This document shows, piece by piece, positions 1 through 38,875 of a stretch of DNA of 38,875 nt. The stretch is from positions 1 through 38,875 of IMG/VR virus record IMGVR_UViG_3300032073_000075. One strand, written 5' to 3'. Positions within the stretch are counted from its first letter, which is position 1; every line of letters begins with the position of its first letter. This DNA comes from a virus. The notes beneath the pieces are model-generated. The model was given only the letters and a program-made list of their open reading frames with translations, had not been told where the DNA came from and did no database searches. The position numbers and the translations under genes were made by a program.

Positions 1-199
1 TATGGTTGCAGTCAGTGTCTTTACAGATGCGGTCAAAAATTGGGATCATTATTTTTTGCAACCGATGAGCAATGTCAACTTGATAGTCAAACGTGTGTTT
101 CACTTTAGCCGCAGACCGTGGGCGGCTGTTGTCCGAAACTCGAACAATCAACCTCCCCACGACCTCGACGGTGTGACCGTTTACTTTTTTAGAGATCAC
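1..199 (-). CDS. hypothetical phage protein, N-terminal part (cut by window edge)
   Basis: An open frame runs from a GTG at 199 to the left edge without a stop (66 codons seen), starting ISKKVNGHTVEVVGRLIV after the initiator. It overlaps the end of the upstream DUF669-like gene by about 11 bases, in the same style as other junctions here. The start is uncertain: the frame stays open upstream and contains other GTG/TTG codons, and no clear ribosome site is visible. I do not recognise the product. Its place at the end of a recombination module would suit a small DNA-metabolism protein, but that is only context. Confidence 0.45.
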   Translation of the reverse strand, partial: MISKKVNGHTVEVVGRLIVRVSDNSRPRSAAKVKHTFDYQVDIAHRLQKIMIPIFDRICKDTDCNH

Positions 200-581
200 C
201 GCCACCGGATGGAGCGTTTGCAAGCCAATCACCAACCTTGTTTCGCTTGCGATCGTTCCACTCTTCTACAACTAGATTGACCCACCCTTTCTTGCCCACC
301 AAAAGGCTCTCGCTCACGTCAAGGCTTTCACCTTTAGCAGTAGCAATGCCAAGCGATTTTAAGGCTTGATCAATCCTCCAGAACGCTTTCTCTGTGAAAG
401 TCAGCGAGTCATAGATTGTTTTACCATCATGTGACAACACGTTCAGTTGAAGATCAGCCTTCTCATTGCCAGCTTGGCTGTAACCAAACTCAACGGACTT
501 AACTTCGACTTCATATGCGCCTTCTTCTAACAGTGCAGGAATTGCACCCCGATCTTCGAATGTGTAATTTATACTAGACAT
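189..581 (-). CDS. DUF669-like phage ssDNA-binding-type protein
   Basis: 130 aa. The layout resembles DUF669 proteins: an N-terminal strand region (GAYEVEVKSVEF), a central segment describing a hydrophobic fold (YDSLTFTEKAFWRIDQALKSLG), a GKKGWVNLVVEEWNDRKRNKV segment and an acidic/Gly tail. DUF669 members commonly accompany phage recombinases and exonucleases and are thought to bind single-stranded DNA. The ATG overlaps the stop of the exonuclease gene (TAATG), so the two are translationally coupled. Family assignment is by pattern recall, not a search. A separate SSB-like protein is encoded at 31926-32522, so the window carries two such proteins from different modules. Confidence 0.65.
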   Translation of the reverse strand: MSSINYTFEDRGAIPALLEEGAYEVEVKSVEFGYSQAGNEKADLQLNVLSHDGKTIYDSLTFTEKAFWRIDQALKSLGIATAKGESLDVSESLLVGKKGWVNLVVEEWNDRKRNKVGDWLANAPSGGGDL

Positions 582-1609
582 TAGGATTTTTTGACCAACG
601 AGTTGTATTTTGTTCCGTGTACAAAGACTGACTCAAAGCGCTCATTGATCTCTCGCTTTGCGTCAGCCTGTTTCAGTCCATTAGCCTCTGCATAGGCTTT
701 GACTAATTCTGTTATTTTTAGCGTGCAGCAATTGACAAACTCTTCATTGGTCAATCCACTTGCAGCAAAAGCCGCAGCTAAATCTTTTATTTTTCTTGGA
801 GTTGTTCTTGATTGAAACTTAAAACCTTCAAGTTCAACCCCTGCTTCAACTGCTTCCTTTGCTTGTCTTTCAACAGCTTCCGACCAAGGTTTTAGCGCTC
901 TTGCAAATGACAAGGCTTTGGCTAAATTCTTTGGTTCTGATATTTCCTTTGGGTCAAACAGTTCAACTTCTTTATCAAATGAGTCTGCCACCTTTAGTGC
1001 AAGCTTGTTCATAGCTGGACAGGTAACAATTGCACCGCACCAAGTGCAGTATGGATTAGGTTTTGCTTCATTTCTTTTGTAGCTTTCAATTAATTCTCCG
1101 ACCAGTTCGTCGCACCGTTGTTGACTGTATTGCTGCACCTCTGGTTTCTTTTCAAACCCGTACAACACATGGAATGTGATTGGCCCTTTTTGCCCTCTTG
1201 CCATATTCATTGCAGCATATATTGCACACTGTGCGTCATAGCTTTTTCCGGCTGCTGGTAATCGCCATTTCAGGTCAAACATCTGTGGCCCATTTGCTAA
1301 ATCCCAGCGACCTGAAATGATTAAAGGTTCATCAATTTCATCACTCTGAATTTTAAGTTTGCCAGCCTTCTCCCATTCCATTGGCCATGATTCAGATGTG
1401 TGAGCCTTGATGTAATCAATAGCCCACTCAACACCATCACGATCTTCAAGCTCAAGACCTGCAAGAGGTTTGTCATCTCCCTTAAAGTAAGATTCAAGAG
1501 CCTCATGCCTGTCTGTTCCTGTCGACTTCTGTTTGGTGTCAAATGGTTGAGACTCCCAAGGCCAGCAATGTAATTTGGCAGGTGCGCCACTGGATCGAAC
1601 CTTTATCAT
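581..1609 (-). CDS. RecB/Cas4-type PD-(D/E)XK exonuclease (DUF2800-like)
   Basis: 342 aa. Likely the 5'-3' exonuclease partner of the annealing protein encoded just upstream. Visible motifs: His35 in RHEALE, Asp103 in GRWDLA, Asp112 and Lys114 in FDLKW, and Gln127/Tyr131 in the YDAQCAIYA segment, matching the nuclease core of RecB-family enzymes. Cys15 near the N-terminus plus Cys188, Cys191 and Cys197 give the split four-cysteine pattern that binds an iron-sulfur cluster in Cas4/AddB-type nucleases. The start overlaps the end of the RecT-like gene by 4 bases (ATGA type). The N-terminal SSGAPAKLHC segment also resembles the start of DUF2800 proteins. The combination exonuclease + annealing protein + ssDNA-binding protein is a typical phage recombination module. 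Confidence 0.7.
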   Translation of the reverse strand: MIKVRSSGAPAKLHCWPWESQPFDTKQKSTGTDRHEALESYFKGDDKPLAGLELEDRDGVEWAIDYIKAHTSESWPMEWEKAGKLKIQSDEIDEPLIISGRWDLANGPQMFDLKWRLPAAGKSYDAQCAIYAAMNMARGQKGPITFHVLYGFEKKPEVQQYSQQRCDELVGELIESYKRNEAKPNPYCTWCGAIVTCPAMNKLALKVADSFDKEVELFDPKEISEPKNLAKALSFARALKPWSEAVERQAKEAVEAGVELEGFKFQSRTTPRKIKDLAAAFAASGLTNEEFVNCCTLKITELVKAYAEANGLKQADAKREINERFESVFVHGTKYNSLVKKS

Positions 1610-2289
1610 TTTGGCACTTCCATCAGTTCTGTCTTAATAGGTTCGAGCTTTGGCAATTCTTCAAACAAAGCTTTTTTTTCTTCTTTGATTGGCTCTTGTT
1701 TGAAGTCACGCACTTCTTCAGGTGAATACAATCCTGAGTTCACTTCTGGGCAAATCATGCGCACTGCTTTTGATATTAGCCTTGCCCGTAGCATTGAGCT
1801 TGGTTGTTTAGTCCAAGGTGAATTGTTACGCACAAGACCTGCCTTCTTTGCTTCGTCAATAGAATAGCAAATGCGCGTTGTTTCACCTTCGAAAATAAAG
1901 TCAGCCTCTGCTGTTTTATCGTCAAAGGTAACCCATTTAACTTTGCCACCTCTCTCACGATACGCTGCAAGCATTGCATCAGCACGCATGGACAAGCGCC
2001 CTTGAATCAGGTGATGAGTTCGAAGCAATTCAAGCGGATCTTTCTTCTGGCTCACACAATGAAGCGCTAAGACAATTCCTTGTTCCACTTTCTCACATCC
2101 ATACATCCCTGATTTTGTAAACCACGTTCCCAATTTTTCAATTGCGTCAGTGGGATCATTTAACTTGTCGTACATGGACACCGAAGGCATGATCTCGCCT
2201 GTTGTTGTTGCAGGGGTAGCAATCATTGACTTCTCATTTGCTTTGTCTTTGGTTTCTGCCTCTGCACTTTTTTCTTCAATCATTTGCAT
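1606..2289 (-). CDS. RecT-like single-strand annealing protein
   Basis: 227 aa. RecT/Bet-type proteins pair complementary single strands after an exonuclease resects DNA ends. Features seen: a helical N-terminal half with SGMYGCEKVEQGIVLALHC and LIQGRLSMRADAMLAAY, which follow the usual 'active/inspect, GK, sAd.m' layout, then AKKAGLVRNNSPWTKQPSSM and LRARLISKAVRMICPEVNSG LYSPEE, which match the RecT-superfamily 'W..P..ML..RA....R..P....G.Y..EE' signature. It sits directly upstream of the exonuclease gene and just downstream of a small HTH gene whose stop lies inside its first codons. The N-terminal 30 residues are Lys/Glu/Ala-rich and probably disordered. No search was possible, but the signature is fairly specific. 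Confidence 0.65.
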   Translation of the reverse strand: MQMIEEKSAEAETKDKANEKSMIATPATTTGEIMPSVSMYDKLNDPTDAIEKLGTWFTKSGMYGCEKVEQGIVLALHCVSQKKDPLELLRTHHLIQGRLSMRADAMLAAYRERGGKVKWVTFDDKTAEADFIFEGETTRICYSIDEAKKAGLVRNNSPWTKQPSSMLRARLISKAVRMICPEVNSGLYSPEEVRDFKQEPIKEEKKALFEELPKLEPIKTELMEVPK

Positions 2290-2450
2290 TTTCTCTCAAT
2301 ATATTTTTCCAAGTCATTTTTTTTGACTCTCTTTGATTTGTAACCAAGATCAACATTCTTCAGATCCCTTCTTGCAATGATCTTTCGAACACCGCTTTCA
2401 GATAACCTCAAGACTTCTGCTACTTCTTGATATGTCATTAGTTTTTCCAT
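2280..2450 (-). CDS. small helix-turn-helix protein, excisionase-like (HTH_17 type)
   Basis: 56 aa, starting MEKLMTYQEVAEVLRLSESG. The TYQEVAEVL-RLSESGVRKIIARRDL helix-turn-helix followed by a K-R wing and a NDLEKYIE helix is the layout of small MerR/excisionase DNA-binding proteins. Met5 (2438) is an alternative start. Near an integrase, such proteins often direct excision or act as regulators. The gene lies directly downstream of two operator-like copies (2460-2482) and overlaps the first codons of the RecT-like gene by 10 bases, so it is probably in the same transcript as the recombination genes. Confidence 0.65.
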   Translation of the reverse strand: MEKLMTYQEVAEVLRLSESGVRKIIARRDLKNVDLGYKSKRVKKNDLEKYIERKCK

Positions 2451-2459
2451 TTGTTAACA

Positions 2460-2482
2460 GGTGACTGTCGGTGACTGTCACC
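2460..2482. promoter_or_regulatory. operator-like repeat pair (GGTGACTGTC-GGTGACTGTCACC)
   Basis: A full palindrome GGTGAC-T-GTCACC occupies 2470-2482 and a directly repeated copy with an imperfect right arm lies at 2460-2469 (continuing GGT). The same palindrome occurs at 2630-2642 and, with one change, at 2867-2879. This copy sits 10-32 bases upstream of the HTH gene start. On the minus strand the sequence CGGAGGTGAC overlaps a Shine-Dalgarno-like GGAGG, but that is about 30 bases from the ATG, so a role as protein-binding site is more likely. Confidence 0.6.
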
Positions 2483-2498
2483 TCCGTTAAAAAAAAGT

Positions 2499-2666
2499 TC
2501 AGGATTGTTCCTTAACTATTTTTTTCAATTCACGCCGCAATAATTGCGACACACTCAGATCATCAGCTTTTGCCAATCGCTCCACTTGTTTTTTTAATCT
2601 AGGCGCAACTTGTGCGCCTATGTATTTAAGGTGACTGTCACCTTCTCCTTGTTTTATTCCCCCCAT
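2499..2666 (-). CDS. ribbon-helix-helix (Arc/CopG-like) small DNA-binding protein, second of two
   Basis: 55 aa: a basic-polar lead, then KYIGAQV as the candidate beta strand, PRLKKQVERLAKADD as helix A and SVSQLLRRELKKIVKEQ as helix B. This is the strand-helix-helix pattern of Arc/CopG repressors, which dimerise and insert paired strands into the major groove at palindromic sites. A copy of the palindrome (2630-2642) lies inside its first codons (residues 8-12, GDSH). GGAGAAGG-type sequence also occurs there, after the ATG, so translation may instead begin lower; the ATG at 2666 is the only Met start. Likely partner or counterpart of the first ribbon-helix-helix protein upstream. Confidence 0.6.
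   Translation of the reverse strand: MGGIKQGEGDSHLKYIGAQVAPRLKKQVERLAKADDLSVSQLLRRELKKIVKEQS
2630..2642. promoter_or_regulatory. operator-like palindrome GGTGACTGTCACC inside small regulator gene
   Basis: Perfect 6-bp arms around a single T, identical to the site at 2470-2482. It lies 25-37 bases inside the second ribbon-helix-helix gene. Repetition of the same 13-mer at three places within 420 bases is very unlikely by chance and suggests cooperative repressor binding or a roadblock. Confidence 0.6.
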
Positions 2667-2676
2667 GTTTTTATGT

Positions 2677-2847
2677 TTATCGTGTTACTGTTTTTTTGTC
2701 TTCTTCTACCGCTGAAACTGCTGCCTCCTCCACTAAGGCTTTCAACGTGATCCTTCTTCGTTTGGCTATAGCTTGTAGCTGAGAATGAAGAAGCTTGTCG
2801 ACGTAAACGCCAATGCCTTTCTTGTTTTCCGCTCTTTGGTTTGCCAT
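2677..2847 (-). CDS. ribbon-helix-helix (Arc/CopG-like) small DNA-binding protein, first of two
   Basis: 56 aa, beginning MANQRAENKKGIGVYVDKLL. GIGVYV is a candidate beta strand, followed by DKLLHSQLQAIAKRRR and TLKALVEEAAVSAVEED as two helices, the ribbon-helix-helix layout. It is the first gene after a strong-looking promoter at 2858-2886, and its predicted transcript begins only about four bases before the ATG, with no ribosome site, so it may be translated from a leaderless mRNA. It probably controls its own promoter through the palindrome at 2867-2879. A longer frame in another register covers the same bases (2654-2878) but has low-complexity, non-family sequence. Confidence 0.65.
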   Translation of the reverse strand: MANQRAENKKGIGVYVDKLLHSQLQAIAKRRRITLKALVEEAAVSAVEEDKKTVTR

Positions 2848-2857
2848 AGGACAAACA

Positions 2858-2886
2858 ATAATCTGAGGTGACTGTCACACTGTCAA
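2858..2886 (-). promoter_or_regulatory. sigma70-type promoter with operator in the spacer
   Basis: On the minus strand TTGACA (2886-2881, perfect -35) is followed by a 17-base spacer and GATTAT (2863-2858, -10, 4 of 6). The spacer contains TGTGACAGTCACC (2879-2867), the palindrome found twice more downstream. A repressor on it would directly block RNA polymerase. The predicted start site, about 2851, is only about four bases before the ATG at 2847. The upstream side is very AT-rich (2890-2920), as in strong promoters with UP-like elements. Confidence 0.7.
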
Positions 2887-2985
2887 CCAGAATTTTAAAA
2901 TTTTTATAAATTTTTTATTGCCCCCATTGATCGCTGAGAAAAGTAATATTGTTTAGAAACAAATTAGTCAAATATAAAATATTAT

Positions 2986-3005
2986 AAAAAACACAATATG
3001 TTGTG
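2986..3005 (-). terminator. weak intrinsic terminator downstream of integrase
   Basis: Read on the minus strand, CACAA-CATA-TTGTG forms a 5-bp hairpin followed directly by six T residues. It lies about 60 bases past the integrase stop and 100 bases before the regulated promoter, a sensible place to insulate the two transcripts. The stem is short and A+T-rich, so strength is doubtful. Confidence 0.4.
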
Positions 3006-3064
3006 GATCATTTATTTTACTTCCACAATATAATGTATTTGAGACGAAGCTTTGAGATTCATTA

Positions 3065-4141
3065 TCAATAATTATAAAGGTTTTTGCAATACCAAAACTC
3101 AAGGGCGGTTTCTTTTGTTGTTATTTCTCTGTAATTCTCAAATAGTATTTTTTCTGAATGTCCTGCTTGCAATGCAGTTTTTGCAGCATTCTCAAAAGCA
3201 GCCAAATGATAACTGCAATATGAATGACGCAAGACATCTTGACTCCACTTGAAGTTCAATTTTTTCTTAATCACATCAAACCTTTTTCGAAGGTTTACGA
3301 ACGGAGGCGGTGAACCTTTTTGAATGTAGAAAAATGCAATTGGCTCAAGATCTACAATTCTGCGCCTTCTAGTTTTGCCATGCAAAACCTCAACATGATT
3401 TTGTTTTATTGAGTTAGCACCTAGCCTATTGATCTCAGCAGGGCGAATTCCAGCAAACATTGCTAATGACACATATGTCAAGAGAGCTGGATCATTTGCC
3501 TCAGTAACAGACAACAAGTGCCTTGATTGATCCACAGTTAACACTGGAGGCAATTTGTTTTCCACCGAGGGTGATGAGAGCGCAGCCACAGGGTTTGAGT
3601 CTCTGGCGCGTTTTTTGACACAGTCTTCAAAAAGCGTGTGAAGAATTGTTTGGTAGTTTTTTAGTGTTTGCCCTTGCCATTTTCCTTGCTCAAGCCAAGC
3701 GTCAATTTGACGCCAGTCAATTGATGACACTGGTGTTGATTCACCAGCCCAAATTGAGAACCTAGTCCACACTGTTTTCAGGTTTGCAATTGACTTGTGA
3801 CTCTTACCTGCCCGAGTTCGCTCACGCAAACCAGATGCAACAGCTTCACCGACAGACATTGGAATCAAACTTCTGTCTTTCCCTTTGAAATTTTCAACAG
3901 CCTGCAACAGCCTAAATCCAGTAGCCTTGGCTTGACTGTGCGCGTTGATAACATCAATTCGCTCACTAGCATCAAGCGACAGCCACCAATCACTGTGAGT
4001 GCGCTGTCCTCTTTCATGTTCACGCACAAACGCTTCAGCCAGTGTTTTTGTGGCAAACTTGATACGTGTTCGAGTTCCATTGACTACACCGTCAGCAACC
4101 CAAGTCTTTTTCCCGTGAACCTGCCAGCGCTTAACTTTCAT
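3065..4141 (-). CDS. int: tyrosine recombinase (phage integrase)
   Basis: 358 aa, cutting and rejoining DNA at attP/attB through a tyrosine-linked intermediate. The N-terminal part (about 1-90) resembles an arm-binding domain, about 95-190 a core-binding helical domain, and 200-345 the catalytic domain. Visible catalytic elements: Arg233 in FAGIRPAE, a candidate Lys256 in HGKTRRR, Arg305 in VLRHSY, His328 in AGHSE and the nucleophile Tyr337 in FENYRE; the usual first His of the H-x-L-R box appears to be Asp302. The LRHSYCSYHLA / GHS...NYRE style is one I associate with Verrucomicrobiota integrases. The gene starts about 110 bases from the tRNA-derived att core, the normal arrangement for a self-integrating phage. 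Confidence 0.93.
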   Translation of the reverse strand: MKVKRWQVHGKKTWVADGVVNGTRTRIKFATKTLAEAFVREHERGQRTHSDWWLSLDASERIDVINAHSQAKATGFRLLQAVENFKGKDRSLIPMSVGEAVASGLRERTRAGKSHKSIANLKTVWTRFSIWAGESTPVSSIDWRQIDAWLEQGKWQGQTLKNYQTILHTLFEDCVKKRARDSNPVAALSSPSVENKLPPVLTVDQSRHLLSVTEANDPALLTYVSLAMFAGIRPAEINRLGANSIKQNHVEVLHGKTRRRRIVDLEPIAFFYIQKGSPPPFVNLRKRFDVIKKKLNFKWSQDVLRHSYCSYHLAAFENAAKTALQAGHSEKILFENYREITTKETALEFWYCKNLYNY

Positions 4142-4152
4142 GAAAAGAGAGC

Positions 4153-4169
4153 GTCACACTTCGTCACAC
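4153..4169. repeat. paired GTCACAC repeats, left arm of attP (candidate integrase arm sites)
   Basis: GTCACAC occurs at 4153-4159 and again at 4163-4169, ten bases apart (one helical turn). Matching GTCACA copies lie on the other side of the tRNA fragment at 4345-4350 and 4357-4363. Tyrosine integrases of this class bind short arm-type repeats on both flanks of the core, so this fits an attP structure. Confidence 0.5.
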
Positions 4170-4250
4170 TTTTCAAGGCTAAAATGGGTTTGAATGGGTT
4201 TGAATAGGAAAAGCAAATAAACTAAAAAACCTTTTAAATATTGGTTTTAA

Positions 4251-4301
4251 TGGAGCCAGTGATCGGGATTGAACCGATGACCTGCTGTTTACGAAACAGC
4301 G
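4251..4301 (-). other. att core: 3' fragment of tRNA-Thr(CGT)
   Basis: Read on the minus strand this is the 3' half of a tRNA: anticodon arm CTGTT-TCGTAA-ACAG with anticodon CGT, the T arm ATCGG-TTCAATC-CCGAT, the acceptor strand CACTGGC, a discriminator T and encoded CCA. The 5' half is missing: upstream sequence (CAAAACCG and beyond) has no D arm. Phages that integrate at the 3' end of tRNA genes carry such a copy so that the host gene is restored. I infer integration at a tRNA-Thr(CGT) gene. Because phage genes lie on both sides, this is attP-like, or a junction between tandem prophages, and not a simple prophage/chromosome border. Confidence 0.85.
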
Positions 4302-4344
4302 GTTTTGTTTTTATTCCCTAAGAAACGAAAGACTTTTAAAAACA

Positions 4345-4363
4345 GTCACAGGTTTGGTCACAC
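4345..4363. repeat. paired GTCACA repeats, right arm of attP (candidate integrase arm sites)
   Basis: GTCACA at 4345-4350 and GTCACAC at 4357-4363, about one helical turn apart, in the same direction as the pair at 4153-4169. The second copy continues as TCACACTTTT, identical to 4164-4173. It overlaps the stop codon of the nuclease gene, so part of the match may be coincidental. Confidence 0.45.
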
Positions 4364-4762
4364 TTTTTGTAGGAGTTCAAATCTGTTGCGCCACTTTTCC
4401 AAAGGGTCATTCACTCCTGATGGAGTCCAGCTTGTTGTGGTTTTCAGCTTTTCTTTTGATGGAATAACAAACCAAACGCTGTGCGTCATTGCAAACAAGA
4501 TCCAAAAATGAAAATCATTTTTTTTGTATGTCACCCCGTTATTTCGTGAGGTGTGAAATCTGTATCTTGGTGATCTGTTGTCAGATTCACGCACTGGCAT
4601 TTCAGAAGACTTAACCTGAACCAAAACGCTGTGACCGTTTCGGTTTGTTGCAACAAGGTCAAATGGGGCAGGTGTCTCAGGGCGTGACACGTGCCAGTCA
4701 TGCCGCATTAATTCGCACGCTGTTTGTAATTCTCCGACAGCTCCTGACTTTAAGTTGTCCAT
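4358..4762 (-). CDS. PD-(D/E)XK nuclease-like protein at end of lysis cassette
   Basis: 134 aa. Glu11 (AVGELQTA), Asp35 (PFDLV) and Gln49-Val-Lys51 (LVQVKSSE) reproduce the E...D...QxK core of small PD-(D/E)XK nucleases. A C-terminal YRF / YKKNDFHFWILF / P-x-x-TSW pattern follows. A diverged homologue sits in the identical place in the second cassette (33847-34269). Start ATG overlaps the end of the o-spanin-like gene. The substrate is not known; small members of this fold include resolvases and homing-type nucleases. It is the last late gene before attP. Confidence 0.7.
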   Translation of the reverse strand: MDNLKSGAVGELQTACELMRHDWHVSRPETPAPFDLVATNRNGHSVLVQVKSSEMPVRESDNRSPRYRFHTSRNNGVTYKKNDFHFWILFAMTHSVWFVIPSKEKLKTTTSWTPSGVNDPLEKWRNRFELLQKV

Positions 4763-4962
4763 TACCTGCGCTCAATTTCATATTCGAGTTCAGCAACTTT
4801 TCGCAGTGCTGCCCGAGTCCAGTCAGGTGTGGTCTGTGCTGCTTTTTGAAACTGGGGGTGATCTGTCAGGGTCGAGACTCCATTCAGAGGCAGTCTCGTC
4901 TTGCACCCTATCAACAACAGCGGAATCAATAGCGCTATCAATTTCAGAAAGTTTATCTTCAT
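4762..4962 (-). CDS. outer-membrane spanin-like lipoprotein (o-spanin)
   Basis: 66 aa from the ATG at 4962. A hydrophobic signal MKINFLKLIALLIPLLLIGC ends in a lipobox Cys20, followed by a Pro/polar region and a C-terminal helical segment AALRKVAELEYEIER. Such lipoproteins pair with an inner-membrane spanin to fuse the membranes at lysis in Gram-negative hosts. The gene overlaps the preceding i-spanin-like gene in another frame over 140 bases, as Rz/Rz1 genes do. A longer TTG-start version (5004) adds a basic stretch ahead of the signal and is less likely. Confidence 0.65.
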   Translation of the reverse strand: MKINFLKLIALLIPLLLIGCKTRLPLNGVSTLTDHPQFQKAAQTTPDWTRAALRKVAELEYEIERR

Positions 4963-5074
4963 AGTTTGACTTTGCTTTTGCTTCACGAATCCTCGCAGCA
5001 ACAATCAAGAAAACCTTCTCAAGCACCGGCAGTGCTTTACATAGCGCCACGACTGCGCTGACAAGGTTAATCAC
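4823..5074 (-). CDS. inner-membrane spanin-like protein (i-spanin)
   Basis: 83 aa with a GTG start that overlaps the holin-like stop (GTGA). One N-terminal hydrophobic segment (about 1-28, LVSAVVALCKALPVLEKVFLIVAA) is followed by a charged, coiled-coil-like stretch (RIREAKAKSNYEDKLSEIDS) and a polar tail. Position, size and overlap with a lipoprotein gene in a shifted frame point to a spanin pair, though sequence identity to known Rz is not evident. Confidence 0.5.
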   Translation of the reverse strand: MINLVSAVVALCKALPVLEKVFLIVAARIREAKAKSNYEDKLSEIDSAIDSAVVDRVQDETASEWSLDPDRSPPVSKSSTDHT

Positions 5075-5241
5075 TGTGACGTATCTGTCTTGACCCCTTT
5101 GCGCAAAAACATTGCTAGGAGTGAAGTAATGACGATCTGAATCATGTTTGCCATAGGCATTAACTCAGGATCTTGAAGCCATGTTCCGACTGCAACAGCT
5201 ATCGCACCGGAGGCTGTGGCGTAAGTTTTTTTCCCTTTCAT
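5071..5241 (-). CDS. holin-like small membrane protein
   Basis: 56 aa: MKGKKTYATASGAIAVAVGT begins with a basic lead and one hydrophobic segment; after WLQDPELMPMANM a second segment (IQIVITSLLAMFL) and a basic end (RKGVKTDTSQ) follow. Two short membrane segments and a charged C-terminus match small phage holins, which form the lethal membrane lesion. It lies between another membrane protein and the spanin pair, with 4-base overlap to the next gene. Confidence 0.6.
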   Translation of the reverse strand: MKGKKTYATASGAIAVAVGTWLQDPELMPMANMIQIVITSLLAMFLRKGVKTDTSQ

Positions 5242-5247
5242 ATTTTT

Positions 5248-5427
5248 TTAGTATAACCCGTTGTCTTTATTATTTTTCTTAACTACTTGATAAATTTTGC
5301 AGCATATAAAAATCAATGTTGCAAATGAAATGCTGACTTGAAGCGCTTGACTCAATGGCAGATACCAAGTGCCGATTCCTGCTGAACCCGCACCGAAGAC
5401 TTGAACGTCATTGGTATCTACAAGCAT
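5248..5427 (-). CDS. small membrane protein of lysis cassette (homologous to 34773-34940)
   Basis: 59 aa. A Gly-rich N-terminus (FGAGSAGIGTWYLPLSQAL) leads into one membrane segment (VSISFATLIFICCKIY) and a basic tail (QVVKKNNKDNG). The gene in the same place of the other cassette has the same plan (G-rich lead, LSQ-LQ, membrane segment, KIY..K.NN). Conserved position beside the holin-like gene suggests a holin, antiholin or lysis regulator. Confidence 0.55.
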   Translation of the reverse strand: MLVDTNDVQVFGAGSAGIGTWYLPLSQALQVSISFATLIFICCKIYQVVKKNNKDNGLY

Positions 5428-5432
5428 TTTAA

Positions 5433-5831
5433 TTACTCAGCAGAAGTTTCTTCGATGACTTCAGCAACTGGCTCTTCAGCGACTGGCTCTTCGTTCACAA
5501 CCTGAACTTCTTCAATTTCAGCCTCTGGTGCTTTTTCTAAATTAAGATCAGCCAAAACAAGATTGCCGATGTACTCGTTATCAGAACCAGCAACCTCTGG
5601 AGTCCAGTTTGACCATTTCTCTTGATCCACCCTAAACAGTCCGTTGTATACGGGATTTGGGAACCACTGATCAACCTCTTCACCTTCATCGTTTTCGATG
5701 GTTCGCTTGCCGTATCCAAGGACATTGAATTGCATTGAGAACGGTGAATCGCTCGCTGAGTTTAATCCGATAACGAGCTTCGATATGTTCAAACCCTCTT
5801 CGGGCTTCGGGATAGTGTTTACTTGTATCAT
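5433..5831 (-). CDS. fibre-associated small protein (homologue of 35948-36292)
   Basis: 132 aa, unknown function. It begins MIQVNTIPKPEEGLNISKLV, contains WSNWTPEVAGSDNEYIGNLV and ends in a long acidic Glu/Val/Pro tail (about 100-132). The protein at 35948-36292 shares start, WSNWT, SDN-YI-LVLADL and an acidic tail, in the same position between a fibre-associated gene and the lysis cassette. A structural accessory, assembly chaperone or decoration role is possible. The start is 8 bases past the previous stop. Confidence 0.65.
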   Translation of the reverse strand: MIQVNTIPKPEEGLNISKLVIGLNSASDSPFSMQFNVLGYGKRTIENDEGEEVDQWFPNPVYNGLFRVDQEKWSNWTPEVAGSDNEYIGNLVLADLNLEKAPEAEIEEVQVVNEEPVAEEPVAEVIEETSAE

Positions 5832-5838
5832 CGTAAAA

Positions 5839-6216
5839 TTATTCTGTTACTGCCGGTTCTTCGACTACGGGTTCCTCGACTGGTGTCGGTTCTGGTTCTG
5901 GTTGTTGCCACGGCAACCCGTCTTGCTGCGCTGGTGTTTTTAACGCATCCAAATTCCTGCCAACCGTTAATTCGATGTTGGCTACGCTATCTGAACCAAG
6001 TTTTTCTTTCGTCCAAGCGATTGCGTTTTCCTCGCTCACTTCAGCGTATGGAACGCCAAACGATTCTGGGTCTGCATCGTCTGGTTCAGTGAACCAAACG
6101 TCTCCACTTATTGAAGTTGAAAACTCGTCTTCAGTTTTAGTACAAAGCCAATCTGCGGATTTAATATACCCAGTTTCGGCATTGCTGTTTGTGTTGTTAA
6201 TTGTCCAAGTTGTCAT
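5839..6216 (-). CDS. small protein downstream of tail fibre (DUF7936-like)
   Basis: 125 aa. The segment TGYIKSADWLCTKTEDEFST followed by VWFTEPD, FGVPYAEVSEENAIAWTKEKLG and IELTVGRNLDALKTP follows the pattern of small proteins often encoded just after fibre genes in marine phages (I recall them as DUF7936). The last 25 residues are Pro/Glu repeats (PEPEPTPVEEPVVEEPA), echoed by EEPATTE at the end of 36300-36560. Probably fibre-related; no biochemical role is known to me. Confidence 0.6.
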   Translation of the reverse strand: MTTWTINNTNSNAETGYIKSADWLCTKTEDEFSTSISGDVWFTEPDDADPESFGVPYAEVSEENAIAWTKEKLGSDSVANIELTVGRNLDALKTPAQQDGLPWQQPEPEPTPVEEPVVEEPAVTE

Positions 6217-6221
6217 TTTTA

Positions 6222-8906
6222 TTATCCGTTAGTTGAGCGTGATATTTCGCGCCACGTGGTTCCGAATTTTATCAACATAATAGAATCATTCGCTTGTGAT
6301 AGTGTGAAATCGCCAGCGAGTCGCAAATTATCAGAATCGTCTTTCAATGTTACACTCCTACTAGTAACGCTGTTTAAAATTAAAATGCTGCCGGTGCTGC
6401 CTCCGTTAATAGTGTTAAGGTTATCGCTTGCAGCGTCTCCTTCGGTGTCAACAGTATGATAGCTGCTTGTAATAGTTATACCGCCGCTGGCAATAGTGAG
6501 TTCACTCGAACTGCCAAGCGTAGTAATTCCTGCAAGTTTTGCCTCTCCTGCAAGATAAAAGTCTTTAAAAGAATTCCCATTCTGACCGAGATCAACGGTG
6601 TTATTGTTAGTCGCACTTTGTGTCGCTGGTAGAATTGCGTTGGTAGCAAACGAAAAACCGCAGTGATTTACAACTGTTCCAGAAATAGTCAGATTGTTGC
6701 CGATTGTGGTTATTCTTCCAGCCTCGGTTCCGGTGCTGTCATTTACAACAATTTCACCAGCTCCGTCGATTACCATGCGTTCGGCTAAAGCTGACCCGCT
6801 GTGAGTGTAAAAACTCAGTTTAGTCTTAGCACCCGTGTTTTCTGCAATCGCCCGAATGCTCGCTACTTCAGTACCGGAGTGATGCGGTGCAAATGTAAGT
6901 CGGGCTTCAGTCCCTGCCGTTGTTGAAGAACCGGGGTCGTTGACTAAACGCAACTCTGCCCCTAATGCTCCGTCAGCGTTTTTGGTTATCGAGACGACCC
7001 CCGCCGAACTGACGCGTAATCGTTCTGTTACAGCTGTACCAGCATTTGTTGGGTTCGTATAAAAAGCCATATCGGAACCGTTTAATGCACCGATAAAACC
7101 TCTTCGAATAGTTTCGTTACCTAAGTTAACACCAACCCAACCAGTGCCGGTTGCTGCAATATCCAAAGCACCGGCTTTATTAGTCCCAGTCGCTTGGATT
7201 GTAAGAGTATTAGTTGTGTCAGCACTTAACGAATACGGGTCGGCTGAACCACCTATCGATACACGCCCCTCCGACGAAATCCGCATCCGCTCCACTGCCG
7301 CCGCAGCCGAACCACCGCCAAGAGCAGTTTTAAAAACAAGCTCGCCATTTGGCGCACCAGAACCCGCATTTTGAGCGCACTGAACCGCACCTAAAACGCG
7401 TGCACCTGCTCCGCTCGCATCGGTTGTGTAAAATTCTAATGTGCCAATATTTCCAGAATCAGAAGAACCCCAGTCTTTGGTGTTAGTTAATCTGAGTTTA
7501 GATTCTGTAGCATTGGTAACGGTAACGAGTCCCGCCGATGAAATCGTCATTCTTGCTACACCAGCGGTCGTAAAACCTAACTCGTTTGCTGCCGCTCGAT
7601 ACATACCTGTGTCGGTGTCGTCGTTAAACGAAAATGTCGGTGTACCAACGTCACTAACTGCCGCTCTCAACCTAGCTCCAGTTTGGCCAGCAACATTTGT
7701 TTCTAAAACATTCGTGCTAGTTTTAAATTCTGCAATACTAAATTCGTCTGCTACTATTTCACCGTCCGCAGGAGTTCGAGCAGTTGCCGCAGAAACTGAA
7801 ATTGCCTTACTGTTAAGTTGAACAATCTTCTGAGTCTGTAAAACTCCTGTCGCTGAAGCAGTTCCGTCTGCGGCTCCTGCTCTGTCCTGCACCATTAGCG
7901 ACTGCGTTGGATTAGCAAATGCTAGGTCGTAATCTGATACTGCTCCGATAGCCACACAGCTAACATTGTCCATCGTTCCCACGAAAGTGCTCCCCACTTT
8001 ACCTAAAATAACCCCACTTGAAGATGACTTAAGTGCTTCAAATTCGTGCGTGAAAGTTCCGTTGCCTGTTATTTCTGGAAGCGTAGCAATTGTGTTTGCT
8101 CCTCCATAGTCCCACAACTGCAAAACTCCATTAGCCGAATGCCCGCTTATGTCATAGGTAATTCGGTATTTTTTGCCAACAGTAATATTCCAATCGGCTC
8201 GACGGATATAAGCCCAGCCTCCTGCCGCTGCCCAAACCACATTATTAGTCCCGTAAGTTACGCTTGTTAAGCCCCATCCGGTTGTCCCTCCTGTGAATGT
8301 ACCGTTCGTAACTAAATTAGTCTGACTACCGTAAATCTCAGAAAATTTTAGATTTTTGTTCTCGAATTTTTCTTTAATTTCCGAACTGGATAACACCCGA
8401 TTATAAAACCGTGTGCGCGACAGTGTTCCTTCAAATAAATTGACCGCGCTTGAATAAGCAGAACCGATAAACGCATCACTACAAGAGTCTATACCGTGAC
8501 TTGCGCTTATTGTTGCAGTTCCTACAGAAACCCCATTGTCAAACAGAGTTGCTGAAGTTGAGTCAATTGTTACAACGAGATGATGAACCTTTAAATCGTC
8601 GCAAAGTTTAACGCCAAAACTTTTCCAAGAGGTGTTATCAAAAATGCCCCAGTTATAACTTATAGAGCTATGTGTGCCGAATATAAATCTCCCACCGTTT
8701 CCGAAATCTAAAAAATAGAGATTTGATGAACCAAACGAATCAGCTTTTAAGACAAACTCGAAAGAAAACTTTGTTCCTAAATCTGGAGGCGAAGCAATGT
8801 CTATGCGACCGGCCGCACCATCAAAATGTAGGCCGCCATTTTCCGCATTACTTAGCGAGCTTGTGACTTCGCCCGGTGTCGGGTTCTTTCTGTTAATTGT
8901 AATCAT
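6222..8906 (-). CDS. tail fibre / receptor-binding protein with LamG-type lectin domain
   Basis: 894 aa. Residues about 20-185 form a concanavalin/laminin-G-like domain (GGLHFDGAAGRIDI, HHLVVTIDS, FDNGVSVGTA, RTRFYNRVLSSSEIKEKFE). A second beta-rich part (about 195-310) resembles a carbohydrate-binding sandwich. From about 430 on there are repeated fibre units of the form ERMRISSEGRVSIG, ERLRVSSAGVVSIT and ERMVIDGAGEIVVND, separated by 50-70 residues, and a Gly/Asn/Ser-rich C-terminal tip. Such proteins recognise host surface sugars. Its LamG-coding 3' part is almost identical in DNA to the fibre gene at the right window edge. Confidence 0.88.
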   Translation of the reverse strand: MITINRKNPTPGEVTSSLSNAENGGLHFDGAAGRIDIASPPDLGTKFSFEFVLKADSFGSSNLYFLDFGNGGRFIFGTHSSISYNWGIFDNTSWKSFGVKLCDDLKVHHLVVTIDSTSATLFDNGVSVGTATISASHGIDSCSDAFIGSAYSSAVNLFEGTLSRTRFYNRVLSSSEIKEKFENKNLKFSEIYGSQTNLVTNGTFTGGTTGWGLTSVTYGTNNVVWAAAGGWAYIRRADWNITVGKKYRITYDISGHSANGVLQLWDYGGANTIATLPEITGNGTFTHEFEALKSSSSGVILGKVGSTFVGTMDNVSCVAIGAVSDYDLAFANPTQSLMVQDRAGAADGTASATGVLQTQKIVQLNSKAISVSAATARTPADGEIVADEFSIAEFKTSTNVLETNVAGQTGARLRAAVSDVGTPTFSFNDDTDTGMYRAAANELGFTTAGVARMTISSAGLVTVTNATESKLRLTNTKDWGSSDSGNIGTLEFYTTDASGAGARVLGAVQCAQNAGSGAPNGELVFKTALGGGSAAAAVERMRISSEGRVSIGGSADPYSLSADTTNTLTIQATGTNKAGALDIAATGTGWVGVNLGNETIRRGFIGALNGSDMAFYTNPTNAGTAVTERLRVSSAGVVSITKNADGALGAELRLVNDPGSSTTAGTEARLTFAPHHSGTEVASIRAIAENTGAKTKLSFYTHSGSALAERMVIDGAGEIVVNDSTGTEAGRITTIGNNLTISGTVVNHCGFSFATNAILPATQSATNNNTVDLGQNGNSFKDFYLAGEAKLAGITTLGSSSELTIASGGITITSSYHTVDTEGDAASDNLNTINGGSTGSILILNSVTSRSVTLKDDSDNLRLAGDFTLSQANDSIMLIKFGTTWREISRSTNG
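7525..7555. repeat. 31-bp exact patch shared with the other fibre gene
   Basis: The sequence acgagtcccgccgatgaaat continuing to ...cattcttg is identical at 37441-37471 in the second fibre gene, while flanks diverge quickly. It encodes the RMTISSAGLVTV unit in both. It is about 800 bases from the long identical block, so it is a separate patch of homology. Confidence 0.75.
8335..8593. repeat. near-identical block shared by two fibre genes (copy 1)
   Basis: This block matches 38617-38875 with two mismatches in 259 bases (t/c near 8349 and g/a near 8467). The match stops abruptly at 8335/38617 and is open-ended at the other side because the window ends. It covers the end of the LamG domain and the SSSEIKEKFENKNL linker. 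Confidence 0.95.
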
Positions 8907-8915
8907 AGCCGGCCC

Positions 8916-9224
8916 TTATTTATCGTAGAATGCAATTACACCATCGCCGGCATTTTCGACATCAATATAAAATTGTGCGTCTGTAAAATAATCGTCGTCG
9001 CTGTCGGCTGTGAATGTTATCGAGTCGCCAGGACTTAACGGAATGCCTGCACTGTCATTGCTTGAACCTGGTTGTATATAAATCTTGCCCGCGTTATCTG
9101 TGCGGGCCGCCTTCATGCCCACAAAAGTAAATGAATGCCCGCGCACTGAACCAGAGCCAAGAGCCTCCGGCGTGCCGGTTGCTGATACTGTCTTTATTAT
9201 GCTGCCAAATGTTTGCTGTGCCAT
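8916..9224 (-). CDS. stand-alone beta-rich domain protein, paralogous to C-terminus of 16753-17508
   Basis: 102 aa. It aligns along its length with the last ~100 residues of the tail-terminator-like protein: IIKTVSATGTPEALGS vs IVKTVSSTGTPEVLGT, GMKAARTDNAGKIYIQP vs GMKAARTLNAGNVYIQP, FYIDVENAGDGVIA vs FFIDVETAGDGVVA. Small proteins with a NxGxVYI...G..L.pG pattern are common on phage virions and may be decoration or adhesion domains. It sits between the fibre and an upper fibre/baseplate gene. Function unproven. Confidence 0.75.
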   Translation of the reverse strand: MAQQTFGSIIKTVSATGTPEALGSGSVRGHSFTFVGMKAARTDNAGKIYIQPGSSNDSAGIPLSPGDSITFTADSDDDYFTDAQFYIDVENAGDGVIAFYDK

Positions 9225-9236
9225 TTTATTAAATCA

Positions 9237-10151
9237 TTAAGGGTTTACTGATAAAAGAATCCAACGAGAAGCGCCACTGTCGTATATGAATTGAGCGCTT
9301 CCCCTTGCTGTAATTGTCGTATTTGCTGCCGACATTGTGTAAATTTTATTTGCTGCAGTTGATTCGTTGCTGCTCTCATGCTCGATTACTACGCCATAAG
9401 TTGCATTGCTATTGTATAGAATCAAAAAACGCCCATCAACGCCGCCGCTAATGCCTCTTAAATTTGCTGTGGCTGAAAGCGTGCCTAACTTCACAAATGT
9501 TGCATTGTACGGGTTTAAAGTATGATTGCCTGCGCCAGTAATTGTTGTGTCGTCGTACCTGGCAAATCTAACCTGGGCAGCGTTTGAGAATGTAACTGAA
9601 CCGCTAACAGTCCCGCCAGCCTTTGCTAAAAAATTAGCGTCGGTTTGAGTTGTTGTATAATAACTATTTGACGGCGAAGGACTACTCGCCCCGGTGTCTA
9701 TGCCGTGTGGCTGAATGTTAATTGATTGCTGTATTGCCGTGAGACTATTGCTCCCGCTCACATACTCCGCTTCGATGGTTGTAGTGGCTGGCGATGTATT
9801 TCCGGCGTAAGTTAAACCGTCAATATTCGACGTATTTAGCGACAGTGTGCAATCGGCGTAATAATCAGAACCGTCGGCCGCTATACTTGTAGCGCCTGTT
9901 GTGGCTAAAACTGCCGGGCTGCTAGAACTTGGTGTGCATATTGCCAACTCAATCGAGCCGGCTGTTACCAGGTCAAAAGGTGATGTAAGGCCGCCGTCTG
10001 ATTTGGCTGTTACAACTCGGATACGCAATGGCAAAACGTCGCCCTGGTAAAGTTTGTCCAGGGTGAAAGTACTTGAATCGTAACGCGACGTAACAAATTT
10101 GCGATTTGTTAGGTCAATTGTTAGCTCAAATTTATTAGCCATTGCTGGCAT
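9237..10151 (-). CDS. tail fibre/baseplate upper protein
   Basis: 304 aa (Met4 at 10142 is an alternative start). The N-terminal ~150 residues are beta-rich with KLYQGDVLPLRIRVV, similar to upper baseplate/fibre attachment proteins. DANFLAKAGGTVSGSVTF (about 170-190) is the classic trimeric-fibre repeat, and the C-terminus (RGSAQFIYDSGASRWILLSV) is a motif shared with many fibre tips. Probably a virion tail-tip protein linking or complementing the large fibre encoded downstream. Confidence 0.6.
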   Translation of the reverse strand: MPAMANKFELTIDLTNRKFVTSRYDSSTFTLDKLYQGDVLPLRIRVVTAKSDGGLTSPFDLVTAGSIELAICTPSSSSPAVLATTGATSIAADGSDYYADCTLSLNTSNIDGLTYAGNTSPATTTIEAEYVSGSNSLTAIQQSINIQPHGIDTGASSPSPSNSYYTTTQTDANFLAKAGGTVSGSVTFSNAAQVRFARYDDTTITGAGNHTLNPYNATFVKLGTLSATANLRGISGGVDGRFLILYNSNATYGVVIEHESSNESTAANKIYTMSAANTTITARGSAQFIYDSGASRWILLSVNP

Positions 10152-10187
10152 AAGGCTGCCGTAGGCTCTTAAATTTGCAAGCGGAGG

Positions 10188-13082
10188 CTAGGCCGAATGA
10201 GTAACCGGCGGCGTGACTTGGCAAAAATATAAATACTGAGCGCTTGAACTTGTGGGCGTGACTGTTTGCTCGTCTGCCGTTAAATTCCTAATAACATCAC
10301 TGCCAACTTGCCCACTAGAATCAACTTGTTTTTCTGCAAATTTGCCTTTGACAGAAGTGTTTGTCCGACTGGTGTCGTGTAAATAAATTAAAATTGCTGG
10401 GTTTGCGTGTGTAGTGTGTCCGACGTACCTGGTTCTGTATGCTGAAGTGCCGTCGCTATTGGTTGAGGCCCAAGTTGCAGCACTGTTTACATAAGTAACG
10501 CCCTCAGTGAGCGTATTAATGTAACCGGAACCAGACAGAACAGCCTTAGAAATTGGCCGTTTCCAATTGCCGGTTGTGCCTTGCCTAAAAGTGTCAAATT
10601 GTGCGTTTGCATCGCCAGAAAAATATATTGTTTCTCTATTAAAATCTATTATTTGGAAATGCTCTTCGTATCTGAATTTAAAACCCATTGCTGCCGCTTT
10701 TGCTTTTACGTCTGCAATTGTAACCCACCTAAAATTTGCCATAACAGCTTTGTCAGCATCAGTAGCATGAGTGTAAATATCATCTGGAAAATCGCTAAAA
10801 CCTCCAGCGCCGCCAATTGTAACGCCTAAACTAGACCAAAAAGTATGAGAAGCAGAACCGGAGACAAAAGAAGCATAAGAGTCTTTAGGGACGGCATTCC
10901 AAAGAAAAGCAGACAGAACTAACAAGCTACCCGTTTCCGGCTCTGGTTTTTTGTTACCAAAACTTATCTCGTCAAAACAAAGCGGCCTTATTTGTGTGCA
11001 TTTTTTTAACATCGTCACAAGGTCGTTGTAGTGTTCCTTTAAAAGATTCGGGCGAACATATAAAGTGTCATCGCCAGATATTGCGCTAATAAAACTTGCA
11101 CGACTTGCGCTTGATGCTTTCTTTTTCTCTAACTCATGCGAAATGTCGCCAGGTAAAGTTAAAGGGTAACTTCTGTTGTCTGTTAAATTAATATTAAAAG
11201 GCTCAATTTTAGTGTTCAGATTACAAGATTGAAATGCGATACCTGAATTTATAATTGAGCCAATACCGTTTTGCGTAAAATCTGCACCAGACAAGCCGAC
11301 AGGGTCGTTATTAATGTCTAAATGATTGTAAGCGCTGCCCCTGTTTTGATATTTCTTGTCGTGTTTCGGCCCTTCAAACTGCCTGTGATAATCAGTTATA
11401 TTATTCCTGGCTATAGGCCAACCCCTGCCAGTTTCTTTGCTTCCTTGGTCGGTATATGCAAGCGCTCTGTCTTGTTTTAATTTTATTTGTGCGTCATTTG
11501 ACGAATCAATGTAAACGTCGAAGCTGTGATTTTTGTTAAACCCGTTAAAATTTACTGTCGGATTTGTAGGCGTTAAAACAGTAGCAATTTTCCAATCTTC
11601 AACAGAAAACAGAACTGGCCCTTCAGTCGTTAATTTTATCTCTGTTCCGCTGCTTGTTGCGTAACTTCCCAGGCTTGTATTATATTCGGATATATAATCA
11701 CTAACAGATTTTGTGCCGCTGTTTAATTCATCAAAAACGCTGATACCAAAAAAACCATTTGATACAGTTGGATTTGTAGCATTGCCGGCCTTGCAAGGCT
11801 CACCGATTCCAGTCTGTAAATAAACATCTGCACCAGTTGAGTCGCCAACATTTAAAACCTTTGGCTCATCGTTATAAGTAAGTAAATTGGTACTTTTCTG
11901 CCATAAATAAAAATAATCGTAAGCAGTTGATTTTGTTATTTTTGCTTTTTCAAATAGCGTTCCGCTTGTCCCGTCATCTATATCTAAAGTTAAGCCGGCA
12001 GCCGAAAAAGCAGAAACAACAGAGTCAAAACCATTAAAGGTTATTGTGCCATATTCGGGCGTGCTACTGCTTGTTGCTGCCCTCATATAACTAATGTCGC
12101 CTTTATGAAAAACTAAATCGCCAACCTTTGTGCTGTTAGTTATTTCTGGAACGTGTCCAGCGTTATAATATTCTGTGCCAATATCTGTATATGTGTGAGC
12201 GTCAAAAGTTATTCTTGTTGGATGTTTGTGCGTGCTTATAGCGTCAGAGCTATCTTTTCTTTGGCCTACATTCTCTAATATATTATATAAAAACGAGGCG
12301 TTAGTTATGTTGTTAGCCCGCATTGTGTCGGCAACAAATCCTGAGTGGCTTTTAAAATATAAATACCTTGGGTCGTTTACATTGCATTTAAAAAAATATT
12401 TATAAGTTGAATCGTAACCACTTGTTACACTGTCACGCCTAACACATTTTTGAGAGTATTTAGGAATGGTTAAATTGTAATTATTTGAAGCAGACGAACC
12501 AAAATAAAATGTAATGTCGTTTGCTGTTAAATTGTGGATTTTGAAGCAATTATATTTATTATTAAAATTTTGAAATTCAAACTTATAACCCCCAGAGCCA
12601 TCACTAGCAGCATCGCCTATTAATAATTCTGCAGTGCAAAAGCGCCACTTTTTTTCTGGATGAGGTTGGCCTTTATCCCAAAGATAATACTCAACCCCGT
12701 TATGTGTCCTGGTATGCGCTTTTAAAGAATCATTCAATCCTATGTCGGCTGAGGTTGTGGCGTATTTATTGGTGCTGTCGTAATATGTTAACGTGGCGTT
12801 ATTTGCCGCTGTTTCGTATGTAGTAGAATTATAAGTTGCCGGCAATGGTTGTTGCACGGCGTACAAAACAGATAAATCAGTTGCGTCGTGATTACCTGAA
12901 GTATAAAAGAAAAATTGTTTGCCTGTTATTAAAGGGTCAGTTGGGGCGCTTATTGCGTTAGAAGCCAGGTAAATAGATTTGCCGTCAAGTGCTTTATCAA
13001 TTATCGAATCCGCTTCAGTCCAAAGCTCATTCATTTTCGCCGCTGTTGGCGATTCGTTCCCCGTTAAATAATTTACAGCCAT
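10188..13082 (-). CDS. large tail protein of unknown family (964 aa)
   Basis: The N-terminus MAVNYLTGNESPTAAKMNEL resembles the start of phage tail-fibre/tip proteins that carry a 'G..lta..mN.l' motif. The body is rich in Asn, Thr, Ser, Tyr and aromatic residues with many short beta-like stretches, a Lys/His/Asp-rich segment near 560-600, and no obvious enzymatic motif. Size and place between short tail genes and fibre genes suggest a central tail-tip or baseplate/host-recognition protein. I do not recognise its family. It overlaps the next upstream gene by 10 bases. Confidence 0.6.
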   Translation of the reverse strand: MAVNYLTGNESPTAAKMNELWTEADSIIDKALDGKSIYLASNAISAPTDPLITGKQFFFYTSGNHDATDLSVLYAVQQPLPATYNSTTYETAANNATLTYYDSTNKYATTSADIGLNDSLKAHTRTHNGVEYYLWDKGQPHPEKKWRFCTAELLIGDAASDGSGGYKFEFQNFNNKYNCFKIHNLTANDITFYFGSSASNNYNLTIPKYSQKCVRRDSVTSGYDSTYKYFFKCNVNDPRYLYFKSHSGFVADTMRANNITNASFLYNILENVGQRKDSSDAISTHKHPTRITFDAHTYTDIGTEYYNAGHVPEITNSTKVGDLVFHKGDISYMRAATSSSTPEYGTITFNGFDSVVSAFSAAGLTLDIDDGTSGTLFEKAKITKSTAYDYFYLWQKSTNLLTYNDEPKVLNVGDSTGADVYLQTGIGEPCKAGNATNPTVSNGFFGISVFDELNSGTKSVSDYISEYNTSLGSYATSSGTEIKLTTEGPVLFSVEDWKIATVLTPTNPTVNFNGFNKNHSFDVYIDSSNDAQIKLKQDRALAYTDQGSKETGRGWPIARNNITDYHRQFEGPKHDKKYQNRGSAYNHLDINNDPVGLSGADFTQNGIGSIINSGIAFQSCNLNTKIEPFNINLTDNRSYPLTLPGDISHELEKKKASSASRASFISAISGDDTLYVRPNLLKEHYNDLVTMLKKCTQIRPLCFDEISFGNKKPEPETGSLLVLSAFLWNAVPKDSYASFVSGSASHTFWSSLGVTIGGAGGFSDFPDDIYTHATDADKAVMANFRWVTIADVKAKAAAMGFKFRYEEHFQIIDFNRETIYFSGDANAQFDTFRQGTTGNWKRPISKAVLSGSGYINTLTEGVTYVNSAATWASTNSDGTSAYRTRYVGHTTHANPAILIYLHDTSRTNTSVKGKFAEKQVDSSGQVGSDVIRNLTADEQTVTPTSSSAQYLYFCQVTPPVTHSA

Positions 13083-13279
13083 ACGGCCGCCCCTCCGCTG
13101 CCGCTCCCCCCTGAAGACATCCGGCGAGGTTGTTTTATGTCAATTTGTGTGCCGCTACTTGTTCGGCTAACTCTTATTTTATTATTACCGCGTGGCTCTA
13201 AACTTTTTGCATAAGCCAAGAGCTTATTCATCCAAGAGTTTTTACTGTTTGTTTCTGGTAGTTTTTGCGGAGGTTGCAT
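13073..13279 (-). CDS. small hypothetical tail-region protein
   Basis: 68 aa: Gln/Pro/Lys-rich start, a helix around SWMNKLLAYAKSLE, a short basic beta segment (NKIRVSRTSSGTQIDIKQP) and a Gly/Ser-rich end. It is packed between two tail genes (4-base gap upstream, 10-base overlap downstream), so it is likely translated, perhaps as an adaptor or chaperone. Not recognised. Confidence 0.5.
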   Translation of the reverse strand: MQPPQKLPETNSKNSWMNKLLAYAKSLEPRGNNKIRVSRTSSGTQIDIKQPRRMSSGGSGSGGAAVWL

Positions 13280-13283
13280 TTCT

Positions 13284-14153
13284 TTAACTTGCTACAGTGT
13301 AAATCCATTTTGACCAAAGCTCTAATTTCCATTCTTGCGTCAATGTAACTTTTCGCCGTCCTTCACTAACAATTTTAGGCGCACCTTTTAACCATCCCCA
13401 TTGATGGTCTTGGCCGTCAATTTGTTGTATTCCAGTGCCACTGTTAACGCCTGCCGGCAAACTGTTAGTGTGTGCATTGGTTAAACTTGTAATCATTGCC
13501 GCGTCTAGTGTCGGCTCGCCGATTGTTGAATTAGAAAGTAATTGCGATGGCGTAATAATTTTATTCACATAAGAAAAAGCTCTTTGCACGATTGCAGCCG
13601 AAAAATTGTAATCCGGCGAAAAAGTCAAAGTGTGCCGTAGCGTGTACGTCGGCCTAACAAAACTGTCTTGCTCCTTTGTTAAATGTCTGTAAATGCTTTT
13701 AAGGTCTGCAGGGCAATTTGAATCAGACAAAAACGCCGGCTCAACAACGTCGCCGTCTGCGTCTACTTCAACCTCCTGCTCTAGTTGTTTTTTAATCTTG
13801 TTTCTGGATTTCTCATTAACAGCGGTTTGAAAATCAATAGCTTTAATTTTTGGATGCTCCCATAAGTTAAATTGCGTGTCATTGCCGTCTAATTCCCAAA
13901 GCTCAACCGGCGCTTCATCCAGCCCAGAGCCGCCCCATACGTCCTTTTGATAATTTACAAACAGTTTTGCAGTTGCCCCGTCTGGCTCAAATCGAATATT
14001 GCTTGCAGAACCGTCGCGGATATAGCGGCCCATTAAACCGCGCACTGCTTTCGTTTCGCCTTCAAATTCTTTAGTAAAACTGAAACCGTTATTTTTATCC
14101 CAGGCAATGCTTGGGTTTTGTTCGACCAGGTGAGCGCCCTTTACTGTAGCCAT
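13284..14153 (-). CDS. hypothetical tail/baseplate protein
   Basis: 289 aa. Directly follows the tape measure gene (1-base gap), where distal tail and hub proteins are usually encoded. It has an acidic segment VEVDADGDVVEP near 150 and a C-terminal region with GRRKVTLTQEWKLELWSKWI. No catalytic motif was seen. The initial six residues equal those of the tail tube-like protein at 16306-16698, but no similarity continues. A distal tail or hub protein is the best contextual guess. Confidence 0.55.
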   Translation of the reverse strand: MATVKGAHLVEQNPSIAWDKNNGFSFTKEFEGETKAVRGLMGRYIRDGSASNIRFEPDGATAKLFVNYQKDVWGGSGLDEAPVELWELDGNDTQFNLWEHPKIKAIDFQTAVNEKSRNKIKKQLEQEVEVDADGDVVEPAFLSDSNCPADLKSIYRHLTKEQDSFVRPTYTLRHTLTFSPDYNFSAAIVQRAFSYVNKIITPSQLLSNSTIGEPTLDAAMITSLTNAHTNSLPAGVNSGTGIQQIDGQDHQWGWLKGAPKIVSEGRRKVTLTQEWKLELWSKWIYTVAS

Positions 14154-14154
14154 T

Positions 14155-15327
14155 TTATTCGGTGTTTTGTTTTATGTCTTTTGTATTATTAACAATTTTA
14201 GTTAACAATCTGTTATTATCTTTTTCAATTGCTATAGGGTCGGCCGATTGACTAACTGCCGCGCCTATTCTTTGCAATGAGTTCAGCGCCAAACTAGGCC
14301 GCATAAATCCACCACTGCCGGCGGCTGCCGCTGTAGCTGCAGCTTCTGGCATTTGCGGCCCAATCATAGGGTTTAAATTAAAACCAAAAATACCACTTGT
14401 ATAATCCTGCCTGTTTTTTTCTGTAAAAGGATTACGCAAACGCGGGATAGGTTTGCCGTATTGTTCATTTAAATCTGACCACTCGTCGGCGGTTACATCA
14501 TTACCAACAAAGCCCGCCTCTGGGTCGTTCCTGTCATAAAAAGGAGCAGTGAGCATATTCCCAGTGTTAGTCAAAACATTGCTAACCCTCTCGCCTAAAC
14601 TTATATCATTGCCGCCGCTGCCACTTATAAGCATTTCAAACAAGTCTGCCATGCCGCTAACAGCGTCAGCCGCAACCGGCAAAACTTCACGGGAAAGTCT
14701 GTCTAATTGGTCATTAAAGTCTGCAAGGTTTTTAATTGTTTCAGGGTCAATAGTTTTCGGTGCATCGCCCATTAAATCAGCAAACCCACCAGTAAAAGCA
14801 GGGATTAAAGCAGAGCCACCGCGCCCCATTATATCCTGCAGACTTTTTGCCCTATCCAATGCGCCGCCGGCTTTTTCAATTGATTCTGCAATCTTTAAAA
14901 ATATCTGTTCAGGAGTTGAGTTTTTCAGGAGTTGCATTGTAATACCAAACGCCTCAAATGCCCTCATTTGAGTTGTTAAGCCCTGCTTTGCTCCTTCAAT
15001 AGCTTTGCTGGTGTTTAAAAATGCCTTCTCTACATCTGTCAAACTTGCGCCGCTCTGAGTTGCTGCAAAATCAAATTTCTGAACAGTGTCAGTGCTTGCG
15101 TTTATTCGCTTGGCTGTTTTGTCAATTTGGTCGGCGTGCTGAACGATTCGCCTAGTTGCACTTGTTAAAAAACCAACAGCAAAAACGCCGCCAATCATAC
15201 TCGACATACTGCCAGCCATTCGCGCGGCTGCACCCTTCGTGCCGACTTCCATTTTCCGCAAACCGGCAGCCCATCCAGAACCGTCTAGCGACGTTCTGCC
15301 CTTTACGTTCATGTGTGCGGTTGCCAT
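14155..15327 (-). CDS. tail tape measure protein (short)
   Basis: 390 aa. The N-terminus (GWAAGLRKMEVGTKGAAARM) and the hydrophobic Gly/Met-rich segment (MSSMIGGVFAVGFLTSATRR), then a long helical region with 'A.riN.s...vq.fd.aA..sG.sl.dvekaf', match tape measure proteins of siphophages. Later residues include a second Gly/Ala-rich segment and a charged C-terminal helix. At roughly 0.15 nm per residue this length would specify a tail near 60 nm, which is short. It is preceded by the chaperone-like gene (1-base overlap) and followed by a tail-tip gene, as in lambda. Confidence 0.75.
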   Translation of the reverse strand: MATAHMNVKGRTSLDGSGWAAGLRKMEVGTKGAAARMAGSMSSMIGGVFAVGFLTSATRRIVQHADQIDKTAKRINASTDTVQKFDFAATQSGASLTDVEKAFLNTSKAIEGAKQGLTTQMRAFEAFGITMQLLKNSTPEQIFLKIAESIEKAGGALDRAKSLQDIMGRGGSALIPAFTGGFADLMGDAPKTIDPETIKNLADFNDQLDRLSREVLPVAADAVSGMADLFEMLISGSGGNDISLGERVSNVLTNTGNMLTAPFYDRNDPEAGFVGNDVTADEWSDLNEQYGKPIPRLRNPFTEKNRQDYTSGIFGFNLNPMIGPQMPEAAATAAAAGSGGFMRPSLALNSLQRIGAAVSQSADPIAIEKDNNRLLTKIVNNTKDIKQNTE

Positions 15328-15899
15328 TAGTCGTTTATTCCTTCCTGCGCTTCTCGATGTCGGCGCAATAATTCATTTGTAGTGTCGTCGTTAATTTTCA
15401 AGGAGCCTTTCAATTCGTTTAATGTTAGATAATCCCACCAGGTCTGCCCAAGTGGCTGGTTCATTACTGCAGAAGGAGAGAACCCGCCTTCAGAGATTAG
15501 CTTTACCCTCATAGCTTGCGGCCAAGGTGCGCCGGCTTGTTGGCCGTTGCCTCCTTCGCTTGGCTTTACCCAAAATTTGGGCATCTCTAAAGCTGCATTG
15601 ATATACTCGGCAAATAGTTTGGCTTTTTCGTCGGCTTCAAACTCTCCGACATTTTCGGCCCATGCTTTTATATCTTCACCAAGTTCGCCGCGCCTTAACA
15701 GTTCTTGAGCGCCTTCAAACGTATTACCGCAAACCAACAAGCCCAAAAGCAAATCGCCTAGAAGCGGTTCTTTGTTTTCAGAAACAAAGGCGCAATCTAG
15801 GCGAGTGAGTAAAAGATAATGTCCTAAACTAAACGGCCGCAAATCCTGTCCAAGGATTGTGACAGGTTCAGGAATAATACTTTGCAAATATTCATCCAC
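15327..15899 (-). CDS. tail assembly chaperone-like protein
   Basis: 190 aa. Acidic and helical, with FSLGHYLLLTRLDCAFV and a C-terminal DDTTNELLRRHREAQE. It occupies the place between tail tube and tape measure genes where assembly chaperones (lambda gpG/gpGT) are encoded. No slippery site leading to an extension product was noticed, so it appears to be a single product. Assignment rests on position. Confidence 0.5.
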   Translation of the reverse strand: MDEYLQSIIPEPVTILGQDLRPFSLGHYLLLTRLDCAFVSENKEPLLGDLLLGLLVCGNTFEGAQELLRRGELGEDIKAWAENVGEFEADEKAKLFAEYINAALEMPKFWVKPSEGGNGQQAGAPWPQAMRVKLISEGGFSPSAVMNQPLGQTWWDYLTLNELKGSLKINDDTTNELLRRHREAQEGIND

Positions 15900-15902
15900 A
15901 CT

Positions 15903-16304
15903 TTAAATATGCAAATCTTTACCAGAACCAGAAAAAGCACCATCCTCTAAGCGTAACAGTGTCAAGCTTGCAGTCATTTCGCTTTCGTTGGAATAATTTA
16001 AAGAACTATTAGTGAGGTAATATTTGCCGTTTAAATCTGAAGAACCGCCTGCAAAATCCGCCAAAGTAATCACGCTTCCGTTTGTTCCTATTTCGGCATT
16101 CGTGTCACAAACAACATTGACAGAAACTTCTTTTGATTCGTCAAAAATAACAAAGCTCATTGCTTCGCCTGCGCTATTTTTAATCTGCTTAGTTTCGGCG
16201 CGTGTTCCTCCTGATGCGTCTGTGATTATTGCCGCGCCTGTGAATCCTGTTGAGGCATTGCTAACAATGCCAAATTCTACGGTTGTGCCTTCGACGGTTG
16301 CCAT
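15903..16304 (-). CDS. tail tube-like protein, paralogue 2
   Basis: 133 aa, beginning MATVEGTTVEFGIVS. Beta-rich, with KYYLTNSSLNYSNESEMTAS near the C-terminus. The adjacent upstream gene encodes a clear paralogue (KYFVTNADMNFSNESEMTMT). Size, composition and position upstream of chaperone and tape measure genes fit a tail tube or tail needle structural protein. The gap between the two genes is a single base. Confidence 0.6.
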   Translation of the reverse strand: MATVEGTTVEFGIVSNASTGFTGAAIITDASGGTRAETKQIKNSAGEAMSFVIFDESKEVSVNVVCDTNAEIGTNGSVITLADFAGGSSDLNGKYYLTNSSLNYSNESEMTASLTLLRLEDGAFSGSGKDLHI

Positions 16305-16305
16305 A

Positions 16306-16698
16306 TTATGCGATATTTGTGAATGTTGCGCTTGGGAAATTAATCAAATTTACAGTCATAGTCATTTCGCTTTCATTGCTGAAATTCATATCTGCATTTG
16401 TAACAAAATATTTGTCGTTAATTCCTGAAGCTGTAAAAGAGTCTAATTGTAAAACGCTGCCAATTGCCGGCAATTCAACATTGTTAGCGGTTACGACTGT
16501 AGCCGTCACTTCTGTAGTGTTATTACATAAAACAAAAGCTTGAGTATTGCCGTTGTTGCCTTTAATGCGTTTAGTTTCTGAATTGCCAGTTGCATTAACA
16601 GAGGTTACAGCGGCTACACCAGTAACAGCCGCGCCGCCTGATGTTTTCAACCCGCCGGCTATGCCATAAATTACTTGTGTGCCTTTTACTGTAGCCAT
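16306..16698 (-). CDS. tail tube-like protein, paralogue 1
   Basis: 130 aa, beginning MATVKGTQVIYGIAGG. Shares with the next gene the MATV-G start, ETK-IK (SETKRIKG / AETKQIKN), the KY-TN...SNESEMT segment and length. One of the pair is probably the major tail tube subunit; the other could be a minor variant or tail-end ring. Duplication of this gene is visible at protein level only, so it is not recent. Confidence 0.6.
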   Translation of the reverse strand: MATVKGTQVIYGIAGGLKTSGGAAVTGVAAVTSVNATGNSETKRIKGNNGNTQAFVLCNNTTEVTATVVTANNVELPAIGSVLQLDSFTASGINDKYFVTNADMNFSNESEMTMTVNLINFPSATFTNIA

Positions 16699-16752
16699 TT
16701 CTTAAAATTCCTAACTGATGTTGCTAGTGGTCGGCAAAAGCTCAAGCGAAAC

Positions 16753-17508
16753 CTAGCGGGTATGAATTGCGACTACACCATCGCCAGCCGTTTCTACATC
16801 GATAAAAAACTGGTCGGCGGCAAAATGATTATCCTCTTGCCCTGCCTCAAATGTAATTGATGCCCCTGGTTCGAGCCTATATCCGGCTGTATCGTTGCCG
16901 CTTGCTGGCTGAATATAGACATTGCCAGCGTTTAAAGTCCTGGCTGCCTTCATGCCTTGAAATGTTATTGAATGGAATAATGTCGAATCTGTGCCAAGCA
17001 CTTCGGGCGTGCCAGTTGACGAAACAGTTTTAACAATAGTATTTAAAGCCGCCCGCAAATCTGAATGCCCAGTTGATACTAAATCTGAAGGGGCCGCCAA
17101 AACGTCAATTGATAAATCACAAACCCAATTTCTGTCCTCAACTGTTTTTGCTATGTTAAAACTCTTAGCTGCAAAAACTGTAACCTTTTCAGTTGCATCG
17201 CTTAAAGTTGAGGCGATGTTTGTGTCCATAAATAAATCACGAACAGTTGCGACGTGTGTTTGATGGTTTGCAAGCGTTGTGTCGTCCATTGATTCGACCA
17301 GTCGAATAATTAACTCACAATTAAAATTGCCTGTGCCTGGTATTGATTCCTCGCCGCCTTCACATATTACCAGGCAACGCGGTAAACTAAGCTCGTCATC
17401 ATCTTCGCCTTTAGAAACTGTGATACTGTAACCGGCAAAGGTGCTGTTTGCGTCTAGGATTGCCTTAGCGCGTGTTTCTAGTTTTTCCTCTAATGTATTA
17501 AAGCCCAT
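16753..17508 (-). CDS. tail terminator-like protein fused to a beta-rich domain
   Basis: 251 aa from the ATG at 17508 (a start at 17532 would overlap the previous gene by 22 bases; 17508 leaves a 2-base gap). Residues about 1-145 (LEEKLETRAKAIL, NCELIIRLVES, WVCDLSIDVLA) resemble tail terminator/completion proteins, which cap the tail tube and join it to the head. Residues about 150-251 are a second domain almost duplicated as the free-standing protein at 8916-9224. The fusion suggests the second domain projects at the neck. Not known to me as a described architecture. Confidence 0.6.
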   Translation of the reverse strand: MGFNTLEEKLETRAKAILDANSTFAGYSITVSKGEDDDELSLPRCLVICEGGEESIPGTGNFNCELIIRLVESMDDTTLANHQTHVATVRDLFMDTNIASTLSDATEKVTVFAAKSFNIAKTVEDRNWVCDLSIDVLAAPSDLVSTGHSDLRAALNTIVKTVSSTGTPEVLGTDSTLFHSITFQGMKAARTLNAGNVYIQPASGNDTAGYRLEPGASITFEAGQEDNHFAADQFFIDVETAGDGVVAIHTR

Positions 17509-17510
17509 CT

Positions 17511-18179
17511 TTAAAAGCCTGCCTTGCGCCAATCTCGGCCTAGTTTTCTGTTAATGTATGTTTTCATGTCTGCCATTGCTGCCGCCATTCCTAAACGTAA
17601 CCCTGCTTGAATTTTCTTTTGTGCGGTTCTGTTATTTTTGGTTGCGCTATTTACTACCAAGGCAGACGGTTTTAACTCTGACCTGGCGGCGACTGCATAA
17701 CCTTTAGGCGCTGCTTTGCCTTTTGTTAAACCTTTAGGCCAGCGCACTCGGTCGCGCCTATCAACCTTAAATGAAAGCGATTTGATTGCCGGCAACCAGC
17801 CAGCTTTTAAGAATCTTACAGCCTTTACTCTTTGGTTAATTAATTTCTGAGCCTGGCGTTCCAATTCCTTACCCCATACCAAAGCCTTGCCCGCTTTTCT
17901 GCGCCGGCTGTTTACGATACGAGCGGCAAAACTATCTTCCTTTAGAATGCGTTTGCCTTTGCGTAGTGCGCCTGTTTTCTTGTTGCGGCTTACCTTGTTA
18001 CCCGTTGCGCCAAGTTTATATTCTATCTGTGCAGGGTCGGCCGCGTCGGTTGCTTTCAATGCGTGGAATGCTAAATCAAGAGCCTTCTTGTTTACGATTT
18101 CTCGAAAACTTCTTTTATTAACCTTCGCGTATCTTCGCAAGGTGCGAGTAAATTCCGCGCTGTTAATTGTTAAGCTCAT
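17511..18179 (-). CDS. HK97 gp10-like tail completion / minor tail protein
   Basis: 222 aa, strongly basic with many Lys/Arg. It starts MSLTINSAEFTRTLRRYAKV and contains a central basic insert and a C-terminal GLGMAAAMADMK-like helix (GLRLGMAAAMADMKTYI). Length and place between head-tail joining and tail terminator genes fit neck/tail completion proteins such as HK97 gp10. Overlaps the previous gene by 4 bases. Confidence 0.55.
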   Translation of the reverse strand: MSLTINSAEFTRTLRRYAKVNKRSFREIVNKKALDLAFHALKATDAADPAQIEYKLGATGNKVSRNKKTGALRKGKRILKEDSFAARIVNSRRRKAGKALVWGKELERQAQKLINQRVKAVRFLKAGWLPAIKSLSFKVDRRDRVRWPKGLTKGKAAPKGYAVAARSELKPSALVVNSATKNNRTAQKKIQAGLRLGMAAAMADMKTYINRKLGRDWRKAGF

Positions 18180-18472
18180 CTGTCTGCACTCATTAAATCA
18201 AAACGAACCTCTGCCCCGTCGCCGGTTGTGGTTATCTTTTCAATTCGATAAGCCTGACCGTCAACGGTCATTTTGGAACCTACAGCCGGCAAACTTGTGT
18301 GAGCGGATTTTTTACCGATAACTATTAAGTCAAAGTCATCGAGAAAGCCGCCCTCGCCTGCGTCTTGGCCCTTTGATATTTCATTGACTGCACCCTGGTA
18401 GGTAGTCGAGCCGATTATATAATTGACCGGCAAGTCGTTAATCATTTCGGCTATGTCATCCGCGTAACTCAT
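18176..18472 (-). CDS. head-tail joining protein (lambda gpFII-like)
   Basis: 98 aa. The C-terminal VDGQAYRIEKITTTGDGAEV beta-hairpin pattern with a final charged Asp/Arg end is typical of head-tail joining proteins of the FII/attachment type. It is the first gene after the terminator that follows the capsid genes, and begins the tail transcription segment. Function: links the filled head connector to the tail. Confidence 0.6.
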   Translation of the reverse strand: MSYADDIAEMINDLPVNYIIGSTTYQGAVNEISKGQDAGEGGFLDDFDLIVIGKKSAHTSLPAVGSKMTVDGQAYRIEKITTTGDGAEVRFDLMSADR

Positions 18473-18478
18473 TTGTAT

Positions 18479-18513
18479 AAAAAAACCGGCAGCCGCGTTT
18501 AATCGACTGCCGG
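18479..18513 (-). terminator. intrinsic terminator after the capsid operon
   Basis: On the minus strand CCGGCAG (18513-18507) and CTGCCGG (18492-18486) form a perfect 7-bp G+C-rich stem with a 14-base loop, followed directly by seven T residues. It lies between the small gene downstream of the capsid gene and the head-tail joining gene and would limit read-through from head into tail genes. Confidence 0.8.
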
Positions 18514-18536
18514 CGTATCCATTACCCTACTAACAG

Positions 18537-18719
18537 TTATGCGGAAATTTTCCTCCGCCGATGATAAAGAGGTGACTTATACAGTACCACTTCATCAAAT
18601 TTCGATTTATCATTATCAGCTTCCGCCTTCATTGCTTCAAGTGCCTGGTCGGCATCGTTACCGATATAAAGCGTTTTGAACTTATCGCCTTTACGAGCGA
18701 TTGCAATGTTGACTTTCAT
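18537..18719 (-). CDS. small hypothetical protein after major capsid gene
   Basis: 60 aa, MKVNIAIARKGDKFKTLYIG start, mixed alpha/beta and strongly charged, with a basic end (YHRRRKIS). Its start codon overlaps the capsid stop (1 base). The spot after the capsid gene often holds head fibre, decoration or connector-adaptor genes, but this one is not recognised. Followed by a terminator. Confidence 0.6.
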   Translation of the reverse strand: MKVNIAIARKGDKFKTLYIGNDADQALEAMKAEADNDKSKFDEVVLYKSPLYHRRRKISA

Positions 18720-19600
18720 TAAGCTGAAACAATTCGTTTTAGTGAATCAGTACCAGTTGCGACACCATACATTAACGTACAAGTCACGTATTGTGCCCCG
18801 TCTTTCGCCTCATACCAATTTCTCAACTGGAGAGTGATTCCTGTATTTGGGTCTTGAACAGACTCAGTAGAACCAGCCCAGTTTTCTGGTAGTGCTGGCT
18901 GGCGGCCTGCAATTATTAAAGCCTCTTTGCCACAAACAAAACCTTCTAGGTTTTCAGAGTTTGCCGGAATGTCAGAATATTCTAACACGTCGAAACCGTG
19001 AACCCGTGGGATATTGTTGTCTTGAATTGCGCCAGGATTGCCAAAAGCATAACTAGCCTGGATGGCGTTATCTTTAGCAAGTGCAGCGTAATAAGCTGGC
19101 TTGATAACCATTGCGCGGCCACTTCGTGGTACGTTCAATGTTGTCAAATCACCAGCAAGGCCGGCAACATCGTCAGCGCCAAAGTTTGCGGCTGTTACAG
19201 TTGATTTATTGCTGTAAGTTGCGTTAACAACCAAAGCAAGTAAGTCGTCCATCATTGCATTAACAACAGAATGAACCGCAGGGCGAACAAATGTTCGCTC
19301 CAACAAATCAAGCCCGCCTTTAGCAATTTCTAAATCAGTAAACTTAGCAGTGAAATGCTTGTGTTTATTTAGTGTGATTGTTTTGGCTGTAGATGTTACA
19401 TCTGTAGCAGAGTAACCGCTTGTAGCGTCGCCTGCAGAAACAGCACTTGCAACGCGAGTACTGACCGATTCACCAACGTCAGCTACATCTGAGCTAAAGT
19501 CGGTAGTGAATGCCGAAACAACCGGCATTTCTGCGCTAAGTGTTTCGAGCGTTTGCTGTGCAATTTGGGCGAGATTTACGCCGCCTAGTGTGTTTGCCAT
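18719..19600 (-). CDS. major capsid protein (HK97-fold type)
   Basis: 293 aa. Seen: SFTTDFSSDVADVGESVSTR-like N-arm region (AFTTDFSSDVADVGESVSTR), a spine-helix region LDLLERTFVRPAVHSVVNAM, a beta domain with VIKPAYYAALAKD, and a C-terminal WYEAKDGAQYVTCTLMYGVA segment, all typical of coat proteins of this fold. It follows scaffold and protease genes in the expected order, with a good ribosome site (AAGGAG) upstream. Forms the icosahedral shell. Confidence 0.85.
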   Translation of the reverse strand: MANTLGGVNLAQIAQQTLETLSAEMPVVSAFTTDFSSDVADVGESVSTRVASAVSAGDATSGYSATDVTSTAKTITLNKHKHFTAKFTDLEIAKGGLDLLERTFVRPAVHSVVNAMMDDLLALVVNATYSNKSTVTAANFGADDVAGLAGDLTTLNVPRSGRAMVIKPAYYAALAKDNAIQASYAFGNPGAIQDNNIPRVHGFDVLEYSDIPANSENLEGFVCGKEALIIAGRQPALPENWAGSTESVQDPNTGITLQLRNWYEAKDGAQYVTCTLMYGVATGTDSLKRIVSA

Positions 19601-19620
19601 ATTATTTGCTCCTTAAAAAA

Positions 19621-20007
19621 TTACTTGGTTAAAGGTTTGATATTTTCACGATAGAACAAGGTTCTATCTTTTAAATTTTCAATTGCGCTGTAGTCGTTCC
19701 AAAGTTCGTCTAATGATTTCACTTTATTAACTTCTTCAACTTCTTCGGCTATTGGCTCGGCTCCTTGTAAGGCAACGATTTCGGCAGCCTTCTCGCCTGC
19801 AATTTCTTCAACTGCTTGCTGTTCTGCTTGAGCGTCTTTTAGTTCGCTTTCAAGTTGCGCTACCTTTTCGCCTAGCGCCACGTTAGTAGCTTCTAGTTTT
19901 TCGTTTTGTTCTCCAAGCGCAGAAATACTGGCGCTGGCCTCTTTATTGCCACCAGTCAAAGCTTCAATTTGGCTTTTGAGGTCGGCGTTTTCTTCTGCGA
20001 TTGTCAT
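19621..20007 (-). CDS. head scaffold-like coiled-coil protein
   Basis: 128 aa. Residues about 1-80 form a continuous predicted coiled coil (NADLKSQIEAL, LEATNVALGEKVAQLESELK, EIAGEKAAEIVAL) followed by an acidic linker and a C-terminal helix-rich tail LKDRTLFYRENIKPLTK. Lies between the protease and the capsid protein, where lambda has its scaffold (Nu3 within gpC). Likely guides procapsid assembly and is removed by the protease. Confidence 0.65.
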   Translation of the reverse strand: MTIAEENADLKSQIEALTGGNKEASASISALGEQNEKLEATNVALGEKVAQLESELKDAQAEQQAVEEIAGEKAAEIVALQGAEPIAEEVEEVNKVKSLDELWNDYSAIENLKDRTLFYRENIKPLTK

Positions 20008-20034
20008 TTTAATACAAAAACAATTTAGTTGATT

Positions 20035-20838
20035 TTAGTCTTTCCCTAGAATTTGCAAGAGGGTTTGTAAATTTTTAGCTGTGCCGTCTGTCATTCCAAC
20101 TTCAGAAGCTCGCCGGCCGGTCAATGTTTGGCCTTGCATATATTCAAAATTTAAGTCGGCTCGATACTTTTTAACGAATCCAGAAAACTCGTTGTAAGTT
20201 TCCATTACCTCAAGCTGTAGGTGCTTCCTTACTTCGTCATCTAATGCCACGCCAGGGAATCCGGCAGCTTTATATTTGCCGCTTTTAAATATTTCTACGT
20301 TTACACCTTGCTCTTTTAATGCGGCGCTTGTGTCCATTACTGGAAGATAAACGCCGATGCTGCCAACCTCTGCCGATGGTGCTGCAAAAATGCCATTTGC
20401 TCCGGCTGCCATCCAATACGCGGCGCTTGCCATCATTGAATCCGTGTAAGCATATATTTTTTTGCTGCTCGATTTTTGAACCTCTTCAACTGTTTCTGCC
20501 AACTCAGGCACGCCGCCAACGGTTCCACCTGGTGAATCTACATCTAAAATTATTGTGTCAATTTCGTCGTCCTCTGCCGCCAGTTCAATTGCTGCTATAA
20601 CGTCAAGCGTATCAACTGCGCCAAGTAATTTTGCAATGGCTGAAACCTTGTGGCCAATAACTCCATGTACTGGAATAATTGCAACGCCATTTTCTTCGCT
20701 CATTGCGTAGTCGTCCAACTCGTCGCGTTCGTCGTCGTCCTCCGCTCCTTCGATAATTGTTGCGCCTAATGTTGCCTGTGCCTTGTTAATGCAAGCCGGC
20801 AATATAGCCCATTTTTCAAACTCCTGTTCAATCGTCAT
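20035..20838 (-). CDS. prohead protease, S49 (SppA/lambda gpC-like)
   Basis: 267 aa. ILDVDSPGGTVGG is the S49 oxyanion-site segment; Ser138 in MMASAAYW is the probable nucleophile and Lys188/Lys190 in FKSGKYKAAG the general base. Such proteases mature the prohead by cutting scaffold and capsid. It overlaps the portal gene by 11 bases. Acidic N-terminal insert (EDDDERDELDD). Length is close to the protease part of gpC, without a long scaffold fusion, which is instead a separate gene here. Confidence 0.85.
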   Translation of the reverse strand: MTIEQEFEKWAILPACINKAQATLGATIIEGAEDDDERDELDDYAMSEENGVAIIPVHGVIGHKVSAIAKLLGAVDTLDVIAAIELAAEDDEIDTIILDVDSPGGTVGGVPELAETVEEVQKSSSKKIYAYTDSMMASAAYWMAAGANGIFAAPSAEVGSIGVYLPVMDTSAALKEQGVNVEIFKSGKYKAAGFPGVALDDEVRKHLQLEVMETYNEFSGFVKKYRADLNFEYMQGQTLTGRRASEVGMTDGTAKNLQTLLQILGKD

Positions 20839-22198
20839 TTTGTGGTAATCCGTTTGGTGTTAATAGTTGTACTCGGTTCGGGTCAATGCCGTACTTGTCG
20901 GCTAAATCTAAAACAAACCGTTGCTCTGAAATTCTTTTTTCGACTTCGTCTTCCCAATGCAAACCGCGCTCTGCATACAACTCTTGTAAGGTTGTTAAGC
21001 CTAGCTTGTAATCTTCGCGGGCTGCCCCTGCATCCCTGCCGCCATCGACTGAAATTTTACGCGGCCCCTGGTAATGCCAAGAATACCAATCGCCATTTTT
21101 AGGGCGTGGTAATAAGCCGGCTTTCATAGCTTTGCTTAATGCGTAGCCGTCAATGCGTTTGGCTATTTTTCTGACAAGCCTTTGATTTTTTTCGACGGTG
21201 CGCTGTGCTTTGGCTGTTACCAGTCGAACAACTGCCCCGCCAATTTTGGTAGGGTCTAAACTTAAATCGTAAGGCCATTCGATAGCCTGGAATGCGCTTC
21301 TTAAAATTGTGTTTTCAAATTCCTGTGCGTTTGCTCCTGGTCGATTGCGCTCAACTACTTCAATTTTAGAACCTGAACCAGCGCGAAAATATCTAATTGC
21401 GCCGCCCTCCATGCTTTCGAGAGTAGTTGATAGGCTGCCGTTTTCTACGGTCTGCTCTATAAACGCCTCGCTATCGTCTGCGTATCCGTCTTCGTTATGC
21501 TCCACTAAAGCGATACTACTGGCTGCCTTCTGGGCGCTTAGTTCGTACTCTCTTAGTTCTTTTACGTCTTGAAGGTCGCCAGTAACAGCACTTAAAGGGG
21601 TAATTCCTCGGCCTTGGTCTGCCCATTCTGGGAAATAACAAAGAGCCATATCACGCGCTGAAATTTTTCTCTCGCCGTCAATCATGTAAGCGACTGCCCT
21701 GCCCTGCTTATTTGTGATTACTCCGTTATGTTCGTTAGGTGATTGCTGGCGTGAGTTTATTCTGTGCGCGGGTATTAATTGTACTGCAGGATAACCGCTG
21801 CCTGTTTTTGTTAATAAAACGCCTACATCACCGTCGCGTTTAATTGATAACAACGCCAGGTAGAGCATTTCTTCAAAATCGCATTTGCCCTGTACATCTA
21901 AAATACCATGAAATTCTTTAAGCCATGCCTCGGCCTGCACTCCCCATTCGGCATCTTTGCCAATATATTGAGGGACAAATGGCTGAACTGAATAAGTGCA
22001 TTGCTCTAACAATGCGCCGCGTACTGGTGCAAAGTTTCCAAACAACCAACGGCCGGCGCTAATTAATTGCTGGTGTGTTCCTGTTGGTATTAGTTGCCTG
22101 GTATCTTTATTTAAATATCTAAGCGGCCGCCTGTGCCGGTTGCTTTGGTATTGCGGTTCCCATAGTGAACCAAGTTTTTTAATAAATCCTTTAAGCAT
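20828..22198 (-). CDS. portal protein (lambda gpB-like)
   Basis: 456 aa. Motifs of the lambda-type portal: RRPLRYLNKDTRQLIP, DVGVLLTKTGSGYPAVQLI, IPAHRI, SARDMALCYFPEWADQGRGI and TPLSAVTGDLQDVKELREYE, with later EFENTILRSAFQAIEWPYDL. Forms the dodecameric ring through which DNA enters and leaves the head. Sits between the gpW-like gene and protease as in lambda, with a short 8-base overlap upstream. Confidence 0.85.
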   Translation of the reverse strand: MLKGFIKKLGSLWEPQYQSNRHRRPLRYLNKDTRQLIPTGTHQQLISAGRWLFGNFAPVRGALLEQCTYSVQPFVPQYIGKDAEWGVQAEAWLKEFHGILDVQGKCDFEEMLYLALLSIKRDGDVGVLLTKTGSGYPAVQLIPAHRINSRQQSPNEHNGVITNKQGRAVAYMIDGERKISARDMALCYFPEWADQGRGITPLSAVTGDLQDVKELREYELSAQKAASSIALVEHNEDGYADDSEAFIEQTVENGSLSTTLESMEGGAIRYFRAGSGSKIEVVERNRPGANAQEFENTILRSAFQAIEWPYDLSLDPTKIGGAVVRLVTAKAQRTVEKNQRLVRKIAKRIDGYALSKAMKAGLLPRPKNGDWYSWHYQGPRKISVDGGRDAGAAREDYKLGLTTLQELYAERGLHWEDEVEKRISEQRFVLDLADKYGIDPNRVQLLTPNGLPQNDD

Positions 22199-22442
22199 TT
22201 CGGAATTTTGCGTAGGTGCGGGTAGACAAATAACCGTATGTACCAGGGTCTTTTTTCTTTAGTGCAAAACGGCATTCCCTTAAAACCTGGTCAATAGGTA
22301 GCGTGAATTGCTTTGTAGCATTGCGGCCGCCTATGCCGTATGCCATCAAAGTTTTACCCTCTGTGAGCATGGTTTTAGCCTTTGCTTGTATAGTAGTTAT
22401 TTCACTTGTGGTGAAATTAAGAAATAAACCTTCTGCCCGCAT
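22191..22442 (-). CDS. gpW-like head completion protein
   Basis: 83 aa. Contains TTIQAKAKTMLTEGKTLMAY and GIGGRNATKQFTLPIDQV, with C-terminal FALKKKDPGTYG. This matches the gpW/adaptor pattern ('...G K....y..gGr...f....l..l....ALkk.dP..yg'), a small protein that closes the head after packaging. Directly upstream of the portal, as in lambda. Ribosome site is weak; a start further down is not available. Confidence 0.6.
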   Translation of the reverse strand: MRAEGLFLNFTTSEITTIQAKAKTMLTEGKTLMAYGIGGRNATKQFTLPIDQVLRECRFALKKKDPGTYGYLSTRTYAKFRNA

Positions 22443-22483
22443 TTCTGTCTATGTTAGCGGGTACAGTGATTTCTCAAGCGAAA

Positions 22484-22529
22484 CAAAAAGAAAGCCGCCC
22501 CTGGTAAAAGTCTAAAACCAAAGGCGGCT
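22484..22529 (-). terminator. intrinsic terminator before head genes
   Basis: On the minus strand AGCCGCC (22529-22523) pairs with GGCGGCT (22499-22493), extended by TTGG/CCAG, with a short A/T loop, followed by TTCTTTTTG. It lies between the zinc-ribbon gene and the gpW-like gene, so it would end the small-gene transcript that starts near 23.6 kb. Transcription of the head genes must therefore restart in 22442-22484. Confidence 0.7.
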
Positions 22530-22590
22530 GTTATGAGTGAGTATGTCAGCCGGTGGAAACCAAACCAAAACCGGCGAAAACAATTGCAAC

Positions 22591-22875
22591 CTAGTTGGCC
22601 GAATCGTCAAGCGGTTTACGCGGCCGACCTCGCGGCTTGCTGCCAGGCTTCGGCGGCCTGCTTGCGTTAGCCCTGGACGCTGCCGCCTTGGCCTCGCTGG
22701 TTGCGCTGGCTAATATCTGACCAGGATTGATTGACTTGTTGCAATGCGGGCATTTGTAATTTGTTCTCACTTGTTTGGTTTCTAGTCCCTCGCCGTGACA
22801 GTTGCAGCATCCATATAGACCAAGAGCTTCCTGGTCAAATGGATAACTGCAAAAGCGGCAAGGTGTTAAATTCAT
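22591..22875 (-). CDS. zinc-ribbon protein with AT-hook tail
   Basis: 94 aa. Cys6-x2-Cys9, Cys23/24-x-Cys26 and Cys42-x2-Cys45 give at least one four-Cys zinc site, and the C-terminus carries KPRGRPRKP (about 79-87), a classic AT-hook that binds the minor groove of A+T-rich DNA. The middle is Ala/Ser/Lys-rich. Suggests a nucleic-acid-binding regulator or nucleoid-type protein. It ends the small operon before the head genes; family otherwise unrecognised. Confidence 0.65.
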   Translation of the reverse strand: MNLTPCRFCSYPFDQEALGLYGCCNCHGEGLETKQVRTNYKCPHCNKSINPGQILASATSEAKAAASRANASRPPKPGSKPRGRPRKPLDDSAN

Positions 22876-23135
22876 TTTGTTTCTGCAATTTGCTTGTGAA
22901 ACTTTGCAGGAACCTTGCGCCCGTTATCAAAATGGCTCGGCAATGTTAATGTTTTTATATTTAAATACGCGTAACCAAAATCACTACCCTCCCCATCCCA
23001 TACATCCTGTTTAATGCAAATCTCAATATTTCTTTTACCAGGAATATACGGCTCTTTAATTCGCTCGACTGACTCAATGTTTCCGTTTTTGTCTGTTATT
23101 TCTTCAATCCAATTATATTCAATAATTTTTTTCAC
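22872..23135 (-). CDS. hypothetical protein
   Basis: 87 aa with a GTG start that overlaps the preceding stop (GTGA style). Mixed alpha/beta, MKKIIEYNWIEEITDKNGNI start and LPSHFDNGRKVPAKFHKQIA end. No recognised motif. It forms part of a compact four-gene operon (23583 to 22591) with 4-base overlaps on both sides, so it is probably real. Confidence 0.6.
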   Translation of the reverse strand: MKKIIEYNWIEEITDKNGNIESVERIKEPYIPGKRNIEICIKQDVWDGEGSDFGYAYLNIKTLTLPSHFDNGRKVPAKFHKQIAETK

Positions 23136-23278
23136 TGTGCAAAAGTTGGTTTGATTGGTTTTTCTGTTTCAGCGTCCCAAGCGTTAATAATCAACTCGCC
23201 TGTGCTGTCATCTATATAAACGGTTTTGCCATTAATTGTAATATAAACCACTTCTTCTGTTTTCTTTTCTATTTTCAT
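23132..23278 (-). CDS. very small hypothetical protein
   Basis: 48 aa: MKIEKKTEEVVYITINGKTV then YIDDSTGELIINAWDAETEK and a short tail. A clear beta-hairpin-like plan. It overlaps the following gene by 4 bases (GTGA) and starts 30 bases after the previous stop. Function not recognised. Confidence 0.55.
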   Translation of the reverse strand: MKIEKKTEEVVYITINGKTVYIDDSTGELIINAWDAETEKPIKPTFAQ

Positions 23279-23307
23279 TTTGTTTGGTTCCTTTCTGAGG
23301 GCGGCGC

Positions 23308-23583
23308 TTATGCGCCGACCTCCTTCCTTGCTTCTTCTGGTAAAAACTCACTGGCAGACTCTTGCCAAATAACTTGAAAAACTTCTGTTCTGTATCTTTT
23401 TGAATCTGTGCTGTTTGGTGCTTTGCCGAAACTCCAGTGTTCACCATTGTCTCGTAAATATTGAAAACCTAGCGGATAATATCGATGGCTTTTGCGAAGC
23501 ACTTCGCCATTTAATTCATATACAAATGTTTTAAAACTACCGTCGCGTTTTAGTTGAACCTTGCCTGTTATTGTTTTTGTCAT
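23308..23583 (-). CDS. hypothetical protein, first gene of the palindrome-controlled operon
   Basis: 91 aa: MTKTITGKVQLKRDGSFKTF, then VYELNGEVLRKSHRYYPLGF and a C-terminal EVFQVIWQESASEFLPEEAR region. Beta-rich N-terminal half and an acidic helical end. Not recognised. It is the first gene downstream of the promoter with a perfect palindrome (23633-23661), about 50 bases away. An overlapping frame at 23232-23447 is a shadow. Confidence 0.6.
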   Translation of the reverse strand: MTKTITGKVQLKRDGSFKTFVYELNGEVLRKSHRYYPLGFQYLRDNGEHWSFGKAPNSTDSKRYRTEVFQVIWQESASEFLPEEARKEVGA

Positions 23584-23632
23584 TTTGTTTTTAGCTTTGT
23601 TTGGCTTGGGTTTATTCCCTCGCTCTGAAAAA

Positions 23633-23661
23633 ACAATAACCTAACGTTAGGTTATACGCAA
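23633..23661 (-). promoter_or_regulatory. promoter candidate with 20-bp perfect palindrome in the spacer
   Basis: ATAACCTAACGTTAGGTTAT (23636-23655) is a perfect 20-bp palindrome. On the minus strand it lies between TTGCGT (23661-23656, a weak -35) and TATTGT (23638-23633, a -10 with 4 of 6) at a 17-base spacing, overlapping the -10 by three bases. A dimeric repressor bound here would block the operon starting at 23583. The palindrome is seen; the promoter is inferred. It lies in the 146-base gap after the terminase gene. Confidence 0.6.
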
Positions 23662-23729
23662 GCATTATTTAAAAAAAGTTTTTGCTTATTTACTAAGGTT
23701 TTTAGTGTTTTATGAAAAAAGTTTAATAT

Positions 23730-25469
23730 TTAAGCATTTTCCGCCAAACATTTTGCCATCATTGCGGCCGCAATCTGCATACCTTCACAATCCCAGATAT
23801 GATTTCCTCTTTTACCTACTCGATGCCATTCGTAAACGGTTTGACCGGCCTTGTCGTGGCGTTCCCTTCTTCGTTCTGAAAACATTTGCAGTTCGTACTC
23901 GTTGCCAGCATCAGGCGTTACAGTCCAGCTTGCCCCTTTTGCATCGCGCAAGTTTGCTAATACATCTTTGCAAGTTGGGTTCGACCAATGGAACAAAGTA
24001 ACCGGCCTGACTCTGCCCTGGCTTTTTGTTCCTACGGCAGGGTCTACATAGACACGCGGAGAAAATGCGCGTCGTATTGTTTCCTCTTTAATCTTGTGCG
24101 CGAAATCTTTTGTTTTTGCTCCCTTCAAAGAAGTAAAACCAAACTGCTTGCAAGCTGCATAAACTTTCTGCGCGTTATAACCACTGTCGATAAAAACCAA
24201 ATGAGGTTTTACATTATACTTAGCCCGCAAGTCTTCAATACTGTCAAAGGTCAAAGGCTTTGACCAGTGAACAAGCCGGCTTTGCCCATCGAGCGCCCAA
24301 GCTCTTACCACTAAATAAAACAAATCGCGCTGAACATCGACAGTGGCAAAACGAAAAGCCTCATCTGCCCAGGGCCATGATTCATCATGAACCGGCAACT
24401 CTCTAATTTCGTCGTCGGTTTCCATTTCCTCAACCCAAGGAACTCCAAGAGATTCGGCTTTGAATATTTTTAAGGGTACAGTTGTGCCGACTTTTAAGGC
24501 TGCCTTTGCCTGCAAAAATTCTTGAACCAAATCACGCCAGGAAACCCAAGGCGGCAAAACTGCCGACCATTTAAAAGAAACTTTTTCGCTTGGCGCTTGC
24601 GGATTGGTTGCCCGCCACTTGCCAGAAATTGCAAATGCTTTCCTAATATCTTGCCGGTCTAAAAATTGCGCCTGGCAATGTGGGCATTCGTATCGAATTG
24701 TTTTGCCCAACTCGTCAAAGTCCCATTCGTCATTCACATACGTTTTTTCGTTGGTATCAAATTTGATGTTTTCAAAATTCATTTCGTGCCGGTCGTCGCA
24801 CTCAGGACATAAAACCTCGTAGACTCTTTGGTCGCCGGCAAGATAAGCGCGGTGTACATGGTCGTTTTCATGGTCAGGCGTTGAGATAACAACGCGCCTT
24901 GCGTTCCAAAACGCCCGCGTTCGTTTGATTACCATTTCATAAGCTCCAGGCGGATAGTTCCGCACCTCATCCAGAAACAGCCAGCGAATAGGTTTAGATT
25001 GCAACTTGCTTTGGCTGTTAGCGCCATTAATCACTAAAGGCATCGAGGCAAAATTTATTTCCAAAGTCGTTTTAGCGTGTCGGTCATTTGGGAATAACTC
25101 GGCTACAGCGTCGCAGTTTTCGAGCGTCGGCATTAATCGAGTTCTTGCAAACGTCTTGGCTTCGTCCTGTGCAGCCATTACCCACATAGCCGGCCCTGGG
25201 TCTTGTGCGATGCACCAAGCCGCCAAAGTAATCACCATTTGAGTTTTACCAGATTGAGCGCTGCACATAATCGCCAGGTCTTTAACTCTATTGTCGCCAA
25301 AGCATTCCATAGGTTCTTTTGTCCAAGGTGCAATGTTGGCATTAAACTTGCCAGGGAATGGGCTTGTTTTATCAACTACTATGTTTTTCTCGGCCCAGCG
25401 CCAAGGCGGGTCAGTACTTCGCGGCGCTATGGCTCGCCTGGCTATTGCTTCAACCGTTGATTTCTCCAC
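23730..25469 (-). CDS. terL: terminase large subunit (GpA family)
   Basis: 579 aa. Walker A-like SAQSGKT (70-76), Walker B WLFLDEV (163-169), a zinc-ribbon insert with CPEC and CPHC pairs (about 220-270) and a nuclease-domain start at VDVQRD (about 371) with later FIDSGYNAQKVY. This domain order matches lambda gpA-type terminases: ATP-driven packaging motor plus endonuclease that cuts cos. It overlaps the small subunit gene by 28 bases. GpA-type enzymes usually serve cos phages. Confidence 0.93.
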   Translation of the reverse strand: MEKSTVEAIARRAIAPRSTDPPWRWAEKNIVVDKTSPFPGKFNANIAPWTKEPMECFGDNRVKDLAIMCSAQSGKTQMVITLAAWCIAQDPGPAMWVMAAQDEAKTFARTRLMPTLENCDAVAELFPNDRHAKTTLEINFASMPLVINGANSQSKLQSKPIRWLFLDEVRNYPPGAYEMVIKRTRAFWNARRVVISTPDHENDHVHRAYLAGDQRVYEVLCPECDDRHEMNFENIKFDTNEKTYVNDEWDFDELGKTIRYECPHCQAQFLDRQDIRKAFAISGKWRATNPQAPSEKVSFKWSAVLPPWVSWRDLVQEFLQAKAALKVGTTVPLKIFKAESLGVPWVEEMETDDEIRELPVHDESWPWADEAFRFATVDVQRDLFYLVVRAWALDGQSRLVHWSKPLTFDSIEDLRAKYNVKPHLVFIDSGYNAQKVYAACKQFGFTSLKGAKTKDFAHKIKEETIRRAFSPRVYVDPAVGTKSQGRVRPVTLFHWSNPTCKDVLANLRDAKGASWTVTPDAGNEYELQMFSERRRERHDKAGQTVYEWHRVGKRGNHIWDCEGMQIAAAMMAKCLAENA

Positions 25470-25930
25470 TTGTCATCCTCCAATATTGCAAAAGCCTCGG
25501 CTATGGCTTCGCGCTGTTTGATTTGTATGTCTGCCGCTTTCATGCCTTCAAGTATTGGCGGCAATTCGTTCTCTAGCTTGGTATATATTAGGCTTTTAAA
25601 TTGGTGAACCATTCGAGTGACTTCTGTCTCGACCTCTACAACTGGTATTAGCTTGCCTAATTTTTCGTCAATTTCGATTTCAAGCAGGGCATTCTTCCGC
25701 TGTAGGTTCTCGGCCTGCAATCTACCTCGGTTTAGCTCGTCGCCCTCAACGGGTTTCAAGCCTCTGCTATTTATGAATTTTTCCCAGGCATCAATATCAT
25801 GCCTTTTCGTATTGCTGGTTGATGGTGCGCCCTCCATTTTTAACCAGATATAAAGGCTTGCTCGGCTACATCCTAAAGAGTCGGCAAGCTCAATCATCGT
25901 TCCTACTGTTCGCTTTTTTTTTGCTGCCAT
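25442..25930 (-). CDS. terS: terminase small subunit (Nu1-like)
   Basis: 162 aa. The N-terminal ELADSLGCSRASLYIWLKME helix-turn-helix is the DNA-recognition module; a coiled-coil region (RGRLQAENLQRKNALLEIEI) and a C-terminal helical region (LPPILEGMKAADIQIKQREA) follow. This is the layout of lambda Nu1-type subunits that bind cosB and recruit the large subunit. Directly upstream of the large subunit gene. Confidence 0.75.
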   Translation of the reverse strand: MAAKKKRTVGTMIELADSLGCSRASLYIWLKMEGAPSTSNTKRHDIDAWEKFINSRGLKPVEGDELNRGRLQAENLQRKNALLEIEIDEKLGKLIPVVEVETEVTRMVHQFKSLIYTKLENELPPILEGMKAADIQIKQREAIAEAFAILEDDKWRNQRLKQ

Positions 25931-26112
25931 ATTTTAGATATAAGAGCCTTTGTTTTTGTGTGCTGTCGCCATACGTTTAATAAATAAAAATGCTTTCTAT
26001 GTGCCTTCCCTTTGCTTAATTGGCCATTTTTCCAATCATAGAAATAAAAAAGTCGGGAATGGACACCTCTGGACAGTGATTGTGCGAAAAAGATTCCTTA
26101 TAGGGGGGTATA
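25931..26112. other. 182-base noncoding region before terminase (possible packaging site)
   Basis: No frame of useful length on either strand. The right end contains TATAGGGGGGTATA (26099-26112), a G-tract flanked by TATA on both sides. In lambda-like phages the cos site lies just upstream of the small terminase gene, so this segment is a candidate for cos or for a promoter. Nothing in it resembles a known cos sequence to me. Confidence 0.35.
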
Positions 26113-26721
26113 TCACAGCGGTAAGACCTCCTGCGCCATTCGCTTGGCGGCAATTTCGCAATACTCTTCTTCGCGTTCTATTAAAACGGCTTGGCGTCCT
26201 AAATCTTTTGCCGCTCTGCCTGTGGTTCCTGAACCGGAGAAAGGGTCAAGAATAGTTTTAACGTCGCCGGCCTGCAATATGCACCACTTCATTACGTCTA
26301 ACGGTTTTTGTGTTGGATGCTGGTTCTTGCCTCCCTTGTTTGGCTTTGTAAATTCTTTAACCACCGAATCAAATGAAGTCCAAACAAGTTCCCCGTCAGC
26401 AAAATCGCCGCCCATAAGTTTGCGCCAGTACAGCCAGCACCGACTCGGAGGGAGGTTAAAATAATTCCCCCCAAATATCATTTGGTTTTCGCATTGGTCT
26501 ATCATCATGTCGATAAGCCATTTTTTCGGGGGTGCGTTATCCCATCCCATTTTTTTGTGATTTGCTTGCGACTTGCCGCGAGTCCTTGCCTTTCCGCCAT
26601 GCTCTCCAATCCCGTAGGGAGGGTCGGTCAGTAATAAATCAAATTCACCAAGCGCCGGCAGAATTTGCCTGCAATCCCCGTTGTAAATTGTAACCGCTGA
26701 ATCCTGATAGTAATGATTCAT
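26113..26721 (-). CDS. DNA methyltransferase, probably N6-adenine, beta-type motif order
   Basis: 202 aa from the ATG at 26721, chosen because a strong GGAGG lies 6 bases upstream and the ATG overlaps the previous stop (ATGA). DPPYG (33-37, catalytic motif IV) comes before DPFSGSGTTG (159-168, AdoMet-binding motif I), the beta order; NQHPTQKP (133-140) is the usual HPTQKP box. Such orphan phage enzymes methylate phage DNA against restriction. The target sequence cannot be read off. No restriction endonuclease is next to it. Confidence 0.88.
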   Translation of the reverse strand: MNHYYQDSAVTIYNGDCRQILPALGEFDLLLTDPPYGIGEHGGKARTRGKSQANHKKMGWDNAPPKKWLIDMMIDQCENQMIFGGNYFNLPPSRCWLYWRKLMGGDFADGELVWTSFDSVVKEFTKPNKGGKNQHPTQKPLDVMKWCILQAGDVKTILDPFSGSGTTGRAAKDLGRQAVLIEREEEYCEIAAKRMAQEVLPL

Positions 26722-27125
26722 AACGTCCTCCATTCCATGTCGACATAATAATTACCGCTCTGTTTCTGCTCGTTTTTAAGCAGATGCCCTATTTTTGATT
26801 TGCTTGGCGTAACCGTAGACAGTCCCTCAATGATTGTTGCAGGGTCTACGTTAAAGCCTGCAAACCTCAACCATACTTCTAATCCGCCAGAATTAAAGAA
26901 TGAGGCCAGAGTCTCAATGTCTGCCGGCCCATCAAATGCGGTCGGCAGCTTGTAGTTACTACTGTTCCTATAATATCCTTGTATCATTTCCCTGTTCACC
27001 TCTCCTTGCTTGTTTATAAACCCAACCCGTCTAGCCAGCCGCCAATCTCTAACAGCCTGCTCTATCACTGCCCCTGCAAAATACATTGCAGCTAAATCTT
27101 CAGGACTGTCGGCAGCGTCATTCAC
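26718..27125 (-). CDS. hypothetical phage protein upstream of methyltransferase
   Basis: 135 aa. Helical N-terminus (MYFAGAVIEQAVRDWRLARR) followed by a mixed region and PSKSKIGHLLKNEQKQSGNY near the end. Ends 3 bases into the methyltransferase start and overlaps the upstream gene by 8 bases, so it is cotranslated. Might be a DNA-binding or packaging accessory, but no domain was recognised. Confidence 0.6.
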   Translation of the reverse strand: MNDAADSPEDLAAMYFAGAVIEQAVRDWRLARRVGFINKQGEVNREMIQGYYRNSSNYKLPTAFDGPADIETLASFFNSGGLEVWLRFAGFNVDPATIIEGLSTVTPSKSKIGHLLKNEQKQSGNYYVDMEWRTL

Positions 27126-27339
27126 TTGACCAAATCTTATTGCCTTTCCTATCCCATCCTACATGGCGGCCTCTCTTCTTGTATGCTTTAACTTGCGGAT
27201 GGTCTTGCCACTCGACAGCATCCGGCCAAGTGGCCACTACCTCAACCCAGCCGCCAGGTAATTGCTCATCTGGCTTGAACTCAATGTAGCGTTTACCGCC
27301 TACCATCTCAGCTAACTCCTTTGCCGTCATTTGGTTCAT
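27118..27339 (-). CDS. hypothetical small protein, first gene after replication block
   Basis: 73 aa, MNQMTAKELAEMVGGKRYIE start and a C-terminal KKRGRHVGWDRKGNKIW segment. Met4 (27330) is an alternative start. Its first codon overlaps the left arm of a 12-bp inverted repeat (27334-27345). It is the first gene of a new transcription segment after the terminator at 27392-27435. No known domain. Confidence 0.55.
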   Translation of the reverse strand: MNQMTAKELAEMVGGKRYIEFKPDEQLPGGWVEVVATWPDAVEWQDHPQVKAYKKRGRHVGWDRKGNKIWSSE

Positions 27340-27376
27340 TAGTTCGATATATATATATATTAGTGAACTAATGAAC
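27334..27376. repeat. 12-bp inverted repeat around an (AT) tract, at the start of an operon
   Basis: GTTCATTAGTTC (27334-27345) and its exact complement GAACTAATGAAC (27365-27376) flank a 19-base spacer made largely of alternating AT. The spacer contains several TATAAT-like -10 options for the minus strand, so this looks like a regulator-controlled promoter for the gene at 27118-27339. The left arm overlaps that gene's first codon. Confidence 0.55.
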
Positions 27377-27391
27377 TACGTTTTTGTTAGG

Positions 27392-27435
27392 AAAAACACC
27401 TGTTCAGGGTGACTCAAGTTCACCCCTGAACTAGG
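27392..27435 (-). terminator. intrinsic terminator after the replication operon
   Basis: On the minus strand CCT(A)GTTCAGGG(G)TGA pairs with TCACCCTGAACAGG across a 7-base loop, about 14 bp with two bulges, followed by TGTTTTTCC. It is 57 bases past the primase-helicase stop and precedes the promoter-like inverted repeat, so it separates replication genes from the methyltransferase segment. The T tract is slightly interrupted. Confidence 0.6.
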
Positions 27436-27491
27436 CAGTTTTTCTACGCGTAAACCATTAGTTTTAAAGGGTTTAGGTGTGTTTTTGTTGT

Positions 27492-29420
27492 TCATCGTAC
27501 TTTTACATTAGTGAACCGACCAAAAGGCATCCATATACCGCCCTCTTGCTTAAATACTAAGTCATTCTCTTGCAGTACTTTAAGTAGCTTATAGAAGCTC
27601 GTTTTCCCTATTCCATGCTCATTCTTAGCCTTTTCAAGCCAATCGCCAAAGGTCAGCCCTTTAGATGGCAGCAATTCAAGTATCTGCTTCTCGCTGAAGG
27701 CTTTGTTTCTGCCAGGTTGTTTAATCCCCTCAACGTCAACGTCTGCACATGGTCGCAATTGTGGGAAGTCCCAGCGTAGGCCAAACGCCGGCAATGCTGG
27801 GAAGGCTCTCAGTGTAGTCTCACAGATATATGCGTCTTCTTCTTCATGGTCTGTCAGCGTTATAATAGCGTCAGGGTCACGCGCTAAAACACCGCTGCCG
27901 CTCATCCTATCTATGGCAAACTTACCCGCTTGGCTGCCTTTACTGAAATGATGCGCTAGACCAACGGCAGAACCAGATTGAACAGCCAACGCCTCAAACT
28001 CATTCATTAGGTTAGCCATCTCGCCGGCATCATTCTCTGAACGCCCGCCTAGTAACTTATAAGCAGGGTCGAATATAATTAGGCTAAAATCATGTTCACT
28101 TATTGCCTTCTCTATAGGAGGCCTTAAATCGGTCATATCTGCCGCGAACCCTCTTAAATTCATCACATGAAGGCGCGAGATGTCCTTTATCTTCCTAGCC
28201 TGCAAGATTGCGTCCATACGCTGCCTAAATAGAAAATCTGGTAGCTCGAAGTTAACGTATAAAACATCCCCTAAATTAGCCTGAAAACCCCACCACTTGC
28301 CGCCGGTTGATACTGCCGCCGCTAAATCCATCAAAGACCATGTTTTGCGGCCCTTACTTGTGCCGCCTACAATCAATTTGCCGCCCTTATATATTACCCC
28401 GTCAATCACTTGCGGAGGTATTGCCATTGGTTCAGCGCTTAAATCATCGTAACTTTTTATTTTAAACGCTGCCGGCGCTGCATTTTCTTTTTCTTCAGGC
28501 TTATCGACCTTTAACGGCCTAGCCAATACCAGCCCATCTTTTAGCGCCTCTTTGCCTGCCGATTGTAGCCATTCATTCGGGTCTTTGTGGTCAGAAGGCA
28601 CATTGACCTTGTAAACCTCGCCAGCGGCCAATTGTGCGACATTGTTAACCCATTTTTGGCCAGGTTCATCATTCTGAGGCCAGATATATACCTTCTGACC
28701 TTCAGCCATAAAGTTTGCCAGCTTCTTGGTATTGGTTGCCCCTCTTGAAACTAACACACAATGTTTATCCGGTTGCCATGCGCCATTCCCAAAACCTTGG
28801 CTATCCATGAAAGCAAACGCATCCCATTGACTTTCAAAAACGTGCATATTAGGCGCGTCATGTTTACCAATTAACCAGGGCTGATTTCCTCCGCCTGTTA
28901 TCCGCCAACCGGCTTGATTGCGTAGGTGCATTCCCTGGTAAGCTCCACCCTCATTGTAAATGGGAAAGGCAATCGACTTATCATATAGGCCGATTAATCC
29001 ATGCTCGATAAGGCCGGCAAGTAATGTCTTTGAATAGCCTCTAACTTCGCCAAGTTTAAGTAGCCATTTCTCTTTTTCTACTAATGCCTCAACAGCCTTA
29101 ACCCATTCGCTAGGCACTGCCGCCTTACCAATTGAAACAGTTGCTTCAAGTGGTTTGTGGTCGCAGTAATTCCTATATAATTTTAAAGCCTCTTTAGAAT
29201 CGCATTTGAAATGCAACTCTAGAAAATCCATTTCGTCGCCGCCTTGGCCCGTTGCAAAGTCTTTGAAGTGCCAACCCTTGCTATCCTCGTAAATGCCCCA
29301 GGAAGGATTCCTGTCTGCTCTAAACGGAGAACAAACCAACTTCTTCGCAAACTCAGCATAACCTAATTGCTCCATCAATTGCGGCAGAGGCAACTTGTCT
29401 TTTAATTCATCAATCTGCAT
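27492..29420 (-). CDS. primase-helicase (TOPRIM + RecA-like RepA/AAA_25 ATPase)
   Basis: 642 aa. An N-terminal CHC2-like region without its full cysteine set (VCSPFRADRNPSWGIYEDSK, WHFKDFATGQGGD), a TOPRIM fold (Glu196 in FESQWDA, then WPQNDEPGQ at 247-255), and a RepA/AAA_25-type ATPase with Walker A GGTSKGRKT (352-360), Walker B LIIFDPAY (about 432-440) and GLAHHFSKG. A C-terminal winged-helix-like segment follows. It unwinds the fork and primes synthesis. It overlaps the DnaA-like gene upstream by 19 bases. Confidence 0.8.
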   Translation of the reverse strand: MQIDELKDKLPLPQLMEQLGYAEFAKKLVCSPFRADRNPSWGIYEDSKGWHFKDFATGQGGDEMDFLELHFKCDSKEALKLYRNYCDHKPLEATVSIGKAAVPSEWVKAVEALVEKEKWLLKLGEVRGYSKTLLAGLIEHGLIGLYDKSIAFPIYNEGGAYQGMHLRNQAGWRITGGGNQPWLIGKHDAPNMHVFESQWDAFAFMDSQGFGNGAWQPDKHCVLVSRGATNTKKLANFMAEGQKVYIWPQNDEPGQKWVNNVAQLAAGEVYKVNVPSDHKDPNEWLQSAGKEALKDGLVLARPLKVDKPEEKENAAPAAFKIKSYDDLSAEPMAIPPQVIDGVIYKGGKLIVGGTSKGRKTWSLMDLAAAVSTGGKWWGFQANLGDVLYVNFELPDFLFRQRMDAILQARKIKDISRLHVMNLRGFAADMTDLRPPIEKAISEHDFSLIIFDPAYKLLGGRSENDAGEMANLMNEFEALAVQSGSAVGLAHHFSKGSQAGKFAIDRMSGSGVLARDPDAIITLTDHEEEDAYICETTLRAFPALPAFGLRWDFPQLRPCADVDVEGIKQPGRNKAFSEKQILELLPSKGLTFGDWLEKAKNEHGIGKTSFYKLLKVLQENDLVFKQEGGIWMPFGRFTNVKVR

Positions 29421-29680
29421 TTAAGCGCCTCCCGTTCGCCTGCCAAGTCTTCGTGTACGTCGCACAAATCGGCTACTCGTTTTGATGCGTGTATTACGTT
29501 GCCGTGGGTTCTATTGAATGCCTTACCTACTTGGGCGCATTTATTAGACTCGTATGCAATCGCCATACCCAACAAACGAGGCCAACTAATAGGCCACGGC
29601 CCGCGCTTTTTCTGCTTTAGTTTCTTCTGTGCAATTCCGAAATGTTTTGCTGTAGCTTTTAAAATTATTTCTGGTTTCAT
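29402..29680 (-). CDS. DnaA domain IV-like DNA-binding protein
   Basis: 92 aa. The sequence EIILKATAKHFGI ... RLLGMAIAYE ... VGKAFNRTHGNVIHASKRV follows domain IV of bacterial DnaA (compare GxxFGGRDHTTVIHA), with FNRTHGNVIHA at residues 55-65. It lacks the AAA+ ATPase domain, so it should bind DnaA boxes without oligomerising by itself. A DnaA-box sequence occurs at 33379-33387. It could steer replication initiation, or compete with host DnaA. Lies between primase-helicase and resolvase genes. Confidence 0.8.
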   Translation of the reverse strand: MKPEIILKATAKHFGIAQKKLKQKKRGPWPISWPRLLGMAIAYESNKCAQVGKAFNRTHGNVIHASKRVADLCDVHEDLAGEREALKCRLMN

Positions 29681-30123
29681 TTTGTAGCCTCTAAAATCAA
29701 CAGCGCGTCGGCTGTTTTTAATGTCACTCGAATGTCAGGAAATAAACGTTGAGCCTCTGCCTTCAGTTTGTTTTTCCATTGTGTAGGTGTAAGCCCTTTG
29801 CTGGTTCCTAGCCCTAACTTTTTTTGCCACTTTTGCGGCGTGATTAATTCGGTTCTAATATATAGGCCGGACAATGCGCCTAATATATAGCCAAAGTTGC
29901 GGCCAAAATTGAACATTGCTGAACCTGGCGCACCAGGGCCGCCGATATAGCCGCCAACCTTCTCGACATACGCGACTGTAGGGTTGTCAGGGCTGTAAAT
30001 ATTAACTAACAAGTCGCGCAAATCGCCTTCCGTGTCTGGCATATTGTAGGCAACGACCTTCTTATCTGGATAACGTACTGCAATGCCTCCGCTTTTGCCT
30101 GGGTCAATTGCTATGTGTGTCAT
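29677..30123 (-). CDS. RuvC-like Holliday junction resolvase
   Basis: 148 aa. Starts MTHIAIDPGKSGGIAVR with catalytic Asp7, then Glu54 (AYVEKVGG) and a C-terminal KTADALLI segment with Asp139; the RuvC/RNase H-fold acidic set. The central PGAPGSAMFNFGRNFGYILG and ELITPQKWQKKLGL match phage RuvC-like resolvases. It would resolve branched DNA before packaging. Overlaps neighbours by 4 bases on both sides. Confidence 0.8.
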   Translation of the reverse strand: MTHIAIDPGKSGGIAVRYPDKKVVAYNMPDTEGDLRDLLVNIYSPDNPTVAYVEKVGGYIGGPGAPGSAMFNFGRNFGYILGALSGLYIRTELITPQKWQKKLGLGTSKGLTPTQWKNKLKAEAQRLFPDIRVTLKTADALLILEATK

Positions 30124-30635
30124 ACTAGCGACCTTTTGGCTTCCTGAATTTCAGCGTGCAACAAGTCCAGCGGAGCAAGCCCGCGCAATGGCACAATGTG
30201 ATTTAAAGGCCCGCGCCCTGTCACTACGTCGGCTTTGTGCGTGCGTGCATCTTGGTCGCGTATCCAGCCGACAATTATAACCGTGTCGCGTGATTTGTAC
30301 TCAACCAGGACAAGCGCTGTATCTTCTCGCCGTTCCTCCTCTTCCTTATTCCAAATAACAGGCACAAGCATTCCTAGCCCGATGTTGTTACTTGTTTTTA
30401 CATCAATTTTTAAATCGCCCACTTGAAAATCAACTCCACCGTCGCCGCTTGGTCTGTCTTCTAAATCTGGAGATAATCCGTACTCCAAAGCAAAGCCTAC
30501 TTCGCCTGTTAAACCCTTAACCCAATAGTCGCCCGTTAATACTCTGTGATGAGTATCAAACCTATGGTTATTATGCCGGCGTGCAGCGTGGCAGTTGATT
30601 GTGTCCTGCCAATCGGCGGGTATGTAGACAGTCAT
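30120..30635 (-). CDS. PD-(D/E)XK endonuclease-fold protein
   Basis: 171 aa. Glu45 (TGEVGFALEYG), Asp69 (GDGGVDF), and Asp78-x-Lys80 (KIDVKTS) form the PD-(D/E)XK core. Then basic/hydrophobic segments and a LVEYKSRDTVIIVGWIRDQD beta hairpin. It is a small DNA-metabolism nuclease in the replication cluster; whether it is a nicking enzyme, resolvase or restriction-like protein cannot be told. ATGA overlap with the preceding gene. Confidence 0.75.
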   Translation of the reverse strand: MTVYIPADWQDTINCHAARRHNNHRFDTHHRVLTGDYWVKGLTGEVGFALEYGLSPDLEDRPSGDGGVDFQVGDLKIDVKTSNNIGLGMLVPVIWNKEEEERREDTALVLVEYKSRDTVIIVGWIRDQDARTHKADVVTGRGPLNHIVPLRGLAPLDLLHAEIQEAKRSLV

Positions 30636-30796
30636 TTGTTTTTAGTTTTTGCTCGATGTTCTCGCAGCATTCGTACTTCTTCGGGCGACTCTGCAGGCCA
30701 GCGGCCAGATAAAATATTCTCTTTAATTTTCTGTGATAATTTCTTATTGATAGCCTGGAAACTATCTTCACCTGACAAGCCTTTAACGCGGGTCAT
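30632..30796 (-). CDS. very small hypothetical protein in replication cluster
   Basis: 54 aa: MTRVKGLSGEDSFQAINKKL, then SQKIKENILSGRWPAESPEE and a basic C-terminal helix. Overlaps neighbours by 4 bases on both sides, which argues for translation. Highly charged and helical, possibly a small nucleic-acid-binding factor. Not recognised. Confidence 0.6.
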   Translation of the reverse strand: MTRVKGLSGEDSFQAINKKLSQKIKENILSGRWPAESPEEVRMLREHRAKTKNK

Positions 30797-31038
30797 TTTT
30801 CAGCGTCATTCCCTTCATCAAGCAGTCGAATAAATTGCTCTTGATACATTGCATGAGTCACAGTAAGTAAATCCGAAGTGGTTCGCTTAGCCATTATATG
30901 GACAGCTAAGGCAATAATATCGCTATCACTGCATTTTAATCGTTTAGCTGTATCTTGTATGTCGGCTTTAGTTTCCTGATAAGTGCGAAAAGTCATCAAT
31001 GCGGTTTTATATTTTTCCTTAAAAAGTCCGATTTTCAT
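30793..31038 (-). CDS. small hypothetical protein in replication cluster
   Basis: 81 aa, mostly helical (MTFRTYQETKADIQDTAKRL, SDIIALAVHIMAKR, DLLTVTHAMYQEQFIRLLDE). Overlaps its neighbours by 4 bases on each side. No motif found. Confidence 0.6.
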   Translation of the reverse strand: MKIGLFKEKYKTALMTFRTYQETKADIQDTAKRLKCSDSDIIALAVHIMAKRTTSDLLTVTHAMYQEQFIRLLDEGNDAEK

Positions 31039-31271
31039 TTTTCCTCCTCATTTAGTTTTTGCTCTAAGGCACAAATATAAAACCATTGGTCAATGATTTC
31101 ATATTTTTGCTGCTCCAATAATTGCCTAACAGATAACCGGCACAGATGTTTATTGCCGTTAGGATTATGCTCTGCCATCCCTGCAAGAAATTTGGCGTTA
31201 GCTTCCCTGCCAAATTTGGTCATGCCAATTTCAAGTAGTTGCTCGTCTGTTGTTATTGCATTCGTTCCCAT
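31035..31271 (-). CDS. small hypothetical protein in replication cluster
   Basis: 78 aa, helical: TKFGREANAKFLAGMAEHNP, NKHLCRLSVRQLLEQQKYEI, with an acidic end. Overlaps the exonuclease gene by 19 bases and the next gene by 4 bases. No known motif recognised. Confidence 0.6.
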   Translation of the reverse strand: MGTNAITTDEQLLEIGMTKFGREANAKFLAGMAEHNPNGNKHLCRLSVRQLLEQQKYEIIDQWFYICALEQKLNEEEK

Positions 31272-31921
31272 ACTGCCTCCGTCAAATCTAGGTCATTATA
31301 AAGGTATGTTATTGCCTCGTCCTTGCTTGAATAGTAAAGCTCTGCAAAATGCTTTCCGCTGCCGTTCTTTTCACCTACACCAAGGAAACGGCCCAACCTA
31401 TCAAGGCTAATTCTTTCACCGTAGGCGCTGCAAAATAGCTCCATTGTGTCGGTAATATTTTTGCAGTAATAACGACCGTCCTTTATTCCTGTAGGAACAC
31501 TTAAATTGTATTTCCAACTTCTTTTAATTAGGAACGGCCAATCAAAACTATTTGAATTATGGCCAACCCATTTAGCGCATGAATTACGCCGAAAATATTT
31601 CCAAAATTCTTTCAGTGTGTGTTTCTCGTCCTGGTAATCTAATACAGTCCTCTCGCCTTCAGTCTTCATACCAATAGCAAGCACGCGCCCCGTGAGGGGC
31701 GACAGTGCTGCTTTGGCAATATACTCGGCGCGTTTCTTTTCTATATACTCGTCAATTGATTCCTGTTTCTTGTATGTCTTAGGAGCTTCAAAAAACGGCA
31801 TATCTTGTTTTAGTTCCTCCTGGCCAAGAGCCATAGTTTCTATGTCGAAAAATATTGGCGCTGTATTGTAATAATCTACTTCTACCTCTTCCACTGGGTT
31901 TGGATTTTTTGGCCTAGTCAT
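31253..31921 (-). CDS. DEDDy 3'-5' exonuclease (PolB-like)
   Basis: 222 aa. Asp26 and Glu28 in FFDIET (Exo I), GHNSNSFDWPFL (Exo II with Asp), TDTMELF, and YLYNDLDLTEAVW (Exo III YxxxD) give the complete DEDDy set. The polymerase domain is absent, so this is a free-standing proofreading-type exonuclease. It processes single-strand ends or repairs phage DNA. Next to the SSB-like gene by 4 bases. Confidence 0.85.
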   Translation of the reverse strand: MTRPKNPNPVEEVEVDYYNTAPIFFDIETMALGQEELKQDMPFFEAPKTYKKQESIDEYIEKKRAEYIAKAALSPLTGRVLAIGMKTEGERTVLDYQDEKHTLKEFWKYFRRNSCAKWVGHNSNSFDWPFLIKRSWKYNLSVPTGIKDGRYYCKNITDTMELFCSAYGERISLDRLGRFLGVGEKNGSGKHFAELYYSSKDEAITYLYNDLDLTEAVWERMQ

Positions 31922-31925
31922 TTAA

Positions 31926-32522
31926 TTAAAAAGGTACGTCGTCTTCGTCTAGGTTATCGGCTTGCACTGGCGCTGTAGGCTGACTTGCTGCCGGTTTTAC
32001 TGGTGCAGGGGCCGGCACAGGGTCAAAGCCTTCTCTGTCTTTTCTGCGAATATATTCACCAGTTAATTGAGGGAATGCCTCGCCCTTGCGTTTAGGCGTA
32101 AGGGTGTCTATTGCAGTGTATTCGTTGCCAGTCGCCTTGCTCGTTTTAGTCGTTAAAACCAGTGTTGCGTTTACGCCTACAAGTTTCTCAAGTGGGATGT
32201 TTTCGCCGCTTTCTATCGGCTTGCCTCGCCAACTGCATAAGAATTTAAATAGGCTGGCCTTTTCGTTTAGAGGTTTACCAGGTTCCGGCAAATTGAAACG
32301 CTGAGTCCTAACTGTAAACGAATTGCCTGTCGACTCAACCAAGCCGGCTGTTTCCTTGTCCAATTCAAAAACAAACTCGCATTGGTGTTTTGTTCCGAAA
32401 TCTGTGTTTTGTTCGCCTAAGTCAACAAGGTCGCAACAAGTTGACTTGTGTATCCCTGCCGGTGCGTTCTGCCATTGGCCGCCCGCCCCGCCTGTCATTT
32501 CTTCATATTTTACTTCTAACAT
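31926..32522 (-). CDS. SSB-like single-stranded DNA-binding protein
   Basis: 198 aa. OB-like beta-rich core (CCDLVDLGEQNTDFGTKHQC, FVFELDKETA, PLEKLVGVNATLVLTTKTSK) then a Pro/Ala linker and the acidic tip DEDDVPF, the hallmark C-terminal tail of SSB that contacts other replication proteins. Phage proteins of this kind coat ssDNA. The window's other ssDNA-binding type protein (189-581) has no such tail. Confidence 0.8.
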   Translation of the reverse strand: MLEVKYEEMTGGAGGQWQNAPAGIHKSTCCDLVDLGEQNTDFGTKHQCEFVFELDKETAGLVESTGNSFTVRTQRFNLPEPGKPLNEKASLFKFLCSWRGKPIESGENIPLEKLVGVNATLVLTTKTSKATGNEYTAIDTLTPKRKGEAFPQLTGEYIRRKDREGFDPVPAPAPVKPAASQPTAPVQADNLDEDDVPF

Positions 32523-32562
32523 TTTATTATTTTTATTTCAGTATTTGCCACAATGGCAAAAT

Positions 32563-32721
32563 TCATTTTGTGCATTTCTTTAGGTAATCATCTAGCGCCT
32601 GTTTGCTGATTCTTACCGTTCTATGTCCTAGCCTTTGCGCCTTAATTAGTTTAGCCGATACAAGCCGCTGCACCTGTCGCTTGGATACCTCTAAATATTC
32701 GGCCGCTTGTGGATATGTCAT
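32563..32721 (-). CDS. small helix-turn-helix protein, excisionase-like
   Basis: 52 aa: MTYPQAAEYLEVSKRQVQRL, then a K-x-R wing and SKQALDDYLKKCTK. Same HTH_17/MerR plan as 2280-2450 and 33067-33267. It overlaps the RlpA-like gene by 4 bases and precedes the SSB gene. Probably a DNA-binding regulator of the early block. Confidence 0.65.
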   Translation of the reverse strand: MTYPQAAEYLEVSKRQVQRLVSAKLIKAQRLGHRTVRISKQALDDYLKKCTK

Positions 32722-33095
32722 TTGCCGAATCTAATTAGTTCTAATTTAGGTTTACACAATCCGGCCGCTGGGTCGCAGATTTGGGCGAAGGCTTCACGGC
32801 TCAAATCAATAGCCCTGCCTAGTCTTTTATTTGGGCCTCTATCGTTTATTCTTACAATTACGTTTTTCGGCCCGAGGGTAACTTTTACCAGCGAATTAAA
32901 CGGAATCGGTTTGCCTTCCCATTCCCACATTGCAGCCGTCAAACCAGAGCCGTCGAAGCGCTCCCCGTTTGCTGTGATGCCGGCCGACTCCATGCCATAC
33001 CAGGAAGCCGTAACTGTCGGAGGTTCTGCATAGGGTCGCGACACAACCCACATAAACACAGCCGCACTACTTATTATTGTTATAATTGTTTTCAT
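32718..33095 (-). CDS. RlpA-like double-psi beta-barrel protein, candidate cell-wall lytic enzyme
   Basis: 125 aa from the ATG at 33095 (the longer start at 33125 adds KIKQKNQT). N-terminal hydrophobic signal (IITIISSAAVFMWVV), then ASWYGMESAGITANGERFDG, VKVTLGPKNVIVRINDRGP and RAIDLSREAFAQI, the barwin/RlpA double-psi barrel. In RlpA of Gram-negative bacteria this domain cleaves naked glycan. It is early, not in the lysis cassettes, and is the only wall-active domain in the window. An unusual place for a lysin; might aid entry, lysis or host remodelling. Confidence 0.7.
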   Translation of the reverse strand: MKTIITIISSAAVFMWVVSRPYAEPPTVTASWYGMESAGITANGERFDGSGLTAAMWEWEGKPIPFNSLVKVTLGPKNVIVRINDRGPNKRLGRAIDLSREAFAQICDPAAGLCKPKLELIRFGK

Positions 33096-33267
33096 TGTTT
33101 GGTTTTTTTGTTTTATTTTCGTCAATAAATTTTATTAAATCTTTTTGCTCAATTCTGTAAATTCTGCCAATTTTAAATGCTGTCAATCGGCCCTCTAAAA
33201 TGTATTCTCGCACTTTTTTAGGGGTTATGTGCAACATTTCTGACACTTGTTTGACTGTTTTAATCAT
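33067..33267 (-). CDS. helix-turn-helix protein, excisionase/MerR-like
   Basis: 66 aa. MIKTVKQVSEMLHITPKKVR, then EYILEGRLTAFKIGRIYRIE and a KDLIKFIDENK helix: the short excisionase pattern. First gene of the early block, directly downstream of an AT-rich gap with palindromes. Basic Asn/Lys-rich tail overlaps the RlpA-like start by 29 bases. Could be an Xis, a Cro-like regulator or an activator of the early operon. Confidence 0.7.
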   Translation of the reverse strand: MIKTVKQVSEMLHITPKKVREYILEGRLTAFKIGRIYRIEQKDLIKFIDENKTKKPNNENNYNNNK

Positions 33268-33544
33268 TAGTTAAACTTAAAATTATCAATTATATATTAA
33301 TTCTATAAATGTTAATAACATTTGTATAACTGACTGCTAAAAATTCGCTGTTTAAATGTTATATTTCGTTGGGCAAAGTTATTCACAGTTTAAAATATGG
33401 ATTTTGTTTGGTTTATTAGCTCCCCTTAAATACCTCTAAAGCACTTGAAAGAACATCAACGAAAACAAAAACATTGTCAACTAAATATATAATTTAGCAA
33501 TATTTGTTTATTGTTTAAGGGGAAATTTGGTTTTTTTGCTGGCA
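33268..33544. other. AT-rich noncoding region with DnaA box and inverted repeats (candidate origin/promoter)
   Basis: 277 bases without a gene. Contents: a consensus DnaA box TTATTCACA at 33379-33387; palindromes AAATGTTA-A-TAACATTT at 33307-33323; a further AAATGTTA at 33354-33361; CTAAAT-ATATA-ATTTAG at 33481-33497; and TCCCCTTAAA / TTTAAGGGGA arms at 33421-33430 and 33514-33523, 83 bases apart. Very A+T-rich. It lies between the late cassette end and the early operon start, a standard position for an origin and early promoter. The phage-encoded DnaA domain IV-like protein makes an origin plausible. Confidence 0.5.
33307..33361. promoter_or_regulatory. operator candidate: AAATGTTA palindrome plus extra half-site
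   Basis: AAATGTTA at 33307-33314, its exact complement TAACATTT at 33316-33323, and a further direct AAATGTTA at 33354-33361. The palindrome is about 40 bases upstream of the HTH gene start at 33267, a position where its product could autoregulate. No strong -35/-10 pair was picked out, since the area is too A+T-rich to choose one. Confidence 0.5.
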
Positions 33545-33868
33545 CTAAAGTTTGTTAAACCAGCGCCAGGCGCTTGGGTTCTGCTTCTTAAATAAGCAAA
33601 TGCCACTTGCCAAATTTGATACGACTTTTTCCTCCTCATCATCAAATTGCAACGCGTACCCATGGGCTAAAGCGTGCAAAACTTCATGCAAGAATACTTC
33701 TTGTAACGTGTCTGGGTTTAATGTCCTGGCTAAAACTATTTCCTGCTTGTTGCAATCGCACCAGCCGGCAGCCTCGGCCATTTCGCCGTCGTCGGTAAAC
33801 CTGACTTTGTAGGATAGGTTAAGAATCTGCAAACGCTTTGGCGCAGCTATTTTTCGAGTAGCTGCCAT
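33545..33868 (-). CDS. HExxH zinc metallopeptidase-like protein (SprT/ImmA-like)
   Basis: 107 aa. FLHEVLHALAHGY has His61-Glu62-x2-His65 with a candidate third ligand in the DDEEEKV segment (77-82). A compact KVRF..D beta region and GWCDCNKQEIVLAR precede it. Similar short phage proteins are metal-dependent peptidases of the SprT/IrrE type. It closes the right-hand late cassette and overlaps the nuclease gene by 22 bases. Substrate unknown; DNA-protein crosslink repair or repressor cleavage are possibilities. Confidence 0.65.
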   Translation of the reverse strand: MAATRKIAAPKRLQILNLSYKVRFTDDGEMAEAAGWCDCNKQEIVLARTLNPDTLQEVFLHEVLHALAHGYALQFDDEEEKVVSNLASGICLFKKQNPSAWRWFNKL

Positions 33869-34269
33869 GCCTTGAAATATGGCGCTAGAACGCCGTCAGT
33901 TGCCCCAGGCGACCAGTTATAACGCGAAACCTCTGCCAACTCTACCGGCAGAATAAAAAAGGCTCTATGCTCCAATCCTACAAAAATAATTATATCGCAT
34001 TCCTCTTTGGTGTATTTCTGCGCTGTCTGCCGGCATTTGCAGCCAAATGAATAGCGGCTTGAATGCTTGCCCTTTTCAATGATTGGCTTGGCTGAAGTCT
34101 TTACCTGGACGCGTTTAATTTTCTGGCCCTTGACGGCAGCAATATCAAACGAGGGTTGATGGGGCGACATACAAACTTGCCAGCCTCTTATAGCTAATTC
34201 TGCAGCGGCTAAATACTCACCTGCAGCGCTGGTTAGTAAAACGTCACTCGTTAGCGTTGGCCCTGTCAT
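33847..34269 (-). CDS. PD-(D/E)XK nuclease-like protein (homologue of 4358-4762)
   Basis: 140 aa. Glu18 (AAGEYLAA), Asp42 (SFDIAA) and Gln55-Val-Lys57 (VQVKTSA) align with the same residues in the left cassette's protein, with later YSF..., W-PGATDG. Same place after the overlapping o-spanin-like gene. Shared position in both cassettes suggests a conserved role, such as DNA processing at the end of the lytic cycle. Confidence 0.7.
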   Translation of the reverse strand: MTGPTLTSDVLLTSAAGEYLAAAELAIRGWQVCMSPHQPSFDIAAVKGQKIKRVQVKTSAKPIIEKGKHSSRYSFGCKCRQTAQKYTKEECDIIIFVGLEHRAFFILPVELAEVSRYNWSPGATDGVLAPYFKAWQLLEK

Positions 34270-34432
34270 TCAATGCGTCCATTATTTCTTTCATGCGGGC
34301 GTCAGGAACGAACCAGCCGGAAAACTCCGACTTAAACGATTTACCAGCGTGGATTTTTTCTACTGTCTTGTTGGCTGGTATTACGACTATTTTCGAGGCG
34401 CAACTTGTCAAGCACACTGTCAAGAGCAGCAT
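34244..34432 (-). CDS. outer-membrane spanin-like lipoprotein (o-spanin)
   Basis: 62 aa from the ATG at 34432, chosen because AAGGAG lies 7 bases upstream. MLLLTVCLTSC ends with lipobox Cys11, then a short polar ASKIVVIPANKTVEKIHAGK region and a C-terminal helix (VPDARMKEIMDALNDRA). It is nested largely inside the i-spanin-like frame, as in Rz/Rz1. The longer frame start at 34477 would put a basic stretch ahead of the signal. Confidence 0.6.
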   Translation of the reverse strand: MLLLTVCLTSCASKIVVIPANKTVEKIHAGKSFKSEFSGWFVPDARMKEIMDALNDRANANE

Positions 34433-34583
34433 TAAGTAGCTCCTTATCTTCGTTAGCAATTGCAGTGTCAATATCATTGGCTAACTCCTTATACTCGCTG
34501 TTGTCGTCTTCGAGTTTCTTAATGCGCCGCCTAGCCCACCAACCAACCAGGGCCGCAACTATACCAAGCGCGGCCTCTAGCAT
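34341..34583 (-). CDS. inner-membrane spanin-like protein (i-spanin)
   Basis: 80 aa. N-terminal hydrophobic segment ALGIVAALVGWWA, basic RRRIKKLED, then a coiled-coil-like stretch (SEYKELANDIDTAIANEDKE) and a polar Arg/Gln end. The ATG overlaps the holin stop (TAATG). Host of an out-of-frame lipoprotein gene. Counterpart of 4823-5074. Confidence 0.55.
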   Translation of the reverse strand: MLEAALGIVAALVGWWARRRIKKLEDDNSEYKELANDIDTAIANEDKELLNAALDSVLDKLRLENSRNTSQQDSRKNPRW

Positions 34584-34768
34584 TAGTCGTTCTTTTTGGC
34601 CAAACCTCGGCTAACACTGTAACCCATGCTGGCTAAAAGCGTTGAAGCCATGCCAAGCACTTTATCAATCTGGCTGCCGTCACTTATAACGCCAGAAGCG
34701 AATAAGAGGCCAAGAACGGCCGCTGCACTTGTGAACCAGAACTCTGTTGTTTTATAACCAGGTTTCAT
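34583..34768 (-). CDS. holin
   Basis: 61 aa: MKPGYKTTEFWFTSAAAVLG, then LLFASGVISDGSQIDKVLGM, ASTLLASMGYSVSRGLAKK. The start 'MKPG.KTTEFW' with two hydrophobic segments and a basic tail is a common small phage holin pattern. It would form membrane lesions at lysis. Counterpart of 5071-5241 with little direct similarity. Confidence 0.7.
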   Translation of the reverse strand: MKPGYKTTEFWFTSAAAVLGLLFASGVISDGSQIDKVLGMASTLLASMGYSVSRGLAKKND

Positions 34769-34772
34769 AAAA

Positions 34773-34940
34773 TTATTTGCCGTTGTTTTTAATTAAAAAA
34801 TAAATCTTCGCCACCAGGTAAACTAAACAGGCGGCCGATATACAAATTTGTAACAGTTGCGATAGCTCAACATAATAAACGCCTACGCCTCCCCCGCCCG
34901 CTCCGGCTGCCTTCACTATGTCTGCCACATCGTTCGTCAT
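34773..34940 (-). CDS. small membrane protein of lysis cassette (homologue of 5248-5427)
   Basis: 55 aa: MTNDVADIVKAAGAGGGGVG, YYVELSQLLQ, membrane segment ICISAACLVYLVAKIYFLI, KNNGK tail. It shares the Gly-rich lead, LSQ-LQ and KIY...K.NN pattern with the left cassette's protein. The start overlaps the stop of the DUF2589-like gene by a few bases. Confidence 0.55.
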   Translation of the reverse strand: MTNDVADIVKAAGAGGGGVGVYYVELSQLLQICISAACLVYLVAKIYFLIKNNGK

Positions 34941-35554
34941 TTGCTCTCAGTGTTTACGGGTTCCATTGCACTAACAACCATTTGAGTAAATTTAGCCATG
35001 CCCTCACAAGGCGGTTGCTGTTTGGCAGACAGTTTTATATCGTATTTACTACTGAAATCTGTCTCGCGTGTGTGCGTTGATTTGCTCGATACAACGCCCG
35101 TATGATGTTTTTCATGCGAAAAGCCTGCACTTGCTTTTACTCCCCAAAAGCCGCCAGATACTTCGCCGTGAGCTTCTGTTTTACTGCCGTCTGTTTGTGT
35201 GTTCCCCTTTTCGTCAACCTGGCTAGTATGGCTTTTGATTTCCAAACTAAAATCAATCTCCACGTCGTCAATTGCCAGGTTTGGAATTGTCACACAAGAG
35301 ATTAAAGGCATCTTTAGAGTTTGCTTTTGTGGCGTTGTTCGCCCCTCTATTAGTCTCTCGACCTCCACGTCTACTGTGCGAGTTTTTACCTTCTTAGTTT
35401 CTTCGTCGGTGGTAAAGGCGAACTCATTTATGAAGTCCAAAGTGACCATTGCTAAATCACGCTGGCCCTGGGAAGCCGCCGTCAATGGGTTAACGAGAAG
35501 GCTTTTTAAAGGCAAGCCTTGATAATCTTTTAACTGTTCTGAATCTGCAGCCAT
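34937..35554 (-). CDS. DUF2589 family protein
   Basis: 205 aa. LPLKSLLVNPLTAASQGQRD, LAMVTLDFINEFAF, then LKMPLISCVTIPNLAIDDVE and IDFSLEIKSH follow the DUF2589 pattern ('pL..li..PL.A...aq..la.at..fi...gf....PlL.ivpiPnl.id.v.i.F..ki'). The function of DUF2589 is not established to my knowledge. It forms a pair with the next gene and sits between a fibre-associated gene and the holin region of this cassette only, with no equivalent in the left cassette. Confidence 0.75.
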   Translation of the reverse strand: MAADSEQLKDYQGLPLKSLLVNPLTAASQGQRDLAMVTLDFINEFAFTTDEETKKVKTRTVDVEVERLIEGRTTPQKQTLKMPLISCVTIPNLAIDDVEIDFSLEIKSHTSQVDEKGNTQTDGSKTEAHGEVSGGFWGVKASAGFSHEKHHTGVVSSKSTHTRETDFSSKYDIKLSAKQQPPCEGMAKFTQMVVSAMEPVNTESK

Positions 35555-35561
35555 TTTTTAT

Positions 35562-35948
35562 TTATGTTGTCGGTATTTTTTTAACTAAACTGTCGCCGAT
35601 TCTTGCAAGCCCTTCAGCCTGGTCGCATCCAGCAAATTTTATTCTCACGTTAGCCATTCTTTTTTTTCTTAACTTGCCAAAACAGCTTTTTGCTTCTTTG
35701 CCTTCAAGGTTCAAATCAACTTCAAAATCTAATTCGCACTCCGCGATTTTTAGCGCGTTATGCGGCACAAGCGAAAAAACTGGCACCTCTACTGTCTTCT
35801 CGCCTAACTCAACCTTAACTGTTTTAGGTTTTCCATCATCATCGAAATAAGTCTTATTAAGATTCTCGATATAATCACCCTCTACCGTTTTCTGTGCTTC
35901 AGTAACGGCAGTGTATAGCGCGTGGAAAACGTCGCCGACCTTGTCCAC
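35562..35948 (-). CDS. DUF2589-related companion protein
   Basis: 128 aa. It starts MDKVGDVFHALYTAVTEAQK, then VEVPVFSLVPHNALKIAECE and LDFEVDLNLE, an echo of the 'P...ivp...l.I....ldf.v.' part of the DUF2589-like neighbour. A basic FGKLRKKRMANVRIKFAGCD segment follows. Probably the smaller partner of 34937-35554 (7-base gap). Two related beta-rich proteins in tandem suggest a heteromeric complex. Confidence 0.6.
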   Translation of the reverse strand: MDKVGDVFHALYTAVTEAQKTVEGDYIENLNKTYFDDDGKPKTVKVELGEKTVEVPVFSLVPHNALKIAECELDFEVDLNLEGKEAKSCFGKLRKKRMANVRIKFAGCDQAEGLARIGDSLVKKIPTT

Positions 35949-36292
35949 TATTCGGTGTTTTCGCTTGGCTCCTCTGTAACTGCTTCGACAGGCTCAATTT
36001 CTGGTTGTGTCATGTCTTGCTCTACTCCTAAATCAGCAAGTACTAAACCGCTAATATATGCGTTGTCACTGTCGGCACTTTCAGAAGTCCAATTACTCCA
36101 GTTTTCACCCTCCAATTTATAAAGCCCATTATACAACGGCAAAGGCATAAAATTGCCTTCAGTATCTTTACCGAATGCGCTTACTGCATACTGCAAAGAG
36201 TAAGGCGAGTCGTTCACGCTGTTTAAGGCAATGACAACTTTACTAAAGTTTTTGCCCTCATCAGGTTTTGGGATTACGTTAACTTGTATCAT
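35948..36292 (-). CDS. fibre-associated small protein (homologue of 5433-5831)
   Basis: 114 aa from the ATG at 36292, 8 bases past the previous stop, the same spacing as in the left cassette (5831). MIQVNVIPKPDEGKNFSKVV, LNSVNDSPYSLQYAVSAFGK, ENWSNWTSESADSDNAYISG and LVLADL match the left homologue. The longer frame start (36418) would overlap the upstream gene by over 100 bases and is rejected. Acidic Glu/Pro-rich tail. Role unknown; fibre assembly is plausible. Confidence 0.65.
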   Translation of the reverse strand: MIQVNVIPKPDEGKNFSKVVIALNSVNDSPYSLQYAVSAFGKDTEGNFMPLPLYNGLYKLEGENWSNWTSESADSDNAYISGLVLADLGVEQDMTQPEIEPVEAVTEEPSENTE

Positions 36293-36299
36293 GTCTAAA

Positions 36300-36560
36300 T
36301 TATTCGGTTGTTGCTGGTTCTTCGACTGGCAAAGATGCTTCATACGCAGCCTTGACCTCGTCAGTGAATAGCTTTTCTGCCAACTCAGCGACCAAGCCGT
36401 TTTCATTTGAAACGTCATCGGTTGGCTGAATGTTTCTGACTACCTCCTGTGATGAAATAACATTGCCGTCTTCACTGATTTCAGACGCTTCGTTTACTTG
36501 TAAACCGTATGTCGGATAAACCGTGACCGATTTTAATGATGTATTTTTTTCTAAGCTCAT
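36300..36560 (-). CDS. small fibre-associated hypothetical protein
   Basis: 86 aa: MSLEKNTSLKSVTVYPTYGL start with a beta stretch, then an acidic middle (EASEISEDGNVISSQEVV) and a helix VAELAEKLFTDEVKAAYEAS, ending EEPATTE. It takes the slot that 5839-6216 has in the left module, and both end with a similar Glu/Pro/Thr tag, but the bodies are not alike. Function unknown. Confidence 0.55.
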   Translation of the reverse strand: MSLEKNTSLKSVTVYPTYGLQVNEASEISEDGNVISSQEVVRNIQPTDDVSNENGLVAELAEKLFTDEVKAAYEASLPVEEPATTE

Positions 36561-36578
36561 TGTTTTTAAAATTAATTA

Positions 36579-38875
36579 TTAAGCAACCGTCATGCCTGTT
36601 GGTTTAGCGTCACCGTGTCCCGCTGTTAAAGTTGCAAACGCTGTGACGCTGTTCATTGCGTAAGAATTAGCTTCAGTAAATGTGATTGTTAAAGTCGTTC
36701 CACTCGTACTTGTCGCCACACTAATGTCTCCGCCAAGATTTGCGTCCATTTGAGTGATAGCAGTGATACTTGTGTTTGAAGCTATTGCATAACGTACAAA
36801 TGTCGGAGTTGCTGCGGTTGCCCCATCGCTACCCATCGCCATTCGGAGTTCGATTAGATGGTGAACCCAACGAGTCGCTTGGCTTGGGAATGTGAACGAC
36901 ACGGCAATTGTGTGGTCAAGCCCCGCAACGTGTTTGACGTAATTGGTAACATATCCATCTCCAATTTGCGTGTCTCCGGTAAATTTGGCTAGGCCCGCAT
37001 TATTAATATTTAAAACTTCGGTTCCCGTGCTTGAATTATTGTGGCTGCTAATTCGCATAGTTGGTGTTCCGCTTGAACCAGCGCGATGTCCACTTATTAA
37101 AAATCCGTAGTTATCAGACACAGAAGTAGATAATGCTATCGACGTGAGACCAGTTGTGTTCTGCGTTCCCGAAGGTAATAATTTAAGTGCAGCACTCGAA
37201 AACGGAGTGCCAGTGGTTGTGTCTTGCGGTTTGTTAATTGTTACGGTTCCAGCCGTACCAATTCCTAAGCGTTCAGTACCGTTCGTTAAAAATTTATACG
37301 CCAACCCTACGCCAGAGTTACTTAAACTGTTAAAATTAGCAGAACCGCCTTTGCAGTTCATAAAAATGCTATCTCCGTTCAAAGAACGAACAACCTTTAA
37401 GCCGGAATTAAAACTATCATCAACCCCAGCTTTTACAGTTACGAGTCCCGCCGATGAAATCGTCATTCTTGGACTCGTCAACGTGTCCGTTCCACTATTG
37501 TTTTGAGTAAAGAAATCAATTCTACTCGATTGATAATTGGAACTTCCACCGTCCCAATCTGCATCCGCAACGAAATTAATCTTCGCGCCTGTGAGTGGTG
37601 GAGAAGCGGCATTGTCCGAACCTTGTCCAAGGATAGTTCCGATTACGTCATTAGCGACTATTGAAGTATCTTTAGCCCACAGACTTAGGTGAGCCGGATT
37701 ATTACTGCCTCCGTCTGAAAGCACTTGAACAGCTCCAGTCGAAGAAATCGACATTCGCTCAATTAATGCATTTGCCGCACTGCCGTAAGACTTGAAAGAA
37801 AAGTTACCTTGTACATTACTGCGAGCAATGAATTGAGCCACGTCTCCAGAGGAAACAATATCAACTGCTCCGTGGGCGTGGTTTTCGTCCGATACCCTTA
37901 ACCCGTAACCGTGTGAATCAATTGCAGTTGAGCCGGAACCATTACCAGTAACTTGCATTTGCTGAACTGGTGCGCCTTGGTTGACTCCAATTTTACCGGC
38001 AGAATCAATTTTTAAACGTGACGTTCCTGCGGTTCTAAACTCCATCGCATTTGAGGAGTGTGAGTATTCAATTCTACCAGCGTTGTTATCTGCGCTATCT
38101 CCAAAGAATATATTTGCCGCACCATTTGTTGGCGTAAGAATTGAGATTCCTGCTTGCGATTGATTAGTGTCAATGACAAGAGCGTCTGCAGTAGTATCTG
38201 CCGTTGCCCCGCTTGCTCCCTCGTACACTCGTAATTTTCCAGCAACAAGCTCATTGTCGGCTGGTGTAATTGCACTTGTACCAATACGAGCCGCGACCGC
38301 TGAAATTTGTATTGGCTTAGAAATAGCCTCAACCCCACTTGCCGAAATCGTGGCATCGACAGAATTAGTCGAACGGTCTGCCAACATCAAACTAGCTGTA
38401 GGCGATGCTTCAGAAAGGCAGTAATCTGTGACCGCACCAATTTGAACGACAGTATCGTTAGCGTCTAGCGTAACCGAGCCTGTTGCTGTGAATTGTGTTC
38501 CAATATTATTGTTCGCCGCTCCAACAGTTGTAAAATCAACTCCGTCTCTCGCTGTGATTCTGTAGCGTTTACCATTGGTAGTTGTGCCAGAATTTATTGT
38601 CGTCTGACTCGCCCACATCTCAGAAAATTCTAGATTTTTGTTCTCGAATTTTTCTTTAATTTCCGAACTGGATAACACCCGATTATAAAACCGTGTGCGC
38701 GACAGTGTTCCTTCAAATAAATTGACCGCGCTTGAATAAGCAGAACCAATAAACGCATCACTACAAGAGTCTATACCGTGACTTGCGCTTATTGTTGCAG
38801 TTCCTACAGAAACCCCATTGTCAAACAGAGTTGCTGAAGTTGAGTCAATTGTTACAACGAGATGATGAACCTTTA
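36579..38875 (-). CDS. tail fibre / receptor-binding protein, truncated by right window edge
   Basis: The frame is open from the window edge; 764 residues are visible. It begins within a LamG-like domain (KVHHLVVTIDS) that matches the left fibre almost base for base, then a different body with repeated fibre units (SRLKIDSAGKIGVN, ERMSISSTGAVQVL, PRMTISSAGLVTV, ERLGIGTAGTVTI) and a C-terminal region (HTIAVSFTFPSQATRWVHHL). An internal GTG at 38678 is not the real start. Host-recognition role inferred from family. Confidence 0.85.
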   Translation of the reverse strand, partial: KVHHLVVTIDSTSATLFDNGVSVGTATISASHGIDSCSDAFIGSAYSSAVNLFEGTLSRTRFYNRVLSSSEIKEKFENKNLEFSEMWASQTTINSGTTTNGKRYRITARDGVDFTTVGAANNNIGTQFTATGSVTLDANDTVVQIGAVTDYCLSEASPTASLMLADRSTNSVDATISASGVEAISKPIQISAVAARIGTSAITPADNELVAGKLRVYEGASGATADTTADALVIDTNQSQAGISILTPTNGAANIFFGDSADNNAGRIEYSHSSNAMEFRTAGTSRLKIDSAGKIGVNQGAPVQQMQVTGNGSGSTAIDSHGYGLRVSDENHAHGAVDIVSSGDVAQFIARSNVQGNFSFKSYGSAANALIERMSISSTGAVQVLSDGGSNNPAHLSLWAKDTSIVANDVIGTILGQGSDNAASPPLTGAKINFVADADWDGGSSNYQSSRIDFFTQNNSGTDTLTSPRMTISSAGLVTVKAGVDDSFNSGLKVVRSLNGDSIFMNCKGGSANFNSLSNSGVGLAYKFLTNGTERLGIGTAGTVTINKPQDTTTGTPFSSAALKLLPSGTQNTTGLTSIALSTSVSDNYGFLISGHRAGSSGTPTMRISSHNNSSTGTEVLNINNAGLAKFTGDTQIGDGYVTNYVKHVAGLDHTIAVSFTFPSQATRWVHHLIELRMAMGSDGATAATPTFVRYAIASNTSITAITQMDANLGGDISVATSTSGTTLTITFTEANSYAMNSVTAFATLTAGHGDAKPTGMTVA
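37441..37471. repeat. 31-bp exact patch shared with the other fibre gene (copy 2)
   Basis: Identical to 7525-7555, encoding the RMTISSAGLVTV unit of this fibre. It lies about 1.1 kb from the long identical block; the corresponding distance in the left gene is about 0.8 kb, so the patch is out of register with the long block. Confidence 0.75.
38617..38875. repeat. near-identical block shared by two fibre genes (copy 2)
   Basis: Matches 8335-8593 with two mismatches. The block probably extends beyond the right edge, since the left copy continues into the rest of the LamG domain. Confidence 0.95.

Follow-up and report, generated by a model that had tools for sequence, protein, structure and literature searches.

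Two adjacent genes of the DUF2589 family, here called S and B, are near-obligate partners in viruses and bacteria, and their surroundings suggest that the pair is an undescribed component of lysis-type cassettes. In our preferred reading, to which we give roughly even odds, they form an accessory two-protein module for lysis or envelope breaching, probably as a hetero-complex. The pair was studied in a 38,875-bp virus record whose genes are on the minus strand; this whole stretch is referred to as the window. The following features are used below.

34937..35554, minus strand: DUF2589-B, 205 aa; PF11655 97.2 bits, E 1.5e-27; putative Ser-rich amphipathic hairpin in mid-protein.
35562..35948, minus strand: DUF2589-S, 128 aa; PF11655 46.9 bits, E 4.7e-12; lacks the Ser-rich hairpin.
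35072..35245, minus strand: segment of B, residues ~104-161; Ser-rich, polar/hydrophobic alternation, presumed hairpin with a conserved W-G tip.
35948..36418, minus strand: fibre-associated gene, upstream of the pair; 54% identical to left 5433-5831, aligned from residue 43.
34773..34940, minus strand: holin-like one-TM protein, 55 aa, assigned by sequence; its start overlaps the stop of B.
34583..34768, minus strand: holin-like small membrane protein, 61 aa, assigned by sequence and position; no significant family match (Pfam, PHROG).
34341..34583, minus strand: inner-membrane spanin-like protein; weak PHROG Rz-like match, E 0.0016.
34244..34477, minus strand: outer-membrane spanin-like lipoprotein; lipobox LTSCAS by eye, weak PHROG Rz-like match, E 0.0043.
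32718..33125, minus strand: RlpA-like protein; matches NCBIfam rlpA at E 3.5e-17 without reaching the curated cut-off.
4762..5831, minus strand: left cassette (comparator), with fibre-associated, two holin-like and spanin-like genes and no pair.

Both scores exceed the curated cut-off of 23 bits for PF11655 (DUF2589), in agreement with the family assignment made in the first-pass annotation. Against the relative L013, which is ~91% identical at the nucleotide level in this region, dN and dS were 0.007 and 0.22 for S and 0.006 and 0.24 for B, values that mark S and B, as judged from sequence comparison, as real genes under strong purifying selection. Overlaps of 1-4 bp join the pair to the flanking genes: the GTG start of S overlaps the stop codon of the gene before it (TAGTG), and the stop of B overlaps the start of the holin-like gene that follows (ATGA). 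The pair had earlier been proposed to be a cargo or moron insertion with its own benefit. A moron has its own promoter and terminator and a foreign composition. In the pair region, promoter-like and terminator-like sites were not above those in shuffled sequences, and the GC content was that of the phage. With overlaps on both sides, the pair is an integral part of the lysis operon, and its identification as a moron was not supported. No PADLOC defence model matched S or B of the window or their bacterial homologues, which spoke against the defence function also proposed. Searches of PHROGs, NCBIfam and the 50,697 deposited phage records of INPHARED gave no match for the S/B pair of the window.

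The right cassette carries the pair between the fibre-associated gene and the holin- and spanin-like genes. In the left cassette, the fibre-associated gene at 5433-5831 is directly followed by the holin-like gene at 5248-5427 with nothing in between, as the first-pass annotation had described. Both cassettes share the gene order fibre-associated, holin-like, holin-like, overlapping spanin-like pair and PD-(D/E)XK-like gene. For the holin-like protein at 34773-34940, PHROG and Pfam searches gave no match, and homologues occupy the same place in the left cassette (5248-5427, 46% identity) and in L176, L179 and L181 (68-70%). The fibre-associated gene at 35948-36418 probably starts at an internal ATG (MIQVNVIPKP). 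The two spanin-like genes of the right cassette, 34244-34477 (lipoprotein) and 34341-34583 (inner membrane), overlap, and the RlpA-like protein at 32718-33125 is a possible peptidoglycan-cleaving enzyme of the phage. The PD-(D/E)XK nuclease-like genes that follow the spanin-like genes in both cassettes (33847-34269 and 4358-4762) are only ~30% identical.

The two cassettes do not belong to one phage genome. Positions 38602-38875 repeat positions 8320-8593 within the fibre gene, with 97.4% identity over 274 bp, which gives a repeat unit of ~30.3 kb. The related record G001 (= L013), 30,910 bp long, covers most of 8.8-36.3 kb at 91-96%. Both of its ends map to ~26.06 kb of the window, and this suggests a complete, circularly permuted genome. 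G001 has a single cassette, in which the DUF2589 pair is present. Considering the repeat and the single cassette of G001, the window most likely combines a phage unit of ~30.3 kb with ~8.3 kb from a second, diverged copy; positions 1-8.3 kb would be this second copy, derived from either a tandem prophage or a chimeric contig. The left and right cassettes are a contrast between two related phages, so that the earlier claim of a pair in one of two cassettes stands as a contrast and falls as a statement about one genome. An integrase, early genes and a lysis cassette are all present within the left 8.3 kb, and the contig thus holds more than one phage genome unit. No close relative of this part was present among the eight related records, apart from one 92-bp match in G005. 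The window has two copies of a ~100-aa domain (16753-17532 and 8916-9224), one forming a gene of its own near the fibre and one making up the end of a different late protein; the copies are ~60% identical when those of relatives are compared.

The slot occupied by the pair was variable among relatives. Nine loci, one of them G001, were retrieved with the gene adjacent to the left fibre as query, and a scan with the left fibre-associated protein retrieved only G001. DUF2589 was absent from the eight records other than G001, of which several are fragments and three show the cassette itself. The holin-like gene of L179 (G003) directly follows the fibre-associated gene without an insert. In L176 (G002) and L181 (G005), these two genes are separated by a one-TM gene assigned to phrog_18771 (E 2.7e-11 and 3.9e-7, respectively); in L033, another member of phrog_18771 lies immediately upstream of the pair (E 4.3e-6). 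Of the six cassettes seen, two carry the pair (the right cassette and G001), two the one-TM gene and two an empty slot, the pair being absent from the left cassette, G002, G003 and G005. The pair is linked and variable among close relatives, in line with the first-pass annotation, and a search for homologues of it in left-type cassettes of relatives found none.

To determine how general the pairing is, IMG/VR was searched with a B alignment. At least 279 stretches had relatives, and 80 were kept for locus analysis. Adjacent S and B genes were found in 77/80 of these B-retrieved loci, and the contigs of the other three end where the partner would be. Among loci retrieved with S, both genes were present in 77/77. 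Together, S and B occurred in 154/157 viral loci, the B- and S-retrieved sets sharing some contigs, with the remaining three cut by contig ends. Both gene orders were seen. The same pairing was found in bacterial loci from several phyla (79/80), and each of six whole bacterial genomes had exactly two DUF2589 matches, close together. The family is sporadic in bacteria, with matches in 3 of 274 Gammaproteobacteria drawn (one being the query genome) and in 10 of 198 Bacteroidota drawn, centre genome included. Some Bacteroidota among L288-L296 have a single DUF2589 match and are exceptions to the pair rule; other exceptions in this set are ~97-aa proteins covering only the first third of the DUF2589 profile. 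On the Vibrio plasmid pVDT1 (L012:394-9105), a type I secretion-like transporter is encoded close to a pair, as is a protein annotated with a TcdA/TcdB-type glycosyltransferase domain.

Neighbours of the viral pairs were tallied after dereplication to 29 clusters (S at 80% identity). Small TM genes, called from hydropathy alone, had a density of 0.42/kb up to 1.2 kb from the pair and of 0.16, 0.14 and 0.09/kb in the bins beyond. At least one such gene lay within 1.2 kb in 21/29 clusters, an endolysin-type hydrolase of the seed families lay within 2 kb in 8/29, and one or the other was near the pair in 23/29. Pfam confirmed neighbours of the GH24, GH19 and M15 families. In L021 a holin-like gene directly follows the pair (phrog_1296, E 5e-4), and in L029 an Rz-like spanin lies just after it (E 1.7e-17). 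No hydrolase is near the pair in several clusters (e.g. L060, L079, L046 and L076), where the pair usually adjoins a zinc-ribbon protein of 67 aa or structural genes. This zinc-ribbon protein stands beside the pair in 14/29 clusters (e.g. L071:7002-7205), including contigs of up to ~270 kb, either instead of or besides lysis-type neighbours.

In bacteria, the surroundings of the pair include regulators and hydrolases, with few phage genes. In 79/80 loci the pair is accompanied on the same strand by a third gene encoding a protein of ~90 aa (e.g. L121:8682-8957), at a distance that rarely exceeds 300 bp; searches of Pfam and NCBIfam gave no match for the protein. A peptidoglycan hydrolase was found within 2 kb of the pair in 57/80 loci, or 19/39 after dereplication, leaving 20/39 dereplicated loci without one at this distance. 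Counts not dereplicated, with seeds from families first seen near the pair, were 57 hydrolases in the 309 kb up to 2 kb from the pair and 2 in the 771 kb lying 2-8 kb away. These hydrolases are of phage type and belong to GH19, GH108, GH25, GH24 and a muramidase family, and 56/57 are co-directional with the pair. An N-terminal hydrophobic stretch was lacking in 51/57, the six exceptions being GH25 proteins. Because of the origin of the seeds, a seed-free Pfam scan was made of 149 near and 131 far proteins of the bacterial loci. Near proteins included GH108 (4), PG_binding_3 (5), GH19 (4), PG_binding_1 (3) and SLT (2); among the 25 Pfam families listed for far proteins, which leave out most singletons, there was no hydrolase-type family. 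Small TM genes were present at 0.13/kb within 1.2 kb of bacterial pairs compared with 0.07/kb beyond 2.5 kb.

The mid-protein segment distinguishes B from S and contains 20% Ser, compared with 9% in the whole proteins. Its polar/hydrophobic alternation gave a mean z of 1.78 against shuffles (52 sequences), and a control segment gave -0.14. W137 and G138 at the presumed hairpin tip are nearly invariant. This pattern is compatible with an amphipathic beta-hairpin that might meet the membrane, and also with a soluble sheet. AlphaFold2 models had low confidence, hairpin included, with pLDDT 52 for B (alignment of 32 sequences) and 57 for S (34 sequences), and Foldseek and VIA-align yielded no reliable fold match for the B model (best Z 3.2); for these reasons no fold is claimed for S or B. 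Sequence and profile searches of the PDB returned nothing for B. For S, there were short weak matches, the best of which, to designed 'Pizza' proteins (E 0.0025, 39 residues), was judged to be due to chance.

Comparison with known systems showed partial likenesses. Beta-hairpin pore-forming proteins build an oligomeric beta-barrel pore from an inserted hairpin. The Ser-rich alternating segment of B with its aromatic tip resembles such amphipathic hairpins; however, B has no sequence or fold match to them, and its model is of low confidence. Hydropathy windows were positive in only 7/176 S and 28/164 B family members; most S and B thus have no hydropathy-predicted TM helix, and identity as a holin, which has one or more TM helices, was rejected. 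A two-component spanin pairs an inner-membrane protein with an outer-membrane lipoprotein; this identity was likewise rejected, as few family members had a positive hydropathy window, no lipobox was seen by eye in S and B of the window, and no PHROG matched. Type 10 secretion systems combine a holin, a peptidoglycan hydrolase and a spanin in one locus for protein release. The bacterial DUF2589 loci share with them the signal-less hydrolase, whereas they carry S, B and the ~90-aa gene and show no clear holin enrichment. Both two-component spanins (Rz/Rz1; PMC6139136) and S/B are two-protein envelope-breaching accessories, known or proposed, of phage lysis cassettes; in contrast to spanins, S and B lack an inner-membrane anchor or lipobox and are paralogues of each other, and spanin-like genes are present besides them in the same phage. 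Phage-derived lysis-type genes serve bacterial protein release in Yersinia entomophaga (PMC10847048) and Salmonella (PMC10109510). In the literature searched, no function was described for DUF2589, in agreement with the first-pass annotation, PF11655 was not mentioned, and no description was found of the S/B pairing, the third gene or the link to lysis genes and hydrolases. The Pfam entry PF11655 gives no function, and the family has one passing mention, for Archaeoglobus genes AF0414-AF0417 (PMC3949148).

From the observed pairing, linkage, overlaps and hairpin pattern, we infer a model in which the diverged DUF2589 paralogues S and B very probably form a joint hetero-complex, would be made late together with the lysis genes, and would aid the phage, together with holin, endolysin and spanin, in opening the cell envelope. 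The Ser-rich hairpin of B with its Trp-Gly tip may insert into the membrane or lie on it, and S, without a hairpin, may assemble with B or restrain it. In bacteria, the pair and the ~90-aa protein may serve the release of a hydrolase or of cell contents, in a manner resembling type 10 secretion. Against a role as a lysis accessory, the phage already has holin-like and spanin-like genes and the pair is missing from close relatives, and the pair is therefore dispensable.

Several other explanations were weighed. S and B might be a minor structural or assembly component encoded where the tail-fibre operon ends, close to lysis genes only because the two share a position at the end of the late operon. 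The pair does follow fibre or fibre-associated genes in the window and in L003-L005, and, by eye, it comes after a capsid-like gene in L076 and a portal-like gene in L035. We consider such a virion role unlikely, since the pair is missing from relatives whose adjacent tail and lysis genes are homologous, bacterial pairs have few phage genes nearby, and the place relative to structural genes varies while the enrichment of small TM genes and hydrolases stays. Somewhat less credence is given to a cytosolic complex that holds the endolysin or muramidase, for timing, inhibition or chaperoning, without membrane contact. It would account for the tight co-directional linkage to hydrolases without signal sequence and for the few predicted TM stretches; however, one complex would hardly serve neighbours as different as GH19, GH108, GH24, GH25 and M15, and the amphipathic hairpin of B would have no role.

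The least probable of these readings, in our judgement, is a moron or cargo pair unrelated to lysis that acts in host fitness, superinfection or defence. It is consistent with presence and absence among relatives and with the sporadic distribution in bacteria. No own promoter stands out, though, both neighbours are overlapped, no defence model matched, and the survey of phages and bacteria showed recurrence at preferred rather than random sites, beside lysis-type genes or peptidoglycan hydrolases. A more far-reaching version of the lysis module is also considered unlikely. S and B, in bacteria with the ~90-aa protein, would then constitute a novel lysis protein class, being a soluble complex of two subunits that assembles a beta-hairpin pore and gives signal-less peptidoglycan hydrolases access to the wall without a classical holin; it would be a swap-in cassette part in phages and would be kept for release in own operons by bacteria of several phyla.

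With these results, a widespread family without an assigned function gains a concrete and testable context, namely a near-obligate pairing in the vicinity of lysis-type genes and peptidoglycan hydrolases. If the lysis-module reading is true, phage lysis would gain a component beyond holin, endolysin and spanin, and Proteobacteria, Bacteroidota, Campylobacterota, spirochaetes and Firmicutes would have an unstudied release system.
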